Below are positions 1-64,000 of a DNA stretch of 64,000 bases, piece by piece. The stretch comes from Boswellia sacra (Eukaryota; Streptophyta; Magnoliopsida; Sapindales; Burseraceae): positions 182,352-246,351 of the forward strand of contig SNVD02006237.1 in NCBI GenBank assembly GCA_013180625.2, given 5' to 3'. The notes under the pieces were generated by a model. It was not told where the DNA came from. It worked only from the letters and a program-made list of their open reading frames with translations, and did no database searches. How positions within the stretch are numbered: position 1 is the stretch's first letter; each line of letters begins with the position of its first letter. The position numbers and the translations under genes are program-made.

Positions 1-1300
1 GCAGCCGGAAAGGATATTTCCTATTGATCTCTAAAATTGTTGTACATATATATTTAATATTTTCATAATGTAATAGAACTTACAAAGTAAAAGGGTAATT
101 TGGAAATTAAATGGGGTTTAATAAGAAAGAAAGGGGGTTTTAAAATTTTTAGTTAGGTGAATTTAGAAACGAGGACTAAAAAGTTAAAAAATGGGGTTGA
201 ATAGAACAACTCTTTTTTAAAATAGCCAAACAGCCCAAAGCTCAGCCCATGCCATACCTTAAAAAATTAAATAAAAAATGTTACAAACATAGTTTAAACC
301 CCTTCCTTATTGCATATTCAAGCAACGCAATGCACTACTACTAGGCTACAACCTATTTTACATCAACTTGTGACTGCCAAAAATATATATAGAATATTAA
401 AAAGTTTTAGAATTAAAAGAAATATATATATAAAATCGGTTTTAATCCCGAGTTATTAGAAAACCTAGCCTCGACCCTCGAAAAAAAATTCAAGGGAATT
501 TCTAGGGGCTGAATTCAAAAATTGGTGGCTAGATATCGCCCCGGTCCCGGGTTTTGCCATCCCTATAGTTGACAGGTAAGCCAATATAACTAGCCAAACT
601 TTCTTTATAATTACATAGGTTTAATGCAATTGCTAGAGGCAATGACATGCTTGAACATGACGTTGATTGAGTTAGTAGTAGTCAGATTTGGGCTCTAATA
701 TGTTTAGTACAAATTATCTTTAATTTCTTGTTTTTCCTTCTTCTTTGTTACTGTATGATCAATGTAATTACCATCAAAATGCCCTCAAAAGGGTGTTATT
801 AATAATTTTAGATAAAAACTAATTAATTTCTTTAAAAAAAAAGTCCCTCAAAAGTTTCATCATAAATTTATCCCTAGATATAGAGTCTATAGATATATAC
901 AAAGTATGTGAGAGCATCTTGAGTAACACAATCGAAGGTGTGTCACGTATGTGTTCTTAATCATCCTAATTAGGTTGGAAGCAAGAAAGATAAATATCAT
1001 GGTAATATCAAAGACTACCCTTATGATTTGGTATAATATCACTCAAAAATGTACTTTGATATTTGCATTATTCTAATCCTTAGAGCTTGCATATTTTTAT
1101 CACTTACTTTCATTTAACAGTTTTAGTTAATTTTTTTAGTGGCAGATTTACAAAAAGACATTTTTTCCCTTCAACAACAAATCAAATAGAAATCATTCTT
1201 ATAACCCTAATCCCTAATTCAGTTAAAAACCTAACGCTCACTTTTAATCCCGATTCCTATTTCATAAAGAAATCTGTTTGAGTGTATTGGTGTCGCTAAT
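1..1300. other. AT-rich intergenic DNA, no gene seen
   Basis: No ORF with a recognisable family is present. Around 94-215 the sequence has G-runs and the string GAATAGAACAACTCT, which recurs at 18974-18988. It may be the end of an old DNA transposon whose body lies outside the window. The rest is low-complexity AT-rich sequence. Confidence 0.5.
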
Positions 1301-1505
1301 TCGGTGGAAGAAGGCTGCTACAATTGGTTTGGCTTAGGTGGTTGAGGGCTGTAATCGATGGTTTGGCGTGGGCCGCAACTTGGCAATGCAATTTTAAAAA
1401 AAAGGCTGCGATTTGGCGGTGCAATTGCAGGCCGTGATGGCTGCGACTTGGCGTGCAGTCTATTTTGCAGGTCGTAGTGGCTGTGACTTGGTGGTGCAAT
1501 TGCTA
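1300..1505. repeat. GC-richer imperfect tandem repeats
   Basis: This roughly 200-bp patch is much richer in G and C than its surroundings. It holds repeated variants of CTGCGACTTGGCGG and GTGCAATTGCAGG. The units are degenerate, spaced about 35-60 bp, and carry no open reading frame of note. It abuts the small Mutator-like element that follows and may be part of it. Confidence 0.45.
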
Positions 1506-1530
1506 GTCTCGTGCCTGGTTCTAGCAGAGT

Positions 1531-2125
1531 TTTTTTTTTTTTTTTTTATTTAACCCTTTTTGAGATCCTTAACTAAATCTAACTTTTTTTTTAATTTTAA
1601 CTATTTTTAATTCTTTTTTTATATCAAAAGATGTGGATATTTTTTTTATTGTTAAAGTATAAAATACTATTTTTATATAGTGTACGATATAGTAGTGTCA
1701 ATTGCACGATGAAGTCGTATAAAATTCTTGAGACCTGTAATTTTGCATAACTCTATCGTCAACTTGCACGATTTTTTTACACGATAGGGTCTTGAAGTTA
1801 CACGACTTAGTCGTGCAATATTATAATAACTATATTTATAATATTGTTGACAATTATTTTATGAGATGATTGTGTAAGTTACATGATATAATTATACAAA
1901 TCATCTAAAATCTATTTTTTATTTTTTGCATGACTCTATCGTGCAATTGCACAACTATGTCGTGCAAAAAACTGTATATGTAATCTAATTTTGTTATTTT
2001 CAAACCTATTAAGCGTATCTTTGTATTTTCTTTTTAAAAAAAGGATTAAAAATAATTACAATAAAAAAAGGGGGTTAGATATAGTTGGTGGGTGAGCCAA
2101 TAAGTTATTTTATAAAAATTTGTCG
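1531..2125. mobile_element. Small non-autonomous Mutator-like element (tentative)
   Basis: The two ends match as long degenerate inverted repeats. CTAAATCTAAC followed by T-rich sequence near 1575-1620 matches the reverse complement of the region near 2040-2090, which reads CTATATCTAACCCCC. Possible imperfect 9-bp flanking duplications are CTAGCAGAG and GTAGCAGGG. The interior holds several copies of the near-palindrome TGCACGAC..GTCGTGCA (for example TTACACGACTTAGTCGTGC near 1796). The same motif is arrayed at the MULE around 13.4-17.5 kb, so this may be a short relative of it. No coding sequence is present. Confidence 0.45.
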
Positions 2126-2129
2126 GTTG

Positions 2130-3800
2130 TAGCAGGGTAGCAATCATATTTATTTCTTAACATGAAGGAAAGCCAAAGTAATAAAAAATATGAGTCGGAA
2201 GATGAATAATAATGAATGTACCAGAGAAGGAGAAGGCATGAGATGAGATTGAGTGACGTTTCAGAAATATTTTTTTGGTTTTTTTCTTTTATTCCACAAC
2301 TCTTCTAGTTGCCAATACACCTTAATTTTGCTAAGAAAATGTGATGAGTTTAGCGGAAGAAGTAAAACAAGCAAAAGGCAATGGCTGAGGCCTAACGTTT
2401 TATGCAAATGCGGGGAAGCACAGAGGGAGAGCTTGCTAACTTTTAGTTCATTTCTGCTTTATCTCATCGATAAACAATGTCTTGAGGCCAAATCACAGCC
2501 ACGCAACCTACCTGCAGTATGAACAATTGCACAAACAAAGTGCGAAGGGCAAATCCGACAATGAAACTTGTGTGGCAGTTTGCCGGTGGCTAACCACCAT
2601 CTGAGTTTCTATTTTTTTATTTGAAATCATGATTCTAATAGTTATTGGTTTTGTTTGAAATTCCTATTTTACCCTTTCATTTTAATTGAATAAATGACGA
2701 AATTTGTTAAATGGACTTGATAGATAAATATAAGCAAACTCTAAATATTAATATGATACAAATATCAAAATATGTTTTTAAGTAATATTACACTAAACTA
2801 TAAGGATAGTCTATGATATTCCTCTGATAAATATTTAGAAAGAACAATTTTTATTGCATAATTAATATAGATAATATGAACCAATTAATATATAAAGTTA
2901 TTTTTTGTAATGATACATATCTTGTCATCAATAATCATCAATCCCTTCTATAATCAAATATTTTTCTCCCATAAAAACAGTAACGAACCCAAAAAATATC
3001 TCGGTCCTTGAAAATTTTGATTTTTCTTTTATCCCCTTAGTTTTACCAGCTTACTATTAGTGCTAGTTTACTATTATACCCTTTCTTAAAGAAACAATAT
3101 CTAAATTTTGTCTTTCATGATTTTTTGAAAAATTTTAAGCAGTTTGCCTCCTTTCACTCTAATGCCACACACATGCTCCCCTTTTTTCCGAATAATATAG
3201 CTGAAAATATAAAATTATGTAAGTTTCTCTTGTATCTAGTCTTTATTATTTTATTTCATAAATCAAATTTAGAATTTTCTTCTATTTGTTTACTCTAGTA
3301 TAAATTATATTTTTCTCATTATTATGGTTTATAGCTAATTAATAATTTTATAGTAAAAGGAATACCAATTCCTATAATTTTTGGTAAACTTTAATAACTA
3401 ACTCTTTTTATATATGATTTTTTAGTATAATATTAATTATATATTTTAATTGTATCATGTCTTCCCTTTATGGTTTATTTGTATTGATTAGTATAAAAAT
3501 TAACAAAAATCATTAAGAAAATTATATTTAACGCTTTTTATAATTTTTATTCATTTTTTTATAGAAGTAATGTTTATTATGAAATAATTTTTTTTTTGGA
3601 AACAATTATGATGATACATTTCAAAGAAAATTTACTTTTAAGTTTAACATCATTTCTAACAGTTCAGAATAAAGTTATCATGAAATTAATTTGCAATATG
3701 TGCTTGCAAATCTTGGATTTAGAATTGAACTATGAATTATAATGCTAATGTCTAGGATCATGAATAAAAATATTTATGATACCATTAACAATAGAGGAAT
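2130..3800. other. AT-rich intergenic DNA, no gene seen
   Basis: An 89-codon ORF at 2253-2522 matches no family I recognise. From about 2640 the sequence becomes very AT-rich with no coding signal. I see no transposon ends, RNA gene or clear tandem repeat. Confidence 0.5.
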
Positions 3801-3859
3801 TATGCAAAATTTTTAATATATAAATATTCGTTGGTGCACACTCTTAAATAAAATCTCAG

Positions 3860-6800
3860 GTCTGTCACTGCATAAAAAGCCAACAAGCGCTCTAACTTCT
3901 GCAGAAGCATTTGTTCGCTTTTGACACCTTTCAATTCCATGCTTCTTACTTTTACTCGATTTGAAACAAAACCCAAAAAAGAAAAAAATATTCCCCATTG
4001 TTGCATATAAATGCAGATGCAAGTATTCTATACTCTATGTTTTGATTGTTTCAAAAATACCTAGTCTACCTTCTCATAGAATGAAACAGTAAGAAGTCTG
4101 TCAAAATCATAATCTACAGCACTAAAAATCTCGGAAAAAAAAGGAATTTGTAGCAAACATCTCTTAGAAATTTCATCCACCATTATGAGCCACCTTCTTG
4201 ATTCCACCCTAAAAAATATGCCTCTATGACTAGTAATGTCACACGCCACCTTCTTTCTTCAATATAACCATCTATAGCTTGAGTAATTTCCCCTGGTTCA
4301 AGTCTTTCATTTTCTATCAATGAATTGACAATGTGCCTACCAAACATCATTGCATCTTCTAAAGCTGAGCACCTGCCTTGTCCGAGATCTAGTATCATAG
4401 GGTGCATTGCATCACTAGAGACTGTGACGTTCCCATTCCTTAGTTTAGAACAGGATGTCCTATGGATACCTCAACATCAATAAAGCCCATGTCAATGTTG
4501 CAAGATCGCAATGTTGGACCATTTCTTAGTATATTTCAGGGAAGTTCTTGGCATAGTTCTCAAGTGTGAAGACAACTCATAAAAGATTAGTTAGTTAATT
4601 ACACTTTAGTCATTTAATTCTGATTAGTTAAAGTTGTTAAGACATGTAATGTAATTCTGTTGTTTGTCCCTTTCTCTTTCATTTTAGAACATGACACATC
4701 AACTAGACTGTTATAAGAGTTAGCAAATATGTCTTTATCTATTGAAGGATATTGCTGGTTGGCTTAATGTTTGACATTTTGCAGTTTTGATGTAAAACCC
4801 TATTCAATATAAGGAAACTGGAAACCACTCACTCAAGAATGAGTTGAGCTGAGAGTATTTTCGTCACAATTTCTAAGTTGGTATCAAAGCCACTAGCCAA
4901 CGCCATGGCATCAAGCTCTCTATATATATCCTTAATAAGAAATGAATCTAAATCCTCAAAAAGGATCAACTCTTTGAGTGGTGGTTTACTTTTAGCAGCT
5001 CCTTGAGTCAGTCTTTCTACTCAACGAAGAGAACTACACAATATGGAAGGAGATAATGCTACCTACACTCAGAGGCCATGGACTGGATGGTTTTGTTCTT
5101 GAAACAAAGGCCTGCTATCAGAATTGATCTTGGAATCTTCCACTGAAGCTGATGGAGAATCTCAGGTTCAATCTACTCAACTTAAGCTCAATCCAAAGTA
5201 TGAAGAATGGATTGTAGTTGACAACCTATTGATGGGTTGGCCTCTTAGGACAGTAACAGGTTGTTGCTCAGGTAATTGGCCAAACTTCTTCTTGTGGTCT
5301 ATGGAAAGCTCTTGAAACTCTTTATGGAGTTAAGAAAATATCATAGATAGCAAACCTTAATTTTGATTTACAAACAACTAGGAAAGGGTCAATGAATATG
5401 AATAACTATCTCATTACTATGAAAAAAATTGCATATAATTTAGTAGTTACTGGCAATCTAGTGTCTTTGAATGATTTGATCTCTTTCATTGCTTTGGCGT
5501 TAGATGCTGAGTATACTCCAATAGTAGTGCAAATTCAATCTAGGGAAAGCATGACCTGGCAGGAGCTTCAAAATACCTTGCTTACATTTGAAAATAGGCT
5601 GGAAAGGTTAAATTTATTCTTTAATCTCAATCTGAACACTGCGTCTGCTAATCTAGCTAGTGGAAAAGTTAGAAACAGTTCTAAATCAAGACCAAGGAAC
5701 TAGAAGAGGAAATGATGGAAAATAAACTAGAGGAAGAGAGGGCAGATTTAGTAACTCGGGATCAATTTGCCAAATCTGTGGCAAAATTGGTAATCCAGCA
5801 TCCTTATGTTTTTATAAGACTAATTTGAGCTATATGGGGTCTTCCAACAAGAAAAAAAAACAAAAAGCAGAAATAATTTTGACCAAATCAACCACCTAAT
5901 TGGCAAAGACAAGCTCATCAATAAGATTGGCAGGGACAACAATCAAATTCTTCAGCTTACATAGCCTTACTTGATACAGTTGCTGATAAGGAGTGGTATG
6001 CTGATCGTGGTCCAACCAACCATGCAATAGCAGATCCAACACTTCTCAATTTCAGGAATGAGTATAAAGGTAAACAATTTCTTACAGTTGGTGATGGAAA
6101 AAATTGAAAATTTCTTACATTGGACATTCTAATTTGCCTACTCAAAACTCATTTCTTGAATTGAAAAATGTGTTATTTATTCCTTAAATTACTAAAAACC
6201 TAGTTATTGTGTCAAAATTGCACAAGACAACAAAAATTACATTGAATTCCATTTAAATTTTTGCCTTGTGAACACACCCACAAGATCCTGCTATAAGGGA
6301 GAATTAAGGAGGGTCTATATCAGATCAAACTAAGTTCCAAAAGTACATTTTCATCAAAACATGGTCAACAAAAGAAAAAACAAAAGATCTTTTAAGTCTT
6401 TGAGTCCTATTTCCAAGTTTCATAATAATGTAAATATCTTGTCAATTTCAAAGTTGAAACCAGAAGTGTCTAAACTTTGTAATATGGTATGGACAGATCC
6501 CTCTTATTTGTCAGTTGAAGTAAAATTGATGTTTGGCATAGGAAATTGGGTCACCCATTTGGTAGAGTATTGAATCAAGTTCTTAAGATGTGTAATGAAA
6601 CCTTTAAATGTAATGAAAATTCATATTTTTGTGATGCCTGTTAGTTAGGAAAGTCACATTCTCTTCCTTAATCTGAAAGCAAAACAAAAAATGTTCTGGG
6701 CCACATTCATTCAAACATCTGAGGTCCTACTCCTATCCTTTCATGTTTTGGTTTCAAATACTGCATTCATTTTATTGATTATCACAACCGATTCACATGG

Positions 6801-9254
6801 ATCTATCCTCTTAAGACTAAAGCAAATGCATTTGCCACTTTCCAATGTTTTGAAGCTTTATATGAAAAGAAATTTGAAAGACAAATAAAATGCCTTCAAA
6901 TAAACTGGGGTGGTGAGTATAGAGTGTTTTCTGATTTTAATGGCATTGAATCAAAAGTTGCTTGCCCTTATACCCATGAACAAGTAGGTAAGGCTGAGAG
7001 AGAACACAAACATCTTTTTGAAACTAGTTTAACACTTTTAGCACAGACCAGCATGCCTGTCAAGTGCTAGTAGGAAGCCTTCCACACAACTGCATGTCTT
7101 ATAAACAAACTTCCTACACCAATTGTAGGAGGTAAATCTTCTTGGCAAGTTCTTTTAGGAAAACACCAAACTACAAATCTATTAGAACCTTTGGTTGTTC
7201 TTGCTTCCCATCCTTAAGGCCTTACTAAAAATACAAGTTTCATTTTCATTCTATAAAATGTGTGTTTTTATGCTTTAGTGATGTGCATAAAGGATTCAAA
7301 TGCCTTGGTTCTAGAGAAAAATCTATATCTCAAGGCAAGTGATTTTCAATGAAACAGAGTTTCCATTTAAAACTGGCTTTCTAGAGCTTAGAAATAATTC
7401 TGGTAGTCAAGAGCCTGTCATTGTTCTATCTTATTTTTCCCTTCCCACACTTAAGCAACGGTCATTTCAAGATACAAAATGTGATGAGGCAAATCGGTTA
7501 ATCATAACTGTTGCTAATGGAACAAACATGTCTGATAGAGACAGAAAATTTTCAAGGTTCTCTCACTGTAACTAAAAGTACACCAAGATCCTCTCCTATT
7601 TTCATGTCTTAAAACCATAATATAGATCATGATCTAGAAAATACCACAGAATTACCTCTTAACACTTCCCAACCTACAAAACAATCCTCATAGCCACTTA
7701 TACCCTGTCATCCTATGTCCACCAAATCAAAAGGTGGCATTTTCAAGCCCAAAGTTTCTTCCATCACTCTATAGAAAAATAAAAACACTAGTGTCTCAAA
7801 ACCAACTTCGATAACATAAGCAATTAAATCAGAATGTTGGAGAAAGGTTATGGACTCAGAGTTTAAAGTTTTAAAACACAACCAAACCTAGACTTTGGTT
7901 CTCCACTTACCAAAATACAATGTTGTTGGAAACACGTCGGTATTTAAGTTAAAATACAACATTGATGCCTTTATACACAAACACAAGCAAGATTGGTGGC
8001 AAATGATTTCACCAGACATGAATAGATTTCTCTAAGACTTATAGTCCAGTTGTCAAAGCAAATACAATAAGAGTGATCTTAACTCTTGCCATGTGCAGAA
8101 ATTAGTATATTCGGGAATTGGATATAAATAACGCCTTCTTAAATGGCAGAATTGAAGAAGATATTTACATGGTGCAATCAAAAGGATATGTTGATCTATC
8201 CAAGCCCTTACATATGCGTAAAATTTATAAAGCAATATATGGACTCAAGCAAACACCAAGGGCCTAATTTGAAAGACTGGAAAACACTCTATGAGAATGG
8301 GGTTTTGTGAATGAGTCTAATATACATCTTTATCATTGAGAGGAACAAGTCCAACCCTTCTCCCCGTGTCTAAAAATTGCCCAACTTCCTGCTTCAATCC
8401 ATGGCCTTGAGAAAGCATAGTCAATCCACGAACAACTGATCTTCCTGAACTTATTGGTGCTGAAAGTCCTAACCAACGTGCCACCACGAAATGTATCCCA
8501 TCACATCCAATCAAAATCTAAGTAGACAAAGACTTGCTATTAAAATACTTCATTACTGCATTATGAATAGCTATCAGGATACTAACCACATTAGATAATT
8601 ACCTAAGATTTGATTATAGTACCATCACCGAAATGTAAAACAACAATAGATGAACCTTGACCTTCTGGTGTTTGTGTTTCAATGTTAACAATATTGGAAG
8701 AGAAATAGATCATGACATCCTGTAATTCATCAGCCAAGTCCTCTTATAAGGCTTTACGATGCACAGCTCTAGGCCCACCTCCATTCCTGTAGCTTCATAT
8801 CAACTAGATATTTAGTTACTAAATTTTATCTGTAAAATGTAAATTTTAAATAAAGGTTATAGAAAACTAATCATGGTCATGACTTTAAACTCATCTTTTG
8901 TATAAGATTTCTTGTTTAGCTCTAATTGCAACATTGGTCACCAATCCCTTGTATTCAATTTAATTATCCAAGTACTGAATAATTTGTAACTTTTTAAAGG
9001 AGTGTATACAAAAGAAATGAAATCAGTTACCTCTTTAAAGGAACATAAAGGGGAGTAAGCTTGTGAGAAATGCTTAGAGCATCAAGAGTTGCCCAAGCAT
9101 CGGGGAAAAGGGTCAAGGCTGTACTTGCGGCTCGAAGCATTTTAGATTTTTCTAATATCAAGGCCTGAATTCCTACTGTCTTCAAAGCCATAACTATAGC
9201 CAACCATGCTATGCTTGCATCGACTATCACCACATCCTCCTCCATTTCCATCAT
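3860..9254 (-). pseudogene. FAD-dependent monooxygenase pseudogene, copy A
   Basis: Relic of a plant FAD-dependent monooxygenase of the MO1/CTF2 (salicylate-hydroxylase-like) family. Exon 1 (9027-9254) aligns with the N-terminal Rossmann fold, but the GxGxxG glycines are lost: VDASIAWLA stands where VGAGIAGLA is usual. Exon 2 (8603-8786) reads NGGGPRAVHRKAL, then an in-frame stop. Exon 3 (8317-8517) is open and keeps IGCDGIH and GHGLKQEVGQFLD. The last exon (about 4060-4563) keeps DAMHPM, LGQG and CSALEDA, with SD where GD is usual, a stop upstream and a frameshift near 4190. Splice signals at 8602/8603, 8786/8787 and 8517/8518 fit GT-AG. A truncated copia lies in the last exon and a solo LTR lies upstream of exon 1. 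The 3' flank at 3860-4060 also matches that of copy B. Confidence 0.88.
4565..8315 (+). mobile_element. Copia retrotransposon A (Ale-like), 3'-truncated
   Basis: The 5' LTR runs from about 4565 to 4873 and is followed by a primer-binding site, TGGTATCAAAGCC (4879-4891). Broken gag-pol follows on the plus strand: gag with MKKIAYNLVVTGNLVS (5400-5460), a zinc knuckle with CQICGKIGNPASLC, protease WYADRGPTNHA (5997-6030), an integrase zinc region with GNWVTHLVEY, integrase core, and RT with YGLKQTPRA (8236-8265). Many stops and frameshifts are present. The reading stops in RT at GFVNES (near 8305) and host pseudogene sequence resumes at once, so RNase H and the 3' LTR are deleted. It is a close relative of the copia at 36099-51082. 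Confidence 0.85.
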
Positions 9255-10399
9255 CTCTCTCTATGTAAAAGCAAGCTAATTATGTAAAGCCCATGGACTT
9301 CATTAAATGAAAGCCCAAGTCCAAGCCAAATTATATATATGAGCTAACGCGGTCCAACCCGTTCTCTATTATTCAAAGAGCTTAAAAAAAAATGAAAAAG
9401 TAACGAGGGGAGGATAAAATGGGAGAGGGGCAGCAGCTGTGTTGTTCGTTGACAAGTCGATGAACGAAATTTGATTGTCGATTTTGGCCAAAATTCGACG
9501 AGTCTCTGACCCTATGATATGTCATTTTAAAGCTCGTTTCATCCTATTTCCAACCATGTATATCTCATCCTTGGGTTTTTTCATCGTTTTGCAAAACAAA
9601 GCTTGAAACCAACAACTTCTTATGCTTTTTTCAGCCAAGATATGGTAAGTTACCAGTCAATCAATATATCAATTTGAAGCTTGTTCCATGCTCTTTCTAA
9701 TCATATCTCTTTTGTTGCATGTTGATATGAATTTTATAAATAGGAGAAAATAAAGGTTTGATCACTGTTCATTTTTTTCGGCAATGTTTTCGATGACGGT
9801 TTTTGGTTACTAAACAATTGCTAGAACATTTCTTAGCCAAAAAGAAGCTTAAACTCAATGAGTGGATTATATTTCAATATTTTTATATTTTAGTGAATTT
9901 AAATCTTTAGTTTTCCATATGATTTAAATTATTAGTTAAATAATTAATTAAGTTAATAATAGTTTTTATTGATATATTAATTATTGATAAGGATAAAGGA
10001 TGACTGATTATACTAGTTTGAAGTATTTGGATTGATGTCTAACGTCTTGATTTTTAGATAGAAGTAGTCTATGGGTTGTGTTATTAATTTAATAGATGAA
10101 CATATGCTGATAGTTTGTTTAGTATTAAAGTCAAATTTATAGAATGAATACATGTTAATATGTGATATAAGTAAATATTGCTGATAAACTATTTTAGAAT
10201 TAGATTAAAGATGTGTAAGATCTTTTATGGTAGACTGGTGATTAAGTTCCAATATTGAGGTGTTAAAGTTAAAAGTTTTAAATGTCACGTGTTAGTATTG
10301 TGAGTATTTAGCCTTGTGATGTTATACAATTAGAAAGAAAATCTTTAAATTATATTTTATTAGTATATAATTTTGTTTGTATTCTTGGAAATATATTTG

Positions 10400-11100
10400 A
10401 ATGAAAAAGACTGTTAAATGGAAAGTATGAGATTTTTCAAATACAGAGGGAAGCTATAGTGTATTATGAGTTGAAAAATAATATTTCCTTTTTTGAGTTA
10501 TAAATGAAATTTAAATGCTATTTTTATATATGTTAGAAAGTTTTTAAAAGATTAGCGAGAAAATGATTTTCTTTTGATAAACAAAGAAGCTTAATTAGTT
10601 GTTTATGTCATTATGTTTATTTAGTATTTCTTGGACATTTAGATTTGTATTTTTCAAGGGTGACAATGTAAAATTTTGAAACTATCCAGATATAGGGGTA
10701 AACTGAACATTCTAAAAACTGCCCCAGAATTTACAGGGACTAAATGCAAAAAATTTGGAATTTTTGGATGTTCAAAGTATTTTCATTAAAATCATTATTT
10801 TTTAAGATTTTGGAAGTCTTTGACAATTTGACTTGGAATTTTCAGAAATTAAATAAGCTTTGAAGCATTATGTGAAAAGATGTTATAAAAAAATGTTATA
10901 TGGAAAATATGAGATTTCGGATAAAAAAAATGAAAGCTATAGTTTATAGTGATTTGAAAAAGTATTTTATTTTATGGGTTATAATGATTTATAAATGCTA
11001 TTTTTAAGAATATGTTAGAATATCCTAAAGAGATTTAGCATATTTGTTTTCTAGATCAACTAAGAAGAATATTTAGTGATGTTATTTACTGTTTTATGAA
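10400..11100. repeat. Diverged direct duplication inside the solo LTR
   Basis: Sequence around 10400-10620 (TATGAGATTTTTCAAAT, then GAAGCTATAGTGTATTATG, then AAATGCTATTTTTA) recurs in the same order around 10870-11100 with many substitutions. Spacing is about 470 bp. It is non-coding. Confidence 0.6.
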
Positions 11101-11734
11101 TATGTTTACAAGAATATTTTAGTAAAGCTAGAAGTATTCAAGTTAGTTCCTATAAAATATTTGAACATAAATTTAGCATCATTTATTACGTTTGCCTTCA
11201 TTCATTAAGATATTTCAAAGTTAGTCTTCAAAATAGTTCTAGACATTATTTTTAGTTTCAAAAATAATTATAAACAAATATATAGCACTTCAAAAGCAAA
11301 ATTCAGATGATATGTTTGAAGTGTTTTATAGATTATCATAAATGTATATTTTACAATTTTAGAGAAAGTCCAAAAGCATGATATTTACAATTTTTTTTCA
11401 TAGCAATTTGATTCAAGGATTTCTTAAAGTATTTGGAAATGCTTTTGTAGATGTTTATCATGGATTTCAAAGAATTCAAATATTTTCAGCATTAGCTTAC
11501 ATCAATTCTTTAAAGTTTGATAAAGTTGCATAAGAAGCAAAGGTTTAGCATATGAAACAATTTAAAAAAAAATAAGAAAGTTTAGTTATATTATACTACA
11601 CTAGTATCCAGCTCACTTAGATAGTAGGACAGTATATTCAAACAGACAATTGTATAGATAGAGGCTTTGAGCCATAGGATTTGGTGCTTTAGTCATTTGG
11701 GGGCAGTTCTGCGCATGTGTATGGCCAGTTTAGC

Positions 11735-11920
11735 AAGCCTGTGTGATGTTATATCTCGCCAGGTACAGATAACTCTATCTGCGTGATGTAAATATCTAAC
11801 CATGTATAAGGAGATATAGACAACTTTGTTTGCGTGATGTAGATCTCACCAGGTATAAGGAGATTTAAATAGCTCAATCTGTGCGAAGTTAGATCTCATC
11901 AAGTATGATCAGACAACTTC
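11735..11920. repeat. Tandem repeat, about 50 bp x 4, inside the solo LTR
   Basis: Four units share a core of TGCGTGATGTAGATCTCACC followed by AGGTATAAGGAGAT, starting near 11739, 11778, 11828 and 11878. The first and last units are the most diverged. Short tandem units of this kind are common in LTRs of large gypsy elements. Function unknown. Confidence 0.7.
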
Positions 11921-13041
11921 AGAGGTACTTGTTTAGCACAATCAAAAATGTTTTAAATACATTTATATGAGTTAGCTTGGGAAAAGAAGCATTATTTACA
12001 GAAGTTATTTGAAAGAAACTTTTTTATGGAAATTATGTTTTATGTTTTAATTAAAACTTGAGCGATGATTTTATAAATAATATCATGAGTTTTATTTTGT
12101 GAAATTGAGAAAAGATGCAATCGTTTTATTGTTTTTAAAAGTATAGAATCAAGCTGACATATTTGACGATTATTAATCAAAAGTTTATTTGTTTTAAAAT
12201 TCTATGAGAAATTTGATGATACTCTCAACGAGTATAATAGATTTTTTTGAGTATAACTATGAGATAAGAGTGTCTAGTCAGCAATTCATTATATGATTTT
12301 ACTATGTAGAAGTCATCTAATTTATGACTGGTGTGGAAGGCAGAGTCAATAATTGTCTGAGTGTATGATTTCTAGATGTTTGGTAAACAATCTTTTTAAT
12401 AAGCGAGAAAAAAAATGTAGTTTTCAAAATGAGAAGAATATGAATTAAAAGTTTTATATTGTTTAATTTTTGGCATTTATTTATGTGTTTATTTTATCGA
12501 CAAGATTGATGTACAATGACACGTTTTATGCTAGATACGAGATTAGACAAGTGTTTCAAGTAAATGTACTAAGGTTTGGTGCTAAGCTGTCTTGATGTTG
12601 AGGAAGGGCCACACGATGTATAGCTAGAGTTCATGCATTAAAAGCAATTCATTATTTATTTATTTATCTATCTTTATATAAATTTCTAAATTTTTAAGCA
12701 TGTTGAGCATGAGTTGTATTTATCGTTAGCATGTTATATTTGTTGATGGACAAGTGTCCTAGAAGAGGTTGAGTTGAGAAAATATTTTTAAAAGTATTAA
12801 AATTTTGTGTTTTGGGAGAAGTTTTAGTCTAAAATATAGGAAAACTCTGTCAGATTTTCATTAAAATTTTCTAGAGTGCTTTTAGGTATCTTATATAAGA
12901 GATCTAAATTAGAAATAATTTTTTTATAAATATTTTTTTAATCACTACAACAGAGGTGTAGTGAGTTTATTATTTAAAAGATTACTCTTTTAATAAATAA
13001 TTTTGGACATGATTTATGTAACTAAGAGCGGAGTCAAATTA

Positions 13042-13396
13042 TGCGTGTAGTTCCTGTTGCATATAAAACCATGAGTGGCTTGTTACTTATAGATAACGTA
13101 AGTTTAATATAAGCAGTGACAAGAACATGATGTCGGTTAATTTGACTTTTTATTATTGGGAAAGAAGCACAAACAAATCGAAGTGGTGGAGTTTTCAAAG
13201 AAATAAATTTAAGTCGCCTTAGAGTCAGTGAACAAATGCAACATGGGATTGTCTTGGACTCTTCTAAGTAGTTGTTGATTAGCTGGTTAAATGCCTTGGA
13301 AAAAGTTTACGTGATAAAAGAAAAACTAATTAGAAATCACCTCTAGAAATGTTAATTTATAATTTATTAATTTCATGACATGCATGCAACAAAGAA
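13042..13396. other. Old upstream flank of pseudogene A
   Basis: The stretch 13042-13170 aligns with 51545-51670 upstream of copy B. TTTGACTTTTTATTATTGGG matches TTTAACTTTTCATTCTTGGG, and AAGCAGTGACAA matches AAGCAGTGGCAT. It is the 5' flank of the ancestral duplicated gene, displaced by the solo LTR. I see nothing else in it. Confidence 0.6.
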
Positions 13397-13834
13397 AGTG
13401 GGTTATTTTTTTAAATAACCCCTTTTGGGGTTCTTTTTTCAAACATGACCCCTTTCTTGTATTTGAATAAATGTAACCCATTTTACACTTGAAATGTCTA
13501 AATTACGCTTTTTGGTTATTATGAAAAGATGAGTTGCAATACAAACACCCACTCTCCAACACTCACATCCCAAAATGGCAAACTCAACAATTTCTCATAA
13601 AAGGATTGTGAAGCCAGTGAGTGAAGGTTGAAATCAAAGAAGTTGATTGTTGAGTCAACATTGAAAAGGTGAAGGTAATACTTAAAGCCTTATTCATGGT
13701 GTTGATAACTATTGTTATCTAAAGTTAGGTTTATATTTAATTTTTAGATTTGTTTTTTCCATTGTTTATGTTTGATATATATTAAAATGGACCATGTTGA
13801 AGAAAAATAAGTGTTGAAACTGTGGTTTTTTGAT

Positions 13835-13960
13835 CTAAAAATGTTTTGCACGACAGTTTTCTCCAAAGAGTCGTGCTGCACGACTCTTTTCTCCAATCAG
13901 TCATGGTACATAATGCTTGTCTCCAAATAGTCGTGTTGCAAAATACTTTTTGTAAAGTAG
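13835..13960. repeat. Left subterminal cluster of the TGCACGAC inverted motif
   Basis: Several copies of TTGCACGAC and GTCGTGCTGC or GTCGTGTTGCA occur between 13845 and 13945. They are arranged as inverted arms separated by spacers of about 20 bp that share TTCTCCAA or GTCTCCAAA. They lie about 200-300 bp before the first transposase ORF. Clustered short motifs near transposon ends are often transposase-binding sites; that role is inferred here. Confidence 0.6.
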
Positions 13961-14155
13961 TTGTGCAACTTTCTAAGTTTAGAGAAAATGCGTAATTTGA
14001 GATATAATGCATATTTACCTCAATTTTCTTACGTTATAACATGTTTAATTCCCTAATGAAACCATTGTTTCAATTTTTACCAATACAAATAATCTTATAC
14101 ATTTTGAATTTGAATTAATTGTATCGTTTTCTACTTATATTTCAGGCTTCAATAA

Positions 14156-16600
14156 ATGGATAATGTTCGTTTTTCTATTATGTATGATGGTGAATGGGTG
14201 CCGACTGGCAGAGAATATTTTTTCAATGGTCGTAGAAGCAAAGATGTGACTTTGCCTATGTCAACAACCTATGAAGAGTTAGTTCGTAAAGTTTTTGAAG
14301 TCACCAATAAATCATTAGCGAAAAACACCTTCTCATTGCAATATGCGTTAAGGGCACATAGTAGAAAGTGATGATGATTTAAAATATTTCTTAAAAGAAA
14401 ACCTTAATGTGGACCCTTCAAATAAGATCCCTTTATGCACAATTGTTGAGCCCCATTCACATGAAATTGATATTGAAAATGGTATGGGTTCGAGGGAGGG
14501 TAGTAACCAATTTCCTACCAGTGTTCCCGCAACATACCCAGAAGAACGTTGTCATGCAATTCCATCCACTATTAATGAAGATGATGTGCTAGAAGAACCA
14601 TTAGTTAATAATGATCTCGATGCTAGTCATGTGGATGATTTACAAAATTTTGATCATGTCCAATCAGTAGAATCGCCTTCATGTGATATTTCTCAATCAA
14701 ATCGTGAAGGTTATTTTTCTATAGGTAATGGGCTTTCAACTAATCATGATCTGGGGAGTAATTCAAATTCATTTTCAACTTCCAATGTTAGGTCATCATC
14801 TAGACTTTCTGATAGTAACACTGATGTATATGTAAGCACTGTGTTCAAGAATAAGAGTGATTTGCAGAACAAGATTAGCATTTTAGTAGTAAGAAGGAAC
14901 TTTTAGTTTAGGGTAAAAAAGTCCGGCAAAACCCTTTACAAGATAGCATGTAAAGATGAATTTTGCTAGTGGCGATTTCGTGCTATGAAACTTAAGAATT
15001 GTGATCTTTTTAAGGTGACAGTTTTGTGACACACATACATGTGCTCTTAACATTCTTGAGCGAGATCATCGTCAAGCTACATCAAAGTTAATTGCTATGG
15101 ATATTCATGAGAAGTAGAATGATATTGGAGTAACTTATAGGTCTAATGATATTAGACATGATGTAGCAAAAAAGTTTGGAATTCATATTTCTTATGGAAA
15201 GGCATGGCGAGCACGGAAGCATGCGTTAGAGTTGGTTCGGGGTTCACCAAAAGATTCATTCAGGTTATTGCTAAGATATTATCATATGTTAGAGAAGCAT
15301 AATCACGACACTATTGCTCATATACATATTGATCCACATGACCATTTCTTATATTTCTTTTTTGCCTTAGGTGCTTCCATACGTGGCTTTAGAACTTGTA
15401 TAAGGCCCGTTGTTGCTGTAGATGAGACTTTTTTGAAGGACAAATATAGAGTCACCCTGCTTGTGGCCGCATGCGTGGATGGTAATAATTAAATTTATCC
15501 TTTTGCATTTGGCGTTGTCGACTCTGAAAATGATGGATCGTGGGAATGGTTTTTAACCAAATTGAAGGATGTTATTGGTATTGTTGAAGATCTTGTGATA
15601 ATCTCTGATCGTCATAAAAGCATAGGCAAGGGGGTGGATAAAGCATTTCCTGATGCTCACGTGGAGCTTGTGTGTATCATATTTCACAAAACCTTAGGGC
15701 CAAATTCAAAGATGTGGTTATAAGTGATATTTTCTTTATAGCCAGCAAAGTTTATCGTCAATGTGAGTTTGAGGACCTAATGCAACAAATTAATGGTATC
15801 GACCATCGTATTGCACACTATTTACACGAAGCTGGGTATGCCAAGCGGGCTCGTTTGGATTTTGATGGCAGAAGGTATAGTATTTTGATAACCAATATTA
15901 CAGAGTGCCTGAATGGTATTCTTAAGGGAGCATGAGAGTTTCCCATTATGAAGCTAGTGGATCATATTATATCAGAGTTGCTGCAAAAATGGTTTTGTAC
16001 ACGTAGGGAGGAGGCAATTAACATGACAACTCCACTAACAGCATGGGCTGAAAAACAATTGAAGAATAGGCACGAGGAAGGCCTTTCTTATAGAGTAGTA
16101 CCAATTAGCCTACACGAGTTTACTGTTAAAGACGGATATTTAAATGGTCATGTAGACTTGCATGCAAGAATATGTAGCTGCCAAGAATTCCAGGTTAAAT
16201 AGTTACCATGCAAACATGTTATTGCAGTGTGTAAAGTTCGCAACTTATCATTCTGTAATTTTAGCCATCTCTTTTATAAGTCTAAGGTCCTAGTAGCTGC
16301 ATATGCGAAGGCTATCTATCTTGTTGGTTCATCTAAGGAGTGGGACATCCCAATGAAGTTGAGGTGCGTATAATATTACCCCCTGTGAAATGGTGGGGGG
16401 GTGGGGGTGCAGGCGGCGCGGGGTGGTGGGGGGGTTCACCAAAAGAATAATCGAATTCCGTTGTTGGGTGAAGAAATGACATTATGTAAATGTGGGAGGT
16501 GTGGTGGCACAAGTCATAATCGGAAGACATGCCATTTGATGAATCCTCTGTCAACCAAAAGAAATCATGAGGTTCCATCAAATGATATTGGTGGTATACG
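14156..16600 (+). pseudogene. MuDR-type (MULE) transposase relic
   Basis: Pieces in order: an N-terminal segment starting MDNVRFSIMYDGEWVPTG (14156-14371); an acidic, serine-rich linker (14409-14906); a zinc-binding region with CKDEFC (near 14950); and the DDE core with VVAVDETFLKDKYR (about 15410-15450), VISDRHKSIGKG (near 15600) and NITECLNGILKG (near 15895-15930), which supply the two Asp and the Glu. A SWIM zinc finger follows, CSCQEFQVK then LPCKH (16170-16220), and a C-terminal zinc knuckle, CGRCGGTSHNRKTC (16495-16535). There are multiple stops: after CVDGNN (15490), after GILKGA (15933) and inside the SWIM finger (about 16200). A G-rich patch at 16391-16438 replaces the usual Gly-Arg-Pro-rich linker. 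The gene is dead as it stands. The family cuts and pastes DNA and usually makes 9-bp duplications. Confidence 0.88.
16391..16438 (+). repeat. G-rich patch with G-quadruplex potential
   Basis: At least six runs of three or more G occur within about 48 bases, including two runs of seven, in otherwise AT-rich DNA. It lies in the transposase linker between the SWIM finger and the zinc knuckle and translates as a Gly/Trp-rich stretch unlike the family. It may be a repeat expansion or an assembly artefact. Confidence 0.6.
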
Positions 16601-16989
16601 TTTATTGTCTATATATTGTCCTTATAATGCGTTAACATAGTCACCATGTTTATAACTAACATTTACTCATTTATTTATGTTATTTTAGGCCATAATATAT
16701 GATATCCTACATGAAGGTAGAAGAGCTTGGGCTTCGTACATGCCATGTGGGGAGTAACCATATCATGAATATGATAACAACCACATGTTGCAACTGCTTA
16801 TTAGAAGCATTACTTGAATGAATGAATGTATGTGTTGTACTCGTTTGGTTGGACAATGAAGTGGTTGATGTTTTTGACTAATGACTTCAATGCTCAAATT
16901 TATTCTTAAGTCGTTCATGTAAACTGGTTAGCCATGTCAATGTAATGCAATTTTATTTATTTTACATTGTAATTATCTATAAGCATAAA

Positions 16990-17380
16990 CCACCCTGTGT
17001 TGCACGACTGGGTAGTGGAAAAAATGAAATTGGAATATTTGCATGACCCAGTCGTGCAAAAATTACAAACAAAAATTTGGCACGACCTAGTCGTGCTATA
17101 AAGTGAAATCGGCTCTATTGCACGATAGCATGACCCAGTCGTGCTACAAAGTGAAATCAGGTTTTCTGCATGACTGGGTCGTGTTATCAGCACGACCTAA
17201 TCGTGCAATGAATAAATCAACTGCAAAAGCACCTTGTGTTGCACGACCTGGTCGTGAAATTTGCACGACCTAGTCATCCAAAACATGTGAAATTGAAAAT
17301 TTTGCACGAACCAGTCATGGTACATGCACGACCTAGTTGTGCAGTAAGCATGAAAATCTGTAATGTTGTACGACCTGGTC
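16990..17380. repeat. Array of about 11 near-palindromes TGCACGAC-CTA-GTCGTGCA
   Basis: About eleven copies of an 18-19 bp imperfect palindrome occur every 20-45 bp. Examples are TTGCACGACTGGGTAGTG (near 16998), GCACGACCTAGTCGTGCTA (near 17080), GCACGACCTAATCGTGCAAT (near 17190) and GCACGACCTGGTCGTGAAA (near 17240). The central three bases vary (CTA, CTG, CCA, TGG) while the arms are conserved. It follows the transposase gene and pairs with the cluster on the other side of the gene. No ORF here looks coding. Confidence 0.75.
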
Positions 17381-17382
17381 AT

Positions 17383-17482
17383 TTCTTTTCTTTTTTATAT
17401 AATAATAGAAGAAAAAACTTTATGTATCCTTTCTTTTCTTTTCTTTTCTTTTTTATATAATAATAGAAGAAAAAACTTTGCC
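17383..17482. repeat. Direct duplication of a 50-60 bp T-rich unit
   Basis: The unit TTCTTTTCTTTTTTATATAA then TAATAGAAGAAAAAACTTT occurs twice in direct order (starting near 17384 and 17442), separated by a short TTTCT expansion. It is non-coding. Confidence 0.75.
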
Positions 17483-19728
17483 AATTTTCCTCATTTATAA
17501 TTTTACAGGTCATTCATGTCACCCAAACCTGCTATTTAAGGTCTACCTTTTGTGCTATTTTATTTTAGAGTCATTCTATTAACCTCCACTTTCTATGTCT
17601 TTAAGCCCCACTTCTAAATACACTTAATTAAAAATTTTAAATCCATATATCTTTCTTATTAAACCCTATTTAATTTCCTAAATATCGTTCAATGTATAAC
17701 TAAATTTTTTATTGCGCTCACATTTCACAAATTCTCGCGATTATATCATGAAACTAAAGAATAAAAAATAAAAATACTTTAAGATCTTAGATTTAGAATG
17801 AAAATTAGGGTTTAAATGATAAGGATATGAATTTCTCTATCTTTTTATTCACTCGTCTGATCTTAGAAAAAGAATATAATACTAGAACAACTAAAAAGCA
17901 ATAGAATGGATTGGTTAAATAAAAATAATAATAATAATCAAATTTGTTTTCTTTTATTTATTTAATTTTGTTTGGTGACTGCCAGAGTTACTACAAAATT
18001 AAAGTTCACGTTTGGCAAAATACATGGCTACCATACGTTTGAAGATGTTGTCAAATGGGGTTTGTTCAGATTCCAAAATAGGCTACAGCTTCATAGGACG
18101 ACTTGGTTTAAGAGTCCGGCTACAGTACAACAGCTGTACCGGTCTAGCAAAATTTTTTGTATAAAAATCGTAAACTCATGAATAAAATTTGTAAATAACT
18201 ATATAAAAGTTGTAAATTTTAATTATATAAAAGTAATAAATCAGTAAATACAAAAATTATATTACAAATTTTATATATCTGTTTATAATTTTTATACAAA
18301 TTGATGTATGGTACAATAGATATACCACAGTCATTCCCCTTGGTTTAAACATTGTCTCATCTTGAATGGAAAAAGGCCATGAAAAAAAATAAAAATAAAA
18401 AAAGATGGAAGCCTAAAATCAGAGAAACGCCTAGGAGTCAGTCCTGTCGCCAAGAGGAAAGCATATAGTTGGCTACAAGTAGGTAATGCAAGCAACTTGA
18501 AGTTCAAGGTAAAGAATATCTCTGCTCTAGCATAAATATTATCTATGATGAAGCGAAATTCTTCCAATTGTGGTGTTCAAATTTCTTCATGCTTTCATCA
18601 AGCTAGAGTTGAAAACAAAAACAAAAACAAAAGAGGATCTTTTTACATTTATTTTTCCAAACTTTGAAATGATTAGAAAAAATAAATAAACTATGATCAT
18701 TGCACTGAAAATAAACAAATTGTCTTGTCCATGTTTACTTATTTATCTTCATTATCTTCCTATTTCATGACTACTTTCTCTGCGACTTGAAAATAAATTT
18801 TGTTGTTCAAGGGTTGAGTTTTAAGTTCAAAAGTTCAAGAGTTAAAATTCATACATATATAAATTATCATGTGGGTATTTAAAATTTTTTTGTCCTTTGT
18901 AGTAATTTTATTTGAGATAAAATTATAAAAGATAATAAATAAAAGTGAGGGTTAAGGAAGTGAAAAATAAGGGTGAATAGAACAACTCTTATTTTATTTT
19001 CATTCACTATTCACCCTTTACTACAAAAAAAAAAGGGTTCTTAGACACTCTACTATGACATGTTTCCTTTTTCGGACTAACATGACTTCAAGCCCCTACA
19101 ATACATACCTTTTACGGAAGGAAAGGAAGTCACTCTATATAGTTTATTCCTTATTTAATAGTACATTTACGTTGCACCTAAAACATATTTTCTCAATTTC
19201 TTTTATTCAAAAAACCCAAAATTGAACCAAAATCGTCTTATTCCCTCTCCTTCATAAATTGCTAGTTATTTCATCTGTAATCCAAAATCAATCCTTTATC
19301 TTATTCGAAAACCCTAAATCAATAGTTTGTCTTTCAAGTTGTGGATCCAATTGTGTTGAAGCTTCTATCCCTAATATGGTAATCTCTTACTCTCTCGGTG
19401 ATTAAACCCTAATTTCATTGTTAACACCATGATTTCTCTAATTCTAACCATTGAAATATGATGCTCCAAAGTCTAATAGTTTTCACTTGTTAAATTTTCG
19501 ATCCCCAGAATTGCTACAATTCATGTTAAATTTTCACTTGTTTGGCCATTTAAAGTGTTACACGAAATCATGGTGGCTTGCTACTTTACAAAGAAATCCT
19601 AGCTTAGTATTTTGTCATCAACATTGATTCTAGTTTCATTTTTTTTAGGTAATTACTAAACCTTGAAAAGTTGTATGTGTTGTAGAATGATATATTTTTG
19701 CTAATGAATTGAATGCATTTTGAACTAA
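17483..19728. other. AT-rich intergenic DNA, no gene recognised
   Basis: ORFs at 17972-18181 (plus) and 18331-18567 (minus) match no family I know and lack coding character. A short inverted repeat, AGGGTGAATAG with CTATTCACCCT, spans 18972-19017. Its left side includes GAATAGAACAACTCT, shared with position about 188. These could be transposon termini, but I cannot assign them. Confidence 0.45.
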
Positions 19729-20741
19729 GTGGCTGTTTGTTTACATCACGTAACACTTTTTAGATCTAAATACTTATTAGAACTTAATTTAGACCACTTA
19801 AAAGTATATTTGTTTTATATTTTTCACACATCTTAAAATAAGTGGTAGGTAAAATTTATGTCATATTTACCCTTCTAATAGAAAATACAAAATAATAGTA
19901 ATAATAATAATATTATTATTTTTTAATCAATTCTTGAAATACAAATACATTTATATTAAATATATTATAATATGCTAATCATTTCTATTTATTTACAGTC
20001 ATTTTATATAATATATAATAAGCATTATTTTGAAAAAAATCAAAATCAAAATTTGATAGATGAGATTGGCAGTGGGCAGGAGGAAAGTATCGTGGATTTC
20101 GACAGAGTCGTCAATGATAGTTGCGATGAGAAGGGAGTCATGGGATTCGGACCAGGCTAGGTCGTAAACACTGTCGACGGTGTTTTAAGCAACAAGTTCG
20201 ATAAGAGTGGGAGTAGATGGGGAGAGATCGAGGATGTGGAGGTGGTTGTTGCCAAGGATGCCAAAGTTTTGGGCGGTGTCGACGGCAAGACGTGATTTGT
20301 AGAAAGAGAATTTAATGGAGTAGCCGTTGAATGGGGTTTTGAAGACTGGCATGGTGGCGGGATGATGGCTGAGTTTTCAAGGATTTTTTTTTTTGGCTAT
20401 AATGTATTTGAACTGATCGCTGTTGCCGGAAGTAGATGAAATGGTTGGGACTCATAAATCAATTTCAAAGAGTATCAGAGACGAGAGTTGAGAACGGCTA
20501 GGTTAAAAGGTTAGATGATAAACAATAAATTAGAATTGTTTTGGTATTATAAACAAGGGTATTTTTGAAATTTTAATCCATTCAGATGTCTTAGATATAA
20601 AAAAGTGAGAATTTTTCACTTTTTTCATTCAGATAATTTTATTTGAAAATAAGTGGTTAGAGGTTAAAACAAACAACACAAAAATTTTATACCACTTAAT
20701 ACCATTCAGATTCAGACTTAAGTGGACAAAACAAACGGACC
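19729..20741. mobile_element. Small Pack-type DNA transposon carrying a PEX7 fragment
   Basis: The ends are inverted: GGCTGTTTGTTTA on the left, and CGTTTGTTTTGTCC on the reverse strand at the right. TAA lies next to both ends (19726-19728 and 20742-20744), which would suit a PIF/Harbinger-type 3-bp duplication. An 8-bp hAT-type duplication is less good (AACTAAGT against TAAACTAG). The hexamer AAGTGG or CCACTT is repeated near both ends. The interior is a host-gene fragment, not a transposase. Superfamily undecided. Confidence 0.6.
20050..20352 (-). pseudogene. PEX7: PEX7 N-terminal fragment (captured)
   Basis: On the minus strand from ATG (20352-20350) the reading begins MPVFKTPFNGYSIKFS and continues with RLAVDTAQNFGILGNN and VYDLAWSESHDSLLIA. 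This matches about the first 90 residues of plant PEX7, the WD40 receptor that imports PTS2 proteins into peroxisomes. One codon is missing around SFYKS. An in-frame TAA lies at 20187-20185. Homology stops near 20050, so only about the first WD repeat is present. It sits between inverted transposon ends, is antisense to the element as written here, and is more GC-rich than its surroundings. I infer capture of a host gene piece by a DNA transposon. Confidence 0.85.
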
Positions 20742-20744
20742 TAA

Positions 20745-22572
20745 ACTAGTGATGGTTTGAATATCAAATTCTAGTTTCATTTATTTGTCTTTCATTTATT
20801 TTTTTTAACTTCAAAAATGCATCCTACCAACTCCCAACAGTTACTTCTTCAAAGCCCAAACAACTCAATGATGAGTTGTTAATCACATCTGAAGCTGAAT
20901 TTTCAAGTGCAAGTTACATGGTTCCCGACAATAGATAATTCTTTACGGGATTTTGTTTTGATATGATTTTGTAAAGATGTGGAACTGTAAATAATTATTG
21001 CTACTAGTATGAAGGACCTCTGCCATGATGTTTTTGGAATCACAAAAGGAAAAGGAAGACCCTATAGAAGTGAAAGGGAATTGAGGTGACATTTCATTTA
21101 GCTTTTCATGGGAAATAATGCCCCATTAATTGTGTCTACAATTTTTGTTCTGATGGCACTACCTTTTTTTTTCTGAATTTCTGATTGAATCCTATGACCT
21201 CCAATTAGTTTATACTTATGCCCCATTAATCATGTCCACAATTGTTATAATGTTGGCACTATACTGCTGCTACTGCTGCTGCTGCTGCTGCTGCTGCTAC
21301 TACTACTACTACTTCTTCTTCTTCTTATTATTATTATTATTATTATTTATTCTTTTTTCTTATTTGAATGCAAGGAACCCTAAATAATTTGTGTATAATT
21401 TCTTTCAACAATTATTTTTTAACTTAATGTTGTAAATTTATTTTCTTGTAATTTTTCCATATCGATGCAGAACTTCTAGTTGTGTTACCGAAAAAAAGAA
21501 AGTTTGAAGATGAATATGTGAAACATTTTTATAATATATTTGTTATAATGTTGTTCTTTTCTTCTAGAGTTTATGTGTTATGAGTTGTGTTTCGATTTGT
21601 TCCAAGTTTGGTTACATTAGATCTATTTTAATTTGTTTTGATCCCTATATTACCTTTGTGATGATTGATTCTACCCCTGCAATCTCATGTGAGTAGAAAG
21701 AGCCATGTTTTAGATTAACTTTAATTGATTCTTTATAATAAATGAATATATGAAACATGTTCAAAATATTATTTTTTTCATTTTTTTGAAGGTTTTGGAA
21801 ACATTCCCAATGCTATTGGATTGAAGATCATAACAAAATATTGGAATATATGTGTGTGTCTGTTTGTGCAATTATTATTTTTGTGATTTGTATTTTTTTA
21901 CAATTTTATTAGAATATGATGTATGCTTCATATTAATAAATTTACTTTTAATTTTCATTCCTATTTATTATCAGTCAACATTAAGTGGAATGATATTTAA
22001 GAGACATTAATATAAAAATAATAAATTAAAATTGTCCTCTGTGATATATTATGTAAATCATATTGCCAATATGTGAATAAGGATAAAATGGTAATTTTAT
22101 CTAAATTAAAATGGGGGTAAAATAGTAATCTTATAAAATAATGATTTTATAAAATTTCAAATGGGGATAAAATTGTAAATGAATGACCAAAGGTAGAATT
22201 ATTATTTTTTAGTAACTTTAAATTTTGATAACATGGTAAATTTTGAGCCAATATAAATTGGGGGTAAATTTGTAATTTTATGTAAATTATTTTTTTTTTT
22301 CAGAATTTTGTCTTTTGCTTCAACAATTTGGGTAGCCACAAAGGAGGTTTAGTATACGGTCTTTTGAGAGGGTGTTTCCGCAAATGACATAATGGGTTGC
22401 TGTAAGTGATTTGCGGCCCATTTTACTTACATTGGCCTAAGACCTGCTACAGAAGACCTGGTTTTTATAGTGCTTTTAACCATTTTGTTGCCGAATAACA
22501 ATATTCATTCCAAATTATATCCTAAATTATGTGTATTCAATTAATGATTGCCAAGTGGATTGGTTGATGATA
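20745..22572. other. AT-rich intergenic DNA with a trinucleotide microsatellite
   Basis: No gene family is recognisable. The notable item is the compound microsatellite at 21266-21348. The rest is AT-rich DNA, with G-run phrases such as ATGGGGGTAAAATAGTAA around 22080-22280 that recur with variation, suggesting old repeats. Confidence 0.45.
21266..21348. repeat. Compound microsatellite (CTG)n(CTA)n(CTT)n(ATT)n
   Basis: Blocks of CTG, CTA, CTT and TTA/ATT run on without a break, each block differing from the next by one base. This is a usual sign of stepwise slippage and point mutation. It is not within any gene I can see. Confidence 0.95.
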
Positions 22573-24770
22573 TAATGTGTAGCACCACTTAAAGGTTAGT
22601 TATATATCTTATTATCTTATAAATATTATTTATTAGTAATGATATATTAATTACGAGTATACTTATATTCTTATCTCAAGTTCAAGGCAAAAGTGTAGTT
22701 GCCCCTTTAGCTTCTCTCATTTTTTCCATTTGTTGTGCATTCTTAGAGGAAGAGATGAAACCGTAATCTTTAGCTCACTGTTTAAGAGGAGCTTACCAGA
22801 AAGAGGTGAAATGTAAGCTTTTTATACTTCTCTTTACTCTTATTTCATATTTGTCCATGAATTTGACATGGGTTAGGGTTTAGTAAGATAGATTTAGTGT
22901 ATTTTAGACTCTTTTGGTGCTAGAATTTAATTTCTGACTAATCACAAATTCATGTAGAAATGGTGGATTAGTGGCTTGGGTGATGACATTGTAAGCTTTA
23001 GGTGATGTTTGAAACTAAAAATCTGTAGAAATTCTACTAGACAGCTTGGGATTCGAATCTTTAGAGAATAATGTTGAGCTTTGTTTTGGTTTCCAAGCTT
23101 TTATATGTTAAAGCAGACATTCTAAGGTTTTTTTTGAACTTGATTTCACTCAAAAACCCTAAGTATTTGATTTTTAGGAAATATTTGAAGTTTGTTATTC
23201 AATTATGAATTTTCTAACGAAGTTCTTGATAGTCTAGGTTTGTTTCAAAAAATATGAATCCTCTGGGAAGGAATTTGTAAAACTAGTTTCTATATCCTAT
23301 TATACACTTAAAAACTTTCAAACAAATGTGGGTTTGCTCAAATTGGAGTTTTAGATGATTTATAGTGATTTTTCAAATTTGTGTTAGTAAATCTAAAATT
23401 TTCAATTTTCATAACAGTGCATGGAAAACAATATACTTGAGACTAACCTAGACTCAACACAAATTTGTGATTTTTGTTATAATGAACCTCATATATGTCT
23501 TCTATTAGATTGGAAATTTTTGTAGTGATTTGTTCATTGTGGAATTTCTTAAGAATTTTCAAAGTCAAACTATTCAATTCGAAAGACTACTATGTAGAAT
23601 TTGAGTTTATGCAAAACTAGGTTGTTTCAAGGGGCTTTTTTTTATTTCTTTTTGACTTGAAAATTTTAAGACAACATGGTTTAGGTGTCTAAAGGAATTT
23701 TGAAAATTTTTGTAAGATTTGGGGCAAGCATGAATTCTTTAAAAATCAGCTAGGAAAGCTTGTGCAGTGTCTGTTTAGTAAATTAGTGGACTTCACCCAA
23801 TTTGTATAATGATTCTTAAGGACACTTTTTTGGTGACTTTAGGAGCAGATTAGAGAGATTTTTAATGAAGCATATTTAGGTAAGTGAAATATACTCTCAA
23901 CTGAGGTCATAATGGAAATATTATTTTTTATGAAACGTGTTTGATTTCATATGCTTATGTTTATATGAACGTTATATTTTGATCAAAACATTATGTTTAC
24001 ATTATGAAAGTATGATTTTGATTTCGATATTTTGTATGTGGATTTTGTTATGTGGTGGCATGAATACAATATGTTTAATGATATGTATATGTTTTGAAAG
24101 TGAAATTCATCCCTAAAAACCTTAGGATATTGAACTCACATTGCTTGTTAGGCACCTATGAGTTCTGTGGCTATGGCTTGTTGAGATAATTATGTGTGTT
24201 ACCTACATTCGAGAGGGTATTTGATATGTTACGTGTTTCATATGGTAGGATAGACATTTGTGCGATGGCCTTTTTGCACATCTCAGAGGAGTTATGTTTT
24301 TGTAAAAGCCTCACTTGTTCAATGACTTGCCTATGAATATCATCAACGGGTGATTTTTTAAGCTCCATCATGAGTAGTGATAAGTGATGTGAAAACTTCT
24401 AATTTGCAAAAGAGTAAACTATAATGGTAATCCTAAGGTTAAGTTTGCAACTATTTAAGTAAGTTTCATTTTATGTTATGTGAAATGCAATTTTGAACAT
24501 GTTTTGCTTATGTATCATCTATGAAAGATGTTTGTAATGTGTATTTTGTATATGTAAAAACTAGTTTACTTATTGATTTAATACTTACTAGTCTATTGCG
24601 ATCCTCAGGTGATTGATGATGTTTTGCAAAGAGGATTTGGCATAGGTGCTTCGGGTTCCCTTGGTTCCATGTTATGAATAGGTTTTGTTAGGATGATCAT
24701 AACTTTGAATGTTTATTTAGAGTTTGATATTTGATGTTCTTGACATCCTTTAGAAAGCTTTTGTTACATA
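22573..24770. other. Non-coding stretch before gypsy pol, possible LTR remnant
   Basis: No ORF is convincing. The stretch lies directly upstream of a chromovirus pol fragment in the same orientation and resembles a long LTR (TGTGTAGCACC near 22578 would be a possible start). I found no second LTR or target duplication. An LTR origin is a guess from context. Confidence 0.3.
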
Positions 24771-24779
24771 GGATGTGTC

Positions 24780-26112
24780 CATAATAAGAAAAAGTTCTAA
24801 AAGATATGTGATTTATAGTGATGCATTGAAAAGGGCCTTGGATTTGTATGAATGCAAAAGGTAATGTAGTTGTTTCTCGACAATTAAAGAGTTATGAAAA
24901 AAACTATCCTATGCATGATTTATAGCTACCAGCAATAGTTTTTGCACTTAAAAATTTGGAGGCACTATTTGTATAGGGAAAAGTGTGAAATATATACGGA
25001 TCGTAAGAGTCTCAAATACTTTTTCACTCAAAAAGAGTTAAATATGAGACAATTGAGATGGCTAGAATTGGTGAAGGATTATGATTCTATAATCAATTAC
25101 CATCTAGGGAATTCTAATGTTATAATAGATGCCTTAAACTAAAAGTCGTCAGGACACATGGCTACACTTTTAGCCATTCAAAAGCAAATTACAAGGAATT
25201 TAGAGAACCTTGCCATTGAGATTGTGGGAGCTATGAACATTCTTTTGTGGCATCATTGATAATGCCAGCCACCCTTATTAAGAGGATTAAAGAAGGGCAA
25301 CGTGATGATGCATTTTTTAAGAATGTTATGGATGAAGTTTTTATGGGAAAGAGGCCACAATTTACTGTGTCTAGTGATACAGTACTAATATATAAAGAGA
25401 GACTTTATGTGCCAAACAATCTATATTTGAAGCATGAAATTCTAGTTCAAGCAAATGACTCTCCATATCCTGTCCCTTCTAGTAGCATGAAAATGTATCA
25501 CGATATTCCATCTATTTATTGATGAGGTCAATATGAAGAGAGCTATAGCAAAATTTGTGGAGCAATCTTTGACATGTCAACAAGTTAAGGCTAAGCATCA
25601 AAGAGCATCAAGGTTGTTAAAGCCTTTGCTTATGCTAGAATAGAAATGGAACACATAGCCATGGATTTTGTTGTCGATTTGCCAAAAACTAAAAAGGACT
25701 ATAATTCTTTTTGGATAATTATGAATAGATTGACAAAATCTGCTCATTTTTTTCCTGTATGCAACACTTTGCAATGGATCGGTGTGCTCAATTATATATG
25801 GATAAGATTGTTAGACTTCATGGGGTACACATGTCAATTGTTTCTGATCGAGATCCAAAATTCACCTCATTATGCTGGAAACGTCTTCATAAGGCAATAG
25901 GTACTAAGTTAAATTTTAGTATAGCCTTTTATCCTCAAACGGATGGGCAATCCAATAGGACTATCCAAATTTTTGAGGACATATTACAAACATATGTGAT
26001 TAACTTCAAGGTAGTCGGGACAAACATCTACCTTTGGTTGAGTTTGCATATAATAATAGTAACTAATCTACCATTATTTTGACCCTTTATGAAGCATTAT
26101 ATGGAACAAGTC
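24780..26112 (+). pseudogene. Ty3/gypsy chromovirus pol fragment (RNase H and integrase)
   Basis: The first part is RNase H: YSDALKRAL near 24818, then [20 protein letters not shown] and [16 protein letters not shown] (24950-25110), with stops. Next is the integrase zinc-binding part (25247-25522), ending near SMKMYHD. The integrase core follows with HMSIVSDRDPKFTS and FYPQTDGQSNRTIQ (25820-25970). The reading fades at VEFAYNNS and YEALYGT near 26070-26112. Gag, protease, RT and the 3' LTR are missing. Stops and frameshifts show it is dead. Confidence 0.88.
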
Positions 26113-26459
26113 AAATACATATTATTTATTTTTGAGCTAGACTGGACTAAATTTAAGTAATCAAATGTTAATGGTACGAGAAAAATTTTATAATTAAAAA
26201 ATTAAAGTTTTTACACTTTAAATAGGAGACATAGTGAACCTTACTCATCAAAATACATATTATATATTTTTACAAAAAAATACATATAAAAAATTAAAAG
26301 CAATAAAAATACAATATTAGTAAATTCCTAAAGCGGTCTCATGACAATCACAAAAAATTAATACTTTATTATAGTAATTTTTATTATAATAACTCGTTTT
26401 TCATCATTAAAAAATATTATTATTTGACGCTCTATATAATTATATTAAAATTTCTAACT
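26113..26459. other. AT-rich DNA after the gypsy fragment
   Basis: Very AT-rich, with no gene, repeat or transposon end that I can identify. Confidence 0.5.
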
Positions 26460-27010
26460 TATCTAATATTTTACACAATTTATTACATTACAATTAATTC
26501 ATCAAAGCCTATAATTAATAGTTTAAGACTAAATCTTAAAACTCATGCTCGAAATCTATACAATAAAAGTCTAACTCAAATCAAATACTTTTTTCTTATG
26601 TACTCTAATATGTTGCACAATGTATTATGTACATCACAATCAATTTGTCAAAATTTATAAAATAAGAAATTGTAATTATTTTATAAAATCCAAAAATCAA
26701 ATCTCCATAATAAAATCTAACTCAAATTAAAAACTTGAAGATTAAAAAAAAACATTTTTAATATCTTATACAATATACTACATCCCAAATAATTTAAGAA
26801 ATTAAATTTATAAAAACAACTCGTCAAACCTACAAAATAAATCTACATATTAAGAATCTAACTCAAATCTTCCTATAACTTACACAATATATAACATCAA
26901 AATTAATTTGTCGAAACTCATTAAATAAAATGTTAAAACTAAGTCTTAAACTCATTAAATAGAATGTTAAAACTAAGTCTTAAAACCTAAAAATTAAACC
27001 TATATAATAA
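26460..27010. repeat. Degenerate AT-rich tandem repeats, about 110-150 bp
   Basis: A phrase like ACACAATNTATNACATNNCA then AATTAATTTGTCAAA recurs near 26470, 26614, 26767 and 26880, each followed by AACTCAAATCAAA or CTAAGTCTTAAAAC variants. Spacing is irregular. It may be an old satellite. An ORF across it has no coding character. Confidence 0.5.
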
Positions 27011-27107
27011 AATTCAAATGCAAAAATAGTTACTTAAGAATAAAATAATTATCTTGAGTGAGAATATATAATTAGGGGAGATTAAAGATGGGTTGAGTAA
27101 AAGTAAA

Positions 27108-27151
27108 AAAAATATATATATATATATATACACACACACAAAAAAAAAAAA
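27108..27151. repeat. (TA)n(CA)n microsatellite with A-run
   Basis: Alternating TA, then ACACACACAC, then a run of A. It immediately precedes the foldback element. Confidence 0.9.
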
Positions 27152-27316
27152 ATTCTCCCATCCAGACTACCGAAACTTTAAAAACATCTGGACTTCTAAT
27201 TACAGCCATTAGATGAATCTAATGGCTCTGACTAATTTCTCTTACATTCTCTTCAATTCATCTAATGATTGTATTTAGAAGTCCGAATGTTAATAAAGTT
27301 CCAGGAGTGACGAGAG
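27152..27316. mobile_element. Foldback MITE-like element, about 165 bp
   Basis: The left arm (ATTCTCCCATCCAGACTACC, then ACATCTGGACTTCTAATTAC, then CCATTAGATGA) is the inverse of the right arm, which on the reverse strand reads ATTCTCTCGTCACTCCTGG, then ACATTCGGACTTCTAAATAC, then TCATTAGATGA. Arms of about 65 bp surround a small loop. It has no coding capacity. The target duplication is not clear. Confidence 0.75.
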
Positions 27317-27889
27317 AATTTCTGTGTATATATGTATTATTTCTTGTTTCAAGGGTCTCAAATAATATTAAAATTTTAGTGGTGTTTATGTAAAAACTTG
27401 CAAATTTTTCCAGGAAAAGCCAGCCCAAGCTACGCCACTCATCAGTCCGCCCTTGCACTAAAGCCCCACAAGCCAATCCAAATATGTATAAGATTTTAGT
27501 TATTGCGTTTATGAGTTGGAGACTAAATCATATTCACCAAAGCATGATCAAAATAATAATAGAGAACCAAACTATTGGTTCATGAGACGGTGGAGCATGT
27601 GAAGTTTGGCCGTAAATAGCCATGTCCCATATGTATCAAAGGCACGGTCCTGGAGGCAATGTAGAAGCTTGAAGCTTAATAAAATAATCAGTGCTAGATT
27701 GCACTTTCTCCTTCAAATATTTGTGTTCTTGTATTTACGCCCTTTGGGGATTTACATAATAATTAGTACTAGCTATTATTAAAATTATAAAAGAAATACA
27801 TAACTGTATTTTGATGAAACATGGTAGGAACTAAGGAGATACAAAACTGAACGTACATGTTGAATTTCTAGGTGACCCCACAAGCAATA
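27317..27889. other. Intergenic DNA, no gene seen
   Basis: An ORF at 27258-27476 (minus) overlaps the foldback element and has no family match. I see nothing else, apart from this being the 3' side of pseudogene B. Confidence 0.5.
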
Positions 27890-28311
27890 TTGCTAACTTC
27901 TGAAGGAGAATAAACTCTTTCTCACTTTCGACACCTTTTAAATCCCCTTATTCTTACTTTTGTTCTATTTAAAACCAAAAAAGAAAAAGAAAACATTCCC
28001 CAAACTTAAATATCTTTTTACGTAGAAGCTATGTATTCTGCTTTGTTATTGTCTAAGAATGCTAGTCTACCTTCTTAGAAAGTGCAACAATAAGGAGTCT
28101 ACACAATAATCCATCGCATTATAAACCCTGGAAAAAATGAACTTGTAGAAAATGCCCATTAGAAATTTCATCCACCATTGTGACCCTCCTTGCTGAATCC
28201 ACCCAGAAAGATATGACCCTGTGACCAAAATACTCACACACCACCTTCTTTCTTTAATAAAACCATCTATAGCTTGAGAAACGTCCCTCGAACAAGTCTC
28301 CCATTTTTTAT

Positions 28312-28968
28312 TGTTGTGACAGACCACGGATCTTGTCAACCAATTCCACCCAAGAGTCACATAATACCAAGCACAATAGAGATATCAATCCACAACAAAC
28401 AAACAAGCAAAGAAAAATAAACAAGAGATAGAACACTAAGATTTAAGTGATTCAGTTCAAGATGAATCTACATCCACTGGGAAGACTGCAAAAGGATTTT
28501 GCACTACAAAGAAAACAAGATTACAAGTGTTACAATTATCTTTCACACTAAGAAATCTCTCTTTTCTTAGCCTCCCTCGTTTCTCTAGAAACCCTAGAAG
28601 AGTATGTTATCAAGTCTCTCTCAAAAATAACAAAATAGCCTTTATGTAGAGTCCTAGTCGTGTATAGTAACTATCGTTTCTACCACGACACATTGCACCT
28701 TGCGTAGGAGCGCTATATCTCTGCCTGGACACGTTCGTGTGTCCTCCATGGTTACAAAGTAGCACAACTCGCCTTGTGCAGAGGCGCAAGGTCTCTGTCT
28801 GAAAGCAAAGCATTTTGTCCCTATTGTTGCATAATGGCACAACAAACCTTGGATAAGAGCACAAGATTTTTGCCAAACTTGCCCAAGAGCGCAAGTCTCA
28901 TAGGACAAGAGCGTAGGTCACCAGGTCTGACACCAAATTCAACTAGGATTTGTGAGCCAAAACTAACA
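28312..28968 (-). repeat. 3' LTR of the Tork-like copia
   Basis: 657 bp, begins TGTTGTGACAGACCACGG and ends GAGCCAAAACTAACA. It matches 34506-35136 along its length. Three ORFs inside it are chance readings of LTR sequence. Confidence 0.9.
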
Positions 28969-29039
28969 ACTTTCTACCTCGGATCTTAAATCCTTCATCT
29001 TCATAACACACTTTAGTCTCCTCTCAACAAAACATCATT

Positions 29040-30400
29040 GAAGAACCTCATCCTCGACCATTAACAAATCCAGACAATGCAAGAGCTTATTCAAGGCTAC
29101 TACCTTTGTAGCCATGTTCGCTAAATTATCTTTCATCGTAATCTTCTCCACTTTAATAGGTCCTTTTGCTACAACATCACAAACAAAATGTAACTCACAT
29201 CAATATGCTTAGTACGTTCATGATACATTTGATTCTTCGTTAGATATATAGTACTTTAGCTATTACAAAACACAGTCATAGACTTTTGTGACACTACAAG
29301 TTCAGCTACCAAACCCATTAATCACAAAGCTTCCTTTATAGCTTCAGTGACAGTTATATACTCAGACTCCGTAGTTGATAAAGCAACAATGTATTGCAAC
29401 TGAGCTTTTTAGCTAATACATCCTCCACTAAATGTGAACACATAGCTTGTTTGTGACCTTTTTTTATCATGATCCCCTGCATAATCCGTATCAACAAAGC
29501 CCTTCAAAATAGTTCCCTCTTGTTCCGTTCAACCAAACATCAAGCCTCTACTAATTGATCCTTTTAAGTATCTCAGCAACCATTTTACTGCTTCAGCAAT
29601 GAACCTTACTCAGATTTGCCATAAACCTACTGACAACTGACGTAGCTTGTGCAATATCTGGAGGAGTGCACACCATCAAGTACATGACAATGCTTAATGC
29701 ACTCGCACATGGAATCATGTCCATTTGAAGTTTCTTCTCATCTGTCTTGGGACACTAATCAGATAAGAGTTTAAAATGCGATGCCAATAGTACATTAACA
29801 GCTTTTGCACCACCCATATTAAATTGATGCAAGACTTTTTCAAGATAATTTTTCTAAGACAAGAAAAGCGTACCTTTGTCTCTATCTCTGTGAATGTCCA
29901 ACCCCAATATCCTCTTAGCCTACCCCAAGTCCTTCATGTCAAACTCACTCTACAGCAACTCCTTCAAGTCTTGAATTTTTTAGATTGCCTTGCTAGATAT
30001 GAGCATATCATCAATATATAAGAGCAAGTAGATCATATCGAGACATGTAGTACCTCTATAGTAAACACAACTATCATAGGAACTCCTCGAAAAACCGTTA
30101 CTTACATTGAATATATCAAATCGCAAATACCATTGTCTAGGACTTTGCTTCAAACCATACAATAATTTTTTCAACAAGCAAACATAGTGTTCTTTACCTG
30201 GAAGTTCAAATCCCTCGTGCTGGCTAATGTAGATCTTCTTTTATAATTCACCATGCAAGAACGTAGTTTTGACATCCATCTGCTCAAGTTTAAGATCAAA
30301 ACATGCCACAAGTGATAGAAGAACCCTGATCAACATGTGTTTCACCATCGGAGAAGAGATTTCATTGTAATCAATCCCCTCACGCTATGTAAAACCCTTG
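29040..30400 (-). pseudogene. Tork-like copia RT and RNase H region
   Basis: On the minus strand, RT keeps KKLLYGLKQSPRQWY and the catalytic LLYIDDMLI (about 29990-30175). RNase H keeps YIVALSTTESEYITVTEAIK (about 29335-29400) and, upstream of it, GGCIS. Stops and shifts break the frame. The RT active site is YIDD, where copia elements usually have YVDD. Confidence 0.85.
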
Positions 30401-30899
30401 GCCACTAGCCTAGCCTTATATCTAAGCTTCTCACTTGACAACCTTTCCTTGCGTTTGAATATCCATTTACAACCAACAAGCTTTTGCTTTTCAGGCTTCT
30501 CTACAATCTCTCATGTCTTATTCTTCTTCAAAGAATTTATCTCATCTAACATTGCCTCTTTCCATTTTCTAACATTGCCTCTTTCCATTAGATGGACTCA
30601 TCAAAACTTATGGCCTCAAGGTATGTAAGTGGCTCATTCCCATCAATCACATTAGCCGTATTTAAAGCACAAGCCACAAAGTCAGAGTAAACAAACCTTT
30701 CTAGAGGTCTAATCTGCCTCCTTTCTCTATCCCGCGCCAGTCTATATCTGGCTGTAGTGGTTGTTGTTGCTCAGCCTCAGGTGCATCCTCAATTATTTGC
30801 TGACAAACAATGCTTACAGGCTCCACCTCAAAACCAAAAGTCTATGACTTTGAACTAGTCGTCTCAGATTTGTCTGTCCCAGAAACTCCACCATGCTAC

Positions 30900-33180
30900 A
30901 TAGTTAATCTTAAAATTTCATCTTCATTAAAGACAACATCTCTACTAATGATTAATTTTGACACTCTCTGAGCTATGTACCACAATCTATAGCCTTTTGT
31001 ACCTTCGAGGTAGTCAACAAAGATACATTTTAATTATCTAGGCTCTAACTTCCCATCATTCATGTGTCCATATGTTATACAGCCAAACACTCTCAGGTTG
31101 TCATAATTCGCTACTCTATCACACCACACCTCGTTAGGTGTTTTATAATCGATAGCTTTAGAAGGACTTCTATAACTAAAAAAGCTATTGCACTCATAGC
31201 CTCTGCTTAGAACTCTTTTCCCAGTTCTGCATTAGAGAGCATGCACCTGACTCTCTCCACCAAAGTCTTATTCATTCTCTTAGCTAAGCCATTTTGTTAG
31301 GGAATATGCTTAATTGTTTTATGCCTCATAATTCCATAGTCTTTATAGTAAGAATCAAACTCACGACTACAAAACTTAAGCCCATTATCTGTCCTAAGTT
31401 TCTTTACCCTTTTACCAATATGAGTTTCTGTAAGCTTTTTCCACTATCTAAATTTTTCAAAAGCTTTATTCTTACGTTTTAACAAGTAAATGCACACCTT
31501 CCTAGAATAATCATCAATTAAGGACAAGAAATACCTATTATCACCATAAGACGGCTTGCTAGCTGTTAGTGAAGTTTATTCACTAATTACTTACTCCTAA
31601 AAATTTAATTTTTTATTAGGTTTTTAGTAAAATAAGGAGAAAATAATGGGTTATTCTAGTTAAATATAGATTCTTCTGAAAGGAAGTAGATTCTTAATAA
31701 AGCACATCAAATTTAGAAGAAAATAAAGTCAAAAGAGGAAAAATTTGAAGCTTCAAGTCATAGATGTGGCACTCCTACGCGAGACAAGGTGGCACAGCAA
31801 CATGATAGCAAGAGAATTGTCTATTTTGTAACCAATAACTTGGCGCTCCTGTCCAAGGCAATTGGCGCCGCAGCGTAAGAACAGAAAAAGAATGTTTTAC
31901 GACCAGAGAGTTGGCGCTCCTGTGCCATTGTATTTGCACCCCTATGCGGGCCCAATTCTGAAAATTTTCAGGATTTTTGTTTCAGCTTGGATTTGACTTC
32001 TTTCTTGTATACAATATAAATAGGCGTATTTTAGGGTTTAAAGGATTATCAGAGGCATCCCTAGAGGTGTTTAGGAGGCAAGAAAACAATCTACAACCTT
32101 TGGAGGCATAATTTCAAGGATAATCTACAAGTTTTCTAAGTTTTTCTTCTCCTTTGTCTCTATGAATGCTATTTAATTTTACTGTGTTATTTCTCTTTAC
32201 ATTATGAACTAAATCCCCTTATCTAGGGTTAGGATGTGGCCAAGTTTGATACTCTATTATTTCAATTCAATATTTTGATTTGTATTCAATTTCTTGTTGA
32301 GTCAGTTATTCATGTGTTTAATGCTTGCAATGGTTTGGCCAACTATTGCATGAATTGAGGTATAAATTAAACTGAAAAGTTAGTCTATATCAGTTCTTGA
32401 ATAATTTACCATAACTCACATGAGATAGAAATATAATTGTGACTTGTGCAACTTTATATGATTTCTTGTACTTAAAGGATAATTATAGGTTATTAGATGC
32501 GGCAAGAATGCGATTCTCACTATAGTTATACATTGTTATTGCTTAAAAAAGAATAACAAATATCTTAGAGAAATTGGTTGGCAACAAGGTTAATAAAACA
32601 TCAATTGAATTTGATTGAATAATAGAGTTGACAACTTAGGTAAAACCTGATACCCTAGAGTTCAATACCATTGATTTTTTCTTAATTTATTTTAAAAGAT
32701 TATTTCTTTGTTTGGTATTCAAACTTAGTTAGTTAGTTAGTCAATTTCTTTAAATTTGATATTCATATCAAGTATTCGAATAAAATCGTAGTTAGATTAA
32801 GTTTAATAGTTAATAACCAATCCTCGTGGGAACGATAACTCACTCATCATCATATTACTTGTTACGATTCTGTATACTTGCGGATTTTTGCATAACACTA
32901 GCTAAACCTTAGAGATCTGAATGCACATAATCAAGAGTATTCTTTGTAGTATGAACAACCATTGAGAAACGTAGTCGACATTGCTTTCCAAAGATATAAT
33001 GCTCGCAAAATTCAAGCTTACTCACTTGATCACCGCACAATAACCCTTGACTGCTCAATTCTTTCAAAACTCTCTCACTGATATGACCAAGCCTTTGATG
33101 TCAAAGCTTTGTTTTATCCCTATCAGATGCTTCTCTCAGATGCGCGTCATAGGGTCTTTGCAAGAAGGAGCTGCTCTCGA
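30900..33180 (-). pseudogene. Tork-like copia integrase region, split by a solo LTR
   Basis: Decayed integrase reading lies on the minus strand on both sides of the solo LTR at 31564-32897. Between 31000 and 31560 the reverse strand gives the C-terminal part of the core, and 32903-33100 gives the zinc-binding part. No long open frame remains. Confidence 0.6.
31564..32897. mobile_element. Solo LTR (1334 bp), Athila/Tat-type gypsy, nested in copia
   Basis: Begins TGTTAGTGAAG and ends TTGCATAACA, flanked by the perfect 5-bp duplication CTAGC (31559-31563 and 32898-32902). Near the right end, CCTCGTGGGAACGATAAC followed by TGTATACTTGCGGATTTTTG resembles the same region of the Athila-like LTR at 41071-42483. 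It has no internal region or second LTR. It interrupts the copia integrase. Confidence 0.85.
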
Positions 33181-33186
33181 ATGCGC

Positions 33187-33711
33187 TTACCTTGCCTTGC
33201 CGTCGATTACCTTCTGACTCTTTTGGGACTCACCAGTTAGGACATCTCCTTGCAACACATACAAGCCATTTTGAATATTGGCTTTCATGACAACCAGTGC
33301 TCCCTTTGTCACACGTAACATCCCAAACGATGCCTTGTACTCACAACCTGTTTTATCCAACGTACCTAAGGAATTCAAGTTCCTGTTCAACTGAAGAACA
33401 TGCCCCACTTCCTTCAAAATTTTGACTGTCCCATCAAATATCTTAAATCTGATACAACCGATTTCCATCACATTACAAGCTACATTATTCCCCATTAGAA
33501 CTTTTCCCCTATCAATTGACTGATAAGAATCGAAAATTTTTCTCTTAGGACACATGTGGAATGTGCGGCCTGAATCAAGAATCCAAGCCCCATTAGATCT
33601 CATGTCTGACATTGTTAAAATCTGTGCACCTTTAAAGTCTAACGTTGATGCCACAGTTGCATCACCATCCGCAACTCCCTTTTCCTTTTTTTTTTCAATC
33701 AGGACAATCAC
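33187..33711 (-). pseudogene. Tork-like copia protease and gag-pre-integrase segment
   Basis: The 174-codon frame contains NGAWILDSGRTFHMCP, the copia aspartic protease active site (DSG). GAQILTMSD precedes it and the gag-pre-integrase motif follows (GMLRVTKGALVVMKA, then NGLYVLQG). This segment is unusually well kept for the element. Confidence 0.85.
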
Positions 33712-33714
33712 GCC

Positions 33715-34431
33715 TCAAGTGACCTCCCTTTTACAATGCAAACATCTCTTCCTTTGCTTGTATTTCGACTTTGATCTCGACTTGCCCTTCCCCTTGTCTT
33801 TTTGCTCTCTCTTATTAGATCTACCCTTCACTGTCAAACCCTGCCCCTTATTTTTGGTTTTTCTCTTAGTCCTAATGTCAAGCTCCCTAGATCTCAGATC
33901 CCCAAATATATCATCTAGATCAAAACTATCTCTGTCATATTTAATAGCAGACTTAACCTCCCTGAAATCATGTAGTAGAGAGTTCAAGAGAATAACTGCT
34001 TGGTTTTTATTACTAATTTTCTCATCAACATTAGCAAGATAAACCACAATCTTTATAAAGTCATTAACATTATCTTCTAATGCTTTATACGGGTCCATCT
34101 TGAACCCAAACAATTGCTCTTTAAGATAAATCTTATTAGACAAAGATTTTATCATATACAAAGATTCGAGTTTTAGTCAAACCTTTGTCGTAGTATCCTC
34201 TTCATCAAGTTACCTTAAAACGTTATCTGCCAGATAGAGCATGAGAGTACTCTAGGCTATCTCTAGGATCTCATTTTTCTCCTTCTTAGATAGATCTTCC
34301 TTTAGGGCAATTTTTCTTTCAAAAGCCTTTGCGCCCATCTGCTGCATGAGAATCGCTCCCAGCTTCTTCTTCCAAAGACCAAAGTCATATTTGCCATCGA
34401 ACTTCCCTAATTCAAACTTGGTTCCATGCAT
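33715..34431 (-). pseudogene. Tork-like copia gag
   Basis: The minus-strand reading begins MHGTKFELGKFDGKYDFGLW at 34431. After stops it becomes open at 34161 with SLSNKIYLKEQLFGFKMD and AVILLNSLLHDFREVK, the UBN2-type gag core. A basic tail with the start of a zinc knuckle, RCLHCKREVT, follows. The gag packages element RNA into virus-like particles. Frame broken. Confidence 0.85.
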
Positions 34432-34505
34432 TGTTTCTCACTTGAGAATTTTCAAGAATAGGTTGTATGTAAAGCCAAGCCTAAACCAAGGCTCTTATAC
34501 CAGAT

Positions 34506-35136
34506 TGTTATGACAGATCATGGATCTTGCCAACCAATTTCACCCAAGAGTAACACAATACTAACCACAACAGAGATATCAATCTACATCAAACAAACAA
34601 GCAAAGAAAGATAAACAAGAGATAGAACACCAAGATTTAAGTGGTTCAATACAAGATGAACTTATATCCACTTGGAAGACTCCAGAAGGATTTTTTGCTA
34701 TGAAGAAAACAAGATTACAAGGCTTACAATATTCTCTCACACTAAGAAACTCTCTTCTCTTAGCCTCCCTCATTCTTAGAAACGCTAGAAGAGTATGTCA
34801 TCAAGTCTCTCTCAAAAATAACAAAATAGCCTTTTTATAGAGTCCTAGTTGTGTATAGTAATCGCCATTGGCATCGCGGTGCAATATACCTTGCACGAGA
34901 GTGCCATATCTTTGCTTGAACACGTCCGTGTGTCCTCCATGGTTGTGCAGTCGTGCAACTCGCCTTCTTTAGGGACGCAATATCTCTGTTTAGAAGCAAA
35001 ATGTTCAATCTTTGTCGTTGCGTAGTAGCACAACAAACCTTACGTAAGAGCGTAAGATTTCTATCAAACATGTGTAGAAGCATGGGTCACCAGGTCTGAC
35101 GCCAAATTCGGCTAGGATTTGTGAGCCCAAATAACA
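34506..35136 (-). repeat. 5' LTR of the Tork-like copia
   Basis: 631 bp, begins TGTTATGACAGATCATGG and ends GAGCCCAAATAACA. It is the partner of 28312-28968. The primer-binding site lies just below position 34506. Confidence 0.9.
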
Positions 35137-36098
35137 TTTACCAATGAATTGCCAATGTACCTACCAAGTACCACCGTATCTTCTAGAGCTGAGCACCCAC
35201 CTTGTCCAAGATCAGGTGGCATGGAGTGCATTGCGTCACCAGCACTATGATGTTCCCTTCCCTAAGATTTCCACACAAGATGTCCCATAGGTATCTGAAC
35301 CTCAATGGAGCCTATGTAAATGTTAAAAGATCATAATGTTGTACCGTTTCTAAATATATTTTAGGAAACCCTTGAAATTGTTCTCAAATAATTCTCTTTG
35401 TAATAATTCAGGATTTCTTGTCAAGTTCAATTCTAAAACAAAGAACATGAATATGTATATACACACACACATATGTCTCTAATTTTATTTACAAACATGA
35501 TTGAAAAACATTGGAATATAGGATTTGAAACTTGGAATGTAAAGCAAAACATTGGTAAAATAGAAGATCTCTATGTGCCAACCTTTAGATTTATAAGTGA
35601 GGAACCAATAGACATCTTTATCATTGAAAAGAGCAAATCCAGCCTAATTCTTCCTATCTAAAAATTACCTCACATGTTACTTAATCAATCCATCGCCTTG
35701 AGGAAACACAGCTAATCCACAGATAGTTGATCTTCCTGAATCCACAGGTGCTATAACTCCTAACCAACATGCGCGTGCCTCCAATAGTGTATGCCATCAC
35801 ATCCAATCAAAATCCATATATGGCCAAAGATTAAATTAATACACTTCATTTTATGAAGACTTCTTGGGATACCAAAAACCATATTAGAAGATAATAATTA
35901 CCTTAGATTTGATTACAATACCATCATCCAGATGTATAATAGCAACAGAGGAATCTTCACCATCCTATATATGTGTTTCAATTTTAACAATATTGGAAGA
36001 AAAATATATCGTCCTAGTTGGTAATTCATTTGCCAAGGCCTCTATTAAGGCTTTACGATGCATTACTTTTGGTCAGTTGATCCATTCCTGCTTTATCA

Positions 36099-36412
36099 TG
36101 TTAAGGCAGCACATTAAGCTCCTTAATTATTATTATTGGAGAGTTAGTTAAATATGTTAGCTCTACTAGTTTGTTAACCTCTATTCTGTTAACCTCTCTG
36201 CTAATGATTCTACACTAAGGATTAGTTACAAACTTTTGATCTGGTATTTCTACCAAATTCTAGACTTAAAAAAGTGAGGTTTTTCTATTGGTTTTTCCGT
36301 CAACCTATATAATATTGCCATCTAGTAATATGTCATCACATTGAATATAAATAAATTCAAAAGCTTCCTTACAGTAACTAAGTTTAGGGAATTTCAATTA
36401 TCAAAATCTCAA
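36099..36412 (+). repeat. 5' LTR of copia B
   Basis: About 314 bp. Starts TGTTAAGGCAGCAC and the match to the right LTR ends at ATCTCAAG. CTATATAATATTGCC near 36305 could serve as a TATA-type promoter. Confidence 0.85.
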
Positions 36413-36542
36413 GTTGGTATTAGAGCATCATCAGGCCTATGCCATGTCTATTGGATCCTTCAATGGAAATCCCTCAAATGGAAATTTTGGTTTGTCTTCT
36501 TGACTAAGCTTCACTAATGACAACTCACCCTTTGGGAACATA

Positions 36543-37425
36543 ATGAATCAGTCCTTTCTTATTAAACTGCCTAAAGACAATCTCATTGTTTGGAAGGCTA
36601 TGGTACTTCCAACTCTCAGAGGCCATAAGCTTGAAGGGTTTGTGGTTGGCACTAAGATTTGTCCAACAGAATTTATCACAGCTAGTGAAACTTCAGAAAA
36701 TAGTACCAGCTATGAGTCTCAACTCATTCCTAACGTAGAGTATGATGAATGGCTTACAACCGACAACCTTTTAATAGGTTGGCTACTGTGGTCAGTGACT
36801 CGTAAAGTACTAGCTGAAGTCATCAATCAGACGACATCTTATGGCCTGTGGACTGTACTAGAAGAGTACTGTGGAGTCAAAAATCGATCCAAAATTTTCA
36901 ACCTCAAGTTTGATCTCCAAACTACTAGGAAAGGATCTATAACAATGAGTGAGTATCTTGTTAAGATGAAAAAGATCTCTGACAATCTTGTAGTTGCTGG
37001 TAGCCTGGTTGATATAAATGATTTAGTTTCCTTTGTTACCTTGGGATTGTATGCTGATTATACCCCTATTGTAGTCCAAATCCAGGCTAAAGATAACATC
37101 TTTTGGCAGGAGCTACAAGCTACATTTCTAAGCTTTTAGAATAGACTAGAAAGGCTTAACAACTTTGCTGATCTTAGTCTGAATCAAGTCTTAGCCAATG
37201 TCCTGTATGGCAAGCAAAAGAGTAACAATGTAAATCAATCTAAGCAAGGCAACTTTAAGAATAGTTAGAGCTTAGGAAACTCTGAAAGAGGCTCTAGCAA
37301 TAACTTCCTAAACAGTAGAGGTGGTGGAAGGTTTGGAAACTCCAAACCAATATGTCAGATTTGTGGGAAGATAGACCATCCTACTTCCATTTGTTTCTAT
37401 AGAATTGACCTAAGCTATATGGGTT
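36543..37425 (+). pseudogene. Copia B gag
   Basis: Open from ATG 36543 to a stop at 37139, starting MNQSFLIKLPKDNLIVWKAM, then VLPTLRGHKLEGFVVGT and YLVKMKKISDNLVVAGSLV, typical of Ale/Retrofit-type gag. After the stop the frame continues to a zinc knuckle with ICQICGKIDHPTSICFY (about 37350-37400). Gag forms the particle that carries element RNA. Confidence 0.85.
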
Positions 37426-37570
37426 CCTTAAGTAGAAACAGAATCAAAATCAAGCCCAATCCCAGCAAGCCTACATAGCCACCACTGAGACAATTTGTGA
37501 TAAGAGTTAGTATGGTGACAGCAGAGCCACCAACAATGTTGTTGTAGAGCCAAGTCTCCTCAATTCAAGT

Positions 37571-38286
37571 CAGGGGTGGCAATTTTTGACACAACACGCA
37601 AACACGACACGGGTTTAAGCGGGTTTGGGTTTTGGCATATTCGTGTTCGTGTCAGAGATGTCAACCTGTTTAATAATATTGTCGTGTTCGGGTTGAGAGT
37701 CTTCAACATGCGAACACGATTATGACACGACACGATTATGATGCAAACACGTTTATGACACGAGTAACACGAATATATATTATACACGATTGACACGATA
37801 ACACGATTAACACGAATATTGATATGATTACAAAATAATATTAAATTTAAAAAGACCAAACTTAATATTATAGTTTTAGACATTTTAGTCCATACATGTA
37901 TCCAAATTTTAAAATAAAAACAGAATTTTAAAACCTAATAAATTTTAAAACTTAGATATTTTTTTCATTTAACAAAAATTAGAAACCTAATTCTGTAACG
38001 TGCCATAATCATGTTAACTTATCATAATTGTGTTCACGGGTCATAATCGTGTAAACGTATCTTAATGTGTTAGACGGGTCGTGTTCGTGTCTAACACGAG
38101 CACAACCCGTTTATTATTTGTATTAGTGTGTCGTGTCGTGTTATCCGTTTAATAATCGTGTCGTGTTCGTATTGAGTCTTAGTGACACGAATAATAAACA
38201 GGTTGTGTTCGTGTCGTGTCAATCTTTATCGTGTCACAGCTCGACATGACACGAACACAACCCACGAACACAAATTGCCACTCCTA
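37571..38286. mobile_element. hAT-type non-autonomous element full of ACACGA motifs
   Basis: The ends are CAGGGGTGGCAAT and, reversed, TAGGAGTGGCAAT, typical of hAT. An exact 8-bp duplication, ATTCAAGT, flanks both sides (37563-37570 and 38287-38294). It is 716 bp. The left half is rich in ACACGA, CACGACACGA and AACACGA. The right half is rich in the inverse CGTGTCGTGT and TCGTGTTCGTG. No transposase is present, so it must be moved by a relative. It splits the copia protease reading. Confidence 0.9.
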
Positions 38287-38294
38287 ATTCAAGT

Positions 38295-39660
38295 AGTGAG
38301 TATGGAGGTAAAGACACTCTCTCTATTGGTTATGGAAGACAATTATATATCTCACATATTGGGAACACTGTACTACTTACATGTAATGATATTCTTAACC
38401 TACAAAATATCCTATGTGTGCCTAGAATCACCAAGAATCTGATAAGTGTTTCTAAACTTACTAGAGATAACAATGTGTTAATTGAATTCCATCCTGACTT
38501 TTGCCTTGTGAAGGACAAACAAACCCATCAAGTACTACTGCAAGGTAGAGTTAAAGGAGCACTTTACAAATTTTACCAAGGTGTTAAGAAACCAGTCAAG
38601 AGTTTGTCCAACAAAAATAAAACCTCAGCTTCAAATCCCGAAGTCTTACAAACCAGTCTTGACTCTAGAAACTCATCAGAGTCTTTCTCTACTAAAAAAG
38701 AGTTTTTTTTATCCTTTTAATTTGTCTGTATCAGTCTCCAATGCTTCACCAGAACAAATCAAAATCTGTATATGGCATAGGAAACTTGGACATCCATTTA
38801 TAAAGATTCTCAATCAAGTGTTGAAAGCTTGTAATGAACAGTTAGACAGTAATGAAAGTTCTAAATTTTGTGATGCTTGCCAATTGGGAAAGTCTCATGC
38901 ACTCCCCTTCAAAAATTCCACAAGTAAAACAAGTCACATCTTGGAATTGGTCCATACTAACTTGTGAGGCCTTGCACCTATTACATCAAGTTCAGGAAAC
39001 AAATACTATATACATTTCATAGATGATTTCAGCAGGTTTACATGGATATTTCCCTTGAAACATAAATCTGAAATCTTCCTAGTCTTCAAGCAATTTAAAA
39101 GCCTTATAGTAAACAAGTTTAAAGATCAATAAAATGCATTCAATCAGACTGGGGAGGGAAATACAAAGCACTTGCTGAGTTTCTTAAAACTCATGGGATT
39201 GAATCTAGGATAGCCTATCCACATACTCATGAACAACAAGGCAAGGCAAAGAGAAAACACATGCATATAGTGGATATAGGACTTACCATGCTAGCACAAG
39301 CTAACATGCCCTTGAAATACTGGTGGGAAGCCTTCCATATAGTAGTTTGGATAATCAATAGGCTCCCAACACTAGTGTTGAATAATCTTTCTCCTTGGAC
39401 GAAAATCTTCAATCAAAAGCTAGATTACAAATCTTTTAAAACTTTTGGATGTTCTCGCTTCCCTTATCTGAGGCCATATCACCCCTAAAAGTTTCAATTT
39501 CACTCCACAAAGTGTGTCTTCTTAGGATACAATGACTCCCATAAAGGTTACAAATTCTTAAGTCCTACTAGGAGAGTCTACATTTCTAGGCATGTAACAT
39601 TCAATGAGTTAGAGTTTCCTTTCAAAAATGGTTTCTTGAATTTAGAGAGAGTCATGAGTC
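38295..39660 (+). pseudogene. Copia B gag-pre-integrase and integrase
   Basis: After the hAT insertion the reading resumes with VPRITKNLISVSKLTRDNNV (38416 on). Next come the zinc-binding motif IWHRKLGHPF and FCDACQLGKSHALP, the core motifs FIDDFSRFTWIFPLKH and IESRIAYPHTHEQQG, and the conserved WWEAFHIVVWIINRLP. Stops (for example after LVHTNL, near 38966) and a frameshift near 39130 inactivate it. Confidence 0.85.
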
Positions 39661-39789
39661 ACAAACCTCCAATCCAAATCAATCTGGTCTATTCATTCCA
39701 TTCCTTAATAGGTGGTCTCCCCAAAGGTTTCAAACTGAGCCACAAAAGTCTGATGAATCACTAAGCAAAAAAGTTCCTCCTAGCTCTCC

Positions 39790-41070
39790 TGATGCAACAG
39801 TACAAGTTTCTCCTCAAACCAATCGAATTTCCAACACTGATTCTCCACCCTCATCTGAGAATTCATCAAACTCATCAAAAAGCTACTCCAGACCTGAATG
39901 AAACTAATGAAACTCCCACAGAGTTACCTTTTGTTCATCCTACCTCCTCTCGTTATCCTATGATTACAAGGTCAAAGATAGGAATCTTCAAACCAAAAAT
40001 TTATAGCCTTGAACTATGGAGTTCTTTCTCAGAAGCTTTGAAGTTAGTCTTCTGGAAAAAAGCAATGGATGATGAATTCAATGCTTTAATCAAGAATGAC
40101 ACTTAGACATTAGTACCTTATTCTCCACACTACAACCTTGTTGGGAACAAATGGGTATTTACAATCAAACTGAATAGTGATGGTTCAATTCATAGACACA
40201 AGGCCAAGTTAGTGGCAAAGGGGCTTCATCAGAACCCAGGCATAGACTAAAACATACAATCCAATGGTCAAACCTAGAACAATAAGAGTAATTCTGACTT
40301 TGGCTATGTCACAAGGTTAGGAAGTGAGGCAATTGGACTTCAATAATACCTTCTTGAATAGCAATCTAGAAGAGGCAGTTTTCATGGAGCAACCCGAAGG
40401 TTATATAGATCCTACAAAACCAACACATGTATGCAAACTCAACAAGGCTCTTTATGGATTAAAACAGGCACCCAAGGCCTGGTTTGACAAGCTAAAAGAC
40501 ACTATTCTCGAATGGGGGTTCATAAATCTAAGTCTGATTCTTCCCTCTTTGTATTCAAGGAACAAAAGGATGTGATCTACATACCGGTTTATGTAGATGA
40601 CATTCTAATGACTGGGAACAATCCTAAGATATGTCAAGGACTCATTCTTGAGTTAAACAAAAGGTTTGCATTAAGGATCTTGGAGAACTACACTTCTTCC
40701 TTGGCATAGAAGTAAAGAGAGACATTTCAAGAATTTACTTGAGTGAGACTAAGTACCTCACTGACTTACTGCAAAAACTCAAGTTTGATCATTTGAAAGG
40801 TTGTCCTACTCCATCAGTACTCAATCAAAAAATGTCATCAAAGGAAGACTTAAAACCATTCCATGATCTTGCTCTCTATAGAAGCACCTTTGGAGCTCTA
40901 CAATATTTATCCCACACAAGACCTGACATTGCTTATGTAGTCAGTAAGCTTAGTCAGTCGCTTCAAGCTCCTAACATAGGTCATTGGAAAGGAGTGAAGA
41001 GGATACTGAGGTATCTTAAAGCTACAAGTTCCTTTAGCCTTCATATCAAGCCTTATGACAATTACAATAT
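39790..41070 (+). pseudogene. Copia B reverse transcriptase and start of RNase H
   Basis: RT shows KKAMDDEFNALIKND (40060), [20 protein letters not shown] (40325-40390), [18 protein letters not shown] and the active site VYVDDILMTGNN (40590-40625). The part leading to RNase H shows YRSTFGALQYLSHTRPDIAY (40880-40945). The reading is cut at 41070 by the Athila-like insertion. A frameshift lies near 40680. Confidence 0.88.
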
Positions 41071-42483
41071 TGATAAGTGTATATTTATGTATTATTTTCA
41101 TATCAATTCGTCCATGTTTCTTTGCTATATTCCTTGGTATTTTTATGTTTCTGTGTGGTTTTGATGTTTGTAGGAGTTTTGGAGCAACTTGCACAAAAAT
41201 GGAGTAAAACCCTTCATTTTCACCTCTGCTAGTCAACCATCTTCTCGGATTTAATTGTATTGATATACAATGAACCCGATGACATATTATATAACGTTGG
41301 AAAGCTCTCGAAGTCTATTTTCTGGAGAAATTTACGGTTTATAAATCCATTCAGTGTACCAAAAGTTGTAATCAAAACAGTGTGAGAAGTATAGAAATGT
41401 AATTCCACAAATCACTGTAGCATGTATAATACGGGACACTGTAGCAGGTTACTGTAGCAGAGTATTTAAACACATTTTAGGGTTTTATTTTCATAACTTG
41501 AAGAGGGGAGAACGTGGTGGAGGCTGCAGCTCTGGAATTCTCTCATCTCTTGGAGTTCTTGAAGGAGATTGAAGGCTTGGAAAGAGGAAGAACTACAATC
41601 CAAAGAGATTTACATCAAATTTGCTAAGTTTTCCCTTTCCCTTTCATTTTCTGGAATGTCTCCATATTGTATTGTATTTGTACGTTCTGAATATGTGTAA
41701 CTAAATCTGAATTGGTTGAGGGTGATTTCAAAGCCCTTGATATGGTTTTTGTGAAGTTGATTGTGCAAGGAATTGTTATCCAATTCTCTAATTGAAGTTG
41801 CTTGTATTTTCCCATGTTTAATGCTTATGATTGCTTGCTGATTGTATTTGGGTGGCCAACTGAATATAATCTGGATATTGTCTATTGCTAGACTAGAAAT
41901 CTTGATCCGTAATTGTCTTGAATTTCTAATCATTAGTAGCAAAATTGTGATCAGAGATTGCAATTGGAGAATATAACCTAAGTTAAATAATCCGAGCTTG
42001 TGTGTTTATTGCTTAGATCAACCTGTCTTTCTTTTCATAATGCATCCATTGAATTAAATTTAGAGAGCTTGTTCTAGGTTGTTTGATGGATATAGATTAA
42101 ATAAAGAGCCTATTTTATTTAACAACAAAGTAAGGAAAGATTGGGATAACAGAGCTTATTGTTATCTACGGTTGATAATTTTAATGGTGTAATTGGATGA
42201 TAATTCTATAATTAATTCGTAAATCCATATCTTGTGGTGGAGAATGATCCCTTGACCAGATTTGTATCATTGATTAATTCCCATTCCATTTAACTTTGCT
42301 TTGTGTTATTCTTCATTTGCTTTCGTATTAAGTTTAATCAATCAATCAACAAAACCCCCCCTGTTCAGTTTATTATTGCTGGAAAATAACAAATTCAATT
42401 AGATTCAATCCTTGTGGGAACGATATCTACTTATCACTTTATTACTTGTGCGACTAGTATACTTGCTAGTTTTGAACGCATCA
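41071..42483 (+). repeat. 5' LTR of the Athila-like element
   Basis: Begins TGATAAGTGTATATT and ends GAACGCATCA. A TATA-like GAGTATTTAAACAC near 41459 precedes a GGGTTTTATTTTCAT start region. ORFs at 40907-41236 and 41610-41963 on the minus strand are chance readings of the LTR. Confidence 0.92.
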
Positions 42484-42510
42484 AGTTTTTGGCGCTGTTG
42501 CCGGGGATTA
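42484..42510 (+). promoter_or_regulatory. Primer-binding site (tRNA-Asp type)
   Basis: TTTTTGGCGCTGTTGCCGGG starts four bases after the LTR end. The TGGCGC..GTTGCCGGGGA string is complementary to the 3' end of tRNA-Asp with one mismatch, as known for Athila-type elements. Confidence 0.85.
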
Positions 42511-42599
42511 ATTTTCTAATCGATTTGTTATTTTGTTTTCATTGTTGATTCGTATTTTTTTTTGTTTTTCTTTTCTGATTGTTTGTGTTTAGGCCACAT

Positions 42600-44612
42600 G
42601 GCAGTAAACTTCCAACAATTCAGTAGCTGATTTGAGCCACAATTACATTGGAGTGTAAATGAGGTAAGCACTCAAAACATTGAACAACAACTTTTTGAGC
42701 TAACTTCTCTTGTGGAAAACATGGCTGTAGGACATATGCAGAAATCTTATGCATGTGAGGTATATTTTACCATGGAGCATCCAATCGACATGTATCCAAC
42801 TATGCAAGGAGATATGGAACAAGCCAATGCCATGGATGGATTTCTAGGACAAACAAGTCAATGGTATGATCCCTTCTCTAACACTTACGATGCTGGATGG
42901 GAAGATCACCCTAATTTCGGTTACTGAAATCATCAACCAATCGTCCCAAATGCCATACCAAATCAACTACAAGGTTTTAATCAACCTCGAGTGCAGCAAC
43001 CATTTCAAATACAACCACCACCAATGCCACAACCAGCACCACAACCAGCTCCAGAAAACTCAGGTATGTCACTCCAGGATATTGTTAATGCACTTGCCAC
43101 TAACACAATGCAATTCCAGCAGGAAACTGGGGCAAGTATCCAAAACCTGGCAAATCAAATGGGACAATTGGCTACTAGCATGAGCAAATTTGAGGGCCAA
43201 GGCTCAGAAGAATTATCTTGTCAAACGGTGATCAATCCAATAGAGAATTCTTGTGCAATAACTTTGCAAAATGGAGAGCAATTAGATGTCCTGCCAAAGA
43301 AATCACAAACTGATGAAGGAGATGACACCACTTCCACCATGAACAAAACACTGACTTCTCAGGTAAATCCTATAACTCCCATTCCTTCATATGTTTCTCC
43401 TCCACTTTTTCCTAGTAGATTTGCAAAATCGAAGGAGGAACAAGAACAAGAAATCCTGGAAACTTCTCACAAAATCGAGGTAAATATACCACTTCTGGAT
43501 GCTATCGAGCAAGTACCTCGTTGTACAAAATTTCTCAAGGAGTTATGCACCAACAAGAGAAAGTTGAAGGGAAATGAGAAAGTAAGTGTGGGGGAAAATG
43601 TTTCAGCTGTATTGCAAAGAAAAATTCCTCCGAAATGCAAAGATCCAGGTACGTTCACCATTCCATGCACCATTGGTAATACCAAGTTTGAAAGAGCTAT
43701 GTTAGATTTAGGAGCATCTATTAATGTCATGCCATATTCTATTTATGCTTCTTTAAATCTTGGACCTTTTGCGAAAACTGGTATTACCATTCAGTTTGCT
43801 GATCATTTTAATGCATATCGAAAAGAGTTGTGGAAGATGTGCTTGTGCAGGTGAATCAATTGGTTTTCCCAGCAGACTCTTATGTTCTTGAAATAGAGGA
43901 TGAGACATCTCCTAATCTAACACCGATTCTTATAGAGAGACCATTCTTGAAAACTGCTAGAACCAAGATTGATGTTCATGATGGCACTCTCACCATAGTG
44001 TTTGATGGCAAGGTGATCCGTTTCAATATTTTTGAGGCAATGAGGTACCCTAGTGACTTATATTCTGTTTTTGTAGTTGACGTTACTGATTCTCTGTCAC
44101 AACAATGTTTTGAGTTAACTTGCAAGAATGGATTGGATGTAGCTATTAGTGAGCACAAAGGAACAGAAAATTCTAATGAATCAAGAATTCTGATACAAGT
44201 GTCTAAAGAAGTGAAGGAAGTTCTGGCAAGCTTAGATGAGACTATAGCCATAACCATAAGCAGGTATGATGTTTCGTATATTGAAATGTCTTTATCTAAT
44301 GAGAAACTTCTTCATTCTGTGATGAAGGCCAATACCGTGGAGCTTAAGCCACTTTCAGATTATTTGAAGCATGTGTTCTTGGGTGACAAAGATCCTTTGC
44401 CAATTACAATAGAAATGGGCCTTGCACCACTAAAAGAAGAGAAACTCGTCCGAGTACTTAGAGATCACAAAATAGCTATTGGGTGGATGATTGCTAACAT
44501 CAAAGGCCCAGCCATATGCATGGACCGTATCTTGTTAGAAGAAGAATCCAAGCCCATTAGTGAAGCACAGCAGAGATTGGACCCTCCCATGATGGAACCA
44601 ACGTCGGGCTAA
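42600..44612 (+). pseudogene. Athila-like gag C-terminal part, protease and pol linker
   Basis: Three open pieces: 42712-42927; 42991-43854, starting with a Gln/Pro-rich stretch and then DIVNALATNTMQFQQETG and IQNLANQMGQLATSMS, as in Athila gag; and 43830-44612. The aspartic protease active site appears as MLDLGASINVMPYSIY (near 43697), and the region ends with RPFLKTARTKIDVHDGTL (near 43937). The next part, AIGWMIANIKG and RILLEEESKPISEAQQRLDP, normally leads into RT. Here it breaks after PPMMEP (about 44595) and joins 3' non-coding sequence (GGGAGGCAACCCAATG). A frameshift separates the last two pieces. No RT domain exists anywhere in the element. Confidence 0.88.
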
Positions 44613-45058
44613 GGACGTTAAACCAAGTGCTTATTGGGAGGCAACCCAATGTTTTTGAAAAATAAATAAAAAAAGACAAGAAAAATAAAATAAGGTAGTA
44701 ATGATCAATTTTTGTGTCTCGAGGAGATTCCTTTCGTAGTCCATCAAATTGATCAGGTTTTATCTCTCTTTGCCATCTGTCTCATTTGTTTTTATTTGTT
44801 TTTACTTGTTTTTGACTTTTGTTTGTTATTGTGTTGTTATCTCTTTTATGTGTCTTTAGTTTCGTTTCTGCTCTTTTCTTTTCCTTTCTATTGTTTAATT
44901 TGATTATTTCGTACTTCGAATTCATTTGTGCAACAGCTTGAGGAAACATTCAAAGGGGAGCTGAAACCATTGCCTGAAGGTTTTTTGAAACGTGTACATC
45001 TTGGAGAAGAACAGACTCAATCATATTTTCGGTAATATCTCTCCTTTTCTTCTCTCCA
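44613..45058 (+). other. Athila 3' non-coding segment with a relic of the pol linker
   Basis: Starts with GGCTAAGGACGTTAAACC and GGGAGGCAACCCAATG, normally found after pol in Athila elements. A T-rich stretch follows whose 63-codon ORF (44712-44903) is hydrophobic by composition. At 44936-45034 the reading QLEETFKGELKPLPEGFLKR then VHLGEEQTQSYFR resembles the linker at 44339-44395 (ELKPLSDYLKHVFLGDKD). So a second copy of the protease-RT linker has been pasted just before the virus-like ORF. Confidence 0.55.
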
Positions 45059-45613
45059 ATGGATGCCGATATCTTTCTGTCGAACCTTCGTAAATATTTC
45101 TCTTCACTTCCTCAAAATGCTGTGTTTAAAATTTACAAAATACGAATGACTAGACTTTGGGTATTGATGCTCTTAAATCTGCCTGCGGATATCCGATGGC
45201 TTATCGAAGCCAAGGTAAGATTGTCCGGTGAGCCGGACATTAATCTCGCAAAATACATGCCTGGTCTAGGAAAGAGCTACTACGCCAAGAGGCGAAGAGC
45301 GAAAAGGTTACAAGTATGTTATAAATGTGCTAGATGGAATTGTAACCAGACTTGTCGTTCATTAGGTTTTGCGTCCAGGAATAGAGAAGATAAACTTTCA
45401 TTTATTAAGAATGGTTTGAGTAATGAGTCGCTGGATAATGTTTTGCTAACTCTCGAGTCACATTCTTGTGGACTTGTTCAGCGTGAATTGCTTAATCTAT
45501 GGACACAATTTCGTGATGAATTGCAGTGTTATAGTCTAGGGAATCTGACTAAAAACGACCCTGTTTGCCAGTTTATAAGAAAACTGGATGGGAAGCAAAT
45601 CCCCGACTCATAG
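45059..45613 (+). CDS. Zinc-finger ORF resembling plant-virus nucleic-acid-binding protein
   Basis: An open 184-codon frame with an ATG start at 45059. A short helical N-terminus with LPADIRWLIEAKV (residues 41-53) is followed by a strongly basic segment, YAKRRRAKRL (75-84), and a four-cysteine cluster at C87, C90, C95 and C99 (spacing CX2C X4 C X3 C). This order, a hydrophobic segment, GLGKSYYAKRRRAK and then the cysteines, resembles the small cysteine-rich nucleic-acid-binding proteins of carla-, allexi- and mandariviruses (Pfam Viral_NABP), some of which suppress RNA silencing. The C-terminal half (120-184) has no match I know. The spacing of the last two Cys differs from carlaviruses. It is not part of the usual Athila gene set. 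It may be a captured viral gene or an element-specific protein; I cannot decide without a search. Confidence 0.5.
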   Translation: MDADIFLSNLRKYFSSLPQNAVFKIYKIRMTRLWVLMLLNLPADIRWLIEAKVRLSGEPDINLAKYMPGLGKSYYAKRRRAKRLQVCYKCARWNCNQTCRSLGFASRNREDKLSFIKNGLSNESLDNVLLTLESHSCGLVQRELLNLWTQFRDELQCYSLGNLTKNDPVCQFIRKLDGKQIPDS

Positions 45614-45842
45614 AAGGCGTTTCAGCCGTTACTGGACGTAAAACCAGAGGAAGATGTGAGCCACAATCACAACTACTTGTATATTTGAATGTGTGTTGTT
45701 GTTGTCGAATTTTATTTCTTTCTTGTTTCGTTTGATCTGATTATCAATGTTGTTTTTGTGTTGTTGTTGTTTGTTGATTTTGTTTGTTTTAATTTCAAGT
45801 TTTCTTTTTGACAAACCATATGACTACCCTATGGCATAAGTA
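45614..45842. other. Spacer between the zinc-finger ORF and the tandem array
   Basis: T- and G-rich (many TTGTT units) with no ORF of interest. It contains GACGTAAAACCAGAGGAAGA, reminiscent of Athila 3' sequence. Confidence 0.4.
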
Positions 45843-46045
45843 CACGTGGGAGACAAGTGTGGAGGTTTTGTCAACCTCCACCGAAAGTATATCTCTACTT
45901 TTCATGCTTCACGTGGGAGACAAGTGTGGCGGTTTTGTCAAACCCCCGCCGAAAGTGTATCTCCATTTTCCATGCTTCACGTGGGAGACAAGTGTGTAGG
46001 TTTTGTCAAACCTCGCCGAAAGCATATCTCATTTTTTCAAATTTT
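45843..46045. promoter_or_regulatory. Three tandem units, each with a CACGTG box and a hairpin
   Basis: Units start at 45843, 45910 and 45978 (67 and 68 bp apart), each opening CACGTGGGAGACAAGTGTG. CACGTG is the plant G-box bound by bZIP and bHLH factors. Each unit then has an inverted repeat around TTTTGTC. Unit 1 forms a perfect 9-bp stem (GTGGAGGTT with AACCTCCAC). Unit 3 forms AGGTTT with AAACCT. Unit 2 pairs GGC with GCC and GG with CC. Unit stems differ in sequence but partly keep pairing. The array ends about 190 bp before the LOG start codon. A promoter or RNA-structure role is inferred. ORFs through it are chance readings. Confidence 0.6.
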
Positions 46046-46234
46046 GGGGCGATAAATCTGCATCGAGCAACCCCCACCGAAATTATGTCCCCATGTGTCA
46101 AATTTGAGAGTTTTACGTGTGTATATATCCATTTTGCATATTCTCAAATGTCATTTTATAACCTGTCTTGCACTTGAATCGCATAATACCTAACGCACAT
46201 CATTATCTTGCACAAGTTTAGAGCACTTTTAGAA

Positions 46235-46884
46235 ATGGAGAAAACACCAATTCGGCGATTCCAAAATATATGCGTATTTTGTGGATCGCAATTTGGTAAA
46301 GATGGAGAGTTTACAACAGCAGCTCTTGATCTTGGTAGGACATTAGCTGCGAGGGGTATTCATTTGATTTATGGAGGGGGTAGTCTTGGGTTAATGGGGT
46401 GTGTGTCGACAGCTGCATCCTTAGGAGGAAGCAAAGTTCTCGGCATTATCCCTAAACCATTAGCTGTACGAGATATCGTAGGCAACACCATGGGGGAAGA
46501 GTTACAGGTTTCTAGTATGCATGAGCGTATTGCACATATGGTCATTAAATCTGATGCATTTATAGCTTTGCCCGGTGGTTATGGTACATTAGAGGAGATA
46601 TTTCAAATCACCTCTTGGGCACAGCTAAACATCCATCGGAAACCCATTGGTTTGTTAAATGTCAATAATTTTTTTGATGGTTTGTTGTCTTTTCTTGATC
46701 AAGCAGTAGAAAAAAATTCATCTCACAGTCAGCGAGGCAAATCCTGGTTACAGCTTCAACTGCAGGGGAGTTAATTGACAAATTACAAGAATTCGTCTAT
46801 TCGCCTGATTCAACAATGGCTCGGATAGATTGGTTTGGAGAAGGCAATAAGAGGCGTAAACTGGATTTAACGCTCCATCTGTAA
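46235..46884 (+). pseudogene. LOG: LOG-type cytokinin riboside 5'-monophosphate phosphoribohydrolase, intronless, one frameshift
   Basis: LOG enzymes release active cytokinin base from its riboside monophosphate in one step in the cytosol. From ATG 46235 the frame reads MEKTPIRRFQNICVFCGSQF, then LIYGGGSLGLMG (44-55), VLGIIPKPL, MHERIAHM (95-102) and ALPGGYGTLEEIF (111-123), then SWAQLNIHRKPIGLLNV. The nucleotide-binding PGGxGTxxE motif and the counterparts of the catalytic Arg (R98) and Glu (E121) are intact. The frame breaks after DQAVEK (160) at a run of seven A (46710-46716). One base is missing; the other frame continues with family-like sequence to a stop at 46882-46884, giving full family length (about 215 residues). 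Plant LOG genes have several introns and this copy has none, so it derives from an mRNA. It sits inside the retroelement, behind the tandem array. It could be a very young pseudogene, a truncated product or a homopolymer sequencing error. Confidence 0.93.
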
Positions 46885-48851
46885 TCTCTATCTGCTGGTT
46901 TGCTTTGTTTTTTGTTTGCTTTCTTTTTATTGTGTTTATTTGAGAGTTTTCATGTTATTTCTTTTGAGCTTTTTCAGGTTATTTCTTTCGTCCCAAGTAA
47001 TATTTTCTAATCTTGGTTTTTAGAGTGGTGGCTTAAAAAGTGTAAGTCCTCTTGAAACGCATTTTGGATCTCTTTAATCCATAATGGCTGAATAAGGAGG
47101 CTAACTTCTAAACTTTTTAAACCCATTCTAACTTACTTGTTTTTGTTTGCTGGTTTGTTGGACTTTGTTATTTTATTAGTAAGTTTGGTTTTATGTAATT
47201 TAGAGTTGTTATGTGTTATCTTTATCAGTTTCGATTTAAAAAAATTATGGAAAAACCTGAGAATGGCAGAATATGGGGTTTCCTTAACCCTTGAAACGCA
47301 TTCTTCCTTAATAAATCTGTAGTTTGTTTATTTCAAGTTGTTTGAAGTGTCTTGTTTCTTGTTTTGTTCTTTCATAATAAGGTATATAGGTTGAAAACCT
47401 TAAGTCTGCGGGCTACTGGTCCTAAGGATTGTTGAAATATACAATCTTGACTCAGGTGTAACAACGCCACGTACCTCTTTTCTTGCATTTTGTGGGTCGA
47501 TGATAAGATAATGATTGAATTAAGAATAACTCTTGGAAAATGATAAATGATGCATGGATCTGTGTGCTTGAAATGTTTATTGGTTTTCGCTTTGCTTTTG
47601 ATTCCTTGCGCAACATTGAGCACTGAGCTATTATCACTGAGTTATTTGTTCACTTAGAGAAAGTTTATGTAATTTAAATGTTTCTTCAGATTTCAATGAA
47701 TTCTAGAACTTGTTTGATGGTCACTCGAGGCGAAATCCTAGACTGTGCAACATTGGGGAAATGATTTAGGCCATCTTTGGACCGTTTGAGCCTTAATAGC
47801 CAACCTTGACTGAAATTGATCCTAGTTACCCCTTTGAGCCTTTGTAAGCCTTTTTCTTTGTTAACTCACTAAAAGATTTCCTAACCTCAAATGAATTTGC
47901 TCCAAACAGTTTATCCCTTACCTATGAGCATATAGATCATTCACAATTAAATTTTGAGCTATGTTCTGGTTTTGGGAAGTTAGAGGAGGTTAGGATGTGT
48001 CATGAGCAATGCAAGTGAGTTCTGCTGTGTTTAAAAAAAAAAAGAAAAAAAAAAGTGAATCTGTACTTATCGTCCACGTACTTACACATTGAGGACAATG
48101 TGTTGTTTAAGTGTGGGGGAGGGGAAGTGTAATAAAAAAAAAGAAAAAAAAGAAAAAAAAAGAGAAAAAAGAACAAAAGAAGAAGAATAAGAGATCTATA
48201 CCCTTAAGTGTTCTTAAAAAGAATGAGACAACAAAGTGTGGGGGTGTAGTTTTCTTTTGTTTTCTACAAAAAAAAAAAGATTGAGTGTTCTAAATAAGTT
48301 TGGGGGAGTAATCTGGCGAATTGAAATGAAGTTGTGTTATGGGGTTGAGCTCTACATAATCTTGAATGATTTTATGTGTTTGTGGGTGATTTAAGCCTAA
48401 TTATTATCCTTTATCATACCTTCACCCAAGCCAAACGTTACAAGCTTAATAAAGTCCTACTTGATCCTTGGTGTTGTGCATGTCTACATTAGTGGAGAGT
48501 GACTTGAAAAGCAGGCCTATGGAGTTCATTTATACACACATCTTCAATATTAAATATGATTCATTTTTATGCATAAACTCATCCGGGTACAAGTGATTAG
48601 GTGAGAATGGCTCTACACACACACACTTGAGGAATTGAAGTGAAGCGAAACTAATCTTTAGATAAAATTCTTGATCAAGTGCATTATTTTGAAGTTTTCC
48701 TTGGGTTATAATTAAGTACAATCTTTGAGGCCTATTTGCAAGTTGAAGCATTTGTGTGTTTTTAATTTTTCTTTGATTCTGTTTCGGTTTAGTTTTGTTT
48801 CATATCGTTGTAGTTGCTCGAGGACTAGCAAAGTCTAAGTGTGGGGGAATT
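46885..48851 (+). other. Athila-like 3' non-coding region with repeated polypurine tracts
   Basis: Contains phrases typical of Athila-group 3' regions: TTTGAGCCTTAATAGCC near 47787, and ATTGAGGACAATGTGTTG near 48088. Purine tracts of the form AAGTGTGGGGG occur at 48109-48122, 48234-48246, 48297-48307 (AAGTTTGGGGG) and 48837-48850; the last abuts the right LTR and is the expected plus-strand primer. A/G-rich filler (48125-48195) lies between them. No ORF is convincing. Confidence 0.65.
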
Positions 48852-50263
48852 TGATAAGTGTCTATTTATGTATTATTTTTATATCAATTCGTCCATGTTT
48901 CTTTGCTATATTCCTTGGTATTTTTATGTTTTTGTGTGGTTTTGATGTTTGTAGGTGTTTTGGAGCAACTTGTACAAAAATGGAGTAAAACCCTTCATTT
49001 TCACCTCTGCTAGTCACCATCTTCTCGGATTTAATTGTATTGATATACAATGAACCCGATGACATATTATATACCGTTGGAAAGCTCTCGAAGTCTATTT
49101 TCTGGAGAAATTTACGGTTTATAAATCCATTCAGTGTACCAAAAGTTGTAATCAAAACAGTGTGAGAGTATAGAAATGTAATTCCACAAATCACTATAGC
49201 ATGTATAATACGGGACACTGTAGCAGGTTACTGTAGCAGAGTATTTAAACACATTTTAGGGTTTTATTTTCATAACTTGAGGAGGGGAGAACGTGGTGGA
49301 GGCTACAGCTCTGGAATTCTCTCATCTCTTAGAGTTCTTGAAGGAGATTGAAGGCTTGGAAAGAGGAAGAACTACAATCTTAAGAGATTTTCATCAAATT
49401 TGCTAAGTTTTCCCTTTCCCCTTCATTTTCTGGAATGTCTCCATATTGTATTGTATTTGTATTGTTTCTGAATATGTGTAACTAAATCTGAATTGGTTGA
49501 GGGTGATTTCAAAGCCCTTGATATGGTTTTTGTGAGTTGATTGTGCAAGAAGTTATTATCCAATTCTCTAATTGAAGTTGCTTGTATTTTCCCATGTTTA
49601 ATGCTTATGATTGCTTGCTGATTGTATTTGGGTGGCCAACTGAATATAATCTGGATATTGTCTATTGCTAGATTAGAAATCTTGATCCGTAATTGTCTTG
49701 AATTTCTAATCATTAGTAGCAAAATTGTGATCAGAGATTGCAATTGGAGAATACAACCTAAGTTAAATAATCCGAGCTTGTGTGTTTATTGCTTAGATCA
49801 ACCTATCTTTCTTATCGTAATGCATCCATTGAATTAAATTTAGAGAGCTTGTTCTAGGTTGTTTAATGGATAGAGATTAAATAAAGAGCCTGTTTTATTT
49901 AACAACAAAGTAAGGAAAGATTGGGATAACAGAGCTTGTTGTTATCTACGGTTGATAATTTTAATGGTGTAATTGGATGATAATTCTACAATTAATTCGC
50001 AAATCCATATCTTGTGGTGAAGAATGATCCCTTGACCAGATTTGTATCATTGATTAATTCCCATTCCATTTAATTTTGCTTTGTGTTATTCTTCATTTGC
50101 TTTCGTATTAAGTTTAATTAATCAATCAACAAAACCCCCCCTGTTTAGTTTATTATTGCTGAAAAATAACAAATTCAATTAGATTCAATCCTCGTGGGAA
50201 CGATATCTAGTTATCACTTTATTACTTGTGCGACTAGTATACTTGCTAGTTTTGAACGCATCA
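48852..50263 (+). repeat. 3' LTR of the Athila-like element
   Basis: Begins TGATAAGTGTCTATTT and ends GAACGCATCA. It matches 41071-42483 with a few substitutions and single-base indels. Minus-strand ORFs at 48862-49218 and 49423-49743 are LTR readings shared with the left LTR. Confidence 0.92.
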
Positions 50264-50760
50264 AATATCACTAGTTTCTCGGGTGCTAATTGGGCTTGCA
50301 GCATCGAAGATAGAAAATCCATTAGGGGGTATTGCGTTTTCCGTGGTGATACATTAGTTTCCTGGCCATCTAAGAAGCAAGCAGTGGTTTCCAAATCCAG
50401 TACAGAATCAGAATATCGGGCATTAGCATTAGTAGCTACTGAAATAATTTGGCTGTAGTCTTTCTTTAGTGAATGTCACTGTCAATCAAGTTGATGTCCT
50501 ATAACCTAGTGTGACAATACTAGTGCAAGTGCCCTTGTTTCTAACCCAGTACATCATGCCACGACAAAGCATATTGAAATCGACATTCACTTTGTCACAG
50601 ACAAAGTCCCGCAAAAACTACTTGAGGTTCGCTATGTACCCTCTGGTGATCAAGTTGTCGACTGTCTAACAAAGGTTTTGGGGACACCACAGTTTCAATT
50701 CTTTTGATCTAAACTTGGAGTCATAGAAGTACCCTCTTGCTTGAAAAGGGGCTGGTGTTG
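50264..50760 (+). pseudogene. Copia B RNase H, resumed after the nested insertion
   Basis: Directly after the AATAT duplication the copia reading resumes with SFSGANWACSIEDRKSIRGY and VSWPSKKQAVVSKSSTESEY, the RNase H core, to a stop at 50456. Beyond it HHATTKHIEIDIHFV and YVPSGDQVVDCLTK (to about 50680) are the usual end of copia pol. A purine-rich GAAAAGGGGCTGG precedes the right LTR. Confidence 0.9.
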
Positions 50761-51082
50761 TGTTAAGGCAGCACATTAAGCTCCTTATTTATTATTAGCG
50801 GAGAGTTAGTTAAATCTGTTAGCCTCTGCTAGTCTGCTAACCTTTATTCTGTTAACCTCTCTGCTAATGATTCTACATTGAGGATTAGTTACAAACTTTT
50901 GAGCTAGCATTTCTACCAGCTTCTAGACTTAGACAAGTGAGGTTTTTCTATTGGTTTTTCTGTCAACCTATATAATATTGTCATCTGGTAATATGCTGTT
51001 ACATTGCATATAAATAAATTCAGAAGCTTCCTTACAGTAACTAAGCTAAGGGAATTTCAATTATTAAAATCTCAAGTCATCA
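50761..51082 (+). repeat. 3' LTR of copia B
   Basis: 322 bp, starts TGTTAAGGCAGCACATTAAG. It is followed by TATCA, the second copy of the target duplication, then by monooxygenase intron sequence that matches copy A near 8795. Confidence 0.88.
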
Positions 51083-52026
51083 TATCAACTAGCTATTTAG
51101 TTATTAAATTTGCTAAATATATTGATGCATGTCAAATAAATAGGTTATGAATTTTAACTCACTCAGGGAAAAATTCTTGACTAGCTCGAGTTGCAATATT
51201 GGTCACCAAACACCTGTATCATCATAATATAAATTTTAGTATCCAAGTGCTGATTAGTTTGTAACTTTTTAAGAGAGCATATATAAAGAAATGATATCAG
51301 TTACCCTTTAAGAGGAGCATGAAGGGAATAAAGCTTGTCAAAAACACCAAGAGCATCAAAAGCACGCCAGGCGTTAAGAAAGAGGCCTGCTCGAAGCCCT
51401 TCATATTTTTCTAATACCAAGGCTTCAATTCCTAGCCTATTCAAAGCCAAGGCCCAACAAACCCTGCTACGCCTGGATCGCCTATCACCTCATTTTCTTC
51501 CAACATTTCCATTATCTCGATATCTGAAAAGTAAACAAGCTAATTGTGCAGCTTCTGTTGCAAAAACAAACACGAAAGGCCAAATATTTGTAAGATAATT
51601 TTTTAATGCAATTTCAAGCAGTGGCATAAATATGTCGATTAATTTAACTTTTCATTCTTGGGAAAGAAGCATAATGATTATGATTAATTTGACTTTTCAT
51701 GAGCACTGGATGACTTGTTAACGGGGAATTAATTGTACACCCCGTTAGATGTCGAAAGCACCTAACACCCCTACTGTTTCTAAAGTAACACTAACACCCC
51801 CATCAAAACCAACTGTTAGTGAAAAGTGGATATTATTAGGGCAGCAGAAGGGCATTATTGACATTTACTAAATGAAATTGATAAATAAAGCAGGAAATCT
51901 AGTGTCGGACTCTGGTGCAAAGTGTGTTGAACAAGCATTTCCCAGAGGATGACACATAGAAAAATAAAATAAAATAAAGATCTCAAGACAAGACAGAATT
52001 CTTAAAGCCACTCTTTGTTTGTTTTT

Positions 52027-53401
52027 GGGAAAATTGAAAAAATAGACACAATTAGGGATCCTAGTTGAAATTTGGACACATCCTGAAAAATTTTCATGCC
52101 ATAGACACTTTCTTGACAAAAAAACCCAATTACCCTTATCTATTCAATTTTTTCCCAGAGCCTTATTTCCCTCTCTTCAGAGAAAAATTACCGAAACCCA
52201 TCGACACCGCTGGAAACGTAAACCAACACGAGCATCGGTTGAGGATAGAAGCATCAAACAAGACGATGCAGAGAGAAGCACCCATCGACACGGAGGGTCC
52301 CTAATTGTGATTTATTTGGTTGTTATTCGTTAGATTTGATTTAGTTTTTAGGGAATTTAAATTCGGGATTTGAGTTTCCGACGAATTTGTAAACTTATTT
52401 ACGGATAAATCGAGTGTTATATATGATTTTTGTGGTTTGATGCATGTAAAAATCGACGAAACGAGTTTTGAATCCAGTGTCATATCGCGCTGAAGAAGAC
52501 ACTCGACAACTACCTGTCGAGTCGTGTCGAGTTGTGTAATGTCTAGTGTCGAGTATTTGTCGAGTGGTGAAATGTCGAATGTCGAGTGTCTATCGAGTGG
52601 TGAAATGTCGAGTGTCGAGTGTTTGTCGAGTGGTGTCGTGTCGAGTGTTGAAGTGTCGAGTGTCGAGTGTTTGTCGAGTGGTGGTGTAGTGACAAGTGGT
52701 TGTGTAGTGTCAAGTGTCGGATACTTATCGAGTGTCAAGTGTCGAGTGTCGAGTGGGGTAGTGTCGAGTGGTGTTGTGACGACACTTGACACAACACAAC
52801 GCGACACTCGACACTCAATATTTCACCACTCGACAAACAATCGACACTCGACATTTCACCACTCGATAAACACTCGACACTCGACATAACACAACTCGAC
52901 ATAACTTGACAGGTAGTTGTCAAGTGTTGAGTGTCTTCTTCAGCGCGATATAACAGTGGATTCTGGACTCATTTCATCGGTTTTCACATGCATCAAACCA
53001 CAAAAATCAAATTATAACACTCGATTTATCCCTAAATAAGTTCACAAATCCGTCGGAAACTCAAATTCCCTAAAAATTAAATCAAATTTAGCGAATAACA
53101 ACCAAATAAATCACAATTAGGGAACCTCAATATCGATGGGTGCTTCTTTCTGCGTTGTCTTACTTGATGCTTCTATTCTCAGGCGATGCTCGTGTTGGTT
53201 TGTGTTTCGAGCGCTGTCGATGGGTTTCGGTAATTTTTGACTGAAGAGGGAAATAAGGGGAATAAGGCTTTAGGAAAAAATTGAATACATAAGGGTAATT
53301 GAGTCTTTTTATCAAGAAAGTGTCTATGACATGAAAATTTTTCAGTATGTGTCCAAATTTCAACTAGGGTTCTTAATTGTGTCTATTTTCTCAATTTTCC
53401 C
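52027..53401. mobile_element. Giant foldback element: 0.48-kb inverted arms around a TCGAGTGTCGAGTG core
   Basis: The ends are GGGAAAATTGAAAAAATAGA and, reversed, GGGAAAATTGAGAAAATAGA. The exact 9-bp duplication TTTGTTTTT lies on both sides (52018-52026 and 53402-53410), so it is probably a Mutator-type foldback. The arms (52027-52515 and 52910-53401) match over nearly their full length with about one change in ten. The core is built of TGTCGAGTG units in one orientation to about 52785 and of the inverse, CACTCGACA, from about 52790. No transposase is encoded. Transcription through it would give a hairpin of several hundred base pairs. ORFs in the core are low-complexity readings. Confidence 0.85.
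52500..52925. repeat. Inverted tandem array of TGTCGAGTG
   Basis: About 25 irregular copies of GTGTCGAGTG or TTTGTCGAGTGGTG occur up to 52785. The inverse (CACTCGACA, ATTTCACCACTCGACA) follows to 52925. The left part is about twice as long as the right, so the array has expanded or contracted since the palindrome formed. Confidence 0.85.
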
Positions 53402-53896
53402 TTTGTTTTTTTCATGGCACATGGTTTAGAGGGCAACGAAGTTTGAATGCCAAACTCTATTGAACAAGACCCTAAACACCAGTAAAGATTACCAAAGAAA
53501 GATATTTTTGTTGAACTTGTGAGAGGATACGATAATGAAGACCTATAAGTCCAGCTTGCAACGATTTGAAGACAGTGATGAAAAAGGGTGAGTAAAAATG
53601 GAAAACTCTTATACGTGTGTGTGTGTGTGTGTGTGTGGAGCAAAAATAATAATCAAATCAAAAAGAGATGAGAATATTGGTATAAAATAATCTGATTTAG
53701 CATAAAAATTAAATTTTTTCAAACATGCACTAAATCTTCGTTTACTTTTTTCTTTTTGTATTTGTTATTATTTTTGTTCATTTGTTTGAAATTTTGGACT
53801 TTTATATATATATATTTTTTTGTAGTTAATGTAGTGTTAATTTGTAGTTTTTGCGAATTATAGAAGTGCAGTAGTTGAGTTTGACTTACTTTGTAG
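53402..53896. other. MULE 2 5' internal non-coding DNA
   Basis: Includes a (GT)n microsatellite at 53614-53637. No gene is recognised. Confidence 0.5.
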
Positions 53897-54335
53897 TTGT
53901 TATTATTAATATTTTTTTTTCTCAGCATCTGATAAACAATTTAGAGAGGGAAGCTCACCTAAGATATTATCATTCTTTTTTTTTTTTTTTCTCTGGATGA
54001 GAGTAAAGATGATAATGCAAGGCAAAGCATGATTGTGCCTCTACTTCCCAGGACACTACTTTTTAGCTTTAAAAACATTTATTAAAAAAACAAAACAAAA
54101 AAGGTGACATTGTGTATTGACCATGACGAACCAAGAAGCTGCCTAATCTAATTATTTTTTTTTTAACTTTCTTAATTCAGTCTAAGTCATGGTTGCAGGC
54201 TTTTGGATTTTTTTTTATTGGTTTTTATTCTAAGTGAATATATATTATTATATTAAACTTGCAGCTTTTGAAATTTTTTTATTGGTTTTTATTCTAATTT
54301 TATTGAATATATATTATCATATTTTATTGAATTAT
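53897..54335 (+). repeat. Upstream copy of a direct repeat flanking the MULE 2 transposase
   Basis: Shares with 57254-57765, in the same order and direction: TTCTCAGCATCTGATAAACA, GCAAAGCATGAT, GTGTATTGACCATGAC (GTGTATTGATCATGAC in the other copy), AAGAAGCTGC, CTTAATTCAGTCTAAGTCA and TTGCAGGCTTTTGG. Two units of the AATTTTATTGAATATATATT repeat follow. Confidence 0.8.
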
Positions 54336-54514
54336 GTAAGCGTTGTGGTTGAGTTTGATTTGCTTTGCGGGAACCGGGAACTAAGTTAATGTCTTTTCTT
54401 TTTGTTGCATCGTGCAAGGGAGGGCTAACGAGGAAATGATGCCTATTCTTTTCTTTTTGTTGCATCGTAGGACGGCTAACGAGGAAATGATGCCTGTCAC
54501 TCAATCAGAGAGTA

Positions 54515-56803
54515 GTGGAGATTATTGATGTGCTAGGTACTGGAATTCATAATGGGCCAATTAATAGGGTACAAGATGAGCTAGTTGAGGGCTTACATGA
54601 TGAGGCAGATGATAGGCTAACTGATGGGGAGGATGATCATGAGGCAGATGATAGGCTAGTTGTTGATGATGATGAGGTTGAACCTAAGAAGGATTTTCAC
54701 TGGAGTGATGCGGATGATGATGATGAAATTTCCACACGGGTACAAAATGACGTTAATGAAGAGGACGGTGAAAAAAGTGATGACAATTTATCAGATCATG
54801 ATCCTCAATATGAAGAGCTTAGTGGTGAAGATTCTAGTGAGGAGGAAGACAAGATTGCCAAGGCCAGCAAATAGATGTCTAGAAATGCATTTAAGAAACA
54901 AATTGTCAATGGGAAAGAGCATGTAGTGTTCAAAGTTGGGCAAATTTTCACAAATATAACTCACTTGAGACGATTGTTAATTGAATATATTATTCAAGAA
55001 GGCATTATTATTAAAAGAGTGAAGAATGAGAAGAGAAGAGTGCTTGATAAGTGCAAGGAATACAAGGATCAGATATATTCTTCAAGGAGTAAGGGCACAG
55101 AAAGCTTTGAAATCAAGAGGTACAACCCTACTCATGCGTGCGTAAGGGTTAAGGAAAATCCAAAGACAACTTCATCATGGATAGCCAAGCAATATGGTTC
55201 CCTACTAAAATCTGCCAGAGGTCAAAATTTGGAACCTATTCGAACTGCAATACTCAAAAGACACTTGGTTGATGTTCCCAAACACAAGATTTATAGAGCC
55301 AGAAATTGGTACTTACTCGGAGAGAATGAGGATCACACTATGTCCTATGGGAAGCTCAAAAGTTATGGCAAGATAGTAGTTGGAACAAATCCTGGATCAA
55401 TGGCTATTGACTCCTCTTACATCCCACCAACACCAAGATTCAAAAGGTTCTTCCTAAGCTTCAATGCTCAAAGACATGAATTTCTTAATGGGTGCAATGG
55501 GTTCATTGGGGTAGATGGTTGTCATCTAAAGGGTTTTTATGAGGGGGTCTTGCCATCTGCTGTTTCTATAGATGCTAATTTCGAAATATACCATTTGGCT
55601 ATATGCATATGTGAGATGGAGTGTAACGATTCATGCACTTGGTTTTTATACAACTTGAAAATTTTCCCAGGGCCATTAGATCAGAATTCTATTGCTATCA
55701 TGAGTGATAGACAAAAGGGGGTCATTAATGGAATTAATGAATTTTGACCAAGGGTAGAGATTAGGCATTGTGCTAGACATATTTATGCCAACTTTAGGGG
55801 AAAAAAAAAAAATCCTAGTGTAGAGTTCAAAGCAGTGTTTTGGGCAATCAGTAAGGCTGCAAATCAGTCAGATTTTCTTAGGGGAATGAAAAGGATGAAA
55901 GATCTTGGCAAAGATGCACACCAATTGCTATAGGACAACGAACCAAGGCATTAGTGTTTGCATAAGTTTGATGCCGGGGTCAAGTCAACCCATGTTACGA
56001 ATAACATGTACGAATCCTTTAATAGTTGGTGGGGTGATGCAAGATGTTTACCTGTGCTTTCCTTACTTGAGCACTATAGAAGACAGATAATGAAGAGGCT
56101 TCAAAAGAGGAGACAAATGGTGAAGGAATGGGTTACCTTGGTAACTCCAAAAGTACATAACAAACTACAAAAATTGATGGAAGACTTAAGGAAGCTTAGG
56201 CCTTTTTGTGCTGGAGATGATACTCATGAGGTAATGGATGAGTTTCAAACTCCAACAAGGACATATATAGTCATAGTCAAGCTGAAGACATGTAACTGAG
56301 GGCTTTGGCAGTTTTCTGGTTTCCCATGCATCCATGCAGTCTCTGTTTTGTCATTCCAGAGGCTAATTCCCCATCGTATCACAGAGGTTGTTGATCCTTC
56401 ATACACCATGCCTCAGTTTAAACAAACTTACTGCCAAATGGTTGACCCAATACCTGACCAGTTGTTGTGGCCAGACGATGATACTAATAATGTACTTCCT
56501 CCCTTTAAAAAACCTAAGATTGGTAGGCCTGCGACTAAGGGGAGAAAGGAGCCCGATGAGAGTCAAAAAAAGTATAAAAGGGCTATTTCAGTCAAATGTG
56601 GCCATTGTACGGCAGCTGGACACAACAAAAGGACTTGTCCATCTCTTGGAGAAGAAATAAAAAAGAACACGAACAATTCATTACATGGGCAAGTTTCTAC
56701 CTCACAGCAGGACGCATCAAAACAAAGTGAGCATCTGGACCTTTTTTTTTTTAAATTTTATTTAACAGATAAGTTATTATCCACCAGCATTGGTGTGCTT
56801 TAA
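54515..56803 (+). pseudogene. MuDR-type (MULE) transposase of MULE 2
   Basis: An acidic, Asp/Glu-rich N-terminal part (54515-54874) ends in a stop just before ATG 54875. The longest frame, 54875-55747 (290 residues), holds the MuDR DNA-binding segment (FKVGQIFTNITHLRRLLIEY, then YNPTHACVRVKENPKTTSSW) and the DDE core with GFIGVDGCHLKG and AIMSDRQKGVIN. After a stop, the rest continues with IRHCARHIYANFRG, then NNMYESFNSWW (the catalytic Glu, near 56003-56035). The SWIM finger reads TCN, then a stop where a Cys is expected (near 56296), then FPCIHAV. A C-terminal knuckle, CGHCTAAGHNKRTC, follows (56598-56640). At least three stops or shifts make it inactive, but the domains are complete. Confidence 0.9.
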
Positions 56804-57253
56804 ATTCTATTTAAATTTTGTTTAATTGAAAATTTTTAACCATGTTTATACTTCATACTGCAACGGCCTTCGGGAACCAAAGTCACACTGAATAATAATG
56901 CAAGTGGACCTACTAGAGATGGACCAGCTGCAACTCAAATTAGAAACTAAGTTGGTGGTGCTATTTTTGTGCCGCAATACAGATTCTGACTGTTGGATGG
57001 AAGATTAGAACACTTTTTGGTTTATTTGGCTGTTTTATATTAAGATACTAAGTTGCATTTGTTATATGCATTTTTTGGACTTATTTTGCATTTACCAAAT
57101 AGAGTTGGTACTTTATAAATGGTTTAAATTATATTGCCACTTTTTGGTTATTGTTTTGATTTAAAATGACTTGCAGTAGTTAGAAAAAGTAGCGGTTGGC
57201 CAACAAAACTATATATTTTTTTGTATTCCACAAAATAAATATTCATTATGTTG
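56804..57253. other. MULE 2 3' non-coding DNA
   Basis: AT-rich stretch after the transposase. No gene or repeat stands out. Confidence 0.5.
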
Positions 57254-57765
57254 AGAGTTATTATTATTAATATTTTTTCTCAGCATCTGATAAACAAAAT
57301 ATAGAGGAAAGCCCACCTATGATTTTGTTTTTTTTTTTTTTTTTGGGAGAGCAAAGGTTATAATACATGGCAAAGCATGATAGTGCTTCTACTTTCTAGG
57401 ACTCTACTTTTGTAACTTTAAAAATATTGAATTAAAAAAAAAAGGTAGTATGGTGTATTGATCATGACAAACTAAGAAGCTGCTTAATTTTAATTAATTT
57501 TTTAACCTTTCTTAATTCAGTCTAAGTCACCGTTGCAGGCTTTTGGAATTTTTTATTGTAAACTTGCAGGCTTTTGGAAATCTTTATTCGTTTTATTCTA
57601 ATTTTATTGAATACATATTATTATAATAAACTTGCAGGCTTTTGAAAGTTTTTTATTGGTTTTATTCTAATTTTATTGAATATATATTATTATAATAAAC
57701 TTGCAGGCTTTTGGAAATCTTTATTCGTTTTATTCTAATTTTATTGAATATATATTTTTATAATA
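57254..57765 (+). repeat. Downstream copy of the direct repeat, with 68-bp tandem units
   Basis: Partner of 53897-54335. Its end has expanded into tandem units of about 68 bp starting TTGCAGGCTTTTGG (near 57564, 57632 and 57701) and ending AATTTTATTGAATATATATT. Confidence 0.8.
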
Positions 57766-58224
57766 TATTTGAGTGGGACAAGCGAGGGCAATTTAGTCAT
57801 TACATACAAGATTCATTACATTTGACAAATCCCACAAAAGATTTCACTAACGGTTTACTTTCATTGGAGGTGTCAGTGTTACTTTCGAAACAACAGAGGT
57901 GTTAGTGTTACCATCGATATCTAGGGGGGGGTGAGAGGAACTCCCCTTTGTTAACTATAGAAAAGTTCGTTCATCTATGTGATTTATTAATCTCATGTTC
58001 ACGTGCTTGCAATAAATCAAATTTTCTCTTTTAATACATTTTAAACTTATTAACACCTTAAAGATAATATCATTTTTATAGAAAGTTATATTCAAAACTT
58101 ACGATTTTTTCCGTTGGCGTAATGATTTTTGGGTTGTGTTCGTTTTTGAATTATGTGTTTTTGTTTCTAAAATGATTTGGAAAATAAATTTCCGTAATTG
58201 AGAAAAAATAGTTTAACTGAAGGA

Positions 58225-58410
58225 TATGCGTTTGAAAATAAATTCTGAAAATGAAATTTCAAAATAGTTTTAAGAATATATATTTGGAAATGAATCCTGG
58301 AGTTGAAATTTTGAAAACAAAAATAAGATAAGTGTTTGAAAATGAATCATTGACATCAAATTTTAAAAACAAAAACATGAAATGCGTTTGAAAATGATTC
58401 CAAAAAATAT
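58225..58410. repeat. Short tandem repeats with GTTTGAAAATGAATC
   Basis: Four imperfect units of about 55-60 bp, each with GCGTTTGAAAATAAATTC or a close variant followed by TGAAATTTTGAAAAC. Non-coding, inside the left end of the PIF/Harbinger element. Confidence 0.65.
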
Positions 58411-58505
58411 GTTCTTACAAATTATATAAATAAAGGATTATTAACATACATACAAGGCATAATACAGACACATGTACTTACATACATAACAAGCGCGCTT
58501 CACAA

Positions 58506-58506
<1 letters not shown>

Positions 58507-58549
<43 letters not shown>

Positions 58550-58550
58550 C
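58507..58550. repeat. (CA)n microsatellite
   Basis: About 20 uninterrupted CA units, continued by AACATAG. Confidence 0.95.
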
Positions 58551-58864
58551 ATAGTATCATTTATAATTCTTTCTTTACATAATCGAACACAATGCAATAT
58601 AAACGAATATATAATTACAAACATCTATCTCCCAAGTTGAATATAATCCTGCCACATCCTTATAGCTATGTTGTCCTTATATTATTTCCATGCTTCCGTT
58701 CGTCCAACAGACATGTTCAATTGAACTATGGGCATAGCTCCATGTTGCTCTTCCACAACTTCAACGTCATCTACCTCATATCTCCTAAACAATCTATCAG
58801 ACCTATTGTTAAATCGAATGAAATTATGTAATGTACAACATGCCATAAGACTAAGATGTTGGGA

Positions 58865-60002
58865 TTAGAGACTGAAATTAGGCATTGACTTAAGAATTGG
58901 AAATCTTTTCTTCAACATTCCGAAACACCTTTCAATTATATTACGCAATGATGCATGTCTTCTATTAAATAACTCTTTATGTCCAGTAGGTTGTCTCCCC
59001 TCCCCTCTAAATTCACTTGCATGGTATCGCTGCCTTCTATAAGGAGCAAGGAATCCTTCCATGTTACTATAGCCTGAATCAACCAAATAAAAATAACCTG
59101 TGTACTGTAATTAACATCACATATATAGCTTCATCAAAATTGAAAACATGTAATTTGTAAGTAATTTATACCTGAGTCTGGCATAGCAAAATCACTATTC
59201 TCATTGTAAACTGCATCTTGTAAGACCCGTGAATCGTTTGCACTACCTTCCCATCCCGTTAGCACATAAGTAAATAACATATCGAATGAGCAAGCACATA
59301 TTATGTTTTAGGTCACGTGGCCGTGCCGATTATGATACGTTGTTTGCTTATGCGCCGGTACTGATGCTGCAATATGCGTGCCATCAAGCACTCCAATGCA
59401 TCCCTATATCAACTACTTCATAAGCATAGTTATATACGTACAAAAATGTAGGAAATCTGCAAATTCATACTTGAAAATAGGGGTAAAACTTGGGATTATG
59501 TTGTACTTCTGGAGGTGTTGCACCTAAAGTTCTTGCTTGCACAATTAGTGTCCCTAATCAAATTAATGCATCAAGTACTCGCTTAAATTGTCGGCTTACA
59601 GTATCGGTTGATCGATGAAACCGCTCGGCAACAACGTGATAATGAATACTTTGCGATACTATGTGCAAGAAAATCCCCACTGCCTCAAGTACGCTCACGT
59701 GGTCATGCTCATCCTGCTCAATCAAATTATCTTCAACTAACCTAATCACATAAGTTGTGAAAAATATTTGCATCAATTCTAAAGTGAGCATACATCCTAT
59801 TATCATTCCTCCTTAGCATATCCAATATCCATTCTAAGCGTGTTAGTAATGGAAGTTGACGTTGTGGAACTTCACATGGTAGGTGTTGAATTCGTTGTTG
59901 ACGTTGTTTCTGTTGATATTCATATGTTACAACTACAATTGAACACCAATCTATTATGTCTATAGAGTTGTCAGATTCATAATTTGAGTTGTCATTTGCC
60001 AT
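58865..60002 (-). pseudogene. PIF/Harbinger transposase (HARBI1-like nuclease)
   Basis: The minus-strand reading starts MANDNSNYESDNSIDIIDW at 60002 and runs through MLRRNDNRMYAHFRIDANIF. A frameshift near 59780 leads to DHVSVLEAVGIFLHIVSQ and ERFHRSTDTVSRQFKRVLDA. After a probable intron (about 59405-59470), CIGVLDGTHIAA and the DDE core follow with stops or shifts. A second intron has GT-AG at about 59173 and 59098. The final exon reads VDSGYSNMEGFLAPYRRQRY and LRNIIERCFGMLKKRFPILK. The family cuts and pastes with a TWA target and needs a Myb-like partner, which lies upstream on the same strand. Confidence 0.88.
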
Positions 60003-60796
60003 TGTATATAAACTATTGAAAAAGACGTCAGCTAAGGTGTTAATTTTCTATAATCTACTTAATAAAAATAATGATAGAACTCTCATATTGTCAAGGTCAA
60101 TACGATTAATTAACAGTTTATTGGATATAATTCAATTAGCTTGCTTGTTTTAACACCATATTTTCCTTATTGTGAATGTAAAATAATTATGTATTTCCAT
60201 ATTGTGAATAATAATAATGAATATATAAGTGTAGGATGAGCATGTAAGTGTAGGATGAGTATATGAGGAAAAGTTATGGCATTCAATATGTTCATACAAG
60301 TAAATGATAAAGTATATGACACAAATTTAGTTGTAAAACATTGAACTTGAGTACAATAACATTATTTAATACAAAATGCCCAACAGTATATAATAACAAA
60401 TACTCAATATACATATTTCCTCATAACGTAGTATGATACATGTGATTGTGGCAGAAAAAACTCACAAAATTATCACACAGTACATTTGCTATAATCCACC
60501 ATTACTATAAGTAATATAATAAGCTCAAATAATAACAATGATACGACTAATAATAAAAGTTCGAAGCTGAGGCATTATGGAACAGTCAAACACCAGGCAA
60601 TAGTATCATAAACATATAATGTCATCAAAATATCCATAAAAGATGACAAAGCAAGCTAGACATAAGATAACAGTAACAAAGAAGTTCGTGTATGAAGAAA
60701 CCATCCTGAAAAGAGTTACAAACCAAAAAGCAACTGAACAACCACCTAAAATATTGGAAATGAAACTAACAGACACATCACCTACAAGGTTGATAA
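60003..60796. other. Spacer between the two PIF/Harbinger genes
   Basis: AT-rich, with no transposon end or gene recognised. A 64-codon ORF at 60643-60837 on the plus strand overlaps the end of the minus-strand gene and is a shadow. Confidence 0.5.
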
Positions 60797-61178
60797 CTAC
60801 TCCTTCCTTCTCTCATCCGAGAGACCTAAGAAAATAGTCCTCCAATCAGGTTTTTCAGCTATAATGTTCAAAAATTTAATGAAGACATCTTTCTCAATGT
60901 CACCTAAATTCTCACAAATGTCAATACACTCTTGAATTTGATTCTTTTGTGGTGGTGATACCCCTGAAGGCCCACTCCTACTTCCTTGACTTATTTTTTG
61001 ACTCATAAGCTCACTGGCTACCTTGAGGAATTTGTCCATCTGACCATTGTTTTAGTATGAAGAATGATCAAAGTTCCTGTTAGCTGCCTTACGTCCCTTT
61101 TTTCTCCTAGTAGTCTCAGCAATGGGCGCTACAGCTGGGTTATCATCCTCACTTTTTTCTGTTAGCCCTAAGGCTACA
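60797..61178 (-). pseudogene. PIF/Harbinger second ORF (Myb/SANT-type partner), C-terminal part only
   Basis: Two minus-strand pieces, 61052-61178 with a basic TTRRKKGRKAANRNFDHSSY and 60797-61039 with MDKFLKVASELMSQKI and ENLGDIEKDVFIKFLNIIAE, fit the C-terminal region of plant Myb/SANT-like proteins found beside PIF transposases. A stop lies between them. The N-terminal DNA-binding part is cut off by the LTR at 61179 and should lie beyond the window. Confidence 0.6.
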
Positions 61179-62924
61179 TGATAATTTTGATGATAACAAT
61201 ACACATTGATTAATTGAGATTTACTAACATGTTTATTTATGTGCAAGAGTAAGATCATTGAAATAATTTTAAAATCAAGAAGAGGCTTATTAAAATGAAG
61301 TGTTGAAGCTAAGGAGAAGACTACATGTTAAAGGCACCAAAGTTTAAGAACAAGGATTGACTCAAGGAATATGACACATGAGCAATGTTCAATCAATTGG
61401 TCATATATATCTTTACAAATATCCAAATGACGTGATTCTTGAGCCTTTGGAAAGCTTACTCAATTTATAACATTTCATATGTTTTAATGAAATTCAAATT
61501 TCAAGTGCAAGGTTGTCCAAATCATCATGCAAGTTGAAAGACAAATGGAAGCAGCTGACATGAGCACCGAATACTCCTTTGGACATATCTTGAGCTAGAA
61601 AAATCACAATGACTTGATTCTTGCGGCATTGGAAAGATGACTTAATGAAGAACATTTCATATGTTTTGAAAAAATTCAAATTTCAAACAGAAGGCCGACA
61701 TAATTGACATGCAATTCGGTGGACTGACACAGAGAAGAAAAATCAACTCACATGAGCACCGAATGGTGTTTTGGCCATATCTTAAGATAGAGATATCTAA
61801 ATGCTTTGATTCTTAATGTTTTTGGAAAGCTTATTCAAATATTCAGATCTTTTATGTTTTGAAGAAATTCAAATTTCAAACGGAAGGCTGACAGAATTAT
61901 CATTCAATTTGGTGGACTGACACAAGAAAGAAAAATCGAGTCACATGAGCACCGAATGGTGTTTTGGCCATATCTTGAGCTACAGATATCCAAATAACTT
62001 GATTCTTGATGCGTTAGAAATCTTATTCAAACGTGAAAATCTTTTATGTTTTGCAGATTTTCAAATTTCAACGAAACATTGACAAAAATGGCAGACAATA
62101 TTACGGTTTTTATGATGGGCAGAAAATTTGGAGCTGGTGTCTTCACTTGATTAAGTTCATCTCATTTGCCTATAAAAGGAGCCATTCTCCCATGCATTCA
62201 ATAAGGCAAGAGAAGCATTCTATCAAGCAAAAAACAAGAGAAATATCAAGTTCTAGAGAGCTTTAATATTCTTTATCTACTCTTTGAAGAGAGTTGTACT
62301 TTTGTTGTAAAAATTTACTTTGTTCTTGTATTGTGGTGAGAGTGAGATCTTCTTGTAAAGGATAAAAGTTATCCGTGAGAGAACTCTTTCCTTGGTGAGG
62401 TTGTTCATCAAGAAGAACTCTTGGTGTTGTATTATCAAGAGTTGAAGGAAGTTGCCTTGGTGAGATTGTTCATCAAGAAGAACTCTTGGTGTGGTGTTAT
62501 CAAGAGTTGAAGAAAGTTGCCTTGGTGAGGTTGTTCATCAAGAAGAACTCTTGGTGTGGAGTTATCAAGAGTTGGAAGAAAAAGTCTTGGTGAGGTTGTT
62601 CATCAAGCAAGTTGTAAAGATTTCTACAACTTAGTGGAAAGCTTAGCTCGTGGAGCTAGGAGCCTGTGGACGTAGGCAAGGTTTGTCGAACCACGTAAAT
62701 TGAGTTTGCACTCTCCTATCCCTATCTCTTTATATTTACTTGCACTTGTGATTGTTCTTTATTGCTATTCTCTTGATTGCATTCTATTTTCATCTTCTTC
62801 ACATTTATTCTCAAAGAAAGAGTTAAATAATTTTGATCTTTCAAGAAAAGTTTTCTAAATCCGTTTTTATAAATAAAAGCCCAATTCACCCCCCATCTTG
62901 GGTTGCCATTACCCGGGTTCAACA
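61179..62924 (+). repeat. SIRE-like LTR with two kinds of internal tandem repeat
   Basis: 1746 bp. Four units of about 183-193 bp start near 61379, 61562, 61755 and 61948; the core is GAGCACCGAATGGTGTTTTG then GCCATATCTTGAGC. About 3.5 units of 64 bp start near 62391, 62455, 62519 and 62584 (CCTTGGTGAGGTTGTTCATC then AAGAAGAACTCTTGGTG). TATAAAAGGAGCC at 62171 is a good TATA box, followed by the expected transcript start. Confidence 0.88.
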
Positions 62925-62978
62925 AGTGTATCAGAGCAAGGTTGCTCAATTTTTTAAATCTTAATCGATTTTTGAGCT

Positions 62979-64000
62979 ATGACAACTTTTAATTCAACTT
63001 CATATGTTGAGGGACTTCTATCTCTAGACCTCCATTTTTTAATGAAAGTGATTACTCTTATTGGAAAACTAGAATGAGTATTTTCTTGAAATCTTTTGAT
63101 TATGATTTGTGGTCTATTGTTTTGGAAGGACCTTTTGTTCCTACCAAATTGAAAATGGGGAATGCATGCTTAAAGAATTAAAAGAGTCTACTGAAGACTG
63201 TAAAAGAAATTGCAGTTGAATTGCTAAAAGCTATAAGTGTTGTATTGTGTCTAGATAGAATGAGTTAATAGATTCTAATTGTTTACGGACACAAGAAAAG
63301 GCAACACTGACGTAATCATGAAGGAACTAGTCAAGTTAAAGAATCCAAAATAGTATGCTAGTTCATAGTTATGAGCTTTTTAAGATGAAATCGGATGAAT
63401 CAATTTCTGAAATATTTACTAGATTTACGGATATTATTAATAGTTTGAAATCTCTTGGTAAATCTTATTCTAATGTTGAAATGGTGAGAAAGATTATTAG
63501 GTGTCTACCAAAATCTTGGGAGCCAAAGGTGACGGCAATTCAAGAAGCAAAGGACCTCACCAAACTACCATTAGAAGAACTTATGGGTTCTCTCATGACT
63601 CATGAAATCACTTTGAAGGAGAATGAAGAAGATTTCAAGAAAAAGAAAAACATCGCTTTCAAATCTTCAACAAAAGAAGATGATGAGTCCGACGATGAAG
63701 GAGACGATGAAGATCTTGCATTCATCACAAGAAAGTTAAAAAGGATGATTAGAAGAAATCAAGGATTCAAGAAGAATTCTAGAAGGGAGTACAAAGGGCA
63801 AAGCTCAAAGCAAGATAAGAAAAATGATCAAGTCATTTGCTATGAGTGCAAGGAACCGGGACATGTAAAGATGGATTGTCCTTACTTCAAGAGTCAAAAC
63901 AAGAAATCCAAAGCAATGAAAGCCACAAATTGGGATGATAGTGAAGCTAGCTCTAACGAAGAAGAAGATTGCGAAGTGGCAAACATGTGCTTCATGGCTT
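62979..64000 (+). pseudogene. SIRE-like copia gag (continues past the window)
   Basis: The first part reads MTTFNSTSYVEGLLSL (62979) and soon meets stops. From ATG 63385 the frame is open to the end of the window: SDESISEIFTRFTDIINSLK, then RKIIRCLPKSWEPKVTAIQE and LEELMGSLMTHEITLKENEE. Next is an acidic stretch, then the zinc knuckle CYECKEPGHVKMDC (63840-63881), then an acidic tail. This is UBN2-type gag of the SIRE/Maximus group. The last two thirds look intact. The start is broken. Confidence 0.9.

Follow-up and report, generated by a model that had tools for sequence, protein, structure and literature searches.

Results

Structure of the element and its insertion site

The window analysed here is a stretch of 64,000 nucleotides of the Boswellia sacra genome (contig SNVD02006237.1, positions 182,352 to 246,351 of the forward strand). 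Positions 41071-50263 of the window form one LTR element of 9193 bp (9.19 kb), which lies inside a copia RNase H. Its 5′ LTR (41071-42483, 1413 bp) and 3′ LTR (48852-50263, 1412 bp), both with TG...CA ends, enclose a gag and protease region, a gene related to viral nucleic-acid-binding proteins (NABP) and a LOG reading (cytokinin riboside 5′-monophosphate phosphoribohydrolase-like), all on the plus strand.

The initial annotation had described matching LTRs with a common AATAT target duplication. We place the duplication at 41066-41070 and 50264-50268, and the two LTRs are indeed 97.0% identical over 1415 aligned columns (K2P 0.0275). At a rate which we take to be 1.3e-8 per site and year, the window copy would be about one million years old. 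In four other copies with two LTRs, K2P between the LTRs ranged from 0.0086 to 0.051. Exact 5-bp target duplications were present in four of the five two-LTR copies checked, that of L023 being off by one base.

When the flanks were joined computationally, a single open copia RNase H frame was obtained over the insertion site. Because of this restored frame we regard the element as a single nested insertion, in agreement with the earlier description of one insertion of about 9.2 kb splitting one copia RNase H. A direct repeat of about 317 bp (36099-36414 and 50761-51077, 90.5% identical) may perhaps represent the LTRs of the host copia element. The window also holds an inverted repeat within 52027-53401 (52027-52648 versus 52782-53401, 85% over 637 columns), located outside the LOG element.

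The sequence read at 42490-42507 is the primer binding site, presumably of the tRNA-Asp type. It is followed by the gag and protease region (42631-44612, plus strand) with three open frames (42631-42927, 42928-43854 and 43812-44612). None of these three window frames gave a Pfam match; the homologous reading of copy L021 matched Asp_protease_2. At 44597-44600 lies the junction of a pol deletion, where about 2.6 kb present in copies L016, L018, L019 and L021 are missing. The NABP-like gene (45059-45613) is open and encodes 184 aa. Further downstream, three repeats of about 67 bp follow one another head to tail (45843-46040) and contain one CACGTG apiece (at 45843, 45910 and 45978), and a TATA-like element (46122-46129), with a putative promoter role, precedes the LOG start by 113 bp. 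The intronless LOG reading (46235-46884) ends with a stretch coding for KRRKLDLTLHL (46849-46881), that is, a basic patch and an EAR-like LxLxL. No gene was identified in the remaining internal region (46885-48851, about 2 kb), whose last part, next to the 3′ LTR, is a purine-rich tract. The NABP gene at 45059-45613 and the C-terminal LxLxL go beyond what had been annotated initially.

Identity and state of the LOG reading

A 179-aa frame at 46235-46774 contains the motifs VFCGS, YGGGSLGLMG, MHER and PGGYGTLEE, and the C-terminal part of LOG continues in another frame up to 46884, owing to a frameshift near 46710. The reading had been called nearly full-length. As a statement of homology this is correct, judging from the motifs and the Pfam matches (PF03641, Lysine_decarbox, E 4e-34, plus PF18306, LDcluster4), but the copy is frameshifted and the whole protein is not encoded.

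Against TIGR00730 (curated cut-off 96 bits), the LOG of copy L009 scored 178 bits and the window piece 161. Against the cytokinin-specific equivalog NF058542, which belongs to a model library made for bacteria and archaea, the L009 LOG reached 119 bits, below the cut-off of 300. Fourteen related LOG proteins from other sources largely retain the length and the catalytic motif and show the general LOG signatures, including PGGYGTLEE; R98, E120 and E121 are invariant in the comparison of the element LOG with related proteins. Judged by model score and PGGxGTxxE, the element protein is a member of the LOG family.

The NABP-like partner gene

The product of the 45059-45613 gene matched the Pfam families Viral_NABP (PF05515, E 9e-11) and Carla_C4 (PF01623, E 4e-5). 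The PF05515 match reached 42.5 bits, with a gathering score of 23, and spans the basic and cysteine-rich part of the protein, the first 40 or so residues lying outside. Its relatives amounted to 396 proteins at E <= 0.001. The 29 that were aligned are 54-71% identical to the window NABP, and 26 of the 30 aligned NABP proteins match Viral_NABP at E <= 0.001.

A single protein from Rhamnella carries both Carla_C4 and LOG domains, and another from the same genus reads like the end of a gypsy integrase fused to NABP. Contigs of 8723 and 4511 bases turned up in the lists of NABP and LOG relatives alike. This suggests that the two sets of relatives may share these contigs; coincidences at shorter lengths are likely due to chance. 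Two IMG/VR scans for NABP relatives returned pattern matches, none of which was confirmed.

With its zinc-ribbon-like cysteine motif, the element NABP is, as far as such motifs and profile scores can tell, kin to the nucleic-acid-binding proteins of betaflexiviruses. According to PMC4472227, a gene of this type follows the coat protein gene on its 3′ side in vitiviruses, carlaviruses and some trichoviruses, and its product is an RNA-binding zinc-ribbon protein that suppresses silencing in the case of grapevine virus A. By analogy, we infer that the element protein may suppress silencing as well.

Kinship with viral proteins leaves the direction of transfer to be considered. The element NABP may not have been captured from a virus, and the genes of betaflexiviruses may instead descend from those of such elements or from a shared plant source. 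The large size of the plant family, with its 396 proteins and 29 aligned relatives at 54-71% identity to that of the window, speaks for such a course of events, which we consider possible, though with somewhat more doubt than confidence.

Copies in the Boswellia sacra genome

The assembly searched has 638.6 Mb in 7431 contigs, and what was read in it (copia and gypsy elements, split LOG genes) is typical of a flowering plant. With the 650-base LOG DNA as a query, the best 40 scored of 2571 first-look candidates, window included, were 98-100% identical. With the L009 LOG protein, the best 150 places scored of 14758 candidates showed 94-100% identity; 149 of them span residues 1-216 and one 2-216, and 134 are without an in-frame stop, in a ranking that favours intact copies. 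The numbers of first-look candidates (2571 and 14758) are not copy counts, and the 150 protein places partly overlap the 40 DNA places. A score of 456.8 bits is common to 31 of the best 150 places, a pattern that one subfamily with an identical LOG protein would leave if it had multiplied recently.

The first copy set consisted of 20 of the 40 DNA places, whole or partial. Adding the window copy and the second LOG that L013 contains gave 22 LOG readings, of which 10 are open over 216 aa, in a set picked by LOG similarity. The upstream spacer (whole or partial) and the downstream region adjoin LOG in all 22 readings, and NABP stands beside it in 17. The five readings without NABP are explained by a contig end (L020 and L024), an LTR cut (the first LOG of L013, and L017) or a cut upstream (L011). 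In the second set, picked by non-coding similarity, NABP adjoins LOG in 20 of 21 copies.

Because the 40 scored places are 98-100% identical and LOG lies within the same element in the copies fetched, it is no chance insertion. The proposal that the element carries LOG and spreads it is thus borne out, since other genomic copies hold LOG at the same place. A late chance insertion into the window copy was also considered, and is ruled out by this shared position.

Copies L016, L018, L019 and L021 contain about 2.6 kb extra between gag-protease and NABP. In L021, Pfam matches over three frames follow the order Asp_protease_2, RVT_1, RT_RNaseH, Integrase_H2C2 and rve, with both carried genes present. 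This is the PR-RT-RNaseH-integrase order of Ty3/gypsy elements; the window copy is without pol. The same pol readings were found in L018, in more broken frames, and the pol-bearing copies examined are partly broken themselves. The deletion junction (44597/44600) is uninterrupted in the window copy and in L009, L012, L015, L023, L026, L027 and L028. Because it is common to the window copy and seven others, we conclude that one pol-deletion derivative has multiplied. An additional RNase H (aRH) is given in PMC6317226 as the mark of Tat, the sister clade of Athila. The Pfam matches of L021, a single copy, include no further RNase H family. The window copy, which has lost pol, probably belongs to a Ty3/gypsy family of the Athila type.

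Origin of the element LOG

The genome was searched with 47 residues of Arabidopsis LOG3, and the best 150 places were scored. Of these, 137 are unbroken over residues 1-47, which is the element pattern, and 13 begin at residue 12 or 13, as at an exon edge. Eight of the 13 host-like places were fetched, and in all eight LOG is split over several exons. The contrast drawn by the initial annotation, between an intronless element LOG and split plant LOG genes, therefore holds for every host gene read.

In a tree, the eight host LOGs (approximately stitched, 170-217 aa) and seven canonical LOGs were separated from 33 element-type proteins by a 100/100 branch. An earlier tree without host genes had likewise set the canonical LOGs apart at 100/100. 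Among the host genes read are close kin of the LOG3 type as well as L053 and L054, a pair that stands further out; all eight fall with the canonical LOGs. The named taxa among the best 120 relatives of the window LOG are Xanthoceras, Reevesia, Diplodiscus, Populus and Parasponia. That proteins of this type reside in elements in other plants too is borne out in part, by the two Rhamnella proteins and by the LOG domain recorded in gypsy consensuses of Citrus and poplar (PMC9289625). Because the element-type LOGs, which come from several plants, form a group of their own at 100/100, we regard the element LOG as an old intronless lineage, and its capture looks old and not like a recent pick-up from Boswellia sacra. 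Thus, where LOG was said to have been captured and spread by the element, carriage and spread stand, but the 100/100 tree argues against a recent capture from this host. A recent origin from any host LOG gene read is ruled out by the tree.

One could still suppose that the element-type clade is an intron-bearing host LOG subfamily from which the elements took theirs recently. A weakly matching host subfamily could lie beyond the best 150 places, and the genes read cover 8 of the 13 host-like places. All eight, including the LOG3-type kin and the outlying L053 and L054, nevertheless join the canonical LOGs at 100/100, and we find such a recent source improbable.

The C-terminal tail and the region upstream of LOG

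Tails were surveyed in the 120 best relatives of the window LOG, 91 of which have at least 205 aa. LxLxL occurs within the last 14 residues in 70 of these 91 element-type LOGs, mostly behind a basic patch, and is kept in 39 of 40 copies of the window's family. Among 120 canonical LOG1/3-type proteins, none has a terminal LxLxL and six have it elsewhere; other canonical LOG subfamilies are represented in this comparison only by host genes. Seven of eight host LOG tails are without terminal LxLxL. The exception is L056, whose tail looks frameshifted by comparison with its close paralogue L055.

LxLxL is listed in PMC6283911 as one of two EAR patterns. The element LOG tail thus has the sequence of an EAR motif, which is short and permissive. 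Such a candidate EAR tail on a hormone-activating enzyme would join known parts in a new way.

The tail also bears on the question of whether LOG serves the element's own biochemistry and not host cytokinin. The substrate of the enzyme could then be a different nucleotide monophosphate, or the protein could have a structural or RNA-associated role in particles. LOG proteins with like residues differ in their main product, according to PMC11593424, and the element tail is missing from the canonical LOG1/3-type proteins examined, which would fit such a role. On the other hand, the general LOG signatures, PGGYGTLEE among them, are kept, and a hormone-activating fold would be an odd structural choice. 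We judge this alternative unlikely, although it deserves to be taken seriously.

The three CACGTG are present in 27 of 39 copies. Across copies, CACGTG and TATA showed no clear excess conservation when compared with their surroundings. The CACGTG repeats and the TATA-like box possibly constitute an internal LOG promoter.

Selection on LOG and NABP

Since a choice of copies by LOG similarity biases the analysis of LOG, the second sample was built from places resembling the non-coding segment 46890-47490 (best 40 scored of 3568 candidates, 20 fetched). With the window this gave 21 copies, of which 20 were analysed, L029 having no qualifying match. The neutral N/S expectation was derived from the NABP-LOG spacer, in which 18 second-sample copies provided 178 changes.

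In this sample, LOG variants found in at least two copies amounted to N17:S43, or 0.14x neutral (p 1e-13), whereas those private to one copy amounted to N95:S33, or 0.99x neutral. For NABP, shared variants were N4:S23 (0.06x neutral, p 2e-10) and singletons N82:S31 (0.93x neutral). Open readings were found in 3 of 20 copies for LOG and 6 of 20 for NABP.

For robustness, copies with more than three frameshifts were removed (four for LOG, one for NABP) and indel-adjacent letters were masked. In the second sample filtered in this way, shared and singleton variants still differed (Fisher p 2e-5 for LOG, 1e-7 for NABP), also without transitions (p 0.02 and 0.009, respectively). Pooling both samples gave p 2e-4 for LOG (36 copies kept, 4 dropped) and 6e-7 for NABP (33 kept, 2 dropped). 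When transitions were excluded from the pooled data, p rose to 0.09 for LOG and 0.02 for NABP.

The first sample, whose copies had been picked for their similarity in LOG, gave a mean pairwise dN/dS of 0.45 for LOG. Compared with the non-coding spectrum, LOG singletons stood at 0.51x (p 0.003) and shared variants at 0.39x (p 0.08); the values for NABP were 0.55x (p 0.01) and 0.08x (p 4e-9). All p-values assume independent variants, and element copies are related. For this reason we rely more on the contrast between shared and private variants in one and the same set of copies. Amino-acid changes are avoided among the shared variants but not among the private ones, which indicates that both proteins were selected during element replication. 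LOG and NABP thus appear, from their variant patterns, to have been under selection while the element replicated, and NABP is the clearer case.

These results can be set against the simplest alternative, in which a LOG cDNA happened to land in a single element and has since been replicated with it as a functionless passenger. Many copies are broken, with LOG open in 3 of 20 in the second sample, and the window copy is frameshifted, as one would expect of a passenger. Such a gene would hardly show shared variants at 0.14x neutral beside private ones that are not reduced. Against a passenger also stand the 14 related proteins from other sources, most of which preserve length and catalytic motif, and the 134 of the best 150 places, in a ranking that favours intact copies, that are without an in-frame stop. 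We therefore consider a functionless passenger very improbable.

Discussion

The explanation that we hold to be probable is an Athila-type family with gag, PR, RT, RNase H and integrase plus two carried and selected genes, the NABP-like gene and LOG; the window copy would be its pol-deleted member. From the kept family motifs we infer that the element LOG acts on cytokinin. It would produce free-base cytokinin in the cell that transcribes the element. The hormone would favour cells that divide, belong to a meristem or precede the germline, and insertions arising there could be inherited. NABP would shield the element RNA from silencing, by analogy with its viral relative, and the LxLxL tail may recruit LOG to TOPLESS-type corepressors. 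LOG could be expressed from an internal promoter, with three CACGTG repeats and a TATA box directly upstream, and NABP perhaps from a separate or spliced RNA.

Several observations count against this explanation: the small number of open copies in the second sample, the broken LOG of the window, the partly broken state of the pol-bearing copies read, first-sample singletons below neutral together with a weak signal for shared LOG variants there, the loss of contrast for LOG once transitions are excluded, the ordinary conservation of CACGTG and TATA, the shortfall against NF058542 and the permissiveness of so short a motif as LxLxL. A bolder version is more doubtful. It would see an old two-gene set for host manipulation, made of a virus-type silencing suppressor and a LOG with a corepressor-recruiting tail, in several eudicot families and even in pol-less derivatives, where it keeps cells dividing, element RNA unsilenced and insertions bound for the germline.

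The use of extra genes in plant retrotransposons is mostly obscure. Here there are two such genes with recognisable relatives, in many copies at varied stages of decay. Because of these relatives and copies, and because the contrast between shared and private variants indicates selection, it becomes testable whether plant retrotransposons, like viruses or tumour-forming bacteria, alter the hormone state and silencing in their cells.

The present case is not the first LOG in a mobile element. Steinbauerova et al. (2011, Genetica 139:1543) reportedly found two Athila-like elements with a LOGL4-like extra ORF, and their abstract is not known to mention a neighbouring NABP gene, a C-terminal LxLxL, selection acting on LOG or a pol-less derivative with both genes. 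A screen of 121 angiosperm genomes, citing Steinbauerova 2011, records a YgdH/LOG domain in Ty3/gypsy consensuses of Citrus and poplar (PMC9289625). LOG in gypsy elements was therefore already in print. All these elements are alike in having a LOG-type reading inside a Ty3/gypsy element. The section of PMC9289625 on Citrus and poplar likewise makes no mention of an NABP partner, LxLxL, selection on LOG or a pol-less two-gene derivative. Searches of the open-licence literature turned up no paper in which NABP is linked to an LTR element, and none in which LOG has an EAR-like tail. The NABP pairing, the LOG tail and the selection test look new.

An orchid Ty3/gypsy lineage with an AlkB m6A demethylase (PMC9289625) is similar in that a gypsy lineage keeps a carried gene, but the gene differs; for AlkB, in vitro work demonstrated that the protein binds RNA and acts as a demethylase, whereas the activity of the element LOG is a predicted one. 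The NABPs of betaflexiviruses (PF05515, PF01623) resemble the element protein, which is above the gathering score in its basic and cysteine-rich part; they differ in that the element NABP is encoded in a chromosomal LTR element and has about 40 N-terminal residues beyond the Pfam match. AlkB domains are also found in betaflexiviruses. TR-GAG and other non-autonomous LTR elements have kept gag and lost pol, and are presumably mobilised in trans. The window element is like them in having gag without pol, and differs by its two carried genes. Agrobacterium ipt and Rhodococcus fas are parasite-borne genes that make or activate cytokinin. The likeness lies in a genetic parasite with a cytokinin gene; here, the parasite is the plant genome's own retrotransposon.
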